In this document: in pieces, positions 1-47,947 of the stretch
Layout of the letters: each line of letters starts with the position of its first letter
How positions within the stretch are numbered: position 1 is the stretch's first letter
DNA from: Treponema sp.
Lineage (GTDB): Bacteria > Spirochaetota > Spirochaetia > Treponematales > Breznakiellaceae
Assembly: GCA_031279815.1 (NCBI GenBank)
Contig: JAITHW010000134.1
Location: forward strand, 1-47,947
Direction: 5' to 3'
DNA length: 47,947 nt
Notes under the pieces: generated by a model
Told to the model about the DNA's origin: nothing
Databases searched by the model: none
What the model saw: only the letters and a program-made list of their open reading frames with translations
Position numbers and translations under genes: made by a program

Positions 1-175
1 GAAAATCGGCAGGCAGCATCCGCCATTGGCAGCCGCTTTGTATCAAGTACAATATCGCGCAAAAAATATCATAGAGGTCTTTTTCCCTCGGCTTGGTTCT
101 TTTCTTCGCCTTTTCTAAGCCGCCCCGAATAATCTCAAATGCTTCACGGCTTATATCGCTCGGATAGTTGTGCAT
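1..175 (-). CDS. IS5-family transposase, N-terminal fragment
   Basis: The ATG at 173-175 opens a frame that runs off the left edge after 58 codons. The fragment begins MHNYPSDISREAF and contains the YDIFCAILY...SGCQWRMLP block, the N-terminal signature of IS5-type DDE transposases (DUF4096-like segment). The catalytic domain is outside the window. The right-edge fragment (47842-47947) supplies the C-terminus of an apparently identical family member. The gene is open as far as it can be seen; whether the full copy is intact cannot be judged. Confidence 0.85.
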   Translation of the reverse strand, partial: MHNYPSDISREAFEIIRGGLEKAKKRTKPREKDLYDIFCAILYLIQSGCQWRMLPADF

Positions 176-214
176 TTTCCCCCCTCACGCAGAGAGTATT
201 ATCTGCCTATTAAG

Positions 215-232
215 AGATTTTGAACAGGCTCT
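215..232. repeat. IS terminal inverted repeat (left copy)
   Basis: The 18 bases AGATTTTGAACAGGCTCT are the exact reverse complement of 47833-47850. They lie just upstream of the transposase start, as expected for the 5'-side terminus of an IS5-type element. Confidence 0.85.
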
Positions 233-378
233 GAGGGAAAAAGCAGGAAACAGCTATTACCGGCGTGTCATGGACGCACGAAAAAAAGCGCATACCGATG
301 GACTTCTCCCCTCCCCTTCCTTATATTTATCCTGCCTGCCGTAAAACCAACGCCTTTAGCATAGGGGTAGCTGACTAA
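233..378. other. Non-coding remnant between IS and rpmB
   Basis: No intact gene is seen. Two plus-strand frames stay open through most of it, one giving a basic peptide that starts REKAGNSYYRRVMDARKKA from about 234. This looks like the tail of some protein but could not be assigned. It may be what is left of a gene truncated by the IS. Confidence 0.3.
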
Positions 379-570
379 TCACACTTTTTTCGTTATCTTA
401 TCGCTTTTGAGACAACGGGCGCAGATTTTCAAAGTAACTGTGGTTCCCCCCACCTCGGTCTTTACTTTTACCAGATTGGGCCGCCAAGTACGGCGGGTAC
501 GGTTCTTAGCATGACTCACCTTGTTGCCGGTGACGGTGTGTTTTCCGCAAATATCGCATACACGTGACAT
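379..570 (-). CDS. rpmB: 50S ribosomal protein L28
   Basis: This 63-residue protein is a complete L28, part of the large ribosomal subunit. It starts [10 protein letters not shown] and contains the family core [20 protein letters not shown]. The cysteine pairs C5/C8 and C50/C53 make it the zinc-ribbon (C+) form. The start is set by a strong AAGGAAGGA ribosome-binding site a few bases upstream. It has its own promoter at 628-656 and is a single gene, with the RelA-like gene upstream on the same strand. Confidence 0.97.
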
Positions 571-627
571 GGTAATCCTTCCTTATCATTAATAATCTTA
601 CATAATTATTCGTCGCTTGTGTTCATT

Positions 628-656
628 AGTATAGTGATGATCCTTAATTATGTAAA
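628..656 (-). promoter_or_regulatory. Sigma-70-type promoter of rpmB
   Basis: On the minus strand TTTACA (651-656) is followed after 17 bases by TATACT (628-633). Each box differs from consensus at one base. The predicted transcript begins about 50 bases before the rpmB start. Confidence 0.75.
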
Positions 657-663
657 GAGGGTT

Positions 664-1914
664 CTACAGTTTCAGTTTATTAATGAGCAGTTCTTTGAAT
701 TTGTGGAGTTCTTTGAAATCCGGTTCCAATGCCAAAGCCGACTCACAATCCGCCAAGGCTTGGGGGAAGTCTTCAATATGGTAATACGCCTGCCCGCGGC
801 GGTAAAAACAAAAGGCATAGTAGGGGTTTATTTTGAGGGACAAGGTAAAATCATCAATGGCTTCGGGATACCGCTGCAACACCGCCTTGACCACCCCACG
901 GTAATAGGCTGATTTGTGGGATTCCCGGTCCAGTTCTAAAGCTTTGGTAAAGTCTATAATGGCCTCCTCATACCGGGACCGGGCAAAATTAGCCATTCCC
1001 CGGTGTTTATAGATGAGAGAACCGATGGTATTGTCGGGGGTCATACTCAAAATACGGGTGTAAAAGGCAATCGCTTCCTTAAACTGATGCTTGTTATGAG
1101 CATAGAGGGCTTTAAGCAACAGATCATCAATGGAGTGACCTGTATCAATAGCAATATCAATATCCGAAGTATCTGATTGAGCATCGACCGGTACGGATAT
1201 GCGCACAAATTCCGGCTTAAACAGAAGCGCATCGGTAGATTCTTCAACTTTTTTCAAGAACGAATTTCGCCGCTTCCCCAATTCTCCATTAAGCTGCCGC
1301 TGATAGGTCCTGATTTCCTGAAAAATCGTATCCGCCAGGGAGAGGCTGGCATTGACCGCCGCCAATTTACGCTTCATCGGCTCGTCAAAAGGGGTAAATT
1401 CGGCCTTATAAACCAATTCATGCTCTACTTCCGCCCAGGCATCCTGTAAAATAGTACGGATTTGAATCTCCGCCACTTCTAAACCGCAATCACCCCGGTT
1501 TTCTATAATGGCTTCAGGGATTTGTATCAGTAGATGAATCGATTCATAGCCGAATTCTTTAAAGGAATAATTCGATCCCTTCCATTCTACCTCAATAACA
1601 TTAAAGCGTTTTTTCAACAGGTTTTCAACAATGGAAAGGTCTTCAAAAAAGGGGCACACGATCCTAATACCGATTATATCGGTAATAAAAGGCGGTTTAA
1701 AGCCGGAAGCGGAATTTTTCAGGATCTTGAGATATTTTTTATAGTAGCTCTCAAATTCTTTCACCCGTCCTTTAACGGTTGGATAAGACGAAAGTATATG
1801 AAAGGATGTTTCTATAGCGGCTTCAATATCTTTGGTAATTAAAACTCTGATAGGTAAATACTGTTCATAGATATTGCGGAGAATATTTCGATCCGGAACT
1901 TTAAAATTATACAT
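664..1914 (-). CDS. RelA/SpoT-type alarmone synthetase domain protein with TPR repeats
   Basis: This 416-residue protein has an N-terminal (p)ppGpp synthetase-like domain (about residues 20-210). Family motifs visible are GRVKEFESYYKKY (about 49), DIIGIRIVCPFFED (about 79), YESIHLLIQ (about 123) and EIQIRTILQDAWAEVEHEL (about 149). No HD hydrolase, TGS or ACT domain is present, so it is a synthetase-only type. Residues about 270-415 form four or so TPR units (for example YKHRGMANFARSRYEEAI), probably for protein contact. It follows the flaA terminator on the same strand; no clear promoter or strong ribosome-binding site was found. Function in ppGpp synthesis is inferred from the motifs. The substrate and the binding partner of the TPR part are unknown. 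Confidence 0.85.
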   Translation of the reverse strand: MYNFKVPDRNILRNIYEQYLPIRVLITKDIEAAIETSFHILSSYPTVKGRVKEFESYYKKYLKILKNSASGFKPPFITDIIGIRIVCPFFEDLSIVENLLKKRFNVIEVEWKGSNYSFKEFGYESIHLLIQIPEAIIENRGDCGLEVAEIQIRTILQDAWAEVEHELVYKAEFTPFDEPMKRKLAAVNASLSLADTIFQEIRTYQRQLNGELGKRRNSFLKKVEESTDALLFKPEFVRISVPVDAQSDTSDIDIAIDTGHSIDDLLLKALYAHNKHQFKEAIAFYTRILSMTPDNTIGSLIYKHRGMANFARSRYEEAIIDFTKALELDRESHKSAYYRGVVKAVLQRYPEAIDDFTLSLKINPYYAFCFYRRGQAYYHIEDFPQALADCESALALEPDFKELHKFKELLINKLKL

Positions 1915-1970
1915 TATAGAATTACCTATTTTTCTTTTCTATATGAAACCGCTTTCTTTTATTACCTACT

Positions 1971-2012
1971 AAAAAAGCTGTCTGAAAAACCGGTTAAGAT
2001 TTTTCAGACAGC
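1971..2012 (-). terminator. Rho-independent terminator of flaA
   Basis: A perfect 13-bp stem (2000-2012 with 1977-1989) around a 10-base loop is followed on the minus strand by six T (1971-1976). It sits about 50 bases after the flaA stop. Confidence 0.92.
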
Positions 2013-2059
2013 CTGCTTCACGGCCTTACCAGGTGTGACTACCTAGAATTTCGGTATTC

Positions 2060-3124
2060 CTACTCTGAGTCATCAGCTCCAGGAGTCCGCTCGAAAGTGG
2101 CCTCGGTAGCCTGGCGGTTCAGATCCAAGGTCCGCTGCATCTCAAGTTGCCCAAGACGCTGCATATCCGTGGTTTTCCGGGAAGTGTCCCGATCTTTAAT
2201 AATGTTCCACCTGCCTTCATCGTCAATGTCCCGTTCGGTTTCAAGAACAGCCTGATCGTAGATGACTTTCACATCTTTGAAATAGGTGATGAAATCTCCG
2301 CCCTTAACATTGGCCAGTTTCTGGATAACAAACCCGCCGAACTTCGCATAGGGAGTGGAATCAGGATAAATAGGATCTACCCGTAATTCCCGGTTCCGCA
2401 CGTTCTGTACATAAGCGGGATTGTCCCACCGGAGTTCTCCCCAGCCTTCAAAGTTGAGATAACCCATGAAATGGGTCTTCTCATTTCCCTGGTCGTCAAT
2501 AAGGATAACAGAAAGGGAATGGGGGAAATTCAGCCCATACACATTAACCGCAATGGATTTAATGGTTCCGACATTCTTTATAATCCCATATCCGCCGGTG
2601 GGTTTTCCCTCATCATCAACCGGGCCTTCAAACCGGCTGGGAGTGGTAACCCCGTCCTCACCTTCATTGGGGGTGATATTTCCCTCATCATCGACCTCCG
2701 CTCCCGGTTCAAACGCCGGAATAGAGAAGGGGGGCTTAATAGCGGCCCACGAATTAAAGGGTTCCACCGGGAAATGGATACGAACGCCCATCACCTTTTC
2801 AAAAGCCTTGGAATCGGTTTCCCTGGTATAGCTCAAATGCTTCGTGGTGATGTTCTGCGAGGATGACGCAAATACCACATCCCAGTTCTCTATAGCCAGA
2901 GAAGATTTCATTGCCTGTCTTTGCCTGGCAGTGAAATTGGTGGTGGCCTCGTTGGTGAAATCCATCAAGGTCGCCCGATTCTGATTAGGGGGCGGTTCAT
3001 CCCCCTGACCGTTAACGGTGATATCAGCTGTTAATAAAGAGAAATCGATAAGTGTCTTTTCATCGGCAAACATCGATCCCACGGCTAACAGCGTGACGAC
3101 GACAAGAATGAAGATACGTTTCAT
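2060..3124 (-). CDS. flaA: Flagellar filament outer-layer (sheath) protein FlaA
   Basis: This 354-residue exported protein is the sheath protein that coats the FlaB core of spirochete periplasmic flagella. A signal peptide (MKRIFILVVVTLLAVGSMFA, cleavage near residue 20) precedes the FlaA domain. Recognisable parts are ENWDVVFASSSQN, GVRIHFPVEPFNSWAAIKPPFSIPAF, the repeated GNxK/T glycine-acidic stretch near 145-180, VYGLNFPHSLSVILIDDQGNEKTHFMGYLNFEGW, and FVIQKLANVKGGDFITYFKDVKVIYDQ. The last part, TPGADDSE, is acidic. The gene has its own consensus promoter (3171-3198) and terminator (1971-2012), which fits strong independent expression of a structural protein. The ribosome-binding site is AAAGGAG. 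Its place downstream of an amidase and GerMN gene resembles, from memory, the T. pallidum flaA locus. Confidence 0.93.
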   Translation of the reverse strand: MKRIFILVVVTLLAVGSMFADEKTLIDFSLLTADITVNGQGDEPPPNQNRATLMDFTNEATTNFTARQRQAMKSSLAIENWDVVFASSSQNITTKHLSYTRETDSKAFEKVMGVRIHFPVEPFNSWAAIKPPFSIPAFEPGAEVDDEGNITPNEGEDGVTTPSRFEGPVDDEGKPTGGYGIIKNVGTIKSIAVNVYGLNFPHSLSVILIDDQGNEKTHFMGYLNFEGWGELRWDNPAYVQNVRNRELRVDPIYPDSTPYAKFGGFVIQKLANVKGGDFITYFKDVKVIYDQAVLETERDIDDEGRWNIIKDRDTSRKTTDMQRLGQLEMQRTLDLNRQATEATFERTPGADDSE

Positions 3125-3170
3125 TCACAGCTCCTTTCGCTTTTAAAGTCCTAAAGGACTATTTAATCTA

Positions 3171-3198
3171 AGTATACAAAATAAAAATAATTTGTCAA
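3171..3198 (-). promoter_or_regulatory. Promoter of flaA with 5' UTR hairpin
   Basis: On the minus strand TTGACA (3193-3198) is followed after 16 bases by TATACT (3171-3176), nearly a full sigma-70 consensus and not a sigma-28 pattern. The leader contains a short hairpin, AGTCC/GGACT, just upstream of the ribosome-binding site. Confidence 0.88.
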
Positions 3199-3255
3199 CA
3201 GCTTTTTTTTCAATTCTCAATAATCCTTAAAAATTTTGTGATAAATTTATTATTT

Positions 3256-3765
3256 TTATGAATTTAAAGATTGAACCCTATGTCCGTTAATAAAAAGCTT
3301 GACCTCCTGCACAATGGGAAAATTCCGCCTGATTCCCTCATCGAGAGTATATAAACTCTGAAACACCCCTCCCTCCTGTAGGGGAATATCTTCCAAGGGA
3401 GGCAGAGCCGCGGTTTCCGAAAGATCCGCATAGACCACCCCATCCCGGTACAGCAGGGAACGAAGCCTGGTATCCCGAAAAAACAGAGGCGAGGTCTCCG
3501 GGGAAACGGGCCCAAGCAGGGTCTCCTCCACATAGCGCCGTATTTCAAGTTCTTGAGAGGATAAGCGGGGGAGCATCCGATCCTCCACCACGGGGGTTTC
3601 ATCCCTAATCGTATAAAATACAAAGGTCCGTCTCACAAACCCCGAAGTCAAACATTCATAAAACGTGAAAACACCTAAGCATACCAGGTAAAAGAGCCTG
3701 CGGATATAGGCGCTTTTCCAAAAACCGATTTTTCGGCTGATCTTATGCCGAGCCCCGTTATTCAA
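3256..3765 (-). CDS. GerMN-domain envelope protein
   Basis: This protein of about 169 residues has one N-terminal membrane segment (YLVCLGVFTFYECL) and a GerMN domain. The domain reads RRYVEETLLGPVSPE, then GVVYADLSETAALPP, then FQSLYTLDEGIRRNFPIVQEVKLFINGHRV. GerMN domains occur in spore germination and cell-wall proteins and often sit beside amidases; the exact role is unknown. The chosen start is TTG at 3765, 11 bases after a GGAGG inside the end of the amidase gene, overlapping it by 8 bases. A TTG at 3792 in the same frame has no ribosome-binding site. It is the last gene of the operon that starts near 7291. Translational coupling to the amidase suggests a joint cell-wall role (inference). 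Confidence 0.8.
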   Translation of the reverse strand: MNNGARHKISRKIGFWKSAYIRRLFYLVCLGVFTFYECLTSGFVRRTFVFYTIRDETPVVEDRMLPRLSSQELEIRRYVEETLLGPVSPETSPLFFRDTRLRSLLYRDGVVYADLSETAALPPLEDIPLQEGGVFQSLYTLDEGIRRNFPIVQEVKLFINGHRVQSLNS

Positions 3766-4876
3766 CGACCGTGTATCCTCCTGAATTTTCAAATTCTATA
3801 ATAAAATCCCTAATACCCTTATATAACGCTTCTGAAAACTTCTTCAAGTATGCTTCGTCGATAAAAAGGCGGGCATCCGCTTCATTGGTAAGGAACCCTA
3901 ATTCCACCAGCACCGCAGGCATCCGGGTATTCCGTACGACAAACCACTCTTCCGCTTTGATGCCCCGGGAAGGCAGCGCATTTCCCAGGGTTTCTTTAAA
4001 CTGTTTTAAAATGGACTTAGCTATCATAATACTTTCGGTGATGAATTCCTCCTGGAGCATATGCTCAAAGATGGGGATAAGCTCCTTGGAATCCTCGTAT
4101 TTGGTGTGGTCAAGCACCGTCCGCTGATAATCCGGTTTAAGATACCAAACCTCATACCCCCGGACGGTTTTATTGAAAGACGCATTGGCATGGACGGAAA
4201 TGAATATGACCGCTTCGTTTCCTTTGAGGGAGACCGAATTGGCCAATTCCACCCGTTCATTTAAAGAAGGATACGTATCGTCGTCTCGGGTTAACAATAT
4301 TTGTTTATCTGGAAATCCCGCGGAAAGCCGGTCGTGCAGATCCTTTGAAACCTTGAGGGTGATGTCTTTTTCCACCAATTTAAGGGGTTTCCCATTAATA
4401 GTATGATTTCCCAGGGCTCCGGTATCTTTGCCTCCATGCCCGGGGTCTACGATAACCGCCGCGATTCTGAAGAAAGCGTCTTCCCTGATGGCATCTTCCA
4501 GCCCTTTTTTCAGGGACCTTACAAAGGCTTCAGGAAAACGAAGCTGTCCTTTTTCAATAAACGGGGAGGGGGGAACCAAGATTTCCTTGCCGTCAATCAT
4601 GGCAATCCCCTGTTCGCCAGGCGCGCCGGCCCGGAAGGAGGCGTAATGCCCTGAAAAGGAAAATACTCCGGATTGGAAAAAAGGATCCCAGCGGAATTCC
4701 ACGGCCCCTTCTTGCAGGGATCCCAAACTGATGAGGACTTCATCCAGGGTGAGGAGTTTGGAAGTGATCTGCTCTGATAGCAACCGGGAACAGCATAGAA
4801 ATAAAAGAAAAAAAATCAGGACATTGCTTTTCCGCCGATCGCTTCTTGTCTCCTGTGTTCCACTTTTTTCACTCAT
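3758..4876 (-). CDS. N-acetylmuramoyl-L-alanine amidase (Amidase_3)
   Basis: This 372-residue zinc enzyme would cut the amide bond between muramic acid and the stem peptide of peptidoglycan. The N-terminus has a membrane or signal segment (VLIFFLLFLCCSRLL, about 19-33). Residues about 40-135 resemble a non-catalytic linker domain. The catalytic domain begins at VIVDPGHGGKDTGALG; zinc ligands expected in the family are visible as H147, E169 (KLVEKD) and H229 (SVHANAS), and the catalytic Glu lies in VLVELGFLTN near the C-terminus. An insert of about 30 residues after the SVHAN motif (HTKYEDSKELIPIFEHM) is typical of spirochete homologues as I recall them. Its start overlaps the ATP-grasp stop by 4 bases (ATGA), so it is translationally coupled. 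Confidence 0.92.
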   Translation of the reverse strand: MSEKSGTQETRSDRRKSNVLIFFLLFLCCSRLLSEQITSKLLTLDEVLISLGSLQEGAVEFRWDPFFQSGVFSFSGHYASFRAGAPGEQGIAMIDGKEILVPPSPFIEKGQLRFPEAFVRSLKKGLEDAIREDAFFRIAAVIVDPGHGGKDTGALGNHTINGKPLKLVEKDITLKVSKDLHDRLSAGFPDKQILLTRDDDTYPSLNERVELANSVSLKGNEAVIFISVHANASFNKTVRGYEVWYLKPDYQRTVLDHTKYEDSKELIPIFEHMLQEEFITESIMIAKSILKQFKETLGNALPSRGIKAEEWFVVRNTRMPAVLVELGFLTNEADARLFIDEAYLKKFSEALYKGIRDFIIEFENSGGYTVVE

Positions 4877-6480
4877 TCCCTTTGTATAAGCCCATCTATC
4901 ATGTATGCAGCCCCCTGATACCCTCCCCGGATCAAAGCTACCCAGAAATCACGGCCCAGCACGAGGATGTGAGCCGATAGGTCTTGATGGCGCTCCGCAA
5001 GGGGAAGCGGGAAGCCTGTGAGCGCCCGGACCGCTTCCAAAGTTTCCATCACAGTCCTGCCCATATAGTCTTTAAAACAGGACTCAATCAATTCCGGGAA
5101 AGGAACAATTACCATCTCCCCGGCTTGGCCGGGAAGAATCGGAGAGTGCGGTTTTGATTCCGGGAGAGCCTTGAGGCGGGAGCGAAGCGGTTCCGGCAGG
5201 GTAAAGGCATCAGGGGGGAAAGACCCCTGATTCGATATACCCGCCCCGAGGAATTGTTCGGTTTCAAGGTCCGGCGCTTCAAGCCGGATCAGGACGGCCC
5301 GGGCTGCCCGTTCCGCCGCAGCCACAGCCTCATCCCTGACAGGCGCCGCGGTAATGATATTACCGCACTTGGTTACATTATTTTCAGGAAACCGGACTCT
5401 GCTTCCCGGCTCAACGCGCAGGAACAGATCTTTCACATATTCGGTAATTCTCGCGGTTTCAAGCCCTTGAATAGAACGGACCTTTCCCGGGATGGAGATG
5501 AAAGCCCGCTCGGCGCTTGTCCAATACCGTTGCGGCGTAAGGCCGTCAGGCGCGTTCCCCAAGGCTACTTGAATGGCCCCTTTGGTAACCATGACCCCCG
5601 AAGCATAGGGATACGTCCAGCCGGACATATACCCGCCGGAAAGCCTGGCGGCGATCTCCCCAATCATCGGCCCTGCGGGAGTGAGCTTGATGTCCCCCTT
5701 AGCAGCCCCGTTGGTGATACCCAATGCGTTGACTCCCGCTTCAAAAACCTGCAAGAGCGCGTCCGCCGCGGCCTTACCAATACTGGCGGGCATGGTATGC
5801 CCCATCTCAATGAAATAGGGCGGGAAAAAAATGTGCCTGTCCGCCAGGCCGCACACGGTGATGTTGCCTCGGTACACGATGGCGTCCACGGAGAATTCCG
5901 GACCTTCCATATATTCTTCCACAATAGCCCGGGATGATCGGGAGAAGGCGAGGGCATCCGCCACCGCGGCGGCGAGTTCTTCAAAGCCCTGTACGCGGCG
6001 GCACCCCCGAGATCCCATGTTGTCCGCCGGTTTGACCACTACAGGATAGGCAAAGGGAAGGGTATAATCAGGAGCGGGCGGCTCCCGGAGGATAATAAAC
6101 CGGGGGGAGGCAAGGCCCGCCTTTTGAAAGCGGCATCGCATCCGTTCTTTGTCCGAAGCATTGAGGGCCGCTTCATAGGATATCCCCGGAAGTCCTAAAC
6201 GCTCCGCGACCCACGCAACGGTGGCGGAAAAATCGGTTCCTGCGGTCATAATCCCTTCCAATGCTCCCTTGGCCTGTAGGGAACGAGCCAAGGCTTCAAT
6301 GCCTTCTTTGTCTTTAAGATCGATATGTTCAAAACGATCCGCCAGAGTAACCCAGGGCGCCCGGGGGTCCGCATCCGCCACTATGGTGTGCAGCCCCATT
6401 TCCTTGGCGATTCTGATAGCAGGTCCCTGCATTACCCCCGCCCCAAGGATCATCAACCCTTTACCTCTACTTACATTCAT
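4873..6480 (-). CDS. ATP-grasp carboxylate-amine ligase-like protein
   Basis: This protein of about 535 residues has the ATP-grasp layout of biotin carboxylase, PurK and CarB-like ligases. An N-terminal pre-grasp domain carries LMILGAGVMQGPAIRIAKEMGL and IVADADPRAP. The ATP-binding lobe has FAYPVVVKPADNMGSRGCRRV and AIVEEYMEGPEFSVDAIV, and the metal site region reads GDIKLTPAGPMIGEIAARLSGGYMSG. About 130 residues after the grasp fold (from LEAPDLETEQFLG) match nothing I recognise. The ATG at 6480 is preferred to the ATG at 6492 because GAGG lies 6 bases before it. It sits between chorismate mutase and the amidase, coupled to the latter. The substrate is unknown; a cell-wall or small-peptide ligase role is only a guess from context. 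Confidence 0.82.
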   Translation of the reverse strand: MNVSRGKGLMILGAGVMQGPAIRIAKEMGLHTIVADADPRAPWVTLADRFEHIDLKDKEGIEALARSLQAKGALEGIMTAGTDFSATVAWVAERLGLPGISYEAALNASDKERMRCRFQKAGLASPRFIILREPPAPDYTLPFAYPVVVKPADNMGSRGCRRVQGFEELAAAVADALAFSRSSRAIVEEYMEGPEFSVDAIVYRGNITVCGLADRHIFFPPYFIEMGHTMPASIGKAAADALLQVFEAGVNALGITNGAAKGDIKLTPAGPMIGEIAARLSGGYMSGWTYPYASGVMVTKGAIQVALGNAPDGLTPQRYWTSAERAFISIPGKVRSIQGLETARITEYVKDLFLRVEPGSRVRFPENNVTKCGNIITAAPVRDEAVAAAERAARAVLIRLEAPDLETEQFLGAGISNQGSFPPDAFTLPEPLRSRLKALPESKPHSPILPGQAGEMVIVPFPELIESCFKDYMGRTVMETLEAVRALTGFPLPLAERHQDLSAHILVLGRDFWVALIRGGYQGAAYMIDGLIQRE

Positions 6481-6546
6481 TATATTCCTCATTTATGTAT
6501 CGGCTTTTTTGATCGGGATTTGTATTAAAGGCATGCCGCGTACTCA

Positions 6547-6574
6547 GTCCCCCATTACCCTGTCCCCCATTACC
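6547..6574. repeat. Two direct 13-bp repeats at the chorismate mutase stop
   Basis: GTCCCCCATTACC occurs at 6547-6559 and again at 6562-6574, a 15-bp period. The second copy contains the stop codon of the chorismate mutase gene. It may be a small tandem duplication. Confidence 0.7.
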
Positions 6575-6944
6575 GTGCGGCTCTGTCGGGCCGCAGCACT
6601 TCCGCTCCGTTCCGGTATACATGACAGGGTACCGCGTTTTCTTCAAGATAGCAGTGGATAAGCACACGGATGACCCTTTCCAAGCCGCCCGGCACCTCCG
6701 CTTCCTGTACGGTGAAGAGGGCCGTGTCCGAAGCCCGTCCCGATTGCCGTAAGGCCGCGGCGGGATTTTTGGCATCCAGATCCCGGGTCATTGAAAACAG
6801 GAGGGATACTATATCCATTTCCTGTAGGTTATTCTTCAATAACAATTCATCATATAGAGCGGAGACTTGCAGGATAATATCCTGTTCTTCATTCATGCAC
6901 CGCGTTGCGCCCCGCAAGGCGTTAAGCCGTTTTTCCTGATTCAT
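6570..6944 (-). CDS. aroH: Monofunctional chorismate mutase, AroH type
   Basis: This 124-residue protein should convert chorismate to prephenate, the first step toward phenylalanine and tyrosine. It follows the Bacillus subtilis AroH fold family over its whole length: LNALRGATRCMNEEQDIIL near the start, DIVSLLFSMTRDLDAKNPAAALRQSG in the middle, VQEAEVPGGLERVIRVLIHCY, and HVYRNGAEVLRPDRA at the end, where the conserved Tyr-Leu/Arg region is found. R8 of RGAT, the TRDLDA acid and the VIRVL arginine match the active-site pattern. The start overlaps the stop of the upstream membrane protein by 4 bases (ATGA). A longer frame to 7076 is open but is only a shadow of that gene. It is part of the 7291-3256 operon. 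Confidence 0.92.
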   Translation of the reverse strand: MNQEKRLNALRGATRCMNEEQDIILQVSALYDELLLKNNLQEMDIVSLLFSMTRDLDAKNPAAALRQSGRASDTALFTVQEAEVPGGLERVIRVLIHCYLEENAVPCHVYRNGAEVLRPDRAAR

Positions 6945-7291
6945 GCCGCGGCACCTCCGGTAAGGATCAAGATAAAAGTTCCCAGGACAGCCACCCCAAG
7001 CCCTAAACCTCCCAAAATAATATAGGGCATGATACCCCCTAGATACCGGAATCTTCCATGAAAAACCATCCAACAATTAAAAGCAATGCCATAACAAGCG
7101 GCGCATCCTAAAAAGAACCCTACCGCAACCGCTCCGCGGAGCAGCATGAGCTGCGTTATATCCGTAAATTCCTGCTGGCTCCCAATGCCATAGAGAAACA
7201 AGAGCAATAGGCAAAGCCCGGAGAAAAAAGCAATAGTCCGTTTTATCAGAACAACCAAAATCGGTTTTTTTTCAGGCCGGGTAATTTTCAC
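6941..7291 (-). CDS. Small membrane protein of unknown function
   Basis: This 116-residue protein has a basic N-terminus (KITRPEKK) and three likely membrane segments: about residues 15-36 (LIKRTIAFFSGLCLLLLFLYGI), 48-75 and 84-111. I do not recognise a family. GTG at 7291 is preferred because GAGG lies 7 bases upstream (TAGAGGCATAATA); the frame stays open to 7354 without a ribosome-binding site. It is the first gene of the operon with chorismate mutase, ATP-grasp, amidase and GerMN genes, and its stop overlaps the chorismate mutase start. Confidence 0.72.
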   Translation of the reverse strand: MKITRPEKKPILVVLIKRTIAFFSGLCLLLLFLYGIGSQQEFTDITQLMLLRGAVAVGFFLGCAACYGIAFNCWMVFHGRFRYLGGIMPYIILGGLGLGVAVLGTFILILTGGAAA

Positions 7292-7508
7292 TATTATGCC
7301 TCTATTTTTTAGTGTATACCATCTGCCGAAGAGTGGACAGAGGGCGCCGGACAACCAGTGGGATCCCGGCTTGGGGCGATCGGCATAAACCGTCCGGTTA
7401 GACCTAATACACCTCTAAATTTTTTGTAAAAATATACCAAACCAGGCGGTTTTCGCTAGGACCGGAGCATTTCTTGAATATTCTGACTTGCAGGTAAGAG
7501 TATCCGTA

Positions 7509-7517
7509 TGTTATAAT
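7509..7517 (+). promoter_or_regulatory. Extended -10 promoter of the LRR gene
   Basis: TGTTATAAT is an extended -10 box with a full TATAAT (7512-7517), 30 bases before the ATG at 7548. The upstream TTGCAG, 18 bases away, is a poor -35 box. Confidence 0.65.
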
Positions 7518-7547
7518 TATATACTACTAAATAAAAAAGGAGCCTAT

Positions 7548-8609
7548 ATGGATACGGGATTTCAGGATGTAGTTAAACGTGTCATTACCGGCTATGGGCT
7601 TGAAATACTGGACGATAAGAATACATGTAAAGACCTGCTGGCCGATTATGCCAAGGGGAAATATAAACCTGAACGCAGGCTATTCCTGCTGGCCCTCGAA
7701 AGAGGGTGTCATACAAAAATCGCCCAAGCTTCAAAGCCGGAACTCATCCAGAGCCAGATGATCCGCACTCTACAGGACGACTACCTGATTGCGCCCCAGG
7801 CCGCCGAAGAGGTGATCCTGCTTTTGAGAATGCTCCTGCCTGCTCCCGCTCAACCGCCTGGTAACCATCAGGCCGCTCCGTCTCCGCAGCCTATCCCTGC
7901 CGGACTTGAGTTCGAGATAGTGGACGGTTCCGGTGTAACCATTACACGGTACACCGGGAGTGCCGCGGAGATGCTTATTCCGGACCGTATCCAGGATTTA
8001 CCGGTAAGGTCCGTAGGAGATTATGCGTTCTGTAGATGCGACAGTCTGACTAATGTTGTCATTCCCTCATCGGTTACGGCCATTGAGTATAGGGCGTTCG
8101 CCGGGTGCGGCAGTCTGGCCAATGTTGTTATTCCTTCATCGGTTACGGCCATTGAGGATAAGGTGTTCTGTGAATGTCGCAGTCTGGCCAATGTTGTTAT
8201 TCCTTCATCGGTTACGGCCATTGGAGATGGGGCGTTCAGCGGGTGCAGCAGTCTGACCAAGGTTGATATTCCCCCATCGGTAAAAGATATTGGAGATGGG
8301 GCGTTCGCCGGGTGCGGCAGCCTGACCGGCATTGTCATTCCTCCTTCGGTTACAATTATCAGGTTTAGGGCGTTCGCCGGGTGCGGCAGCCTGACCAAGG
8401 TTGATATTCCCTCGTCGGTTACAGTTATTGAGAAAGGGGCGTTCACCGGGTGCGGCAGGTTGGCCAACGCCGATATTTCCTCATCGGTAAAAAATATTGG
8501 GGATTGGGCGTTCTATGGGTGCGGCAATCTGGAGAGTGTTACCCTTTCACGGTGGACAAAGCTGGGAAGAAAAGCTTTCCCCGGCGGAACAAAGCTTAAT
8601 TATAGGTAG
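7548..8609 (+). CDS. BspA-like leucine-rich-repeat protein (LRR_5)
   Basis: This 353-residue protein has no signal peptide. Residues about 1-95 form a helical domain (VVKRVITGYGLEILDDKNTCKDLLADYAKGKY...) like one I know from bacterial zinc-ribbon and Hsp70-linked proteins. A proline-rich linker (PAPAQPPGNHQAAPSPQPIPAG, given here only in part as PAPAQPPGNH) leads to the repeat part. From about residue 165 there are eight LRR_5 units of 23 residues with the pattern LxxVxIPSSVTxIxxxAFxGCxS. These repeats form a protein-binding solenoid in Treponema and gut bacteria. The ATG at 7548 follows AAGGAGCCTAT; the frame opens earlier at 7488 but without a ribosome-binding site. Binding partner unknown. 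Confidence 0.88.
   Translation: MDTGFQDVVKRVITGYGLEILDDKNTCKDLLADYAKGKYKPERRLFLLALERGCHTKIAQASKPELIQSQMIRTLQDDYLIAPQAAEEVILLLRMLLPAPAQPPGNHQAAPSPQPIPAGLEFEIVDGSGVTITRYTGSAAEMLIPDRIQDLPVRSVGDYAFCRCDSLTNVVIPSSVTAIEYRAFAGCGSLANVVIPSSVTAIEDKVFCECRSLANVVIPSSVTAIGDGAFSGCSSLTKVDIPPSVKDIGDGAFAGCGSLTGIVIPPSVTIIRFRAFAGCGSLTKVDIPSSVTVIEKGAFTGCGRLANADISSSVKNIGDWAFYGCGNLESVTLSRWTKLGRKAFPGGTKLNYR
8043..8594 (+). repeat. Eight tandem 69-bp LRR-coding repeats
   Basis: Units begin at 8043, 8112, 8181, 8250, 8319, 8388, 8457 and 8526 (last partial), all exactly 69 bases apart. Neighbouring units share long identical runs such as ATTCCTTCATCGGTTACGGC, so unit number could change by slippage or recombination. 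Confidence 0.92.
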
Positions 8610-8694
8610 TTTCGGCAAAAGGGAATAAAGGCGGAAAGCCTGAACGCCCCGCTGTTCCGGCTGTTTAGAAGCCGCTTGAGCGGTATCAAGGGGG

Positions 8695-8736
8695 TTGCCG
8701 GACTTGGTCTTTGCTTGCAGAGACCAAGTCCGGCAA
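8695..8736. repeat. 16-bp perfect inverted repeat
   Basis: TTGCCGGACTTGGTCT (8695-8710) and its exact complement (8721-8736) flank a 10-base loop. It lies between the LRR gene and the convergent glycosidase gene. No T run follows on either strand, so it is not a standard terminator, though it may act as one; it could also be a dispersed repeat. Confidence 0.85.
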
Positions 8737-8781
8737 GTGTTCCGTAAGGGGCCGTCCCCGGACCCCGCTATCGTTATGCCC

Positions 8782-10284
8782 CTACAACTTATCAATAAGC
8801 ATAGAACACTTTCCCGAAGGAATGGGCAGGGTCTTTTTCTTTTTTCCCAAAATGTTGATGGTGAAATAATATAACTTTTCACTTTCCATGTGAATTTCCC
8901 AGCCTCTGCCGCTTTTATTGGAGAGGATGGTGATCATATTTTTTTTAAGGGACAGATTTTCAACCCCCATGGCCTCCAGGTTGGGGATGATCCAATCCAC
9001 CGTTTTGCGGGGAAGGGATATGAACAGCCCTACGATGTTCTCGATAGTCAGGCAGATGGTGGAAAGCGCGTCGTATGTAAGGTATTGGACCCGGGGGAAA
9101 CCGGGCCGCTCCGGCCATTGAGCAGGCCCTTCTTTTAAGGGGAGATAGGCTTCCCAGAGATGCCCCCGGTGATGATTGGCGTTGTGATTGATCCCTTCGG
9201 GGATCATGGATTCCAGAACAAAGTAGAGATGCCGGATCGCACACTCCCTGGCAAACTCCCATCGCTGATACCGTTCAAGGCCTTTGATCACCATGAAGGT
9301 CAGATGGGGAAACACCGCCCCGCGATAGCCGCGGCCGGACTCGTCAAACGAAGGCTCGTTCACCGCCACCGTGGGGAAGGGATGAGGAGCGCCGAATAAC
9401 CGGGGGTCCTGTAACTTGGCGATGAGCTGCTCCGCCTTGTCGTCATTGGGGATCTCCGCAAGGAGCGCCCAATAGCCCGCCAGCATCTTAACGGGAATCC
9501 GCTTTTCATCCGCATCCATATCATAGTAGAACCCGTCATCGGGGTCCCACATGAGATCATTAATTCTGGTCTTGAGGGAAAAATACTGCCGTTTATACTG
9601 AAAACCCGCCTCCTTATCATTGAGAATATCCGCCAGCGCCGACATATACAGCACATTAATAGCCATCATGGTATTGAAGTCCATCAGGTAGACCGCCCGG
9701 TCCCTTGGCGCGTTCGCCATGTCGGTCGCGCTCAAGGGAACCTCGTAAAGACCGTTAGGCCGCTTAAATACCGTATCTATCCATTCCATGTACCTGTGAA
9801 GGATGGGAAGTATGTCTTTAACCCGTTTTTTATTAGCCGATTTATGGTAGAGATTAAACTCGGCCCAGGCAAAGAGCGGCAGTCCCACCCCTTCAGGGTT
9901 ATCCTCCTCCAGTACCGGAAGACCTGTTTCGATATTATAGGCCGATCGGATGGCCCCATTCGGTTCCTGACGCTCATAGAACACATCAAGGGTAGGATGC
10001 GCCTGATAAATCCGGTTTGAGTACACCAGAAAAAAAGACGAAAAGATGGCGTCCGACTGCTGAATTACCGGGCTACCGGGATATGCAAAAAATTTTCCTT
10101 CGATACTACAGGGGTTTTCTATGGCCGTTGGATTTTCCATTACATCCGGTTTTTCCATAGTTGATGCGGCGCTCTTTTCGGCGCCGATATTCCAGCAGTC
10201 CTGAATCCACGCCCAGGTTTTATCGTATATATCGACAAACTCCTGATCGTAAAAGTGAATCTTAGGAAAATCACGTTTTATCAC
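8782..10284 (-). CDS. GH63/trehalase-like (alpha/alpha)6-barrel glycoside hydrolase
   Basis: This protein of about 500 residues resembles the MGH1/GH63 and trehalase group, which cut alpha-linked sugars. Typical barrel motifs are FFAYPGSPVIQQSDAIF, RQEPNGAIRSAYNIETG, GVGLPLFAWAEFNLY, GLYEVPLSATDMANAPRD, YLMDFNTMMAINVLYMSALADIL, DLMWDPDDGFYYDMDADE, GRGYRGAVFPHLTFMVIKGLE and NHHRGHLWEAYLPL. The last two frame the likely acid and base region; the exact catalytic residues are not certain. There is no signal peptide, so it would act in the cytoplasm. GTG at 10284 is chosen because ATAGGAG stands 5 bases before it; the frame opens at 10347 without such a site. Substrate is unknown; trehalose, mannosylglycerate or glucosylglycerate are possible. 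Confidence 0.82.
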   Translation of the reverse strand: MIKRDFPKIHFYDQEFVDIYDKTWAWIQDCWNIGAEKSAASTMEKPDVMENPTAIENPCSIEGKFFAYPGSPVIQQSDAIFSSFFLVYSNRIYQAHPTLDVFYERQEPNGAIRSAYNIETGLPVLEEDNPEGVGLPLFAWAEFNLYHKSANKKRVKDILPILHRYMEWIDTVFKRPNGLYEVPLSATDMANAPRDRAVYLMDFNTMMAINVLYMSALADILNDKEAGFQYKRQYFSLKTRINDLMWDPDDGFYYDMDADEKRIPVKMLAGYWALLAEIPNDDKAEQLIAKLQDPRLFGAPHPFPTVAVNEPSFDESGRGYRGAVFPHLTFMVIKGLERYQRWEFARECAIRHLYFVLESMIPEGINHNANHHRGHLWEAYLPLKEGPAQWPERPGFPRVQYLTYDALSTICLTIENIVGLFISLPRKTVDWIIPNLEAMGVENLSLKKNMITILSNKSGRGWEIHMESEKLYYFTINILGKKKKTLPIPSGKCSMLIDKL

Positions 10285-10554
10285 ATAAACTCCTATAGGT
10301 ATATCTGGAGAGTGCAGGGAAACTAAGGCAAAACCCTTACATAACACATATTCCTGCTTAACTACCCATGCTATTTTAGCATCGAGAACACCCGGTATGT
10401 TACCTGAAAAAAAGAACCCTGCTACTCAGGGGCTAAAGGGTAGAATATACAATATAGAATAACATACCATTTATAACAATGCAAGCTATTATGTATACAG
10501 TAAGGCGGAGGGACAGCGAACCGGGGACAGACATTATAAATATGCAACCTTGGT

Positions 10555-10593
10555 TATATAAATTTGTCATATATTATATGACAAATTTATATA
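10555..10593. promoter_or_regulatory. 39-bp AT-rich palindrome before the hemolysin III gene
   Basis: Two perfect 19-bp arms (10555-10573 and 10575-10593) surround one central base. The core is AAATTTGTCATATA and its complement. It sits at the 5' end of the hemolysin III gene and is far richer in A+T than its surroundings. It has the form of an operator for a dimeric repressor, but a small mobile palindrome is also possible. Confidence 0.8.
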
Positions 10594-10598
10594 TAGGG

Positions 10599-11279
10599 GT
10601 GAAAGCGGGACTGCCGGGACGATCAATTCCCGCGCCTCTTCCCTTTCAAACTCCGGGAGAAGAAATTGCCAATTCCATATCGCACGGGTTGGGCGTCCTG
10701 TTAGCCATTGCGGGACTGGTATTGCTGGTGCTTCGGGGCAGGGGATATCTGAATGGCGGAGGAGGCAGCCCTCTGGTGGTAGCCTCTTATACTATTTTCA
10801 CCGCCACCATGATTTTGATGTTCCTTACGTCAACGCTGTATCATGCGATTCAGCATGAGGGGACAAAACGAATTTTCCGAATCCTTGATCATGCGGCGAT
10901 CTACTTGCTTATAGCGGGAACCTACACCCCTTTCTGTCTCCTCGGCCTCAAGGGAGCCTGGGGTTGGCTTTTGTTTGCTATCGAATGGGCATTGGCAATC
11001 ACCGGCATAACTTTGTATGCTGCTAATTGTACCTTTTTTAAAAAAATAGAACTAGGGGTGTATGTGGTGATGGGTTGGGCCATTATGATAGGCTGGTTTC
11101 GTCTGGTTCCGGCTATACCCTTTTCAAGCCTTGTGTTACTCATCTCAGGGGGAATAGCCTATACCTTGGGAATTCTCTGGTACGCCAGACCAAACCGCCG
11201 GGGCGCCCATGTTATATGGCATATCTTTGTTTTGGCCGGAGCAATGGGTCATTGGTGGTCAATCTGGTTTATGAGTTAA
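10599..11279 (+). CDS. Hemolysin III / PAQR-family membrane protein (YqfA-like)
   Basis: This is a seven-helix membrane protein of the hemolysin III family, thought to be metal-dependent membrane hydrolases or receptors. Conserved motifs are all visible: EEIANSISHGLGVLLAIAG, FLTSTLYHAIQH, ILDHAAIYLLIAGTYTPFCL, GITLYAANCTFFKK, VVMGWAIMIGW and HVIWHIFVLAGAMGHWW, which hold the conserved Ser, His and Asp zinc-site residues. The start is uncertain. The frame is open from 10479, but 10555-10593 is a perfect palindrome, so GTG at 10599 (227 residues, the normal family length) or ATG at 10578 is more likely. Neither has a well-spaced ribosome-binding site. Confidence 0.85.
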   Translation: MKAGLPGRSIPAPLPFQTPGEEIANSISHGLGVLLAIAGLVLLVLRGRGYLNGGGGSPLVVASYTIFTATMILMFLTSTLYHAIQHEGTKRIFRILDHAAIYLLIAGTYTPFCLLGLKGAWGWLLFAIEWALAITGITLYAANCTFFKKIELGVYVVMGWAIMIGWFRLVPAIPFSSLVLLISGGIAYTLGILWYARPNRRGAHVIWHIFVLAGAMGHWWSIWFMS

Positions 11280-11352
11280 TATAGTGAACGGTGGGCAAGC
11301 ACCGGGAAAATAAAAGCGTACCCTTTTATTGCCATTCCTTATCCCGGTCTTC

Positions 11353-11895
11353 TTAGAAGAATCTTTCATAGGGAGAAAAATCAAAACGATACTTGTCTTC
11401 GCCTGTTGAGATATCTTGGGGTTCTTCTAAAATAAGATCATCCCATTTCCATTGGTTTTCGTCAAATCTAAGGTATAATTCCCCGGTAATCCACCGCTCC
11501 CGTCCAACAAAACGGACCAGAAAGGAGGTACTGCCGTCCGGCTCTTCTCTGCCGCCGCCTAACCGGAATTTTTGCGGGTTAACCGCTTCCAAGGTTTCAA
11601 AGAGGTCTTTTAAAGAAGCCTCCCCTAAATCGCTTAAAATCGCCGCCTCCCGGTTTTTTGAGAGTATTGCATTCAGGATGTTCCGGGCGACATTATATGC
11701 CGTCTCCGAGGCTTCGCCCTGCCCCAAAGTTCCGATAATCGTATCCTGCGGATAACGAGGAGCCTCCCCGCGTTGGGGCCGTTGAATTATATCGGGAACC
11801 GTCTCATTGTTTAAGGGATCATACTCCGCAGCGGGTATAACTATTGCACTATAAAGACAGAGTACGATTCCTCCTAAAACCCTTCTTATATTCAT
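11353..11895 (-). CDS. Secreted protein of unknown function
   Basis: This protein of about 180 residues has a signal peptide (MNIRRVLGGIVLCLYSAIVIPAA, cleavage near AA-EYD). The mature part is hydrophilic with a helical region (ETAYNVARNILNAILSKNREAAILSDLGEASLKDLFETL) and a beta-rich end (TSFLVRFVGRERWITGELYLRFDENQWKWDDLILEEP). I do not recognise the family; treponemal envelope proteins of this build are common. The ATG at 11895 is preferred because the signal peptide begins there; an upstream ATG at 11943 adds 16 odd residues. Neither start has a strong ribosome-binding site. A promoter lies at 11973-12001. Confidence 0.72.
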   Translation of the reverse strand: MNIRRVLGGIVLCLYSAIVIPAAEYDPLNNETVPDIIQRPQRGEAPRYPQDTIIGTLGQGEASETAYNVARNILNAILSKNREAAILSDLGEASLKDLFETLEAVNPQKFRLGGGREEPDGSTSFLVRFVGRERWITGELYLRFDENQWKWDDLILEEPQDISTGEDKYRFDFSPYERFF

Positions 11896-11972
11896 AGATG
11901 TTAAACTATAACAAAATTCCTTTGACACGCTTGTTAAAAACATAATGACGGCCTCACGGCTTCTTTTATGAT

Positions 11973-12001
11973 ATTATACCGCTCTTTTAGAGAGAAGTCT
12001 A
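11973..12001 (-). promoter_or_regulatory. Promoter of the secreted-protein gene
   Basis: TAGACT (11996-12001) and a perfect TATAAT (11973-11978) are 17 bases apart on the minus strand, upstream of the gene ending at 11353. Confidence 0.65.
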
Positions 12002-12040
12002 GTCTTAACAGGCTGGGTATGGTGCAACTATGGAGTGCAG

Positions 12041-12060
12041 CAGGCATGATAATATGCCTG
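12041..12060. repeat. Small palindrome beside the REP-type transposase gene
   Basis: CAGGCAT and ATGCCTG surround six bases. It lies 12 bases beyond the transposase stop. It has the size of a REP hairpin; no T run follows. Confidence 0.6.
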
Positions 12061-12071
12061 ATATACTACCT

Positions 12072-12560
12072 CTAAGCAAACGGCGTATCGAGAATCTCCT
12101 GTTTCCGCGTTATAAAATGCCGGATCCCGCCGGATTCCCGTTCCCCGGCGCTTTTTACTAATTGAGCCTGTACCGGATTTCGGGACACATAATCAAAGGC
12201 CCTCAGAAAATCTATAAAGCGATCGATGATTTTGGAAAAGAACCGGCCTCCCCAGACATGGCCTTTGACAAAGTGAGCCTTGTTCCATGCCCGTGCAAAT
12301 AAGCCGAGGACCCGCTGCATGATCTTGGATAGGGAACCCTTGCGGCTTGGCCGGATTATCAGGTGGACATGGTTGCCCATGATGCAGAAGTTATGCACCG
12401 AGAAGCCGTATTTCTGTTTAGCCTGTTTCAGGATCTTGAGGAACAGTTGGCGCATGGCGGGGCAGTGGAAGATCATCTCGCCCCGATTGGCACGAGCGGT
12501 AACATGGTAGACGGCATTATTTGTCAGTATACGTCTCTTACGCATATCTATAATAGGCAT
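12072..12560 (-). CDS. REP-associated tyrosine transposase (Y1/HUH, IS200-like)
   Basis: This 162-residue protein is a single-domain HUH endonuclease of the RAYT type, which nicks single-stranded hairpin DNA. The HUH pair is H64 and H66 (MGNHVHLIIRPSR), and the catalytic tyrosine is probably Y124 (FDYVSRNPVQAQLV). The N-terminus ILTNNAVYHVTARANRGEMIF is also typical. The frame is intact and of usual length. ATG at 12560 or the one five codons later (MRKRR) could be the start; neither has a clear ribosome-binding site. GGGGACAGA upstream (12592-12600, minus strand) resembles sequence seen near 10524, perhaps a shared element. Confidence 0.92.
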   Translation of the reverse strand: MPIIDMRKRRILTNNAVYHVTARANRGEMIFHCPAMRQLFLKILKQAKQKYGFSVHNFCIMGNHVHLIIRPSRKGSLSKIMQRVLGLFARAWNKAHFVKGHVWGGRFFSKIIDRFIDFLRAFDYVSRNPVQAQLVKSAGERESGGIRHFITRKQEILDTPFA

Positions 12561-12616
12561 TGTTATGCAGATTTGCTTTATCAGATTTGCTCTGTCCCCT
12601 AGAAAGAAAAATCACC

Positions 12617-14527
12617 CTAATGCTGTATCTGTAATTGAAACTCGATTTGAAAATTTTCATCCGGATCAAGAGAAACCGGCTTGATGGGCATGATACAGGT
12701 AGATTGGTATAGCTCCTTCAAAATACCTCTACAAGAGCAAACGCTGCGGATATGCCTAATCCATGCGTCAAAATTCCGGTTTGAAGTAAGTTTGATCAAG
12801 GTCTCATTTTTTATGTCTTGAAACGTAATATCTCTTTGATTTATAATCAGTATGGAACCGGGAACCGTTGCAATTTGCTCTTCAGGGTTATAGTCCAAAA
12901 GCCGCAGGAAAGGTTCTCCTTCGCCAGGAAAGGAAAGGTCTATGCTAGGGATAAACTTAAAAGTTTCGGGAACACCGCCCCGGTTGTACAAGGAATAGCT
13001 CACCGTGAGAGTATCTTTTTTTAGATGGTAGTTCTTTTCAAGTTCCACATTCCCATAAGGGACGCCCGATTTGGCCGGAAGCCTGAAATAAACCCTGGAA
13101 TGATCCTTATCTATCTTTAACAATTCAAACCTTTCGCCCCCGCAATACCGGCCATGAATTCGAGGATCCGCCGCAAGAGCTCCCGGAAAATCCTGAAAAG
13201 TAATGTCCGAGGAAACCAAGCGGTCGGCAAAGGCGGTCCGCCTGAACCCATGCTGAAAGGTATCCAGATAATTCCAGGCCCTGGGAAGATAGTCAAATTC
13301 GAAAATACCAGCTCCTTCAAGGGTGATATAACAGTTAATCTGCTCTCCTTGAAAGAGATATTCTCCTTCGCCGTCTAAGTCAAAATCAAAATGTACCAAA
13401 GAAGGAATACCCCCCCTTTTTTCACGGGTTATTTTCTCCGCCTCCAATAGAGCCTTGTAAGCGGTTTTTCGGACCGCATGACGGGAAACACCTCCGTCTC
13501 TGGTGGGGCAGAAAGAATCATACCCCTGGGCCTTCCAGAGTTCCTCCCGAGCGGTACGCTTCCGGGACTTATCCCCTCGAAGCTGGTTAATTAAAACATG
13601 AGTAAACATCATCTTGGCATAGATGCCGTTGGCTTCAGGGCAGCCGACTAAGAACTGCCGCGGCAGACTGCTTTGAGATACAAAGGAATTTTTCGGAAAG
13701 TTATCTTCTTTCAGGGAACTGGGGAAGTAGTTCTTTTTGAGAAGCCGGCTGCTTTTGAACAGTTTGCCGGGCTGGGTAAATTCAATCCGGGATCCAAATC
13801 CGGACAAGTCTTCAAAAAACCGGTGAAAGGTGAATTCCACAGCCTCTGTATCGGGATGCTCTACAAAGAACCGCTCCGGGAACACACAAATAATCCGTTC
13901 TTTTTGAGGGACAGAGGAAGAAAACTCTTGCAGCGCCTGTTCTATGACCTCGGAAGCCCGCCGATTGGCAAAGCCATCCGCTATCCGGCTTAGTACCGGA
14001 AAGACGGTGATGATTTTGCCTTGATCTTCGGTAATACTGGGCGCCAAAACATCGCCGGATAACCCTCCTTGTCTGAACTGTTTCTCATCAAGGAACGTAT
14101 AGGCCATACCGCAGGCGTTTAAAGGACCAACCATCTGAGGTTCCCAAGCCATAAGAGGCAGCATACAGCCTTGAGGCCGTTTGCCGAATTGTTTGCGAAG
14201 ATACGTGGTAAGGAGTTCTATCTGTCCTATTTTATCCGAGAGAGGCAGTAGAGGCATCATAGGTTCGTAGAATCCGCCTCCCAACAATTCTACTTGCTTC
14301 CGGGAAATCAAGTCTCCGATAAGCATGAAGAACTCAGGATGCGCCCGTTCCAGCCATTGCAATACCACCCCGGAATAATGCAGAGCGGCTTGAATTTTGG
14401 GGTATTTATATAAGGTCGAAATGAAGGGTTTTAAACCGGCCTTATACGCCTCTTCAAATGCCGCATCCCCTGCGCTCAATGGAATATGATAATGAGAACC
14501 CAAGATAAACTGTATTGTCTGATCCAT
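12617..14527 (-). CDS. GH57 alpha-amylase/4-alpha-glucanotransferase-like protein, probably non-catalytic
   Basis: This 636-residue protein follows GH57 4-alpha-glucanotransferases along its whole length: the HxHxP-like motif LGSHYHIPL (about 9-17), PFISTLYKYPKIQAALHYSGVVLQWL, KQVELLGGGFYEPMMPLL, GQIELLTTYLRKQFGKRPQG, then a DUF1925-like helical bundle (ELWKAQGYDSFCPTRDGG) and a DUF1926-like beta domain (HFDFDLDGEGEYLFQGE). At the nucleophile motif, normally WLTERVWxP, it reads MLPLMAWEP, with Leu125 at the Glu position. The acid motif, normally an Asp in DDGEKFG, reads FPERFFVEHPD. Catalytic loss is inferred from this alignment by eye. It may bind alpha-glucan or have a regulatory role. It lies 38 bases downstream of rnfA on the same strand. 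Confidence 0.85.
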   Translation of the reverse strand: MDQTIQFILGSHYHIPLSAGDAAFEEAYKAGLKPFISTLYKYPKIQAALHYSGVVLQWLERAHPEFFMLIGDLISRKQVELLGGGFYEPMMPLLPLSDKIGQIELLTTYLRKQFGKRPQGCMLPLMAWEPQMVGPLNACGMAYTFLDEKQFRQGGLSGDVLAPSITEDQGKIITVFPVLSRIADGFANRRASEVIEQALQEFSSSVPQKERIICVFPERFFVEHPDTEAVEFTFHRFFEDLSGFGSRIEFTQPGKLFKSSRLLKKNYFPSSLKEDNFPKNSFVSQSSLPRQFLVGCPEANGIYAKMMFTHVLINQLRGDKSRKRTAREELWKAQGYDSFCPTRDGGVSRHAVRKTAYKALLEAEKITREKRGGIPSLVHFDFDLDGEGEYLFQGEQINCYITLEGAGIFEFDYLPRAWNYLDTFQHGFRRTAFADRLVSSDITFQDFPGALAADPRIHGRYCGGERFELLKIDKDHSRVYFRLPAKSGVPYGNVELEKNYHLKKDTLTVSYSLYNRGGVPETFKFIPSIDLSFPGEGEPFLRLLDYNPEEQIATVPGSILIINQRDITFQDIKNETLIKLTSNRNFDAWIRHIRSVCSCRGILKELYQSTCIMPIKPVSLDPDENFQIEFQLQIQH

Positions 14528-14565
14528 ATTTTTATATGCTGTCCTAATGCTGTTGATGATACACT

Positions 14566-15153
14566 TTAGAATATACCAAGGATTTTAAAAAAAATAGCCG
14601 CAAGAGACGTAAATAATAAGGATAAAAGTCCCATTGCAATGAGCATGAGAGGGCGTCCCCGAAGATGCGGGGGAACGGCCTCCAAGTCGGATCGCTTACG
14701 GATGTAGTGGAGCAACAATATGGCAAGCAGACTGCCCAGGGCAAAGCTTAAAGAGAGGATCAGCGCCTCTAGGGGGGTTCCGGCTATATGGAGGGTCAGA
14801 TAAAGAGAGGTCATGGCAAGTCCGTTGTACGCGGAATCCGCGGCAAAGAACTTTGAATCAGGCGCCATAGAGGGGATGAAACGGACACATAAGGCCTCAA
14901 GTCCCATGCAGGCTAAAGCGCTGGAAGGGAACAGCAAAACATATTCAAGAAAACCAAAGGCGAGGGGGGATAAGAGATAAGAAAAGATAAACCAGAGTAT
15001 CAGAACCGATACAAAGAGAACCCCCGCTTGAAAAAGGGGAATAGGATCGGATCGCTCCTCTCCTTCTGCAATGCCCTGTATTCCTAAAGCAAAGTGCAGT
15101 ATTAAATTGAGGGAAAGACCGGCGCAAACACCCAAAGAGAACATGGACCCCAT
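14566..15153 (-). CDS. rnfA: Rnf-like electron transport complex subunit A
   Basis: This 195-residue protein has six likely membrane helices and the RnfA/NqrE pattern: SLGVCAGLSLNLILHFALGI, FLEYVLLFPSSALACMGLEALC, AADSAYNGLAMTSLYLTLHIAGTPLEALILSLSFALGSLLAILLL and LRGRPLMLIAMGLLSLLF. RnfA and RnfE share one ancestor and together hold an iron-sulfur site in the membrane; cysteines here are C10, C82 and C88. It is the last rnf gene, 11 bases after rnfE. The start at 15153 has GGAGG upstream (TTAGGAGGTTACTCG). Assignment to A and not E rests on gene order and the C-terminus; the divergence is high. Confidence 0.82.
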   Translation of the reverse strand: MGSMFSLGVCAGLSLNLILHFALGIQGIAEGEERSDPIPLFQAGVLFVSVLILWFIFSYLLSPLAFGFLEYVLLFPSSALACMGLEALCVRFIPSMAPDSKFFAADSAYNGLAMTSLYLTLHIAGTPLEALILSLSFALGSLLAILLLHYIRKRSDLEAVPPHLRGRPLMLIAMGLLSLLFTSLAAIFFKILGIF

Positions 15154-15164
15154 CGAGTAACCTC

Positions 15165-15785
15165 CTAAGAACCAGGTTTTCTGATGCTGCGGAACAGGGC
15201 CGCCCCATAACCCAGCAGCAAGAGCGCCCCTGCGGAACTTGGTATTATTTTGATAGGCAGAAACGCGTCTCCTTCAAAATATTGGAAAAGCTCGATAAGC
15301 CCCTGGACACCCCCGGGCAGGGAAAGGGCCATAAACCCGATGGGTTCCCGGATCAGGGAAAAAGCGATGATCAGTAACCCAATAGAGCCCGCCTCTGCGG
15401 AAGCCTTGAGGAGCAGGGGAGAGATTTCCGAAGATTTGAGCTGAGAAAACAGGGGAGAACCGGCAGCGTAACAGGGCGCAAGCAGGATGATGTAAGCCAT
15501 TTCCATGGCCAGCAAAGGGCTGGCCAGCCAGAGGAGGAGCAGGAAGCCGCTTCCCAGAAGGCTTGTGAGAAAGATGAGGGTGATCTTTTTTCCTATTGCC
15601 GGATATATCGGTCTGGCGAAAAAAACCGCCGCCATAGTCAGGTTATACACCCACAGGAGCGCGGCTGCGGCAACTAGTCCAAAGGCAAGCCGGCTTGAAG
15701 ACATGACTATGAATCCCGCTCCGGCCAAGGTAGAAAAAGGGGCATGCAGATCCCGATACAGAAAGGTTTTAAGCGGATGGTTCAT
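15165..15785 (-). CDS. rnfE: Rnf-like electron transport complex subunit E
   Basis: This 206-residue membrane protein has about six helices and RnfE/NqrD-like layout: FIVMSSSRLAFGLVAAAALLWVYNLTMAAVFF, KKITLIFLTSLLGSGFLLLLWLASPLLAMEMAYIILLAPCYAAG, LLLKASAEAGSIGLLIIAFSLIREPIGFMALSLPG, then ASSAGALLLLGYGAALFRSI-like end. The REPxGFxALSLPGG block is the clearest RnfE signature. The start overlaps the stop of the RnfG-like gene by 4 bases. The family cysteine in the first helices is missing; only one Cys (LLAPCYAAG) was seen. Confidence 0.78.
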   Translation of the reverse strand: MNHPLKTFLYRDLHAPFSTLAGAGFIVMSSSRLAFGLVAAAALLWVYNLTMAAVFFARPIYPAIGKKITLIFLTSLLGSGFLLLLWLASPLLAMEMAYIILLAPCYAAGSPLFSQLKSSEISPLLLKASAEAGSIGLLIIAFSLIREPIGFMALSLPGGVQGLIELFQYFEGDAFLPIKIIPSSAGALLLLGYGAALFRSIRKPGS

Positions 15786-16243
15786 GGTTCCTCCTGAACA
15801 TGCTGCAAATCCATTTCTATGCGACGTATATAGGTAGTTATGATCCCCTGGGGAAGGCGCTTTACGGTCTGTTCCACCCGGGTATTTAAAGGAATGATTT
15901 CATTAACCTTTCCTTCATCAGAAACCATCGCCACACAGGGAAAGCGGATGCCCTCGGACATCATGGCAAACACCAAGGCTCGATTGTTAGAATTCCTCAC
16001 CGTATACCATGTTCCCAGAGGAATCCGCCTTTTGGGAAGTTTAGACCGAGGAACGGGATCTTCTAAATACTGGGTATGACCGGTAGCAGCCAACAGGATG
16101 TTTACGTTTCCCTGTAAAAGCCTGATCCGGATAGGCTGGGTAAAAAACCAGAGGAACCCTCCTATGAGGAGGAGACCTACGATCCAGGCCGTAAAAACCC
16201 CCAGCTCTTTTGGATTAGTATCTTTAAACAGATCCGCTTTCAT
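15782..16243 (-). CDS. RnfG-position protein without a flavin-attachment motif
   Basis: This 153-residue protein has one membrane helix (about 14-38, AWIVGLLLIGGFLWFF) and an outward domain of about 115 residues. It sits exactly where RnfG lies in rnfCDGEA operons. The segment RALVFAMMSEGIRFPCVAMVSDEGKVNEIIPLNTRVE aligns by eye with the middle of an FMN_bind domain, but the S(T)GATxTS motif that takes covalent FMN is missing and the protein stops short. ATG at 16243 is chosen because GGAGG is 8 bases upstream; it overlaps the rnfD stop (ATGA). It is called RnfG-like by position; another identity is possible. Confidence 0.68.
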   Translation of the reverse strand: MKADLFKDTNPKELGVFTAWIVGLLLIGGFLWFFTQPIRIRLLQGNVNILLAATGHTQYLEDPVPRSKLPKRRIPLGTWYTVRNSNNRALVFAMMSEGIRFPCVAMVSDEGKVNEIIPLNTRVEQTVKRLPQGIITTYIRRIEMDLQHVQEEP

Positions 16244-17313
16244 GCAACCTGCCTCCATTTTTTATTGCTATATAAATGCCGGCTTTCCACGTCTCGAATC
16301 AAAGGGACCACCGTATTAACCAGAGCCATGACAAAAACAGCGCCGTATACCTCCGCGCCTTGATAACGGAATAAAAATGTAAGCCCTCCCCCTAAAACCG
16401 AAACCCCCAAGACCCCTTTATTCGATTTAGGCCCTGTGGCCGGATCAGAGGCTAACAAGAAGGCCCCTGCCAAGACACCCCCCGAAAAGAGACCGAAAAA
16501 CAGATCCCCTTTGCCGAAAACGCCTCCGAAAGGTATGGCCCCAAAGAGCCTGACCAGAAACACATAGACCCCCACATAGGCAGCGGGAATCCACGCACGG
16601 TTTACCTTAGATGCGGTAATGATAATGGTTCCCACTAAAAGCGCGAAAACTCCCCGATCCGCGATGATTCCTGGTGCGGAAGTATTGAACAACTCGATAT
16701 ACGTTCTGGGGAATTCCAATTGGGTGAGGGAAAAGAACCCATTCTGTAGAAATAATCCCAAAAACGTATCCGGACTTGAACCGTATTCTATTCCCATCAG
16801 CTTGAAAATCCCCAGAGGGGAACCCTCTGGATCCGAAAGCCCGTTACCCATCCCCTCGTATATCAGGGTCAGAGGAGACTTTTCCAAAGCCTTATTGAAA
16901 ACCTCGGGCCAGGAAAACCGGATAAAAAGCCATCCCCCTGCCGCAGGGTTCATCCAGTTTGCTCCTAACCCTCCAAAACTATGCTTCACCACCGTCATGG
17001 CAAAAGCCGCGCCCATGGCGGCGTATATCGGATGCAGTTGATTGGGCAGGAGCAGGACCAGAATGAGCGCGGAGGTAACCGCGCTGCCGTCTTTTATCGT
17101 TCCCGACCGTTCGGTTCTGAAATAGATCAGCGATTCCGTGAGTACTGCGGTAACTACCGCGGTAACCGCGAGGATCAGAGACGCAAAAGAATCTTTCAGG
17201 GAAGACTGGAAAATAGCCGAAAATGCGCACAAACTGACCAGCCACATCCGGGCCGCGGTCGGCTGGGCAAGGTGTATCTGGGGTTTATATAACCGCGCTT
17301 CCTGTCTCACCAT
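16240..17313 (-). CDS. rnfD: Rnf-like electron transport complex subunit D
   Basis: This 357-residue membrane protein of the NqrB/RnfD family has about nine helices. Clear signatures are MWLVSLCAFSAIFQSSLKDSF, DGSAVTSALILVLLLPNQLHPIYAAMGAAFAMTVVKHSFGG, GANWMNPAAGGWLFIRFSWPEVF, AYVGVYVFLVRLFGAIPFGG, and FFGLFSGGVLAGAFLLASDPATGPKSNKG. In classical RnfD a Thr in a D/SGAT motif after the NPAxxG block takes FMN; here that region reads LSDPEGSPLGIFKL and no SGAT is seen. The start lies 3 bases after the rnfC stop. Confidence 0.88.
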   Translation of the reverse strand: MVRQEARLYKPQIHLAQPTAARMWLVSLCAFSAIFQSSLKDSFASLILAVTAVVTAVLTESLIYFRTERSGTIKDGSAVTSALILVLLLPNQLHPIYAAMGAAFAMTVVKHSFGGLGANWMNPAAGGWLFIRFSWPEVFNKALEKSPLTLIYEGMGNGLSDPEGSPLGIFKLMGIEYGSSPDTFLGLFLQNGFFSLTQLEFPRTYIELFNTSAPGIIADRGVFALLVGTIIITASKVNRAWIPAAYVGVYVFLVRLFGAIPFGGVFGKGDLFFGLFSGGVLAGAFLLASDPATGPKSNKGVLGVSVLGGGLTFLFRYQGAEVYGAVFVMALVNTVVPLIRDVESRHLYSNKKWRQVA

Positions 17314-17316
17314 GAC

Positions 17317-18621
17317 TTACTTCCCCTGAGCCGCATCTTGTATAACCGTGCTGAGCGGAAGCCGGGAAGGGCACACCAGATCGCAGCACCCGCAGCCATG
17401 ACATGCCGCAACAATTTCCGGGATTGTCCCTGTTTGCGGTCCCGTGATCGCTTTGAAAAGGGCCTCCGGGTCTAATTCCACCGGGCATACCATCCTACAG
17501 TCCCCGCAACCGATACAGTTCCGTCTAACCGTGCCTCCGGTCTGATGTTCCAAGAGGGCGGCTACCGCATAACTGGTCTTAATCACCGGCTCATCTAGAT
17601 CCGCAACCCGGCGTCCCGAGAGGGGGGAACCGATAGCGATCCGCTGAGGTTCCCGTACAAAACCGCCGCATTCGGCAAAGAGGTCCCTAAGCCGCGTTCC
17701 TATCCGGGCTCTCATCACTTGAGGGGTTTTGACCGCAGAACCTCCCACCGCCACATACCGATCCAGAACAGGCTTTTTCAGTTTTACCGCATCATAAACC
17801 GCCGCCAAGGTTGCGGGGCCTAAAATAAGAAAGGATCCCAGGTTAAGATTCTCATGTTTTTCATAATTCCTGAGTACCAGTTCCAGTTCCCGCGGGTTTT
17901 TCTGGGGATACCGGGAACCTACCAACACCAGGGAGGCAGGGACGCCGTAGTTTCCGGCTTCCGCAAGAAGCAAATTTCCCAGTTCCTTTTCCTGATGGGA
18001 AACCGCATAGACAATACGGCTTATCTGAACCGAACGGCTGATGATCATACTTCCTTCCGCCACCGCCTTGAGCCGTTCCCGGCACAGCACATAATCCGCT
18101 GCAAGCCAGGGATCATCAAATACGCAACGAACCACCAGAGTAGCGGGGGTTTCGGTTGAACGGGAAGGGGCGGAGGCAAGCAACTCCGCTACGGGCCGGC
18201 CGGAACCTTCCATTTCCACAACCCCATAATCGGCGATCAGTTGTTGCAGGGCAAAAGGCATGAGTTCTTCCCAGGGAAATACCTTCTCTTCCTTTCCCAG
18301 TTTTTCAAAACCCCCTCCCAAACGGATGACCAACGCCTCATTGGACATACCCTCGGCCATGTCCCAAGAAACAGTACGAACCACTTTACCGGGAACCGTA
18401 GCATGGATATTGGCCGATCCGGGGCCTTGCCCCCGCCCGATAAGCATTCCCTCCCTCACCTGGTCTCCCACGGCCACCACCGGCGAAGCCTTACCTCCCG
18501 GGTGCTGGATCAGAGGGATCACCGAAAGTACCGGAAGAAAGGCAATAACACCGGCGTCTTTAGGAGGAACGGTTGGATCTTCAAAGGATATCCCTCCCCG
18601 GGGAAACGTATATATTTTCAT
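17317..18621 (-). CDS. rnfC: Rnf-like electron transport complex subunit C
   Basis: This 434-residue protein keeps the RnfC order. An N-terminal barrel (TFPRGGISFEDP, VIPLIQHPGGKASPVV, VGDQVREGMLIGRGQG, IHATVPGKVV) is followed by a Rossmann-like part, a SLBB-like part (YVAVGGSAVKTPQVMRARIGT) and two 4Fe-4S sites, CIGCGDCRMVCP and CHGCGCCDLVCP. The usual flavin/NADH loop GLGGAxFPTxxKL reads VEMEGSGRPVAELL, ECEPY reads RCVFDDP, and YPxGxE reads YPQKNPRE. NADH binding is therefore doubtful (inference). Its start overlaps the stop of the 517-residue membrane protein (ATGA). Confidence 0.88.
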   Translation of the reverse strand: MKIYTFPRGGISFEDPTVPPKDAGVIAFLPVLSVIPLIQHPGGKASPVVAVGDQVREGMLIGRGQGPGSANIHATVPGKVVRTVSWDMAEGMSNEALVIRLGGGFEKLGKEEKVFPWEELMPFALQQLIADYGVVEMEGSGRPVAELLASAPSRSTETPATLVVRCVFDDPWLAADYVLCRERLKAVAEGSMIISRSVQISRIVYAVSHQEKELGNLLLAEAGNYGVPASLVLVGSRYPQKNPRELELVLRNYEKHENLNLGSFLILGPATLAAVYDAVKLKKPVLDRYVAVGGSAVKTPQVMRARIGTRLRDLFAECGGFVREPQRIAIGSPLSGRRVADLDEPVIKTSYAVAALLEHQTGGTVRRNCIGCGDCRMVCPVELDPEALFKAITGPQTGTIPEIVAACHGCGCCDLVCPSRLPLSTVIQDAAQGK

Positions 18622-20171
18622 GCGGCTATCCGTTTATCATGATATACTAAGAGATGTTTATGTTTTCCCTGTTGTGTTACCTGAAATAAGGCCATACTAT
18701 ACACACCCAGTACTACTAATACCGGAACAAGTCCCATCATAGGAATAGCAGGGATATGGCCGGTATTCTTAGGGCCAGTATACTTGAAATCCCTAAGAAA
18801 TGCTATGAGGTCTTCCAGGGGAAACGGGGGAATTTCGCGGTTTTCATCTAAGGGATACATCGAAGCATATTCCCCGGATCCTGCAATAAGTCCGTCTTCC
18901 CCAAGACGGTAGCGCGCGTACCCTAAGCGGCTATCCTCATCAGACCGGGACAACCCGAGAGGGATAAAAGAAAAAGACCTCTGAAAGGCCAGATGGCGTT
19001 TATAATCGGCAGGATCAATAAAGTAACGGGGATCCGCCGCCGGTCCGGGAGCATGATATGCCTGAATCCCCATTATGGAGGGAATATACAGAGCCATGAG
19101 GGAAACTAGGGCAAAGGGGATGACAGTACCGTTACCTGCCCTTCGATTGGCGGAAGTCAGCAGGTATACTTGTGACCGGCCCCGGTTTGATTCGGTCCAG
19201 AGGGCGAGCAAGAGGAGGCAGGAGACACATAGCAAGGCGGGGATCCCCAATTCCTCAAGGGTATTTTGGTCGGCAAGCCCCAGCATCCCCTCTCCGGTAT
19301 AACCGAAGACTCCCGGCATATCCCAGAACATCCCTACCCATAAGCCTAACAGGATCATACATAAGAGGCTTCCTAATACAGGAGCGACGAAAGGGTACTT
19401 CATTCCCTGCCCATCCCATCGGCAGGCGCAAAGCTGCCGAATCAATGCCATCAAAACCCCCGATAGGCCGATCAGCGCGGCGCCCAGGGCAAGGCCTGCC
19501 GGTCCGGCAAATACCAAAGCCCCCAAAACCGGCAGCTGGGTCGCGGTGAACCAGGGAATATCCGACAGAATCAAAGCCCCTAGGGAGGCTAATATAAAGA
19601 GCAGGAAGTAACACAAAAGGGGCTGCTCATATCCTATAAATTCGATTGAAAAAGGGATTGATCCTAGGGATGCGGCCAGGGACGCTTCAAACCTTTCAAC
19701 CTGTTTCTTATTTATCCAGTTGTCTGAAACAGGTATGGTTCCCCAATCAGGTTTGTCAAACCCCGGCCTTTTGATCCGGTTTTCTATAGACCCCCCTGCA
19801 AGAGGAATAAAAAACAGCCGTTTCCCATCCCGTACAAAAAAGGAACGTAGTTTTTTCCCATACCCGTCGTTCCTGGGATCAAATTCTTCAAGGCGATCCG
19901 GATATTCATCTAAGGGAATCCGCTTTAAAGTGCCGAAATCATCCAGAAACACCCACTGGGTAGACTCAGATATATACCCCCCGGCAAGGTCCGGCGGGAG
20001 CATATTCCCGATACGCCTGTCCGGGTAGGACGCGTCTACCGCAAGCACCGCATAGCTTGCATGGTTTTTCGCAGGAATACCCTTGAGGGCTAAAGCGGTC
20101 ATAAAACCCCCAAAACCGAGGGAAAAAAGCACTGAAATCAGCGCCGGCTTTCTGAAAGACATCCGGATCAT
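18618..20171 (-). CDS. Membrane protein of unknown function, coupled to rnfC
   Basis: This 517-residue protein has an N-terminal helix (about 9-30), an outside domain of some 145 residues (about 31-175), a block of six or so helices (about 178-370, beginning LLCYFLLFILASLGALILS), a second outside domain of about 115 residues (AYHAPGPAADPRYFIDPADYKRH onward) and a last helix (about 482-503). I recognise no family and no cofactor motif. It starts 3 bases after the YuiD-like gene and overlaps rnfC by 4 bases, so it is made together with the Rnf-like complex. A role as an extra subunit or assembly factor is inferred from that coupling only. Confidence 0.8.
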   Translation of the reverse strand: MIRMSFRKPALISVLFSLGFGGFMTALALKGIPAKNHASYAVLAVDASYPDRRIGNMLPPDLAGGYISESTQWVFLDDFGTLKRIPLDEYPDRLEEFDPRNDGYGKKLRSFFVRDGKRLFFIPLAGGSIENRIKRPGFDKPDWGTIPVSDNWINKKQVERFEASLAASLGSIPFSIEFIGYEQPLLCYFLLFILASLGALILSDIPWFTATQLPVLGALVFAGPAGLALGAALIGLSGVLMALIRQLCACRWDGQGMKYPFVAPVLGSLLCMILLGLWVGMFWDMPGVFGYTGEGMLGLADQNTLEELGIPALLCVSCLLLLALWTESNRGRSQVYLLTSANRRAGNGTVIPFALVSLMALYIPSIMGIQAYHAPGPAADPRYFIDPADYKRHLAFQRSFSFIPLGLSRSDEDSRLGYARYRLGEDGLIAGSGEYASMYPLDENREIPPFPLEDLIAFLRDFKYTGPKNTGHIPAIPMMGLVPVLVVLGVYSMALFQVTQQGKHKHLLVYHDKRIAA

Positions 20172-20174
20172 AAC

Positions 20175-20663
20175 CTATAAACTAGCGTAAGCTGCGGCAA
20201 TAAAAATACCCAACAGCCCTCCGACCACCACTTCCAGGGGCGTATGACCGTTGACCTCTTTGACCGGATGATACTCGATATTCAACCGATCCGCCACATT
20301 CCGTCCTAGGAGATTGAGTACCCTGGCTTGGATTCCTGAAGAACGGCGTACCCCCACGGCATCCCGCATCACAATGAGGGCAAGCCAGAAGGAAACTACG
20401 AACAGATTTGAACCGACCCCATCTCTAAACGCAACCGACGTGGCCATAGAAGAGACCAGCGCCGCATGACTCGAGGGCATTCCGCCGGTACGCCAGAAAA
20501 GGGTTGCCAATATCTCTCGAGGGGTTCTTTTACGGCCATTCAGTAATACGATCATCGCCTTGATAATCTGTGCAAAAAGCCAGCTTGATATGGCAGACAA
20601 AAAAATGGGATTTTCAAAAAAACTTTTTACCGCTCCCCCTCGTACAGACATTGCTAAAGACAT
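20175..20663 (-). CDS. Divergent PAP2-family membrane protein (DUF212, YuiD-like)
   Basis: This 162-residue protein is a DUF212 member: FLSAISSWLFAQIIKAMIVL, RTGGMPSSHAALVSSMATSVAFRDG, FWLALIVMRDAVGVRRSSGIQARVLN and VKEVNGHTPLEVVVGGLLGIFIA. The GMPSSHAA and NGHTPxEVxxG motifs match the phosphatase-type signature of the family, though activity has not been defined as far as I know. It is the first gene of the run into the 517-residue protein and rnfC-A. No ribosome-binding site is seen before either ATG (20663 or 20651); a promoter at 20670-20698 would give almost no leader. Confidence 0.85.
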   Translation of the reverse strand: MSLAMSVRGGAVKSFFENPIFLSAISSWLFAQIIKAMIVLLNGRKRTPREILATLFWRTGGMPSSHAALVSSMATSVAFRDGVGSNLFVVSFWLALIVMRDAVGVRRSSGIQARVLNLLGRNVADRLNIEYHPVKEVNGHTPLEVVVGGLLGIFIAAAYASL

Positions 20664-20669
20664 TGTTTA

Positions 20670-20698
20670 AATGTCTATCAGGAAAGAACTTTTGTCAA
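20670..20698 (-). promoter_or_regulatory. Possible promoter of the YuiD-rnf operon
   Basis: A perfect TTGACA (20693-20698) is followed after 17 bases by GACATT (20670-20675), a weak -10. If real, transcription would start at or next to the first ATG. Confidence 0.4.
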
Positions 20699-20755
20699 GG
20701 CAGGATCAGAGGGCTTCATAAGGCTTGAGAAGCGCCGGTACTTTGCGCCTCTGTC

Positions 20756-20784
20756 TTGACATAATATTATATATCCGATATAAT
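20756..20784 (+). promoter_or_regulatory. Full-consensus promoter of the amidohydrolase gene
   Basis: TTGACA (20756-20761), 17 bases, TATAAT (20779-20784): both boxes and spacing are ideal. The gene starts at 20813. Confidence 0.9.
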
Positions 20785-20812
20785 TAATATATTTTATGAG
20801 GGCTGTGTATAG

Positions 20813-22447
20813 ATGGGGACCAAATTGCATAAAGTGATTTTCAATGCGAAAGTCTATCTAAGACGGGAGACCTTCACCGAAGCGGTATTGATTGAAGGGG
20901 AGCGGATTGCCGCAGTCGGTACAAATGAGGATATCTTGAGGATTATGCCGGGGGAAACGCAGCTCATAGACGCCCGGGGCGGCGTGTTATTGCCGGGGTT
21001 TCAAGATTGTCACGTGCACCTGTACTACCTAGGGCAGAAAGCAAAGACCCTTAATGCCGCGGGAGTTTCTTCAATCGATGAGCTTATTGAACGGGGGCGG
21101 AGATTGCTTGAGGAATTAAAGCCGCCTCCCGGCGCTTTTATTACCGGCTGGGGACTCAACCAAAATGACTTTGCCAATACAAAGCGGTACCCTACTCGTT
21201 ACGACCTGGACCGGATTTCTAGGGAACACCCAATCATGGTCAGTAGAGTTTGCGGCCATATTATATACTGTAACTCCAAGGCCCTGGAGACGGCCGGCAT
21301 TACCGCCTCTACGAAGGCGATAGAAGGGGGACGGATTGATATAGACGAAACCGGTACCCCTACCGGCAGGTTAACCGAAAATGCCGCGGCCCTGGTACGG
21401 CGTATCGTTCCGGTTCCAACGGATTCGGAGATGCAGGCTGTGCTTGAATGGTCCATGAATCATGCTTTATCCCGGGGCATTACCGGGGTAGGCAGTTATG
21501 ATACGGGAGGGGCGGATTTTCAGCAGCTTGTAACTGTATACCGAAGGATCTATCGAAACGGCGGCTCGCGGCTCCGGATCAGTATGCAGTGCGGAATTGC
21601 CGGTGATGAAAAGCAGCTTGATGCATATATCCGCCGGAACTTGTCTACAGGTCTCCCGTTGTACCCGCCCTATCTCAAAACCGGGCCGCTCAAACTCTTT
21701 GCAGACGGTTCTCTAGGCTCGCACACCGCCTGGCTGCGGCGGCCCTACAGGGACAACCCGGAAACGACCGGCGTATCGGTGATAAAACCGGCGGCATTGG
21801 CGAATCTCATCAAAAAGGCCGATGCCCAGGGCTTACAGGTCGCGGTACACGCCATCGGCGACGCAGGCATTGAAGCGGTGTTATCGGCTTTGGAGACCGT
21901 AACCGGGGAACATCACAACCCTCTGCGCCACGGGGTGCTGCACTGTCAGATCACCGACCGGATTCTGCTGGAACGGATGGCGAAAAACGATATTTTAGCC
22001 TTGGTACAGCCCATATTTCTTGCCGAGGATATGCATATAGTGGAACATCGGGTAGGCCGGGAATTGGCTTCTACTTCATACGCCTGGGCCACCATGGAAC
22101 GGCTGGGAATCAGAACCGCCTACGGCACCGATTGCCCTGTGGCCTCCATCAATCCTCTAGCGGGTATTGCCTGTGCGGTTACGCGGCAGGATAGGGACGG
22201 TTTCCCTCAAGCGGGCTTCTTTCCCCAGGAACGGGTGGATGTGTATACTGCCGTTGATAATTACACCATCGGTACCGCCTACGGCAACTTCGACGAGAAT
22301 CGCCTGGGACGCATACTGCCCGGTTATCTTGCAGACCTGGTATTACTCGACCGAGATATCTTCAGTATCCCGGCCCAGGAGATACCCTCGGCCCAGGTAG
22401 TAATTACCTTGGTCAGCGGTGAAATAGTCTATACGCGGGATGTATAA
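20813..22447 (+). CDS. YtcJ-like metal-dependent amidohydrolase
   Basis: This 544-residue protein belongs to the YtcJ branch (Amidohydro_3) of the amidohydrolase superfamily. The N-terminal beta part (KVIFNAKVYLRRETFTEAVLIEGERIAAVG) leads to the metal site GFQDCHVHLYYLG. Later ligands are in GPLKLFADGSLGSHTAWLRRPY, VAVHAIGDAGIEAVL, HGVLHCQITD and RTAYGTDCPVASINPLAG. The length is normal and the C-terminus closes the beta domain (GYLADLVLLDRDIFSIPAQEI). It is probably cytoplasmic; the substrate in this family is usually unknown. It is a single gene with an ideal promoter; GAGGG lies 10 bases before the ATG. Confidence 0.92.
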   Translation: MGTKLHKVIFNAKVYLRRETFTEAVLIEGERIAAVGTNEDILRIMPGETQLIDARGGVLLPGFQDCHVHLYYLGQKAKTLNAAGVSSIDELIERGRRLLEELKPPPGAFITGWGLNQNDFANTKRYPTRYDLDRISREHPIMVSRVCGHIIYCNSKALETAGITASTKAIEGGRIDIDETGTPTGRLTENAAALVRRIVPVPTDSEMQAVLEWSMNHALSRGITGVGSYDTGGADFQQLVTVYRRIYRNGGSRLRISMQCGIAGDEKQLDAYIRRNLSTGLPLYPPYLKTGPLKLFADGSLGSHTAWLRRPYRDNPETTGVSVIKPAALANLIKKADAQGLQVAVHAIGDAGIEAVLSALETVTGEHHNPLRHGVLHCQITDRILLERMAKNDILALVQPIFLAEDMHIVEHRVGRELASTSYAWATMERLGIRTAYGTDCPVASINPLAGIACAVTRQDRDGFPQAGFFPQERVDVYTAVDNYTIGTAYGNFDENRLGRILPGYLADLVLLDRDIFSIPAQEIPSAQVVITLVSGEIVYTRDV

Positions 22448-22497
22448 TCCGGCGCTTTCCGTTAATACCTTATACTATATTAATTAAGGATATTGTT

Positions 22498-22951
22498 ATG
22501 GAAAATGAAATAATATAAATGTTATAAAACAATTCGGCAAAATAGCGTTTTTGCCGGATACATGGGATCATTATCGGCAGTATCAAAATAATTATCTATA
22601 TAAAAAATATATCAAAAGATTGCGGCCTCATATTGGATACCGGGTGCGGAACAGGTAAATTGACTAAAAAAATCATGTTATATTTAAAAAGCATCCGCTG
22701 AAAAATATTTAGAAGAAACCGGTAAAAAATTTGATGCGGTAATATCAATAGCGGCGCTGCATCACATGAACGAAGAAAAAAATATTGAAACAGATTAAAA
22801 CAACATTAACAAAAAATGTAAAAATACTGATATTGTATTTAGTTAAAAGTAAAACAATAACAGAATAGTTATTGTCAATATCGGCGGTATTATTAAATCC
22901 GTTAATAATGCTTATAGTGAGAGGAAGGGTAAAAGCAACCAAATGAGACTT
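22498..22951 (+). pseudogene. Decayed class I SAM-dependent methyltransferase gene
   Basis: Pieces of a methyltransferase can be read in changing frames. An N-terminal part around 22558-22620 gives WDHYRQYQNNYLYKKYIKRL, a nucleotide-binding motif ILDTGCGTGKLTKKIM falls at about 22630-22680, and KFDAVISIAALHHMNEEKN at about 22727-22785. A C-terminal part is LTKNVKILILYLVKSKTITE and, after a stop, RGRVKATK up to about 22950. Several stops and frameshifts separate them. The sequence is AT-rich like the three genes after it, so it probably came in with them. Confidence 0.82.
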
Positions 22952-23140
22952 CCGCTTGCTGATTGTCCGCGCAAGCGGTCTCCCGCTCACCCGCATTTTG
23001 CCGGATCCGGACTTTGCTGCGCCAAGCCTTTATTCATGCCGGCAAAGCCCGCTGATGTATCGCAAGCAGCTTCCAGACAACCCGGAACGTATGTGCTATA
23101 ACCCTTTAAATTAGTTTGGAAAATTATTTTTAAAAGTACA
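22952..23140. other. Intergenic stretch with an abrupt GC change
   Basis: About 140 bases (22952-23095) are much richer in G+C than the AT-rich DNA on both sides. No gene was recognised. A minus-strand frame giving a 61-residue peptide is open but has no recognisable features. It may be a junction left by recombination. Confidence 0.3.
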
Positions 23141-23169
23141 TTGACAAAACATTTGATTTTAATGATAAT
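23141..23169 (+). promoter_or_regulatory. Promoter of the PAP2 gene
   Basis: TTGACA (23141-23146), 17 bases, GATAAT (23164-23169). An inverted repeat TTTGATT/AATCAAA (23152-23158 and 23167-23173, 8 bases apart) covers the -10 box and resembles Fur- or PerR-like operator sequence. Confidence 0.78.
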
Positions 23170-23189
23170 CAAAATATATGGAGAGTTAA

Positions 23190-23957
23190 ATGAAGAAATT
23201 ATTGCTTGTTTTTTTCATTTTTTATTGTGTGCAAATGAATACTTTTTCTCAAAGTGTTTATACTGTTGATCTAGGAAAAGATATAATTATAGGAACTCTA
23301 TCTCTTGGAATTGGTATAAGCCCCTTTTTTATAAACAATGAACCTGAAAATATACCTGGGGTATTAAATAAAAATGATATAAATAGTTTTGACCGGTCTA
23401 TAATGTTTTCATATAATAAACCTTTAGATGTAATTAGTAATTATGGCGTATACAGTTTGCTTTTACTCCCTATCCTTTCAGTTGTACCAAATATAAAAGA
23501 TATAAATATACTTTTAACTTACGGCGTTATGTATGGCGAAGCATTTTTACTTGCATTTGGGACAAAAGAGCTATTGAAGAACGCTATTATCCGTTACCGG
23601 CCTTATATGTATGCCGGCGGTGTTCCTGATGAAAAAGAAACAGATTATTATAACAGTTTTCCTTCAGGTTCTACCGCTTATGCATTTTTAGGGGCAACCT
23701 TTTTAAGTACGGCCTTTTCTCAAGAATTCCCTGAATCAAAATGGAAACTTCCAATAATAATTGGAAGTTATACATTGGCAGCCGGAATAGGGTCTATGCG
23801 TATTTTATCTGGAAGTCATTTTCTAACGGATGTATTCGCCGGAGCGGCAATAGGTTCATTGTATGGATGGTTAATACCTTGGTTACATTTAAAAAACAAT
23901 GAAAAATATACAATAATTCCGATGGGAAATGGAATAATGGTTTCATTAAAATTCTGA
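23190..23957 (+). CDS. Secreted or membrane PAP2-superfamily phosphatase-like protein
   Basis: This 255-residue protein has a signal peptide (MKKLLLVFFIFYCVQMNTFS) and several hydrophobic segments. The PAP2 signature is present: KNAIIRYRP fits KX6RP, and RILSGSHFLTDV fits the RX5HX3D motif. The middle motif, normally PSGH, reads SFPSGSTAYAF, so the acid His is Ser. Acting on lipid phosphates in the envelope would be the family role; activity here is doubtful. The gene is strongly AT-rich with many AAA, ATA and TTA codons, unlike genes before 22447. GGAG lies 6 bases before the ATG, and the promoter is 23141-23169. Confidence 0.85.
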   Translation: MKKLLLVFFIFYCVQMNTFSQSVYTVDLGKDIIIGTLSLGIGISPFFINNEPENIPGVLNKNDINSFDRSIMFSYNKPLDVISNYGVYSLLLLPILSVVPNIKDINILLTYGVMYGEAFLLAFGTKELLKNAIIRYRPYMYAGGVPDEKETDYYNSFPSGSTAYAFLGATFLSTAFSQEFPESKWKLPIIIGSYTLAAGIGSMRILSGSHFLTDVFAGAAIGSLYGWLIPWLHLKNNEKYTIIPMGNGIMVSLKF

Positions 23958-23992
23958 AATAAATGAAAATTGCGTGCGGTTAGAATATGCTA

Positions 23993-24022
23993 TTGACAGA
24001 ATTTTCTATAATGCCCTATTAT
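23993..24022 (+). promoter_or_regulatory. Promoter of the thymidylate kinase-like gene
   Basis: TTGACA (23993-23998), 18 bases, TATTAT (24017-24022). The start codon follows at 24048 with a TTGGAGG ribosome-binding site. Confidence 0.75.
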
Positions 24023-24047
24023 ATAAATAATTCTTGGAGGCAACGTA

Positions 24048-24674
24048 ATGGCTGGAAAATTTATCGTTTTTGAAGGGGTTGATGGTTCTGGAACTACCAC
24101 TCAAGCAATGGTATTGCATGATTATTTATTGTCAAAATCTCACAAGGCCTTATTAACATCAGAACCGTCACCGGGTCCGATTGGCAATATGATCCGTGAA
24201 ATTCATACCAAGAGGATTTCTATATCGGATAATCAAGATATTCGAGAGGAACTTTTATCATATTTGTTTGCTGCCGACAGATGCGATCATCTATATAATG
24301 ATATAAATGGTATTACTAAACAGGTTGCCGCAGGTTATTATGTAATATCAACTCGATATTTTTTATCATCCTTTGCCTATCATGTCATTAAAGATGAGGA
24401 CTATGAGTCTATTCATCGGTTAAATAAGCATTTTCCACGGCCTGACTATACGTTTTTTTTAGACTGTCCTGTGGAGTGCGCGCTGAAACGCATTACCTCG
24501 GCCAGACTGCCCGACATAAATGAAGAAAAATCGAATTTACAAAGGGTCGCTAAGAATTATCATTACGCTATCTCAAAATATAACGGGGCCATTTCGCTTA
24601 TTGATGCTACCCAGGAACCAAGCAAGATCAGCTCACAAATAGTTTCTGTTTTAGTGAATAAGGGAATACTATGA
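24048..24674 (+). CDS. tmk: Thymidylate kinase-like protein with altered P-loop
   Basis: This 208-residue protein has the dTMP kinase fold: FIVFEGVDGSGTTTQ at the P-loop (residues 5-19), LLTSEPSPGPIGNMIRE for the second motif, REELLSYLFAADRCDHL, and DYTFFLDCPVECALKRI before the lid. Two key positions differ from the usual enzyme. The Walker-A lysine is Thr16, and the DRY motif reads TRY (VISTRYFLSSFAYH). I recall the GSGTTTQ loop from other bacterial Tmk-like proteins, so it may be a true subfamily. Role in dTTP synthesis is likely but unproven, and a standard tmk may exist elsewhere in the genome. The gene is AT-rich like its neighbours. Confidence 0.85.
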   Translation: MAGKFIVFEGVDGSGTTTQAMVLHDYLLSKSHKALLTSEPSPGPIGNMIREIHTKRISISDNQDIREELLSYLFAADRCDHLYNDINGITKQVAAGYYVISTRYFLSSFAYHVIKDEDYESIHRLNKHFPRPDYTFFLDCPVECALKRITSARLPDINEEKSNLQRVAKNYHYAISKYNGAISLIDATQEPSKISSQIVSVLVNKGIL

Positions 24675-24748
24675 TATATGTTTTTACCTAAATCATTTGA
24701 AAATATAAATCAAGCCATATACTGAATCGAACAAAGGAAAATAACCGC

Positions 24749-25264
24749 ATGAAATTATTTTTGAAAAGAAAAACTCATATTGGCGTGGCGTTAGGCTTAT
24801 TTTTTGCAAATTATGTTTTGGACAGAGTAACAAAATATATTGCATCAGTATATTTGAAGGATAGTGAACCGGTAAGATTATTAAAAGATACGATACTGTT
24901 ACTATACGCGGAGAATACCGGCGCGTTTCTCAGTTTAGGAACCCATTGGAATATCTATATAAAATATTTTGTTTTACTCATTATTCCGTTGATTATATGT
25001 ATCATAGGACTGCTGTACGTAATGCTGAAAGAAATAAAACTATACCGAATAGCAATAATAAGCTGTATCATCGGCGGCGGTATCGGAAATCTTGTAGACC
25101 GGTTGTGCAATGAATTCAAAGTGATAGATTTTATAAATTTCGGCATAGGACGTTTGCGGACCGGTATATTAAACGCAGCTGATCTGTCGGTAACATTCGG
25201 CGCGATACTGTTAATGATATATGAAACCATAATAAAAAAAGAGAAAGATCAAAATAAAATGTGA
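24749..25264 (+). CDS. lspA: Lipoprotein signal peptidase (signal peptidase II)
   Basis: This 171-residue membrane protease cleaves signal peptides of prolipoproteins after lipid attachment. It has four membrane helices and the LspA motifs NYVLDRVTKYIAS, LLLYAENTGAFLSLG, IGGGIGNLVDRL and ILNAADLSVTFGA. The two catalytic aspartates are D117 (VDRL) and D145 (AADLS). The start at 24749 follows AAAGGAAAATAACCGC. It is AT-rich and the last intact gene of the island. A chromosomal lspA would be expected elsewhere, so this could be a second copy. Confidence 0.92.
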   Translation: MKLFLKRKTHIGVALGLFFANYVLDRVTKYIASVYLKDSEPVRLLKDTILLLYAENTGAFLSLGTHWNIYIKYFVLLIIPLIICIIGLLYVMLKEIKLYRIAIISCIIGGGIGNLVDRLCNEFKVIDFINFGIGRLRTGILNAADLSVTFGAILLMIYETIIKKEKDQNKM

Positions 25265-25466
25265 TAAACTGCTGAAGGATTGCGCGCAATACCGCGCCTC
25301 TCCCGTTCGGAATGATCACAGTCTGGTACACAAAGCCGCCGGCAACGTGCGAATAGGTGATATCCGGCCGCACCATTTCTCTCCGCTTTTTTCCGCTTGG
25401 AACCGGCGGTTCAGGATAGTTGCGCAGACCGGGATGCGGCGGTTCGAGCCGGTCTTGGGGGATGAA
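25265..25466 (-). pseudogene. Possible IS3-type transposase remnant
   Basis: On the minus strand a frame from a stop at 25467 reads GLRNYPEPPVPSGKKRREM, then VRPDITYSHVAGGFVYQTVI, then NGRGAVLRA. The part DITYxxVxGGFVYxTxII is like the start of the integrase core of IS3-family OrfB, where the first catalytic Asp lies. Nothing of the rest of the domain was found. The DNA is GC-rich and marks the right edge of the AT-rich island. The match was made by eye and is tentative. Confidence 0.4.
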
Positions 25467-25590
25467 TTACCGCCTTCCGCAATACGCGCCAAACTTTTAT
25501 GAAATTCGTCATACCGGTTAAAGCGGAACGGTATATAACCGCCGTTATTTTCTATAGATTATAATTATACCGTGAGGAAAGGAGCATACC

Positions 25591-26421
25591 ATGCGGGAAA
25601 CATTATCCCTCAACTATCTGCATCAACACTATATTTCAAAAACTTTGCCGAAAAAAGACTTTGAAGAGCTTATCTTTAAGTATATCCTCAATCATTACCG
25701 GCAGTTCCATCTCCCTAATTGGAGTAAAGAAAAATGCGCCGACTATCTATGCGGCCTGTATCCCCGAATCAGCCGGGCTATAGATACTTATAAAAACATA
25801 GGGTCCGCCTTTGAAGCCTATATCCTATCCAAGGTGTATTGGTATGCCAGGGAGCGCCGATCTAGAGAAACGGATCATCATGTTACCGAATATGCCTGCT
25901 GGACGGCCCGCGCCGGGGACATGGCTTTTGAGGAACACGAACCGGAATACATCGAATTTTATCCTGCGGGCAAACCGGTTTCTAATCCCCGGCAAGTTTT
26001 GATATTGCTGCTTAAATCCTATTTTTATATATCTGAGGGTTTTATTTCCCGGGCGGTTCCGTACATAGGTATGGAGAAAGAAAGACTGAACCGGGTGATA
26101 GGCGATCTGCGGGACCTGCGGATGAAACGGACGAAGAGATTCGGGAACTTAGGGAACGGCTTCATTGTCAGTATTACCGGTGTCTTGCCTTTGAGAGCAG
26201 GCTTGAGAAGGCGGCGGAAGGTTCGGCCCTGCGAAAGGATGAAAGACCGGGTTGAGCGCGCCCGGAAACGATACGCTTCTATGCGGAAGCGCTATAGGTC
26301 TCTGCGCATGGATGCGATGAATCGAGAAATAGCGCAGGTGTTGGGCGTTGCGAAAGGAACCGTGGATTCGAATTTGTATGCGTTAAAACAAAAGATCAAG
26401 ACCGTGGAGGCGGGAGAATAG
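25591..26421 (+). CDS. Sigma-factor-like HTH protein with two compensating frameshifts
   Basis: This 276-codon frame has an unknown N-terminal helical part (about 1-175) and a C-terminal helix-turn-helix like sigma region 4 (NREIAQVLGVAKGTVDSNLYALKQKIK). Between about 26121 and 26238 the frame in use gives an arginine-rich, unlikely peptide. The next frame over gives a natural helical sequence (DETDEEIRELRERLHCQYY, then RCLAFESRLEKAAEGSALRK). One lost G near 26121 and one extra G near 26237 would explain this. So the gene is either slightly damaged, misread, or truly altered. An AGGAAAGGAG site precedes the ATG. I know similar proteins only as treponemal hypotheticals. Confidence 0.7.
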   Translation: MRETLSLNYLHQHYISKTLPKKDFEELIFKYILNHYRQFHLPNWSKEKCADYLCGLYPRISRAIDTYKNIGSAFEAYILSKVYWYARERRSRETDHHVTEYACWTARAGDMAFEEHEPEYIEFYPAGKPVSNPRQVLILLLKSYFYISEGFISRAVPYIGMEKERLNRVIGDLRDLRMKRTKRFGNLGNGFIVSITGVLPLRAGLRRRRKVRPCERMKDRVERARKRYASMRKRYRSLRMDAMNREIAQVLGVAKGTVDSNLYALKQKIKTVEAGE

Positions 26422-26513
26422 GCAAATCCCCGGTAAAATTAGAGAAACCTCCGTTGTTTTGAAACGCATAATTTTTAAACCGCTCTAACGCCGCAATTTC
26501 TTCTTGTACGTTC

Positions 26514-26542
26514 TTGACAAAACTTTGATGTTTCTATATAAA
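26514..26542 (+). promoter_or_regulatory. Promoter of trpE
   Basis: TTGACA (26514-26519), 17 bases, TATAAA (26537-26542). Inverted arms TGTTTCTA (26529-26536) and TAGAAACA (26564-26571) lie on both sides of the -10 box and could be a repressor site. No tryptophan-rich leader peptide was seen. Confidence 0.82.
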
Positions 26543-26585
26543 GATACATTATGATACTATACATAGAAACAAAGGAATTACGCTG

Positions 26586-28058
26586 ATGTGCAAACCAGAC
26601 CTTAGGGCTTTCAAAACCCTTGCGGCGGATTACCGGATGATTCCGGTCTCGAAAACCATGCCCTTGGATACCAGAGACCCGATTGAAACCTTTCGGATTC
26701 TCAAAAATCTCAGCCGGCAATGCTTTATTCTTGAAAGCCTGGAGCATACCGCCCGGCGGGGGCGCTATACCTTTCTCGGATACGACCCGAAGCTGGAAAT
26801 CGCCTGCAAAGACGGCGCGCTGACCATCAAGAACGGGACCGAGATTCAGATTGCAACTCAAGAACCGGGGCGGTATATCGCCCGGATCATCGAGGACAAC
26901 AAAAGCCCGAGGCTGCCGGAACTGCCGCCCTTTACCGGCGGGCTGGTTGGGTATTTTGCCTACGATTACCTCAAGTACAGCGAGCCGGGACTGAGGCTTG
27001 ACGGGGAGGATCAGGAGCATTTTAAGGACCTAGACCTCATGCTTTTTGATAAAGTCATTGCCTACGATCATCTCAAGCAGGAAATTATCCTTATGGTCAA
27101 CGCGAAAACCGACGCTGTTGAGGAAAATTACAACCGCGCCTTGAGCGAACTCGAACATATCGCGCAAATCTTGAAACAGGGAACTCCAGCGGAGAATAAG
27201 CCCCTGCGCTTTCTGTCTCCCTTTCGGGCGCTGTTTGATAGAGAACGCTACTGCGCTATGGTGGAGCGGGCAAAAGCCTACATCCGGGAAGGGGATATTT
27301 TTCAGGCGGTCTTGTCAAACCGGCTTGAGGCGGATGTTGAAGGCAGCCTGTTCGATACCTACCGGATGCTGCGGACCCTTAACCCTTCGCCGTATATGTT
27401 TTATTTTTCCAGCGAGCATATTGAAATCGCCGGAGCCTCTCCTGAAACCCTGGTACGCCTGCAAGACCGGACCCTTTTTACCTTTCCTCTGGCAGGGACC
27501 CGGCGGCGGGGCAAGGACCCGGCGGAAGACGCGGCGCTGGAACAGGAACTCCTTGGGGACCCCAAAGAGCTGGCGGAACATATCATGCTGGTAGACTTGG
27601 GGCGGAACGATTTGGGGAAAATCAGCGAATTTTCTTCTATAGAGGTAGAAAAATACCTGTCTGTTGAGCGGTTTTCCCATGTGATGCACCTCGGCTCCAC
27701 GGTGAAAGGGCGCATCCGATCCGGCAAGACCGGACTGGACGCTATCGACGCGGTGCTGCCTGCGGGAACCCTTTCCGGCGCGCCGAAGATTCGGGCTTGT
27801 GAGATCATCAATGAACTGGAAAACAACAAGCGGGGCATCTACGGCGGCGCTGTGGGATACCTTGGGTTTACCGGGGACCTGGACGCCTGCATCAGCATCC
27901 GGATCGCGTATAAGAAAAACGGCAAAGTTTTTGTCCGGTCCGGCGCGGGCATTGTGGCGGACAGCGTGCCGGAACTGGAATATCAGGAGTGCGTCAGCAA
28001 GATGCAGGGGGTTGTCAAAGCCCTGGAAAGGGCCGCCCCAGGGGGGATCCTGCAATGA
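26586..28058 (+). CDS. trpE: Anthranilate synthase component I
   Basis: This 490-residue enzyme turns chorismate plus ammonia (from TrpG) into anthranilate, the first step of tryptophan synthesis. The N-terminal part holds the feedback-type motif FILESLEHTARRGRYTFLGYDP. The chorismate-binding part is complete: GGLVGYFAYDYLKY, REGDIFQAVLSNR, NPSPYMFYF, GASPETLVRL, FPLAGTRRRGKDPAED, AEHIMLVDLGRNDLGKI, LPAGTLSGAPKIRACEIINELE, RGIYGGAVGYLGFTGDLDACI and VRSGAGIVADSVPELEYQEC. It overlaps trpG by 4 bases. No other trp genes lie in the window. AAAGGA stands 10 bases before the ATG. Confidence 0.96.
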   Translation: MCKPDLRAFKTLAADYRMIPVSKTMPLDTRDPIETFRILKNLSRQCFILESLEHTARRGRYTFLGYDPKLEIACKDGALTIKNGTEIQIATQEPGRYIARIIEDNKSPRLPELPPFTGGLVGYFAYDYLKYSEPGLRLDGEDQEHFKDLDLMLFDKVIAYDHLKQEIILMVNAKTDAVEENYNRALSELEHIAQILKQGTPAENKPLRFLSPFRALFDRERYCAMVERAKAYIREGDIFQAVLSNRLEADVEGSLFDTYRMLRTLNPSPYMFYFSSEHIEIAGASPETLVRLQDRTLFTFPLAGTRRRGKDPAEDAALEQELLGDPKELAEHIMLVDLGRNDLGKISEFSSIEVEKYLSVERFSHVMHLGSTVKGRIRSGKTGLDAIDAVLPAGTLSGAPKIRACEIINELENNKRGIYGGAVGYLGFTGDLDACISIRIAYKKNGKVFVRSGAGIVADSVPELEYQECVSKMQGVVKALERAAPGGILQ

Positions 28059-28648
28059 TTCTGCTTATCGACAATTACGACAGTTTTTCCTACAATCTCT
28101 ATCAGCTTATCGGCGCTATAAATCCGGATATCCGGGTGGTTCGGAACGACGCGGTTTCCCTGGCGGAAATTGTGGTGCTTCGCCCCAGTCATATCGTGCT
28201 TTCCCCGGGACCCGGCAAACCCGCGGACGCGGGGATTTGCAAGGATGTTGCCGCGGCTTTTGGGGGGAAGATTCCGCTTTTGGGGGTATGTTTGGGGCAT
28301 CAGGCGATTTGCGAAGCCTTCGGCGGGAGGGTTTTCTATGCCAAGACCTTCATGCACGGCAAAGCGTCGCCTATTACCCTGGACACGAGCTGTCCCATCT
28401 TCAAGGGCTTGCCTCGGATCATTCAAGGCGCCCGGTATCATTCCCTTGCCGCAGACCCCGCTGGGATTCCCGGAACCCTCGTCGTAACCGCCCGCACCGA
28501 AGACGGGGAAGTGATGGGCTTACGGCATCGGGATTATCCGGTGTACGGCGTGCAGTTTCACCCGGAATCGATCTTGACCCCCGAAGGACCGCGGATTGTG
28601 CGGAATTTTTTATCAAGTACGCTGAATTCGAAGAAAAAAGAGCGGTAA
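28055..28648 (+). CDS. trpG: Anthranilate synthase component II (glutamine amidotransferase)
   Basis: This 197-residue class I glutamine amidotransferase feeds ammonia to TrpE. It has LIDNYDSFSYNLYQL, IVLSPGPGKPADAG, the nucleophile Cys79 in LLGVCLGHQAI, and the His169 and Glu171 pair in GVQFHPESILTPEG. The start ATG overlaps the trpE stop (ATGA). The end SKKKER is lysine-rich. It could also serve as PabA for folate synthesis, as in many bacteria with one such gene. Confidence 0.95.
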   Translation: MILLIDNYDSFSYNLYQLIGAINPDIRVVRNDAVSLAEIVVLRPSHIVLSPGPGKPADAGICKDVAAAFGGKIPLLGVCLGHQAICEAFGGRVFYAKTFMHGKASPITLDTSCPIFKGLPRIIQGARYHSLAADPAGIPGTLVVTARTEDGEVMGLRHRDYPVYGVQFHPESILTPEGPRIVRNFLSSTLNSKKKER

Positions 28649-28650
28649 CC

Positions 28651-28725
28651 GTGAATAGCATGAATGAATATGGCATTGAGGATTATTTGTGTTATTTGCA
28701 GGGGCTGGCTTTAGGGGGCATCTAA
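28651..28725 (+). CDS. Possible short ORF after trpG
   Basis: A GTG at 28651 (or ATG at 28660) opens a 24- or 21-codon frame ending LCYLQGLALGGI. It follows trpG by 2 bases. It has no tryptophan and no recognisable family; it could be the start of a lost downstream gene or mere chance. The following 197 bases to 28922 hold no gene that I can see. Confidence 0.2.
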   Translation: MNSMNEYGIEDYLCYLQGLALGGI

Positions 28726-28883
28726 AGCAGGAGTTGGCGGACGTTTCGTACTAACGCGCTTAAAGAAAGGCAGCCGCGAATGACCGGGAGACCTATTCGT
28801 GGTTGTTATTCGCCTCGCCCGTGGTCTAAAAACCTGATATGCCGGGATCCCGTTGAATAAAACGGCTGCTCACTATATCGCCA

Positions 28884-28913
28884 TTGCCCGCGTATCATTC
28901 CCTATTATATAAT
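28884..28913 (+). promoter_or_regulatory. Promoter immediately before the P-loop/Asp23 gene
   Basis: TTGCCC (28884-28889), 18 bases, TATAAT (28908-28913). The ATG at 28923 is only 10 bases after the -10 box and has no ribosome-binding site, so the mRNA may be leaderless. Confidence 0.6.
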
Positions 28914-28922
28914 TAAAGAATA

Positions 28923-29780
28923 ATGTTCTGGGATTCTTTTCTGTATCTTAAAAGAATTAAAGTCTATGCCTTCGTCGGTGAAAGCGGTACCGGTAAAAGT
29001 TTCCGGGCAAAGCTTGTGGCCCAGAAATATCATGCGGACTTTATTATTGATGACGGCCTGCTCATTCGGAACAACCGCATATTGGCGGGCCATTCGGCAA
29101 AAAAAGAAAAGACCTTCCTCGCGGCGGTAAAGGTGGCTCTTTTTGACGAAAAAGCCCAGCGGGATGAGGTTGCCCGCAAACTCCAAGGAGAGAAGCCTAA
29201 GAAGATTCTTATCCTGGGTACTTCAGAAAAAATGGTGAATAAGATCGCCTCCCGGCTCCAACTCCCCCCGCCGGACAAGATCATTAAGATTGAGGATATC
29301 GCCTCACAAGCCGATATTGAAAATGCGATCAGAACGAGACGGATTGAAGGGAAGCATGTGATTCCGGTACCCTCTGTTGAGGTCAAGCGGAGTTATCCGC
29401 ATATCTTTTACGACGCCATCAGAATCTTCAAGCGAAACCAGGTGCCGGTGGCCATCGGTCCTACCCCAACGGTACATGAAAAATCGGTGGTACGTCCTGA
29501 ATATTCCAGACGTAATAAGGTGAGCATTTCTGAAGCAGCGCTGAGCCAGATGGTGCTTCAATGCGTAGATGAATTTGACAAGCAGATCCGTATTAAAAAG
29601 ATCGGGATCAAAGACGACGGTATGGGATACAGGCTGGTCCTTACTATTGATGTGGTTTATGGGACCCAATTAGGGGATAATATGCATGAATTGCGGCGCT
29701 ATATCATCGGTGACATTGAACGGTATACCGGAATTCTGATCGAAGAAGTCAATATTATTATTGATAAGATTATAGAATAA
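28923..29780 (+). CDS. P-loop NTPase fused to an Asp23/Gls24 domain
   Basis: This 285-residue protein starts with a nucleotide-binding part (YAFVGESGTGKSFRAKLVAQKY, P-loop at about 19-26; KILILGTSEKMV; IEDIASQADIENAIRTRR). The second half (about 197-285) is an Asp23/Gls24 (DUF322) domain: ALSQMVLQCVDEFDKQIRIKKIGI, GYRLVLTIDVVYGTQLGDNMHELRRYIIGDIERYTGILIEEVNIIIDKI. Asp23 proteins are membrane-linked envelope or stress factors, mostly in Firmicutes. Fusion with an NTPase suggests an energy- or nucleotide-controlled envelope role, which is inference. It is followed after 51 bases by a secreted protein gene on the same strand. Confidence 0.82.
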   Translation: MFWDSFLYLKRIKVYAFVGESGTGKSFRAKLVAQKYHADFIIDDGLLIRNNRILAGHSAKKEKTFLAAVKVALFDEKAQRDEVARKLQGEKPKKILILGTSEKMVNKIASRLQLPPPDKIIKIEDIASQADIENAIRTRRIEGKHVIPVPSVEVKRSYPHIFYDAIRIFKRNQVPVAIGPTPTVHEKSVVRPEYSRRNKVSISEAALSQMVLQCVDEFDKQIRIKKIGIKDDGMGYRLVLTIDVVYGTQLGDNMHELRRYIIGDIERYTGILIEEVNIIIDKIIE

Positions 29781-29831
29781 TGATTCGAAAATATAAGAAG
29801 CGTTACTTTATTTTTATGAAGGAGATACCAC

Positions 29832-31064
29832 ATGAAAAAATATGTATGCGGCGCGGCATTATTGGTAGTTATACTTTGTACTGTTGCGGCTCAAACCAAG
29901 AATTCTAGTTCCATCCCGCTAGGAATGTCTCTGGTAAATGGCCAATATTACGAGGTTCTGTCCGACGGGGGAACCGCGGACGCGCAGACCCTTTCCCGTG
30001 AATTGGATACCCGTTTCCAATTGTATAACAAATTTTTCCATTTTAATCCGCAGGAACTTGGGGGAAGCCGATTAAAAGTACGGGCTTATAGGGATAAACA
30101 GGCCTATGACACTTATATCACCGAGCGGATCGATGTAACCAGTCCGGGAGCGGTGTATCTTCACTATACCCAGCCGGATCGGCGGGAGCTGGTCATACAC
30201 CGCGGCGGCCCCGAGGAGGAACGCATGTTTCCCCACCAGGCGTTTGTCCAGTACCTGCGGGCATTTATTCCCTATCCTCCGTCCTGGTTCCGGGAGGGGT
30301 TTGCCATCTATTTCAGTACCCTCAAATTTGAGGCCGGTCAAGTTCTTGCGGGAACCGGGAACGGCGTTTCCGCTATGCCGGTCAACGCGGGGTTAATCTA
30401 TGAAGAGAATTTAACTTGGCTTGAAGCGGTAAAAAGCCTGGGGAATAAGTCCCCGTCTTTGGAATCGGTATTGCTTGCCGATGTTAAGGGAACCTATCCG
30501 GACAATTTTCAGGGAGTCTCCTGGGCATTGGTTTTTTTCTTGAAAGACAGCGGAAAAGAGGATTATTTGCGGCTCCTCTATGAGTGCTTTATGCTGCTGA
30601 AGGGTTCCGCTTCGGTGCAGGAGAACTCCCAGGCCATCTACAATCATATCAAGAGCTGGAGTGATTTACCGATCCTTGAGTGGGATTATAAGGCCTATCT
30701 GAATACCCGCAAAACCTTTCCGGAACTTATCGCCGAGGGACAGCGCGCCTATAATGCCAAGGATGCCAGGGCCGCGGAAGAAGTTTTTCAGGCGGCGCAG
30801 AAACAGCGGCCCAGCCATTATGCTCCTTATTATTATCTGGGGCTTTTGGCTTATGACTGGAAAAATTATGACCAGGCGGAACGGTACTACCGTTCCGCTC
30901 AACAATACGGCGCGGACCCGGGATTGATTGCCTACGCGCTGGGCATCAACGCTGCCGCCGCAGGCCGTAACAACGAGGCGATAAGTTTCTTGGAACAGGC
31001 CAAGGCCGCGTCCCCAAGCCAATATAATGATCAGGTGGATAATCTTATTAAACGGCTACGATAA
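29832..31064 (+). CDS. Secreted gluzincin-like (peptidase MA) protein with TPR repeats, probably inactive
   Basis: This 410-residue protein has a signal peptide (YVCGAALLVVILCTVAAQT, cleavage about residue 20). Residues about 50-275 resemble the peptidase MA fold: YEVLSDGGTADAQTLSRELDTRF, LKVRAYRDKQAYDTYI, and SWFREGFAIYFS, where family enzymes have WxxEGxA. The expected zinc motif HExxH reads HQAFV (FPHQAFVQYL), so catalysis is unlikely. From about 300 there are three TPR units (PELIAEGQRAYNAKDARAAEEVF..., YYYLGLLAYDWKNYDQAERYY...). The likely place is the periplasm. A GAAGGAG site precedes the start. It ends in a 9-base tail-to-tail overlap with pcnB. Confidence 0.8.
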   Translation: MKKYVCGAALLVVILCTVAAQTKNSSSIPLGMSLVNGQYYEVLSDGGTADAQTLSRELDTRFQLYNKFFHFNPQELGGSRLKVRAYRDKQAYDTYITERIDVTSPGAVYLHYTQPDRRELVIHRGGPEEERMFPHQAFVQYLRAFIPYPPSWFREGFAIYFSTLKFEAGQVLAGTGNGVSAMPVNAGLIYEENLTWLEAVKSLGNKSPSLESVLLADVKGTYPDNFQGVSWALVFFLKDSGKEDYLRLLYECFMLLKGSASVQENSQAIYNHIKSWSDLPILEWDYKAYLNTRKTFPELIAEGQRAYNAKDARAAEEVFQAAQKQRPSHYAPYYYLGLLAYDWKNYDQAERYYRSAQQYGADPGLIAYALGINAAAAGRNNEAISFLEQAKAASPSQYNDQVDNLIKRLR

Positions 31065-32309
31065 GCCCTCGCCGCGCCCCTGTTCGGACATATCTTTTGT
31101 AGGCAATTCAGCATCTTTTTCTCTGAATTGCCCTTCTTTCCGCCGATGCCGGGGACGATGCTTTTTAGATTTAGAGGCCGGCCCTCCTTTGGAAACCCGC
31201 GGCTCGTCCTGATTTTGAACCATAAAGATTACCTTTTTACCGGAAAATAACGGCTTTTCCCGGTCCAGAAGCCGGGATTTTTTAATGGCGATTCCATGTT
31301 CCTTAAAAATCAGCCTGAGAGCCCGATCCAACTCCGCCCGAGGCGGGTTCATAGGCAGGACAAAACCCCGCGCTGTCATGAAGGTATTCTTATAGTTTTC
31401 CGAATCCCCTTCCCACCGGGTGTTTTCTTCAAGATAATCCCTGATCAGCGCGGCCAGGGTTGCTCCGGGAAGTTTCTTAAACCCCTCTTTGTTGAGAGTA
31501 CCGAGGCCGTTCAGATACTGTTCCCTGAAATCCCTTTTTTCTTTCATCATGTGCGAAGCCTTCGGTTGCAGGTAGGCGTATAAGCCCAGGGACTCCAGGT
31601 TTTCCACAATCTGCGCGGCATAGGATGAATGGATGATCTTGAAGATCTCCTCTGTGAGCCGGGAAGGAGATATACCGGTAAGCAGGGAAGACTGCTTTTT
31701 AATCTTCCATTTAAGGGGCAGGGACAGTTTAAAACCTGTGGTGGCCCCATATTTGACCGCCCGGATCATCCTCACAGGATCATCATTGAAAATGTGAGAG
31801 AGCGGAATGATAGGCCGGATGTTTTTTTTCTGTATATCCTGCATGCCCCCCACATAATCCACCACCACTTGGGTAAGGGGATCGTAAAACAGGGCGTTTA
31901 AGGTAAAATCCCGCCGCAGTACATCCTCTTCAATGGTCCCAAAGGTATTACCGCTCAACCCGTCTTTGAGGGACCGGAAGGTAGAAACCTCGAAGATCTT
32001 GGAGCCGAAATACACATGAACCAGCCTGAAACGGTGGCCTATGATTCGGGCGTTGTGGAATATTTTTTTTATTCGGGTGGGGTTTGCCGCGCTCACAATA
32101 TCAAAATCCTTGGGTTTTTTACCCAAAATCAAATCCCGAACCGCCCCTCCGACTATATAGGTTTCATATCCATTAGCCCGCAGTTGTTCCACAATGGTCA
32201 CCGCTTCGGTATCCACATCTGAAAAATTGATACCATGTTCATTTTGGGTATATACAATCGCTTTTTTAACGGGTCTTCCGTCTTTTTCAGTAGAATAACG
32301 GGTGCGCAA
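31056..32309 (-). CDS. pcnB: Poly(A) polymerase / tRNA nucleotidyltransferase family (PcnB-like)
   Basis: This 417-residue class II nucleotidyltransferase adds A residues to RNA 3' ends or CCA to tRNA. The head domain shows YIVGGAVRDLILGKKPKDFDIVSAANP (with the DxD catalytic pair), IIGHRFRLVHVYFG, EVSTFR and EEDVLRRDFTLNALFYD. Next are NDDPVRMIRAVKYGATTGF and SPSRLTEEIFKII. The basic C-terminal tail (KSKKHRPRHRRKEG) favours the PcnB type over CCA-adding enzymes. A TTG start at 32309 is used, with GAGAGG 5 bases upstream; no better ATG is near. The 3' end overlaps the previous gene on the other strand. Confidence 0.88.
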   Translation of the reverse strand: MRTRYSTEKDGRPVKKAIVYTQNEHGINFSDVDTEAVTIVEQLRANGYETYIVGGAVRDLILGKKPKDFDIVSAANPTRIKKIFHNARIIGHRFRLVHVYFGSKIFEVSTFRSLKDGLSGNTFGTIEEDVLRRDFTLNALFYDPLTQVVVDYVGGMQDIQKKNIRPIIPLSHIFNDDPVRMIRAVKYGATTGFKLSLPLKWKIKKQSSLLTGISPSRLTEEIFKIIHSSYAAQIVENLESLGLYAYLQPKASHMMKEKRDFREQYLNGLGTLNKEGFKKLPGATLAALIRDYLEENTRWEGDSENYKNTFMTARGFVLPMNPPRAELDRALRLIFKEHGIAIKKSRLLDREKPLFSGKKVIFMVQNQDEPRVSKGGPASKSKKHRPRHRRKEGQFREKDAELPTKDMSEQGRGEGLS

Positions 32310-32337
32310 GGAAGCCTCTCATAGTAAGTATAAGTTC

Positions 32338-32352
32338 AGCGCCTACGGCGCT
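32338..32352. repeat. Small GC-rich hairpin upstream of pcnB
   Basis: AGCGCC and GGCGCT flank three bases. It lies between the hydrolase gene and pcnB, both on the minus strand. No T run follows; it may be a weak terminator or a leader structure. Confidence 0.5.
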
Positions 32353-32456
32353 TTGAAAAGGCAAGGGGTGAAATTAAAGCGGATCGTTTTCTTCAATCTT
32401 AATAACCTTATAAGGCCAAACAGAACCATAACCCTTTTGCTCCGTACCGCGTAACC

Positions 32457-33551
32457 CTACTCCGAGGCAAGAGGCGCCTCTCCAGTCCGCCCCGCACCGG
32501 AGGCAACAGAAACACAATGCCGGAGGATCCAGTCCAGGAGGTTTTCGGCCACCTCTTCCCGGTTGGTTTCGTTCAAGGTTTCATGCCTCGCGTCCGGGTA
32601 CAACACAAATTCCAAATCCTTGATCCCCAAGGAACGGTACGCGTTCACCAGCGCGGTAGGGCTCTCTCCCATATTACCCACCGGATCCGCGCTGCCCCCG
32701 AATACATAGATGGGCAAGTCCCGGTTAATCATCTGCAAAGCTTCCGGCTTATGGACCCTGTTTAAGAGAACGCTCATGTCCCGATAAAACCCTGCGGAAC
32801 AGAACATCCCGCTCGCCGGATCTTCGGCATACGCGTCCACCTCTTGTTCATCCCTGGAGAGCCAGTCAAAAGGGGTCCGGTTCGGCTTAAAAGGCCTATT
32901 AAAAGAACCCTCCGCGGCGGCCCGTGCCAGATACGAACTTTTACGGACCCCCTTAAACAGGGTAAGCAGGGCCATTATGGGAACCCCCGCCTTGATCTTC
33001 AAGCCGTCCGGCCCTCTGGTTCCCGACAGGATACATCCGGCCAGGGGGAAGTCATAACTTTCAATGTAGTGTTGGGATAAAAAAGAACCCCAGGAATGAC
33101 CTAATAAAAAGAGGGGAACATCAGGATAGGCCTTACTAATCATCTTATTCATAAGATGAATATCTGAAGTAAGTTTTACGATCCCGTCCTTATCCGCGCA
33201 GTGTCCTAAAAGGCCGCCCAAGCTGGGATCATTTATCGAAGGATCCGCGGTTTTCCCATGACCCCGCTGATCCGTAGCCCAGACCTCGATACCGGCCTTA
33301 CACAACCGTTGGGCAAGCCGTTCATAACGGAGGGAATGTTCCGCCATACCATGTACAATGTGTAAGGCCCCGCGAGGCTTTTTATCCGGCGTACCCTCAA
33401 GGAATTCCCCGGGGATCCAATGCCTGACAAAGCGTTTGAGCCCATCATCGGAGGATAGCCATTCACCGGAACTTTCCGACATAATAGTACTAGAAGGTTC
33501 ACCAGTTTTTTTTGATCTGCCGGTGTGTTTCCGCTTATTCACTCCACCCAT
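32457..33551 (-). CDS. Alpha/beta hydrolase, monoacylglycerol lipase/lysophospholipase type
   Basis: This 364-residue protein is a Hydrolase_4 (serine aminopeptidase S33-like) family member. The oxyanion region reads GALHIVHGMAEHSLRYERLAQRLCKAG, followed by VWATDQRGHGKT. The nucleophile is in FLLGHSWGSFLSQHYIE, the acid probably in VFGGSADPVGN, and the His in LYPDARHETLNE. No signal peptide is seen, and the N-terminal 23 residues are basic and may not be translated: an ATG at 33482 begins MSESSGEWLSSDDG, the usual family start. A promoter at 33558-33587 lies right before the first ATG. The substrate is likely a monoacyl lipid. Confidence 0.85.
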   Translation of the reverse strand: MGGVNKRKHTGRSKKTGEPSSTIMSESSGEWLSSDDGLKRFVRHWIPGEFLEGTPDKKPRGALHIVHGMAEHSLRYERLAQRLCKAGIEVWATDQRGHGKTADPSINDPSLGGLLGHCADKDGIVKLTSDIHLMNKMISKAYPDVPLFLLGHSWGSFLSQHYIESYDFPLAGCILSGTRGPDGLKIKAGVPIMALLTLFKGVRKSSYLARAAAEGSFNRPFKPNRTPFDWLSRDEQEVDAYAEDPASGMFCSAGFYRDMSVLLNRVHKPEALQMINRDLPIYVFGGSADPVGNMGESPTALVNAYRSLGIKDLEFVLYPDARHETLNETNREEVAENLLDWILRHCVSVASGAGRTGEAPLASE

Positions 33552-33557
33552 AGCAGT

Positions 33558-33587
33558 ATTGTACCCCCTATATTATTGTTCTTGCAA
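33558..33587 (-). promoter_or_regulatory. Promoter of the hydrolase gene
   Basis: TTGCAA (33582-33587), 18 bases, TACAAT (33558-33563) on the minus strand. It ends 7 bases before the ATG at 33551, so either this start is leaderless or the true start is at 33482. Confidence 0.5.
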
Positions 33588-33590
33588 TCA

Positions 33591-33599
33591 TGTTATACT
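33591..33599 (+). promoter_or_regulatory. Extended -10 promoter of the rRNA methyltransferase gene
   Basis: TGTTATACT is an extended -10 box 8 bases before the ATG at 33608. No ribosome-binding site lies between, which points to a leaderless message. Confidence 0.55.
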
Positions 33600-33607
33600 A
33601 CAAATCC

Positions 33608-34789
33608 ATGATAATTGGTGAAATTTTTACCGCTTCGGTGGAACGGCTTGTGTCCGGCGGAGCCGGGCTCCTCCATTATCAGGGGCAAAGTATTTTCATG
33701 GATAATACGGCCCCGGGGGATACGGTTATCGGACGAATCCGGGAGGACCATAAGGGCTGGGCTTGGGCGGATCCGGTGGAAATCACGGAAGCCTCCCCCA
33801 ACCGGATTTCGCCGGCCTGCCCCCTGTATGAAACCTGCGGAGGCTGTTCCCTACAGCATCTGTCCTACGAAGCCCAGCTCACTGAAAAAAGCGCCCTCCT
33901 ACAGGACACCCTGATCCGTATCGGAGGCTTGAGGGTTCTCCCAAAACTCAAGGTCTATCCTGCCCCGCCTTTTGAATACCGGAACCGGGTACAGTTCCAT
34001 AGGATAAGCCGTCCCCGGCATGGGGCGGCGGCCTTGGGTTTCAGGCAGCGGAAAGGGGAAGAGGTTATCCCCCTGGAGGATTGCCCGGTGGCGGATCCGG
34101 GGATCCGGCAGGCTCTGAGAACAAAGCGGCTTTTCCCTCCGCCTGAAAAGGATCGCTTCACTGTTTACGCCCGGGGTAAAACGTTTTTGAGCGAAAACGG
34201 AACCCGCCGCGGGACCGTTTCACTCCTTAACCGGGAACTCCTTATGGACGCGGGGGTGTTTTTTCAAAGTAACGGAACCATGCTGGAAAAGGTGATTACG
34301 GACCTGATAACGCTCACGGAAACCGCGGATAATTCCCTTCCTATGGCGGATCTGTACTGCGGCGTAGGGACTTTCGCCTCGTTTCTACAGGATCGTTTTT
34401 ACAGAATGGATCTGGTGGAACAGAACAAGACCGCTCTGGCGCTTGCCAGGGAGAATGCCGGCAATGCGGGGATCCGGTATGCGGCTCTTCCCGGAGATCA
34501 ATGGGTAAAAACCTTGGCGGAAAAAGCTCTTCTGCATTATAGTTTCATAGTAGCGGATCCGCCACGGCAGGGTCTTTCACCGCTGCTGCGGCGCAGGCTT
34601 TCTCACGCCGGACCTCCCCTGTTGGCATACCTGTCCTGTAATCCCGCTACGCTGGCGCGGGATACCCAAGAATTGACTCGGGGAGGCTATGTCCTTGAGG
34701 AGCTTAGGTTTTATGATTTTTATCCCCAGACCGCGCATATCGAAAGTTTGGCGGTGTTTAGAAGAAAAGGTAACGGCCATGTATGCTAA
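33608..34789 (+). CDS. 23S rRNA (uracil-C5)-methyltransferase, RlmD/TrmA family
   Basis: This 393-residue enzyme should put a methyl group on C5 of a uracil in 23S rRNA using SAM. It has an N-terminal TRAM domain (IIGEIFTASVERLVSGGAGLLHY ... APGDTVIGRIREDHKGWAWADP). Four cysteines for a 4Fe-4S cluster are in CPLYETCGGCSLQH and LEDCPVAD. The SAM part has FFQSNGTMLEKVI, MADLYCGVGTFASFL and VADPPRQGLSPLLRR, and the nucleophile Cys lies in LAYLSCNPATLARDTQEL. The ATG at 33608 fits the TRAM start; an upstream frame to 33590 overlaps the promoter. It overlaps the next gene by 11 bases. Confidence 0.9.
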   Translation: MIIGEIFTASVERLVSGGAGLLHYQGQSIFMDNTAPGDTVIGRIREDHKGWAWADPVEITEASPNRISPACPLYETCGGCSLQHLSYEAQLTEKSALLQDTLIRIGGLRVLPKLKVYPAPPFEYRNRVQFHRISRPRHGAAALGFRQRKGEEVIPLEDCPVADPGIRQALRTKRLFPPPEKDRFTVYARGKTFLSENGTRRGTVSLLNRELLMDAGVFFQSNGTMLEKVITDLITLTETADNSLPMADLYCGVGTFASFLQDRFYRMDLVEQNKTALALARENAGNAGIRYAALPGDQWVKTLAEKALLHYSFIVADPPRQGLSPLLRRRLSHAGPPLLAYLSCNPATLARDTQELTRGGYVLEELRFYDFYPQTAHIESLAVFRRKGNGHVC

Positions 34790-36554
34790 TCAAGAGCGAA
34801 AGGTTCAACCGGGAGTTTTTCGTATCCCAAAGACCCTGGGGATTTTAAAACCATCGTCTATCCCATGTATCACCTTCTCAATCCTTTTGCCTTTCCTGTT
34901 CCCCTGGACAATACATCCCCAGGCCGCGGGAAAGTCTATCTGGAAACAGCCCTTAGGAGGACAGGTCATAGGGTTGCCGTCGGTTCAGGCGGGATCCGTG
35001 GCGGTGGTATGCGAAGGGGGCGCCCTAAAAGCCTATTCCCGTCAGGGCAATTCCCTCTGGAATTATGCTGCCGGAGGAAAACTCAGCCCCTTTATTACCC
35101 GATCACGAGAAGGAATGAACTATGTGTGCAGGACGAACGGAAGGTTCATCGCGGTTAACCGGATAGGACAGGAGCTGTGGCAGCTCGATCTGGGAGAGCC
35201 CCTGGTAGGCCCTGTGCTGCTCGGGTGGGACGGGCGGCTCTTTGTGCCTACCAACAAAAAAATATCCTGTTATACTACCGCGGGAAACCTGCTGTGGGAC
35301 AAAAATCTGGAAAGCCCTATTGTCATAAGTCCCAGGGAGGATAAGCGGGGAGGAATCGTCACAGCCCTGGATAACGGGAAACTCCTCCAGATTGACGGTT
35401 TCGGCAAGACCATAGTAACTCAGCTTTCCCAAACTCCCGCCATCCTGCTTAGTCTGGCGCAGCCTGAAGATCCCATAAGCGGAAAAGAAATACCCATTCT
35501 TATACTCTATAAAGACGGCACCTCTGAAATTATTGGAGGCACTCAGGAGTACCCCTCTCTTCCTGCGCTGGCTCATCCTGTAGGAGCCGCAAGCCGGAAC
35601 GGTAAGGCGGCCGTTACCCTGAAAGACGGTCAGGTGCTGCTTCTCTCCGTCACCGGCGGGGAGATCCTCTGGACCGAAAGAAGCGCCATCATTCCTGACG
35701 AACCCGGAGAAATGGGGAATGAAACCGCTATGATCTACGATGACAGGGGAATTTATATGCTTTCCAAGTCGGGGGCCGCGGGATTTACCGAACAGGGACA
35801 GCGCTTATGGTATATACGGATCCTAGGGGCCGCCGCGATTCCGATTTTTAGTGAGGAAGGGCTGCTCTATTCCGGCGGAAGCGATTGGAATCTCTATGCC
35901 TACCGGCTTGAAAACCGGATTCTCCCCCGGTATCAATCCCTCTACGGCCCGCCCCCGGCGGGCGCTTACGGCCTGGGTACTCCCTTCCCGCCACGTCAGG
36001 ATTATACCAACCGGTTTAGCGAAACCGAACTGCGGTTCCGGTTTACCCGTATTGACCGGGCTTTGCGGGAAGGCCAAGTTGGGGAACACGAAAAAGAATT
36101 CACCGCTTATTTAATGGAGGCGGCGGCAAGTGTGCGGAACAGTATCAGGGTATCCCAGACTAATCCGCCGGTACAGATCCGCCAACGGATCGAAGCGACC
36201 CGGCTTTTATCCTATCTGGGTTCCAAAGAGATCATCCCTTTTTTAGCGGACCTTTTCTCCCATGATCCGGATCCCCTGGTTAAAGCCGCCGCCGCGGAAG
36301 CCATCGGCCGTATCGGGTTTGACCCTGACGGTCTTGCGCTGGAAGCCTTTTCCCTGGCGGTCTCGCCTTCCGGTAAGATCAAAGATGAACAGGTATTAAT
36401 CGCCATTGCCGCGGCAGTAGGTTCCCTCTGCCGGTTTTCCGGTCCGCCGGTAAGCGGCGCGGGGACCGCCGTACTTATCGCGCTTGCAGGAACGGGCAAG
36501 TCTGTCCGGGTGCGGAACCGGGCGCTGGAAGAGATCAAATCCCTACAGCAATAG
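34779..36554 (+). CDS. Secreted PQQ-like beta-propeller protein with HEAT repeats
   Basis: This protein of about 591 residues has an N-terminal export segment (about 26-48, IPCITFSILLPFLFPWTIHPQAA). Then seven or so PQQ-type blades follow, with motifs such as SIWKQPLGGQVIGLPS, AYSRQGNSLWNYAAGG, RIGQELWQLDLGEPLVGPVL, TTAGNLLWDKNLESP, GGEILWTERSAI and QGQRLWYIRILG. Residues about 460-590 hold two HEAT-like units (TRLLSYLGSKEIIPFLADLFSHDPDPLVKAAAAEAIGRIG). Both parts are scaffold types, so it may be a periplasmic assembly or binding protein. The ATG at 34779 is used; the frame is open from 34689 but that part is within the previous gene. Confidence 0.82.
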   Translation: MYANQERKVQPGVFRIPKTLGILKPSSIPCITFSILLPFLFPWTIHPQAAGKSIWKQPLGGQVIGLPSVQAGSVAVVCEGGALKAYSRQGNSLWNYAAGGKLSPFITRSREGMNYVCRTNGRFIAVNRIGQELWQLDLGEPLVGPVLLGWDGRLFVPTNKKISCYTTAGNLLWDKNLESPIVISPREDKRGGIVTALDNGKLLQIDGFGKTIVTQLSQTPAILLSLAQPEDPISGKEIPILILYKDGTSEIIGGTQEYPSLPALAHPVGAASRNGKAAVTLKDGQVLLLSVTGGEILWTERSAIIPDEPGEMGNETAMIYDDRGIYMLSKSGAAGFTEQGQRLWYIRILGAAAIPIFSEEGLLYSGGSDWNLYAYRLENRILPRYQSLYGPPPAGAYGLGTPFPPRQDYTNRFSETELRFRFTRIDRALREGQVGEHEKEFTAYLMEAAASVRNSIRVSQTNPPVQIRQRIEATRLLSYLGSKEIIPFLADLFSHDPDPLVKAAAAEAIGRIGFDPDGLALEAFSLAVSPSGKIKDEQVLIAIAAAVGSLCRFSGPPVSGAGTAVLIALAGTGKSVRVRNRALEEIKSLQQ

Positions 36555-36603
36555 GCCGCAAAGGCTGGAAATTCGTTCCCTGTTTTTCAGCCCTTGGGAT
36601 AAT

Positions 36604-37614
36604 CTACTGCATCGACTTGATTTGATCGTGCAGAGGTTTAATTTTGGCGGACAGCGCCTTTTCAATCCTAGAACCGGCTTCCTTGGCAAAGGCGGCCTGA
36701 TCCACATCGGATACGATAATCATGCCGTTATTGATGAGAAACTGTTCAAGTTCCGTTTCATCTCTGAGAAAGAGATCATGCTCATAGGCCTGCATTTTCT
36801 TTCCCGCGTCGATAAGGATATCCTGTAAATCCTTGGGCAGGGATTGAAACTTAGTTTCACTCAGCACGATGTACACCCAGGATCGCAAATGTTCGGTTTT
36901 GTTGAGATACCGCTGAACTTCATAGAAGTTCCCCGTTTTGATCATCGCCAGAGGATTTTCCTGACCATCAATGGCCTTTTGCTGCAAAGCGGTAAAGACT
37001 TCCGCAAAAGCCATAGGAGTAGGCTTTGCGCCCAGAGCTTCCATGGCCGCAGCGAGTACCGGAGACTCAGGCACCCGGATAACAAAACCGCTCATATCCG
37101 CAGGAGTACGGATAGGCTTGTTAGAAGTTACATTCCGGGGGCCCCGCTCAAAGTACCCAAGGACCCGCATATTCGCATTTTTGAGCAGCAGATCTTCGAG
37201 GTATTTACCTACCGGTCCGCGGGCCGCCTTATTGAGATGTTCTGAAGAGGTCATCAGATAGGGAACTCCCAGAACCCCCATTTCAGGGATAAGCCCCTGC
37301 ATAGTCTCTCCGGTAAGGGTTATATCCGCGCCTCCGCCGGTCATAATCGAATTAATCACCTCAACTTCGGTTCCAAGCCGGCTGTCTGGATAAATAGCGA
37401 TTTTTATCCGTCCATTGGACCGGGATTCCACTTCATTTTTGAAGAAAAGGGCGGCTTTATGCCAGCTATTATCCTCGCCGGCAATATGGGCGAGGTTTAA
37501 CTCATAGGTTTTATTGTCGCCGCTTCCCATATCACTCTCGCCGGTTGCAAACATGCCTCTCACAGCAATTAACCCGGCCAAAGACGTCAAGACCAACCTT
37601 TTTACCCTATACAT
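36604..37614 (-). CDS. TRAP transporter solute-binding protein (DctP family)
   Basis: This 336-residue protein binds an organic acid in the periplasm for a TRAP transporter. A signal peptide (YRVKRLVLTSLAGLIAVRGMFA) precedes the DctP domain: LNLAHIAGEDNSWHKAALFFKNEVESRSNGRIKIAIYPDSRLGTE, ITLTGETMQGLIPEMGVLGVPYL, NVTSNKPIRTPADMSGFVIRVPESPV and FAEVFTALQQKAIDGQENPLAMI. The Arg in FVIRVPES is the usual carboxylate ligand. ATG at 37614 is the start, with GGAGGAAAAG directly before it. No DctQ or DctM gene lies nearby, so its membrane partners must be elsewhere. Confidence 0.93.
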   Translation of the reverse strand: MYRVKRLVLTSLAGLIAVRGMFATGESDMGSGDNKTYELNLAHIAGEDNSWHKAALFFKNEVESRSNGRIKIAIYPDSRLGTEVEVINSIMTGGGADITLTGETMQGLIPEMGVLGVPYLMTSSEHLNKAARGPVGKYLEDLLLKNANMRVLGYFERGPRNVTSNKPIRTPADMSGFVIRVPESPVLAAAMEALGAKPTPMAFAEVFTALQQKAIDGQENPLAMIKTGNFYEVQRYLNKTEHLRSWVYIVLSETKFQSLPKDLQDILIDAGKKMQAYEHDLFLRDETELEQFLINNGMIIVSDVDQAAFAKEAGSRIEKALSAKIKPLHDQIKSMQ

Positions 37615-37692
37615 CTTTTCCTCCAAAAATATGATTAAATAATTAATATAAAAATTATAATTACACTATTACAGATCCGTCAAATCAATTTT

Positions 37693-38910
37693 TTATTGCT
37701 TCAGTACAGGTTCTTCAAGAATTCTACGGACTGCTTGGATAAAACCGGCGGTATTCAGCGGCTTCGGCTGAATACCCTCGCACAATCCGGCTAAATCCGC
37801 GGTCATTAGCCCGGATTCGACCGCCTCAAGGGAAGCGGTTTCCAGGGCGTCCGCAAAGGCGGCCAACGCGGGGGCGCGGTCAAGCCCGCCCCGCTTTCTG
37901 AGGGCGCCGCTCCAGGCAAAGATCATCGCCAGAGGGTTAGTGGAGGTTTCTTCGCCGTTCAGGTAGCGGTAATAGTGACGGGTGATGGTTCCGTGGGCCG
38001 CTTCGTACTCAAAGCTGCCGTCCGGGCTGACCAGCACGCTGGTCATCATCGCCAGGGAACCGAAAGCCGCAGAGACCATATCGCTCATCACGTCTCCGTC
38101 GTAGTTCTTACAGGCCCACACAAAGCCCCCTTCCGAGCGGATCGCCCTGGCTACCGCATCATCGATCAGGGTATAGTAGTAGCCGATGCCTGCGGCCTTG
38201 AACAAAGCCCGGTACTCGGTCTCGAAAAGGGTTTGAAATATAGCTCTGAACCTCTGATCGTACTGCTTTGAAATCGTATCTTTCGAGGCAAACCAGAGGT
38301 CCTGCTTCTTGTCCAAGGCATACCGGAAACAGGCATGGGCAAAAGAGGTGATGGAACCATCCCTGTTATGTACGGCTTGCAAGACCCCGGGCTCTTCAAA
38401 GTCGTATACGGTTTGGCGGACAGGCTCGCCGTTTTTAGGGGTAAAGATCAGCTCCGCTTTTCCCGCCCCGGGGGCCCGGTATTCCACCGCTTTATATATA
38501 TCTCCGTACGCGTGACGGGCAATGGTGATGGGCTTTACCCATGTGCGGACCGCAGGTTTAATGAGCTTCACGAGAATAGGCTCCCGGAATACCGTACCGT
38601 CCAGTATCGCCCGAATTGTGGCGTTTGGGCTTGCCCATACCTTTGTGAGGCGGTACTCCTCCGCCCGCATGTCGTTTGCGGTGATGGTCGCGCACTTGAC
38701 CCCGACCCGATGCTTCTTGACAGCCTTTCCCGCGTCAACCGTAACCTGATCTCCGGTTTTGTCCCGATTCATAAGGCCTAAATCGTAATACTCGGTCTTG
38801 AGTTCCAGGAAGGGAAGCAGCAGTTCTTCCTTAATCTGCGCCCAGAGAATCCGGGCCATCTCGTCCCCGTCCATCTCCACAATTGGGTTCGCCATGGTGA
38901 TCTTAGCCAT
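37693..38910 (-). CDS. icd: NADP-dependent isocitrate dehydrogenase, eukaryotic type
   Basis: This 405-residue enzyme converts isocitrate to 2-oxoglutarate. Its length and sequence fit the type II (dimeric, eukaryotic-like) group: ANPIVEMDGDEMARILWAQIKEELLLPFL, KCATITANDMRAEEY, KVWASPNATIRAILDGTVFREPI, YTLIDDAVARAIRSEGGFVWACKNYDGDVMSDMVSAAFGSLAMMTS, EAAHGTITRHYYRY and STNPLAMIFAWSGAL. The metal-binding aspartates are in IDDAVA and NYDGDVMSD. It is followed after 12 bases upstream by the aminotransferase gene, likely one operon. Together with the aconitase at 42177 it could make 2-oxoglutarate for glutamate. Confidence 0.95.
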   Translation of the reverse strand: MAKITMANPIVEMDGDEMARILWAQIKEELLLPFLELKTEYYDLGLMNRDKTGDQVTVDAGKAVKKHRVGVKCATITANDMRAEEYRLTKVWASPNATIRAILDGTVFREPILVKLIKPAVRTWVKPITIARHAYGDIYKAVEYRAPGAGKAELIFTPKNGEPVRQTVYDFEEPGVLQAVHNRDGSITSFAHACFRYALDKKQDLWFASKDTISKQYDQRFRAIFQTLFETEYRALFKAAGIGYYYTLIDDAVARAIRSEGGFVWACKNYDGDVMSDMVSAAFGSLAMMTSVLVSPDGSFEYEAAHGTITRHYYRYLNGEETSTNPLAMIFAWSGALRKRGGLDRAPALAAFADALETASLEAVESGLMTADLAGLCEGIQPKPLNTAGFIQAVRRILEEPVLKQ

Positions 38911-38921
38911 TCGGTTACTCC

Positions 38922-40106
38922 TTAGAACTTCCAGGTTTCCATTGCCTTTTTGAAGGCCCCTCCTGATGCTTGGATAATTTTCTCATCCACACAGTAGGCG
39001 AAGCGTACCCACCCGGGCGCGGCGAAACCGCTGCCGGGAACTCCCAGGATGCGATGTTCTTTGAGGTGGGACACGAAAGCTCTGTCGTCTCCTCCGGGAA
39101 CCCGGCAGAATAGATAAAAAGCCCCCTCCGGTTCGGCATATATGATGCCCGCTTCATCCAGAACCTGCTTGAAACTATCCCGCCGCCGGGCATAGACTTC
39201 CACATCAACCCGCGCAAAGGTAAGTTCCGCCACAATGCGCTGCATGAGCGCGGGGGCATTTACAAACCCCAAGGTTCTGGTCGTGTAGACCAGGGCGTTT
39301 AAGACCTCTTGCATATCCTTGATTGCGGGACTTACCGCAATATACCCGATCCGCTCTCCGGGCAGAGAAAGGCTCTTGGAATAAGAGTTTACCGCCAGGG
39401 ATTCCGGGTATGCCGTGAGAACCGGAGGGACTTGTATCCGGTTATAGGCGATTTCCCGGTAAGGTTCATCGGCCACAAGATAGGGCAGCCGGCCGCAGCG
39501 CTTCCCGTGGGTTTGGAGCGCGCCGGCCAGCGCAGCGATGGTCTCCGAAGGGTAGACCCTGCCCGTAGGGTTATGGGGAGAATTGATGATCACCGCGGCG
39601 GTCTTTTCCGAAAGCCTCGCGGCGATGGCCGAAACATCCAGATTGAAATCCGGCAGCGCGTCCGCTTCTAAAAGACGCCCGCCGTGGTTTCCCGTATAGG
39701 CCCGGTATTCCATGAAGTAAGGTCTGGACACAATCACCTCATCCCCGGGATTCAGGACGGCCTTGAGAACCACATTAAGCCCTCCCGCTGCTCCTGCGGC
39801 CATGATGATGTGGGACCCCTCAAGAGTAATCCCCTGTTCCCGGCTTACCTTTGCCGCCAACGCCTCCCGAACCTCATGATACCCCCCATTGGGCATGTAT
39901 CCATGAGAACCCTTTTTATCTTCCCGGGCAAGTTTCGTAAAAACCCGGTGAAAAGCCGGCGGCGGTTCTATATCAGGATTCCCAAGAGAAAAATCAAATA
40001 CCTTATCAATACCGTATTGTTTCTTGAGCTGATTTCCTTCCTCAAACATCTTCCGTATCAGGGACGCCGAACCAAGGGCTTCCCGTATCGCATCGGCAAT
40101 AGGCAT
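38922..40106 (-). CDS. PLP-dependent class I aminotransferase
   Basis: This 394-residue fold-type I aminotransferase is aspartate aminotransferase-like. Motifs are FDFSLGNPDIEPPPAF, GYMPNGGYHEVREALA, IIMAAGAAGGLNVVLKAVLNPGDEVIV, AAVIINSPHNPTGRVYP, PYLVADEPYREIAY, and the PLP lysine in VNSYSKSLSLPGERIGYI. The C-terminal arginine for carboxylate binding is in GWVRFAYCV. It shares an operon with icd, so amino-group transfer with 2-oxoglutarate/glutamate is likely. The exact amino acid is not certain. GGAGGG lies 8 bases before the ATG. Confidence 0.9.
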   Translation of the reverse strand: MPIADAIREALGSASLIRKMFEEGNQLKKQYGIDKVFDFSLGNPDIEPPPAFHRVFTKLAREDKKGSHGYMPNGGYHEVREALAAKVSREQGITLEGSHIIMAAGAAGGLNVVLKAVLNPGDEVIVSRPYFMEYRAYTGNHGGRLLEADALPDFNLDVSAIAARLSEKTAAVIINSPHNPTGRVYPSETIAALAGALQTHGKRCGRLPYLVADEPYREIAYNRIQVPPVLTAYPESLAVNSYSKSLSLPGERIGYIAVSPAIKDMQEVLNALVYTTRTLGFVNAPALMQRIVAELTFARVDVEVYARRRDSFKQVLDEAGIIYAEPEGAFYLFCRVPGGDDRAFVSHLKEHRILGVPGSGFAAPGWVRFAYCVDEKIIQASGGAFKKAMETWKF

Positions 40107-40158
40107 AGTATACCCTCCACTACTTTAATATATCCTAAAATATATGATATGGTAAACT

Positions 40159-41544
40159 ATGCATATCCGAAATACCGGTTCGGCGCCGACCCTTGAGGAT
40201 TGTTTACGCGCCGCAGATGAAACTCAGGAACTTATCTTACGGAAGGGCGCGCTTAAAGAGATTCCTGCGGTTTTACGGGCCTATTTTGATAAGGCCGCAA
40301 GCTGTCTCTTGGTAGCCTGCGAGTTTACCTACGCCGCAGCGGGAGAGCGGGTTCGGGCCTTACTGGAAAGAGAAGGGATCCCGGTCCACACTCATATTTT
40401 TCCCGGTACGCCCCGGCTTCATGCGGATTATACCCATGTACACACGCTGATAAGCCGGCTGTCTTCGTTTCCGCCCCATACCCCTATAGTTCCCTTGGCG
40501 GTTGGGAGCGGAACCATCAACGATCTGGTTAAGCGGGCCGCTTTTGAACGGTCTCTTCCCTATCTTTGTATCCCTACCGCGGCTTCGGTGGACGGCTACA
40601 CCGCCAACGGCGCGGCCCTGCTTTGCGACGGCTTTAAGCAGACCTTTCCTTGTACCGCGCCTAAAGTAGTGGCGACTGATCCTGTTGTGCTTGCCCACGC
40701 GCCTGCGTATCTGTCTTCATCAGGATTTGGAGATTTGGCAAGCAAGATCATCGCGGGTACAGACTGGATCATCGCGGAAAAGGCCGGGGCTCTGGGCGCT
40801 CCCGGGGCCGAACCTATCAATGAAAAGGCTTGGGCAATGACCCAGCCCGGGATCTTAGACGCTCTCCACCGCTCGGTCAACGCGGCTCGGGGCGATGAGG
40901 ATGCGGTGAGCGCCCTCTTCGGCGCTCTGGCGGTTACGGGTTTTGCCATGCAGTATCATAAGAATTCCCGGCCCGTGTCCAGCGCGGAACATTCTTTCAG
41001 CCATGTATGGGAGATGGAGGATCTGTCGGTACGCGGGGTCCCGGTAACTCACGGCCACAAAGTAACCATCGGGACCTTAGCGGTTACGGCTTTTACAGAG
41101 CTTTTTTTTGCGGATCCCGAAGGCCCCCCTCCGGTTCCCAAGGACTTCCGGCGGCCTGCCTTAGCGGAGAGGAAAACCGAAGTAGCCGCGGCTTTTAGGG
41201 GAAGCCGCAGCCAGGCATCCGCGCTTAAAACCGCGTCGGAAAAATACATGGAGGATCCTCAAGCGGAAAAGGTAAACGCCGGATTCAGGGACTCTTGGAA
41301 GGATATCCGGGATCAGGTTATAGAACGGCTGCTTCCGTACAAAGATCTGAGTTCCCTCTTGGAAAACGCGGGCTGCCCTTTGCGGCCTGAAGCCATTAAT
41401 CTAAGCCGGACCGAGGCTATTGCCACCGCGCGGCGGGCTCAGATGATACGGAACAAATACAGCGTCCTTGATCTTGCCTGGGACATGGGGAACTTTGAGA
41501 CAATCCTTTCCCGCTTGGAAGCATCGGAACGCTACTTGAGATGA
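40159..41544 (+). CDS. sn-glycerol-1-phosphate dehydrogenase (AraM/EgsA-like)
   Basis: This 461-residue protein is of the AraM/EgsA group, which makes sn-glycerol-1-phosphate from dihydroxyacetone phosphate with NAD(P)H. Dehydrogenase motifs are VPLAVGSGTINDLVKRAAF, CIPTAASVDGYTANGAALL, APKVVATDPVVLAHAP, SGFGDLASKIIAGTDW and PVSSAEHSFSHVWEM, and HGHKVTIGTLAV gives a zinc-ligand His. The Asp of GDLASK and the two His regions complete the metal site. The gene starts without a clear ribosome-binding site, divergent from the aminotransferase gene with 52 bases between. What lipid or other product uses glycerol-1-phosphate here is unknown. Confidence 0.88.
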   Translation: MHIRNTGSAPTLEDCLRAADETQELILRKGALKEIPAVLRAYFDKAASCLLVACEFTYAAAGERVRALLEREGIPVHTHIFPGTPRLHADYTHVHTLISRLSSFPPHTPIVPLAVGSGTINDLVKRAAFERSLPYLCIPTAASVDGYTANGAALLCDGFKQTFPCTAPKVVATDPVVLAHAPAYLSSSGFGDLASKIIAGTDWIIAEKAGALGAPGAEPINEKAWAMTQPGILDALHRSVNAARGDEDAVSALFGALAVTGFAMQYHKNSRPVSSAEHSFSHVWEMEDLSVRGVPVTHGHKVTIGTLAVTAFTELFFADPEGPPPVPKDFRRPALAERKTEVAAAFRGSRSQASALKTASEKYMEDPQAEKVNAGFRDSWKDIRDQVIERLLPYKDLSSLLENAGCPLRPEAINLSRTEAIATARRAQMIRNKYSVLDLAWDMGNFETILSRLEASERYLR

Positions 41545-41990
41545 ACCGCCGCCGCCGTTTTTAGTCCGCACGACGCTAAGGAAATCAGCCGCGCCGGGGA
41601 AGACGCGATAATTCCGGCGCCGGCTTTCGGATTGCCTGCGGCCGGCAGCGCGTCCACACCGCTTATGACCGGTTTATAGACGAATCTATTGTCCGCTTCA
41701 ATATAATCGAATGTATCCCGAAATGCTTTCGTTTCCCACCTTAACCTGGAGGAGGGGTTTTTTGAGCGCCGCAAGCTCCCTAAAGGAAACGCTGATCTTG
41801 TCGCTGCCGATACGGCTGGTTTCACGGGGAGAAGAACCCGCCGAACTGCACCGAGAAGCTGATAAATCATCTCAAATTAATGAAAACGCGGGTATGCTCT
41901 GCCAAGTCTTGATAGGAACCGGTAAAGCCGCCCTGGTTTTTGGCCGCGGCGCAGACGTTTTCAACAGAGACAAAGATTACCCTGCGTATT
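41532..41990 (-). pseudogene. Frameshifted coding remnant of unknown family
   Basis: Three minus-strand pieces read in turn like one protein. The first is NQGGFTGSYQDLAEHTRVFI (about 41990-41868). The second is RIGSDKISVSFRELAALKKP with VKVGNESISGYIR (about 41867-41705). The third is DNRFVYKPVISGVDALPAAG to a stop at 41532. A shift of frame separates each. The family is not recognised, though the pattern is that of real coding sequence. It converges on the dehydrogenase gene. Confidence 0.4.
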
Positions 41991-42149
41991 ATGTTCGGGT
42001 TTAGGTGTTTTGGATACATAGCCGCCTTCTTTTTTACGGCTTCTCCGGCTGTTCCTGTGAAACCATAAGATACCCATATAATTAAACAGGCGGGCTGTTT
42101 TTTAGGGCTGGGGTTTTAAAGTATATGACTGTATTGAATGTCGATTGTA
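41991..42149. other. Intergenic stretch before aconitase
   Basis: No gene was recognised in this part. An AT-rich segment leads into the aconitase promoter at 42150-42158. Confidence 0.4.
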
Positions 42150-42158
42150 TGCTATAAT
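42150..42158 (+). promoter_or_regulatory. Extended -10 promoter of the aconitase gene
   Basis: TGCTATAAT is an extended -10 box with a full TATAAT, 18 bases before the ATG at 42177. The ribosome-binding site TAGGAG follows. No good -35 box is present. Confidence 0.7.
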
Positions 42159-42176
42159 TAAAAATAGGAGAAACAG

Positions 42177-44483
42177 ATGGTTGAGCTTTATACATCAGGA
42201 GTCTACCTTATCCGGGGTTCTGAAATGGTAAAGGATAACGCGGAAGCCGAGGCCAAATTGAAGCGGCTGGGGGTACAGGTTTCTAAAGAAGATGCCCGGA
42301 AGGGTACCATTGCATACGGGATTCTATCGGCTCATAATAAGGGAGGGGATGATCGAAATTTGCGGTTAAAATTCGATTCTCTTACCTCCCACGACATCAC
42401 CTGTGTGGGCATTATTCAGACCGCCAGGGCCAGCGGTATGGATCGCTTCCCGGTGCCTTATGTGTTGACTAATTGCCACAACAGCCTCTGCGCGGTGGGG
42501 GGAACTATCAATCAAGACGATCATGTGTTTGCCTTGGCCGCGGCGAAGAAGTACGGCGGCGTGTATGTGCCGGCCCATCTTGCGGTGATCCATAGCTGCA
42601 ACCGGGAAATGATGGCCGGTTGCGGAAAGATGATCCTCGGTTCGGACAGCCACACCCGTTACGGCGCTCTGGGAACCATGGCCGTAGGCGAAGGCGGCGG
42701 GGAGCTTGCAAAGCAGCTGATAGGCAGGACCTACGACATGGCCTATCCCCAAGTGGCGGGAATTTACCTGGACGGCGAACCTGCAAAGGGAGTGGGGCCT
42801 CACGACGCGGCCTTGGCGATTATCGCGGCGGTGTTCAAAAACGGTTATGTGAAAAACAAAGTAATGGAATTCGTGGGTCCCGGGGTGGAGAAGCTGCCGG
42901 TGGATTTCCGCAACAGTATCGACGTGATGACCACTGAAACCGCCTGCTGGACTTCAATCTGGAAAACCGACGGCGCGGTGAAGGACTACCTTGAAATCCG
43001 GGGACGAAAGGGCGATTACCAAGAACTCAAACCCGGGGAAACCGCTTATTACGACGGTTTTGTATATGTGAACCTTTCAAAAATCGAACCCTGCATCGCC
43101 ATGCCTTTTCATCCGTCTAATGTATATACCATAAAAGAACTACAGAAAAATCCCAAGGACATTCTGGCTAAGACCGAGGAAGAGGCGCTCAAAGCCTTGG
43201 GCGTGCCGGGACTCAAGTTTAACCTTGGCGTCAAATACCATGACCACGGGGTCTGGGCCGAACAGGCGCTGATCGTCGGCTGCTCCGGGGGTATTTTCGG
43301 CAACATCATGGCGGCCGCGGACATTGTGAAGGGCGCTTCCATAGGCAGGGATAATTTCGCCATGAGCGTGTACCCGGAAAGTCAGCCTACCTATCTGGAA
43401 CTAGTCAAGAACGGCGCGGCCGAGAGCTTTATGCGCGCCGGGGTTCTGATGAGGGAAGCCTTTTGCGGCCCCTGTTTCGGCGCGGGGGACACTCCCGCCA
43501 ACGGCGAGCTTTCAATCCGCCATGCTACCCGCAACTTCCTCAATCGTGAAGGGTCCAAGCCCGGAGAGGGGCAGATCGCGTGGGTGGCGCTGATGGATGC
43601 CCGGTCCATTGCCGCCACGGCCATCAACCGCGGCAGAATCACCGCGGCCACCGAGCTTGACGTGTCCTACGGCAAATATAAATTCTTTTTTAACCGGGGA
43701 ATTTACGATAAGCGGGTTTACAACGGCGTTGGAAAGCCCTTACCCGAAACCGAATTGGTTTTTGGCCCTAATATCAAGGACTGGCCTAAAATGCCCGCGC
43801 TGCCGGATAATCTGCTCGTCAAAATCGTGAGCTACATCACCGACCCGGTTACCACTACCGACGAGCTTATTCCCTCTGGAGAGACCTCTTCGTACCGGTC
43901 GAACCCGCTCAGGCTTGCGGAATTTACCCTGAGCCGGAAAGACCCCGCTTATGTGAAAAAGGCAAAGGAAGTGCAGGGTTTTGAGGAGAACCGCCGCAAC
44001 GGAAGGGCATCCGCAGAGATTGAGGAGGCCCTTAAAAAGATCCGGGCTATTTCCGGCTTTACAGAAACCGGGCTTTCGTCTATAGGAATAGGCAGCGCTA
44101 TTTTCGCCCGCAAACCAGGGGACGGTTCCGCCAGGGAGCAGGCGGCTTCTTGCCAGCGGGTACTCGGCGGGTCGGCGAACCTGGCCTTGGAATACGCCAC
44201 CAAACGATACCGTTCAAACCTTATCAACTGGGGCATCCTGCCCTTCCTAATCAAAGACGAAAAAGCCTTTAATCCGGGGGATTATGTGTTCTTCCCGGAT
44301 ATTAAAAACGCGGTACAGGAAAAAACCGCGGCCCTCAAGTCCTATGTGATTGGTGACCGCACTGATGTGATAAGCGTTGCCTTAGGCGAACTTACCGGCG
44401 CCGAACGGCAGATCCTTATTGAGGGCTGCCTTATCAATTATTACGCGAAGGAGCTTAAAAAGAATTATAGTCAATCCACTTAA
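42177..44483 (+). CDS. Aconitase-family hydratase (YbhJ-like)
   Basis: This 768-residue protein is of the aconitase superfamily, close to YbhJ-like hydratases, and likely interconverts citrate and isocitrate. Domain motifs are AYGILSAHNKGGD, NCHNSLCAVGGTINQDDHVF, GCGKMILGSDSHTRYGALGTMAVGEGGGELA, QALIVGCSGGIFGN and REAFCGPCFGAGDTPANGE. The last two hold three cysteines for the 4Fe-4S cluster. A swivel-like domain (ANLALEYATKRYRSNLINWGILPFLI) with the substrate arginine ends the protein. TAGGAG precedes the ATG. With citrate lyase genes downstream and icd upstream it fits citrate metabolism. Substrates other than citrate are possible in this branch. Confidence 0.9.
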   Translation: MVELYTSGVYLIRGSEMVKDNAEAEAKLKRLGVQVSKEDARKGTIAYGILSAHNKGGDDRNLRLKFDSLTSHDITCVGIIQTARASGMDRFPVPYVLTNCHNSLCAVGGTINQDDHVFALAAAKKYGGVYVPAHLAVIHSCNREMMAGCGKMILGSDSHTRYGALGTMAVGEGGGELAKQLIGRTYDMAYPQVAGIYLDGEPAKGVGPHDAALAIIAAVFKNGYVKNKVMEFVGPGVEKLPVDFRNSIDVMTTETACWTSIWKTDGAVKDYLEIRGRKGDYQELKPGETAYYDGFVYVNLSKIEPCIAMPFHPSNVYTIKELQKNPKDILAKTEEEALKALGVPGLKFNLGVKYHDHGVWAEQALIVGCSGGIFGNIMAAADIVKGASIGRDNFAMSVYPESQPTYLELVKNGAAESFMRAGVLMREAFCGPCFGAGDTPANGELSIRHATRNFLNREGSKPGEGQIAWVALMDARSIAATAINRGRITAATELDVSYGKYKFFFNRGIYDKRVYNGVGKPLPETELVFGPNIKDWPKMPALPDNLLVKIVSYITDPVTTTDELIPSGETSSYRSNPLRLAEFTLSRKDPAYVKKAKEVQGFEENRRNGRASAEIEEALKKIRAISGFTETGLSSIGIGSAIFARKPGDGSAREQAASCQRVLGGSANLALEYATKRYRSNLINWGILPFLIKDEKAFNPGDYVFFPDIKNAVQEKTAALKSYVIGDRTDVISVALGELTGAERQILIEGCLINYYAKELKKNYSQST

Positions 44484-44540
44484 GAAGGGCGAAGCTCAAT
44501 TTTAGCTTCCTGCCATGGAATAGCGAATTCTTGAAAAAAA

Positions 44541-44600
44541 TCCACGGATTGTACGGATTTTCATGGATTATGCCGGTTCTGGGGAACTGAAATCCGTGGA
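44541..44600. repeat. Inverted and tandem short repeats after aconitase
   Basis: TCCACGGAT (44541-44549) pairs with ATCCGTGGA (44592-44600). Between them (a/c)ACGGATT-like units recur at about 10-base steps. Sequence of this type is found as dispersed small repeats in several bacteria as I recall. It could end the aconitase message. Confidence 0.55.
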
Positions 44601-44636
44601 CCTTATTTAGTTATTTTTAAGGGGAACAACTATAGT

Positions 44637-44819
44637 TTGACGCGCAAATGGATGAACGCAAAAAACCGTTATCAAAGCACTCCCGCCGGGGTTTCCGGCA
44701 TTGCCCCAAGTTCCGCGGGCATCGGCGCGGAGAACACACCGATTATCATCACAGGGATTTTTCTGGCCGCGGGTATATTCCCCGGGCTTATCAATCCGCC
44801 GGTATTGATCCCGATCTGA
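44637..44819 (+). CDS. Possible small membrane peptide or transporter fragment
   Basis: A TTG (44637) or ATG (44652) opens a frame that ends 10 bases before citC. Its second half is hydrophobic (ENTPIIITGIFLAAGIFP), as in one membrane helix. No family was recognised; it may be left over from a transporter gene. Other frames in the same place are also open, so this is weak. Confidence 0.28.
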   Translation: MTRKWMNAKNRYQSTPAGVSGIAPSSAGIGAENTPIIITGIFLAAGIFPGLINPPVLIPI

Positions 44820-44828
44820 GAGCCGGTT

Positions 44829-45863
44829 ATGGAAATCAGAACCGGCTTTCCCTTCCGGGGAAAAATGCTTAATGAGCTTCGTTCCTTTCTTGCCCATAAC
44901 GGTCTCAGATATGACCAGCGGGTAAGCTATTCCCTCTGTTTTGTAGAGAACGATGTAATCGCCGCGACCGGTTCTTTAGACAATAATGTGATCAAATGCA
45001 TAGCCGTATCAAAGGATTTTCAGGAACGAGGACTGGCCGCCGGGGTTGTAAGCGGTCTTATTGAGGAAGCCGCCCGCAATGGTGTCTTTCACCTTTTTCT
45101 CTTTACCAAACTTGAAAATGAATTGCTTTTCGGTAATCTCGGCTTCTATACCGTCGCAAAAACAGCGGATGTCCTGCTGATGGAAAATAAAAAAAACGGT
45201 ATTTCCGGCTTTGTAGCCTCATTGCAGAGGAATACCGGTAACTCTGCCGGTGTAATGACGGCTGAGAATGCTTCCGGCGGCGCGGGGAAAACCGGCGCCG
45301 TTGTGATGAACTGTAATCCCTTTACCAACGGACACCGGTATCTCATCGAGACCGCGGCCGGACAATGCGGCATTCTGCATATTTTTGTGGTTTCTGAAAA
45401 CAGAAGCGTATTTCCTGCGGATGTCCGTTACCGGCTGGTCAAAGCCGGATCTTCCCACATTCCCCATGCGCTGATTCACCCTACAGGGCCGTATCTTATC
45501 TCCGCCGCGACCTTTCCCGATTATTTTTTTAAAGACACCGTTGATCCCCAAAAGGTGAATACCACGCTTGACCTTACGATTTTTGCCGAACACTTCGCTA
45601 GGCCTATGGGCATTAATTGCCGCTTTGTGGGAACCGAACCTTTTGATCAAGTAACGGCCGGGTACAACCGCCGGATGAAAGAATTCCTTCCCCATTACGC
45701 GATAGAAGTGATTGAGATTGATCGGCTTGAAAGGGGGGGGAGAGCGATTAGCGCCGGTAGGGTGCGGGAACTATATACGGAGGGAAAAATGGAAGAAATC
45801 AGAAAGATGGTACCGGAGGCGACGTTTGAATTTCTCAATGGCGAACAGGAAGTGTCGTGCTGA
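44829..45863 (+). CDS. citC: [Citrate (pro-3S)-lyase] ligase
   Basis: This 344-residue enzyme activates citrate lyase by acetylating the thiol of its prosthetic group, using ATP and acetate. It has an N-terminal GNAT-like part (CIAVSKDFQERGLAAGVVSGLIEEAARNGVFHLFLFTK) and a nucleotidyltransferase part with the HxGH-type motif VMNCNPFTNGHRYLIETAA and the ISTxxVR-like motif AISAGRVRELYTEG. Between are VNTTLDLTIFAEHFARPMGI and FVGTEPFDQVTAGYN. Length and order are normal. The ATG has no strong ribosome-binding site. It overlaps the citXG start by 7 bases, so the two are coupled. Confidence 0.94.
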   Translation: MEIRTGFPFRGKMLNELRSFLAHNGLRYDQRVSYSLCFVENDVIAATGSLDNNVIKCIAVSKDFQERGLAAGVVSGLIEEAARNGVFHLFLFTKLENELLFGNLGFYTVAKTADVLLMENKKNGISGFVASLQRNTGNSAGVMTAENASGGAGKTGAVVMNCNPFTNGHRYLIETAAGQCGILHIFVVSENRSVFPADVRYRLVKAGSSHIPHALIHPTGPYLISAATFPDYFFKDTVDPQKVNTTLDLTIFAEHFARPMGINCRFVGTEPFDQVTAGYNRRMKEFLPHYAIEVIEIDRLERGGRAISAGRVRELYTEGKMEEIRKMVPEATFEFLNGEQEVSC

Positions 45864-47239
45864 AAGCGGAAGCTGCGGAGGTTTTCAATGGCGCCGGAAA
45901 GGTTTCATTAGAGGAAGTATCGGCCTTTCGGGAAGAAAAGGCGCGCAGGCAGGAGGCGCTGCTTGAAAAATATGCCGCTCCCCTGCTCTGTCTGGGAATT
46001 AATATCCCCGGAGAGTACAAGCGGTTTTTTCTGGCCGATTGTTCTTTCCGGGAAGGGTTGAGATTTGTATGCCTCGCGCTTAAGGCGGAGCGAATCAGTA
46101 TTTTATATGAAGAGGTTTTCGAACATGCAGGCGGCTGCGCCGGGTTTATTTCAGTTAACGCGGAACCTGAAAAACTTAAGGAGCTATCGCGTTTAATTGA
46201 GGATTCTCATCCTTTGGGGAGGCTTTTTGATATAGACGTATTGAGGCGGGAGGGCGGGAAAATTTCACGGAAGGATTCGGGGGAAGACGCGCGGGCCTGC
46301 CTTATCTGCGGGGGCGATGCTTTTGTATGCGGGCGCAGCCGCGCCCATAGCGCGGGGGAGCTGCAAAATATTGCCGCAGATATTATGCTGCGTTTCAGAC
46401 GGGATCGGCTTGCGGATTTGGTTGCCGCCGCGGCGCTCAGGGCGCTTATGGGTGAGGCTGCGATTACTCCGAAGCCGGGTTTGGTGGACCGGGCCAATAA
46501 CGGCGCTCACCAGGACATGGACTTTTTCTCGTTTATAGATTCGTCCGCGGCGATTATCCCCTATTTCCGGGACTGCGCCCGCACAGGCTTTGACGCGGCG
46601 GAGTTTCCGCTGGCCTTATTCGAGCGTCTCAGGCCGGGAGGGAAAATCACCGAGATTGAAATGCGCGGGGCTTCAGCCGGGGCAAACACCCATCGGGGGG
46701 TTATCTTTTCCATAGGGCTTGCGAGCGCGGCTTTCGGCGCTTTTTTCCGGAGCCGGGAAAAAATTGAAGCCGAAGAAATACTTGGATTTGTTGCTTCCAT
46801 GACCTGCCGCGTAACGGAAGATTTCGGCCCCAATAAAGAGGGGCTTTCCCACGGGGAAACGATTCACCGGCGCTACGGCATCGGGGGGGTAAGGGAGGAA
46901 GCCCGCCGGGGATTTCCGGCGGTTCGGGACCGCGCCCTGCCCGCGCTGCGGCGGGCCCTTGCCGCAGGGTACCGTTTAAATGACGCGGGACTTGCCGCTT
47001 TTCTGCATTTGCTCGGGGTTGTTATGGATACCAACATTATTCACAGGTCAAATCCTGAAACGCTGATGGAAATTCAGAAAAACACCGCGGTCTTCCTTGC
47101 CGCGGATCCGGGACCCCAGGCAATAGCGGAATACGCCGCGAAACTGGACGGGGAATTTACCGCAAAGAACATCAGCCCCGGAGGCTGCGCGGATCTTCTG
47201 GCCTTGAGCCTTTTCCTGCATTGGCTGTGCGTACGCTGA
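45857..47239 (+). CDS. citXG: CitX-CitG fusion: citrate lyase prosthetic-group transferase and synthase
   Basis: This 460-residue protein joins two enzymes that make and attach the citrate lyase prosthetic group. Residues about 1-175 are CitX (phosphoribosyl-dephospho-CoA transferase): VSLEEVSAFREEKARRQEALL, LGRLFDIDVLRREGGKISRKD and ARACLICGGDAFVCGRSRAHS. From about 190 on is CitG (triphosphoribosyl-dephospho-CoA synthase): GEAAITPKPGLVDRANNGAHQDMDFFSF, MRGASAGANTHRGVIFSIGLAS, MTCRVTEDFG, LSHGETIHRRYGIGGVREEARRGFP and VVMDTNIIHRSNPETL. GTG at 45857 is the start, within the end of citC and preceded by AGGAAGT. It converges with the citF remnant. Confidence 0.94.
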   Translation: MLKAEAAEVFNGAGKVSLEEVSAFREEKARRQEALLEKYAAPLLCLGINIPGEYKRFFLADCSFREGLRFVCLALKAERISILYEEVFEHAGGCAGFISVNAEPEKLKELSRLIEDSHPLGRLFDIDVLRREGGKISRKDSGEDARACLICGGDAFVCGRSRAHSAGELQNIAADIMLRFRRDRLADLVAAAALRALMGEAAITPKPGLVDRANNGAHQDMDFFSFIDSSAAIIPYFRDCARTGFDAAEFPLALFERLRPGGKITEIEMRGASAGANTHRGVIFSIGLASAAFGAFFRSREKIEAEEILGFVASMTCRVTEDFGPNKEGLSHGETIHRRYGIGGVREEARRGFPAVRDRALPALRRALAAGYRLNDAGLAAFLHLLGVVMDTNIIHRSNPETLMEIQKNTAVFLAADPGPQAIAEYAAKLDGEFTAKNISPGGCADLLALSLFLHWLCVR

Positions 47240-47274
47240 CCCTGCCCGGCAAGCCTGCGGAAAGGAAAATCTTT

Positions 47275-47308
47275 ACGCCGGTTGAGTCCGCTTCAGTTCA
47301 ACCGGCGT
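47275..47308 (+). terminator. Hairpin after citXG
   Basis: ACGCCGGTTGA (47275-47285) pairs perfectly with 47298-47308 around a 12-base loop. It lies 35 bases after citXG. No T run follows on the plus strand, so termination is likely but not certain. Confidence 0.5.
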
Positions 47309-47326
47309 ACGTTTCGTGAGAGAAAC

Positions 47327-47355
47327 AAAAAAAAATCCAAGGCTTTACCTTTGGG
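47327..47355 (-). terminator. Terminator of the citF reading frame
   Basis: On the minus strand a short imperfect stem (CCAAAGG with CCTTGG) is followed by nine T (47327-47335). It lies 10 bases after the citF stop. Confidence 0.6.
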
Positions 47356-47364
47356 TAATCCGTT

Positions 47365-47832
47365 TCACTTTACCTGATGGATGAGATCGATAATGCTGCC
47401 GTCCCGGTAGGTAACGATTCCCACCACCCTATCGTCGTATTCCGCCGGGGCGGGTTTGCCCACCAGGTTTTCCACCATGTCCCGCAGTTCCCCAATGAGA
47501 AAAAGCGGCAGCCCCGCGGCAATAAAACGCTCCTTCAGGTCGTCTCTTGCGGGGTTTACCGCAATGCCGTACTCGGTAACGATCACGTCTACGGTTTTAC
47601 CCGGGGTGACTATGGTTCCTACCCGGTCCACTATGCAGGGAAGCCGTCCCCTGGTAAGGGGGCAAACCACAATAGTAACTGAAGCGCCGTAAGCCGTGTC
47701 TTGATGGCCGCCGATGGCCCCGCGGATAATGCCGTCCGAGCCGGTAAGCACATTAACGTTGAAGTCTGCATCCGCTTCAAGCGCGGATAGCACCACCACG
47801 TCAAGCTGATTCACCGCAGCGCCCGCGCCCTT
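47365..47832 (-). pseudogene. citF: Citrate lyase alpha subunit, 3' part, cut by an IS
   Basis: About 155 codons of the C-terminal part of CitF (citrate CoA-transferase subunit) are present: DVVVLSALEADADFNVNVLTGSDG, GAIGGHQDTAYGASVTIVVCPL, DRVGTIVTPGKTVDVIVTEYGIAVNP, and VVGIVTYRDGSIIDLIHQVK to the stop. The codons immediately upstream (KGAGAAVNQLD) run straight into the IS terminal repeat at 47833. A normal CitF has some 500 residues, so the IS splits the gene. No start exists in this piece. The 5' part, and citD and citE if present, would lie beyond the IS. Confidence 0.88.
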
Positions 47833-47850
47833 AGAGCCTGTTCAAAATCT
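47833..47850. repeat. IS terminal inverted repeat (right copy)
   Basis: AGAGCCTGTTCAAAATCT is the exact reverse complement of 215-232 and marks the 3'-side end of the right IS copy within citF. Confidence 0.85.
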
Positions 47851-47947
47851 TCTAATAAGAATAGCAATTAAAGCGAACAGGAGTATTTGGCAAGACTGAC
47901 GGAGCGTATGCTCACAGTTCTTCCAAAGCCGGCGGGCTTTGTCCAGC
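47842..47947 (-). CDS. IS5-family transposase, C-terminal fragment
   Basis: The last 34 residues are present, ending in a TGA at 47842-47844 inside the terminal repeat. The peptide DKARRLWKNCEHTLRQSCQI and the end ALIAILIRRF are the usual C-terminus of IS5-type transposases. It complements the N-terminal fragment at 1-175; the two are pieces of separate copies. Confidence 0.85.
   Translation of the reverse strand, partial: LDKARRLWKNCEHTLRQSCQILLFALIAILIRRF

Follow-up and report, generated by a model that had tools for sequence, protein, structure and literature searches.

Sequence evidence for a second, cofactor-stripped Rnf at the ancestral rnf locus of Spirochaetia

Genes and neighbours at the locus

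The window, meaning the whole 47,947-nt stretch of DNA analysed here, belongs to a 2.8-Mb MAG of a termite-gut spirochaete that is about 80% complete and whose named relatives are Treponema/Spirochaetaceae MAGs and Breznakiella homolactica. Positions 14566–18621 carry, on the minus strand, an operon of five genes in the order C-D-G-E-A, with frames that are all open and that overlap or nearly abut. It encodes an RnfC-like protein of 434 aa (17317..18621), an RnfD-like protein of 357 aa (16240..17313), a shortened RnfG-like protein of 158 aa (15782..16258), an RnfE-like protein of 206 aa (15165..15785) and an RnfA-like protein of 195 aa (14566..15153). No rnfB is found in the window, and no NqrF-type NADH dehydrogenase gene adjoins the operon. 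An earlier note on this DNA had described C, D, a G-like gene, E and A in classical order, with open frames and no RnfB; all of this is seen at the locus. Three conserved neighbours lie on the same strand: X517, directly upstream of rnfC (18618..20171), a DUF212 (divergent PAP2) protein (20175..20663) and, downstream, a GH57 glucanotransferase-like protein (12617..14527), which in complete loci is directly preceded by rnfB.

The RnfC-like protein (TIGR01945, 218 bits against a cut-off of 246 in the NCBIfam search) and the RnfD-like protein (PF03116, 190 bits in Pfam) are clearly recognised by profiles, yet both fall under the NCBIfam curated cut-offs. PF03116 is the sole domain of the latter; there is no fused PF00175 NAD-binding domain. 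The A-like protein matches TIGR01943 weakly (39 bits, cut-off 229), and the G- and E-like proteins match nothing in Pfam or NCBIfam, their identity being based on synteny, iterative profiles and fold. The model of the G-like protein (pLDDT 91) combines a single membrane helix with a small β-sheet and a helix at the C-terminus. RnfG chains come out as the best, though weak, matches in the PDB (7zc6_G, Z 6.0, rmsd 7.1 over 139 aa), and we read the protein as a shrunken RnfG.

X517 is a multi-helix membrane protein of about 517 aa with periplasmic domains. Its model (pLDDT 79) consists of a helix, a periplasmic α/β domain, a helix bundle, another periplasmic segment and a final helix. The top PDB matches are nearly all RND proteins, and they are weak (Foldseek E 0.08, TM 0.27; by VIA, Z 10.9, rmsd 6.5 over 272 aa); a profile search of the PDB gives only doubtful matches. 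An RND-like fold offers no electron-carrying site. X517 is found directly upstream of rnfC in most genomes examined and is absent in Treponema pallidum. It is also present beside complete Rnf loci and is therefore not specific to the stripped form; it is an old neighbour of spirochaete Rnf and no replacement for RnfB.

A classical Rnf in the same genome

The earlier note had suggested a genome search for rnfB and for a second, classical rnf set, and both exist: a complete classical rnfCDGEAB lies on a separate contig (C70) of the source genome, which also has one ApbE. The idea that RnfB is supplied from elsewhere as an ordinary partner is rejected; the rnfB of this genome is the last gene of the complete set, and therefore belongs to it and not to the stripped operon.

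Cofactor sites of the stripped subunits

Sites were compared with those of the classical set that this genome carries (G000:C70). Where classical RnfC reads GMGGAGFPS, GAECEPY and YPQGGEK, the window RnfC has EMEGSGRPV, CVFDDPW and YPQKNPR, so the FMN/NADH loops are gone; both CxxCxxCxxxC motifs are intact. This alignment agrees with the earlier reading that GLGGAxFPT, ECEPY and YPxGxE have been lost while the two 4Fe-4S sites stay. Both motifs, with their eight cysteines, are kept in all 108 RnfC sequences examined.

At the ligand columns of the membrane [2Fe-2S] cluster, none of the four RnfA/E cysteines is present, and one of four if a shift of three columns is allowed: RnfA has lost both, and RnfE has lost its own with one offset cysteine remaining. 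The loss of these cysteines is a point that the earlier note did not contain. Its description of the G-like protein as short and devoid of S(T)GATxTS holds, as no [S/T]GA[S/T]xT FMN motif is found in the 158 aa.

For RnfD the same note had reported no SGAT motif after the NPAxxG block. The FMN threonine is indeed gone; what the description missed is a remnant, DPEGSPLGI, which lines up (by eye) with the classical TTGATPLGI and carries serine in place of the flavinylated threonine. The serine remnant occurs in roughly half of the family; it is replaced by alanine in the closest relative, and many other members lack the segment. Covalent FMN on the window RnfD is thus possible without being required. 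The riboflavin residues, for which the A. woodii RnfD ligands are N123 and D249 (PMC11889175), are kept as N (in NPA) and D (in SDP) in the window and in nearly all of its family. They are not universal among stripped lineages, having been lost in several Treponema and changed from N to H in others.

Conservation and origin of the stripped form

A clear orthologue of the window RnfC, with 49–80% identity, occurs in 31 of 36 sampled genomes of the family, and the order DUF212 – X517 – C – D – G – E – A – GH57 is common throughout the order. Between X517 and GH57 many other Spirochaetia have a complete Rnf with all motifs and with rnfB last; in other orders the arrangement is DUF212, a membrane protein of about 500 aa, C-D-G-E-A-B and GH57. 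Most genomes with a complete Rnf at this locus have a single RnfC. In the RnfC tree (FastTree, rooted on classical copies, some branches long), complete loci are deepest and stripped ones are nested inside. The operon represents the ancestral spirochaete rnf locus after stepwise stripping, and no alternative complex that arose separately. On sequence grounds, it is a second Rnf paralogue at that locus, stripped of cofactors.

Intermediate states are numerous, and B changes state at least seven times. Only B is missing in G148, and G237 and G242 lack B with the four A/E cysteines present; G042, G050 and G053 have lost B and the A/E cysteines with the RnfD threonine present. Some Treponema have a B of about 200 aa minus its first FeS domain. 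In G036 the sites of D, G and A/E are intact and RnfC is altered. E is lost in G113, G140 and G076, and in G225 and G168 the locus is reduced to X517-C-D, with G, E, A and B gone. Such loci may be recent deletions; the RnfC dN/dS between G168 and G227 is 0.27.

Of 48 loci whose B is absent or truncated, 39 lie in genomes with a second rnf, against 7 of 38 with full B. Second copies were counted via RnfC matches, which miss NQR sets; G050, for one, has a second canonical A/E pair that may be of either kind. The raw Fisher p of 5e-9 is inflated by shared ancestry, and a phylogenetically corrected test yields five independent pairs, too few for significance. Parts have been lost stepwise in several lineages, mostly where the genome has a second rnf. 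The stripped form can also persist alone, as shown by T. pallidum and by G034, a 99% complete genome of the termite-spirochaete family with a stripped operon and no other Rnf/Nqr A/E pair.

Selection on the stripped operon

Among close relatives, dN/dS is 0.08–0.11 for RnfC (in the window's genus), 0.09–0.19 for D, 0.12–0.25 for A/E, 0.20–0.34 for G and about 0.17–0.26 for X517, with synonymous sites near saturation in some pairs. Overall the stripped operon spans about 0.07–0.34, the strongest constraint falling on RnfC and equalling that on the neighbouring GH57 gene. These values indicate purifying selection. A and E have dN/dS of 0.07–0.25 in stripped loci against 0.01–0.06 in complete ones; constraint on the pump part is therefore relaxed, and has not vanished. 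The earlier view of a coherent change, as opposed to random decay, is borne out by the 31 of 36 family members that keep the operon and by dN/dS well below 1.

Treponema pallidum

T. pallidum has an orthologous locus with the same neighbours, minus X517. The species identity of this genome (G045) is based on its flavin-trafficking protein, for which the best PDB match is 4ifu, which we take to be the T. pallidum protein. The stripped form is its sole Rnf operon; canonical RnfA/E (PF02508) and the RnfB FeS domain (PF04060) are found nowhere in the genome. The literature refers to the locus as a noncanonical RNF that is driven by flavodoxin and makes an ion gradient (PMC7512555, PMC11717252, PMC11371664), in an organism described as poor in iron enzymes (PMC11717252). 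The working pump assumed in this proposal may not hold. The prediction is that the RNF drawn in energy schemes for T. pallidum cannot act as a ferredoxin/flavodoxin:NAD+ oxidoreductase.

Proposed function

In A. woodii, electrons pass from ferredoxin through RnfB, the [2Fe-2S] cluster of A/E, the FMN of G, the FMN and riboflavin of D, and the two 4Fe-4S clusters and FMN of C to NAD+; ferredoxin:NAD+ activity and growth cease when the [2Fe-2S] cysteines, the FMN residues of RnfG or the residues that hold riboflavin are removed (PMC11889175). From this biochemistry it follows that the stripped complex should be unable to run the known path, because the RnfB clusters, the membrane [2Fe-2S], the RnfG FMN and the RnfC FMN/NADH site are missing. 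With four stations of the path absent, the earlier claim that this is no normal Rnf stands. What remains capable of redox chemistry, as judged by motif, is the former output arm at the cytoplasmic face: riboflavin (D) – 4Fe-4S – 4Fe-4S (C).

The preferred reading, held tentatively and at slightly less than even confidence, is that RnfC-RnfD has been repurposed as a short electron relay or redox sensor, because the RnfC clusters are kept in 108/108 sequences and C and D persist when other genes go. Once a second rnf had arisen, the RnfC-RnfD module would be freed from ion pumping and could link a soluble cytoplasmic carrier to a partner in the membrane or periplasm, for which X517 is a candidate; the altered A, E and G would act as a scaffold or gated path whose own redox chemistry is no longer driving. 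A different electron donor, one of the earlier suggestions, is possible and a candidate reading. The loss of the riboflavin residues in some stripped lineages means that the relay is not general. A quinone reductase role for RnfC-RnfD, as in NQR, was also considered: UbiA prenyltransferases are missing from the source genome (80% complete), T. pallidum, G037 and G225, and other genomes have them, so such a role is not general either.

Held with rather less assurance is the wider statement that Spirochaetes have repeatedly turned Rnf into a 4Fe-4S/riboflavin device of RnfC, RnfD and X517, working without ferredoxin, NAD+ and the [2Fe-2S] gate, and that this device is all that T. pallidum has to rely on, so that it would conserve no energy via Rnf.

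The main rival is a non-redox function, also raised in the earlier note as an ion role. The membrane subunits would then form a channel or transporter, or serve as a regulatory scaffold, and RnfC would cap them for structure or sensing, with 4Fe-4S clusters that could be structural. The NqrB/RnfD fold resembles transporters, every membrane redox site of the known path except riboflavin is lost, and some Treponema copies are without even the riboflavin residues. A purely non-redox role nevertheless fits poorly, because both RnfC 4Fe-4S motifs are retained in every copy, that of iron-enzyme-poor T. pallidum included, and the window's family retains the riboflavin residues; we regard it as unlikely, though worth keeping in sight.

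Association of the stripped subunits with classical RnfB, RnfG or A/E, so as to modify the classical activity, would suit the concentration of stripping in genomes with a second rnf (39/48 against 7/38 loci). It is hard to square with strongly diverged subunit interfaces and with the retention of the operon in T. pallidum, lacking the canonical A/E and RnfB domains, and in G034, lacking another A/E pair, and is thus improbable. A working Rnf with altered cofactor binding, such as the flavodoxin:NAD+ pump proposed for T. pallidum (PMC7512555), could draw on the serine at the RnfD FMN site; but the RnfC FMN/NADH loop, the RnfG FMN motif, the [2Fe-2S] ligands and B are all absent, and single mutations at equivalent sites kill the A. 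woodii complex (PMC11889175), which makes this reading quite improbable. Random decay is ruled out by dN/dS and conservation, and a decaying relic retained by chance, to which the multiple independent losses and the higher A/E dN/dS of stripped loci might point, is very improbable given the RnfC clusters of all 108 sequences, frames that stay open in dozens of genomes despite large synonymous distances, dN/dS of 0.07–0.34 and an RnfC constrained like the GH57 gene.

Comparison with known systems

In the open-access literature searched, no description of a second, stripped spirochaete Rnf was found, and a 2025 review of RNF/NQR is silent on spirochaetes. The closest published case is the 'noncanonical RNF' of T. 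pallidum (tp0151, rnfD, and neighbours; PMC7512555, PMC11371664), an orthologous locus with the same neighbours; compared with the window, this copy is stripped further and lacks X517, and the publications present it as a functioning ion pump driven by flavodoxin. In spirochaetes, automatic rnf annotation lumps two different things together.

With the Rnf complexes of known structure (7zc6, 8ahx/8rb8/8rb9, 9eri) the stripped set shares homologous C, D, G, E and A in the spirochaete gene order, the 4Fe-4S pair of RnfC and the riboflavin residues of RnfD. It differs in the absence of RnfB, the [2Fe-2S] ligands, the RnfG FMN and the RnfC FMN/NADH site, and in an RnfD FMN site that is absent or reduced to serine. 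The Nqr/Rnf-like two-subunit complexes (PMC11334425) also have a membrane domain of the RnfD type that lacks the covalent FMN site; the NAD-binding domain to which their membrane subunit is fused and their flavinylated G-like partner are both missing at the window locus.

A published model derives Na+-NQR from a duplication of rnf with loss of rnfB and of the FMN/NAD site of RnfC (PMC4014512). Na+-NQR gave up the RnfC clusters, retained the redox chain in the membrane and acquired NqrF, whereas in the stripped operon the RnfC clusters stay, the membrane chain is lost and no NqrF is found at the locus; NqrA is without 4Fe-4S motifs and the window RnfC has both. The spirochaete loci offer a natural gradation that begins with complete Rnf and ends, several times independently, in an Rnf-derived complex nearly devoid of redox cofactors. 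It shares the first steps postulated for Na+-NQR (PMC4014512), in which a second operon appears, rnfB is lost and RnfC loses its NADH site, and the model can therefore be tested on living intermediates.

Other stripped rnf loci

The stripped operon, a minus-strand rnf-like C-D-G-E-A cluster (positions 14566-18621) that lacks RnfB and most cofactor sites, is also present at locus L060 of G034, another member of the family, whose genome is 99% complete. A canonical Rnf or Nqr A/E pair was not found in this genome, which makes G034 a natural test for the role of the stripped form by itself. In L129 (G225) and L141 (G168), the rnf locus consists of X517, C and D, followed directly by the GH57 gene; G, E, A and B are all missing at both loci. 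At the edge of the conserved block in the window, an adjoining 162-aa ORF (12072-12560) resembles, by eye, a Y1/REP-type transposase.

The membrane protein upstream of rnfC

X517 (18618-20171, minus strand) represents a type of membrane protein of about 500 aa that lies upstream of rnfC in most spirochaete rnf loci examined, whether stripped or complete (the latter including L097, L098, L107 and L111). It matched no Pfam or NCBIfam family; its conserved residues include D98, P99, D102, F112 and G223, and modelling weakly suggests an RND-like fold.

Comparison with other treponemes

In three Treponema-type genomes (L059 in G048, L050 in G054 and L089 in G051), RnfB is only about 200 aa long, having lost the N-terminal FeS domain and kept the ferredoxin-like 4Fe-4S motifs. 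L051, the sole Rnf-type locus of T. pallidum (G045), has no RnfB, no cysteine in the A/E ligand columns, and neither the RnfG FMN motif nor the RnfC NADH loops; the motifs that clearly remain are the 4Fe-4S sites of RnfC alone.
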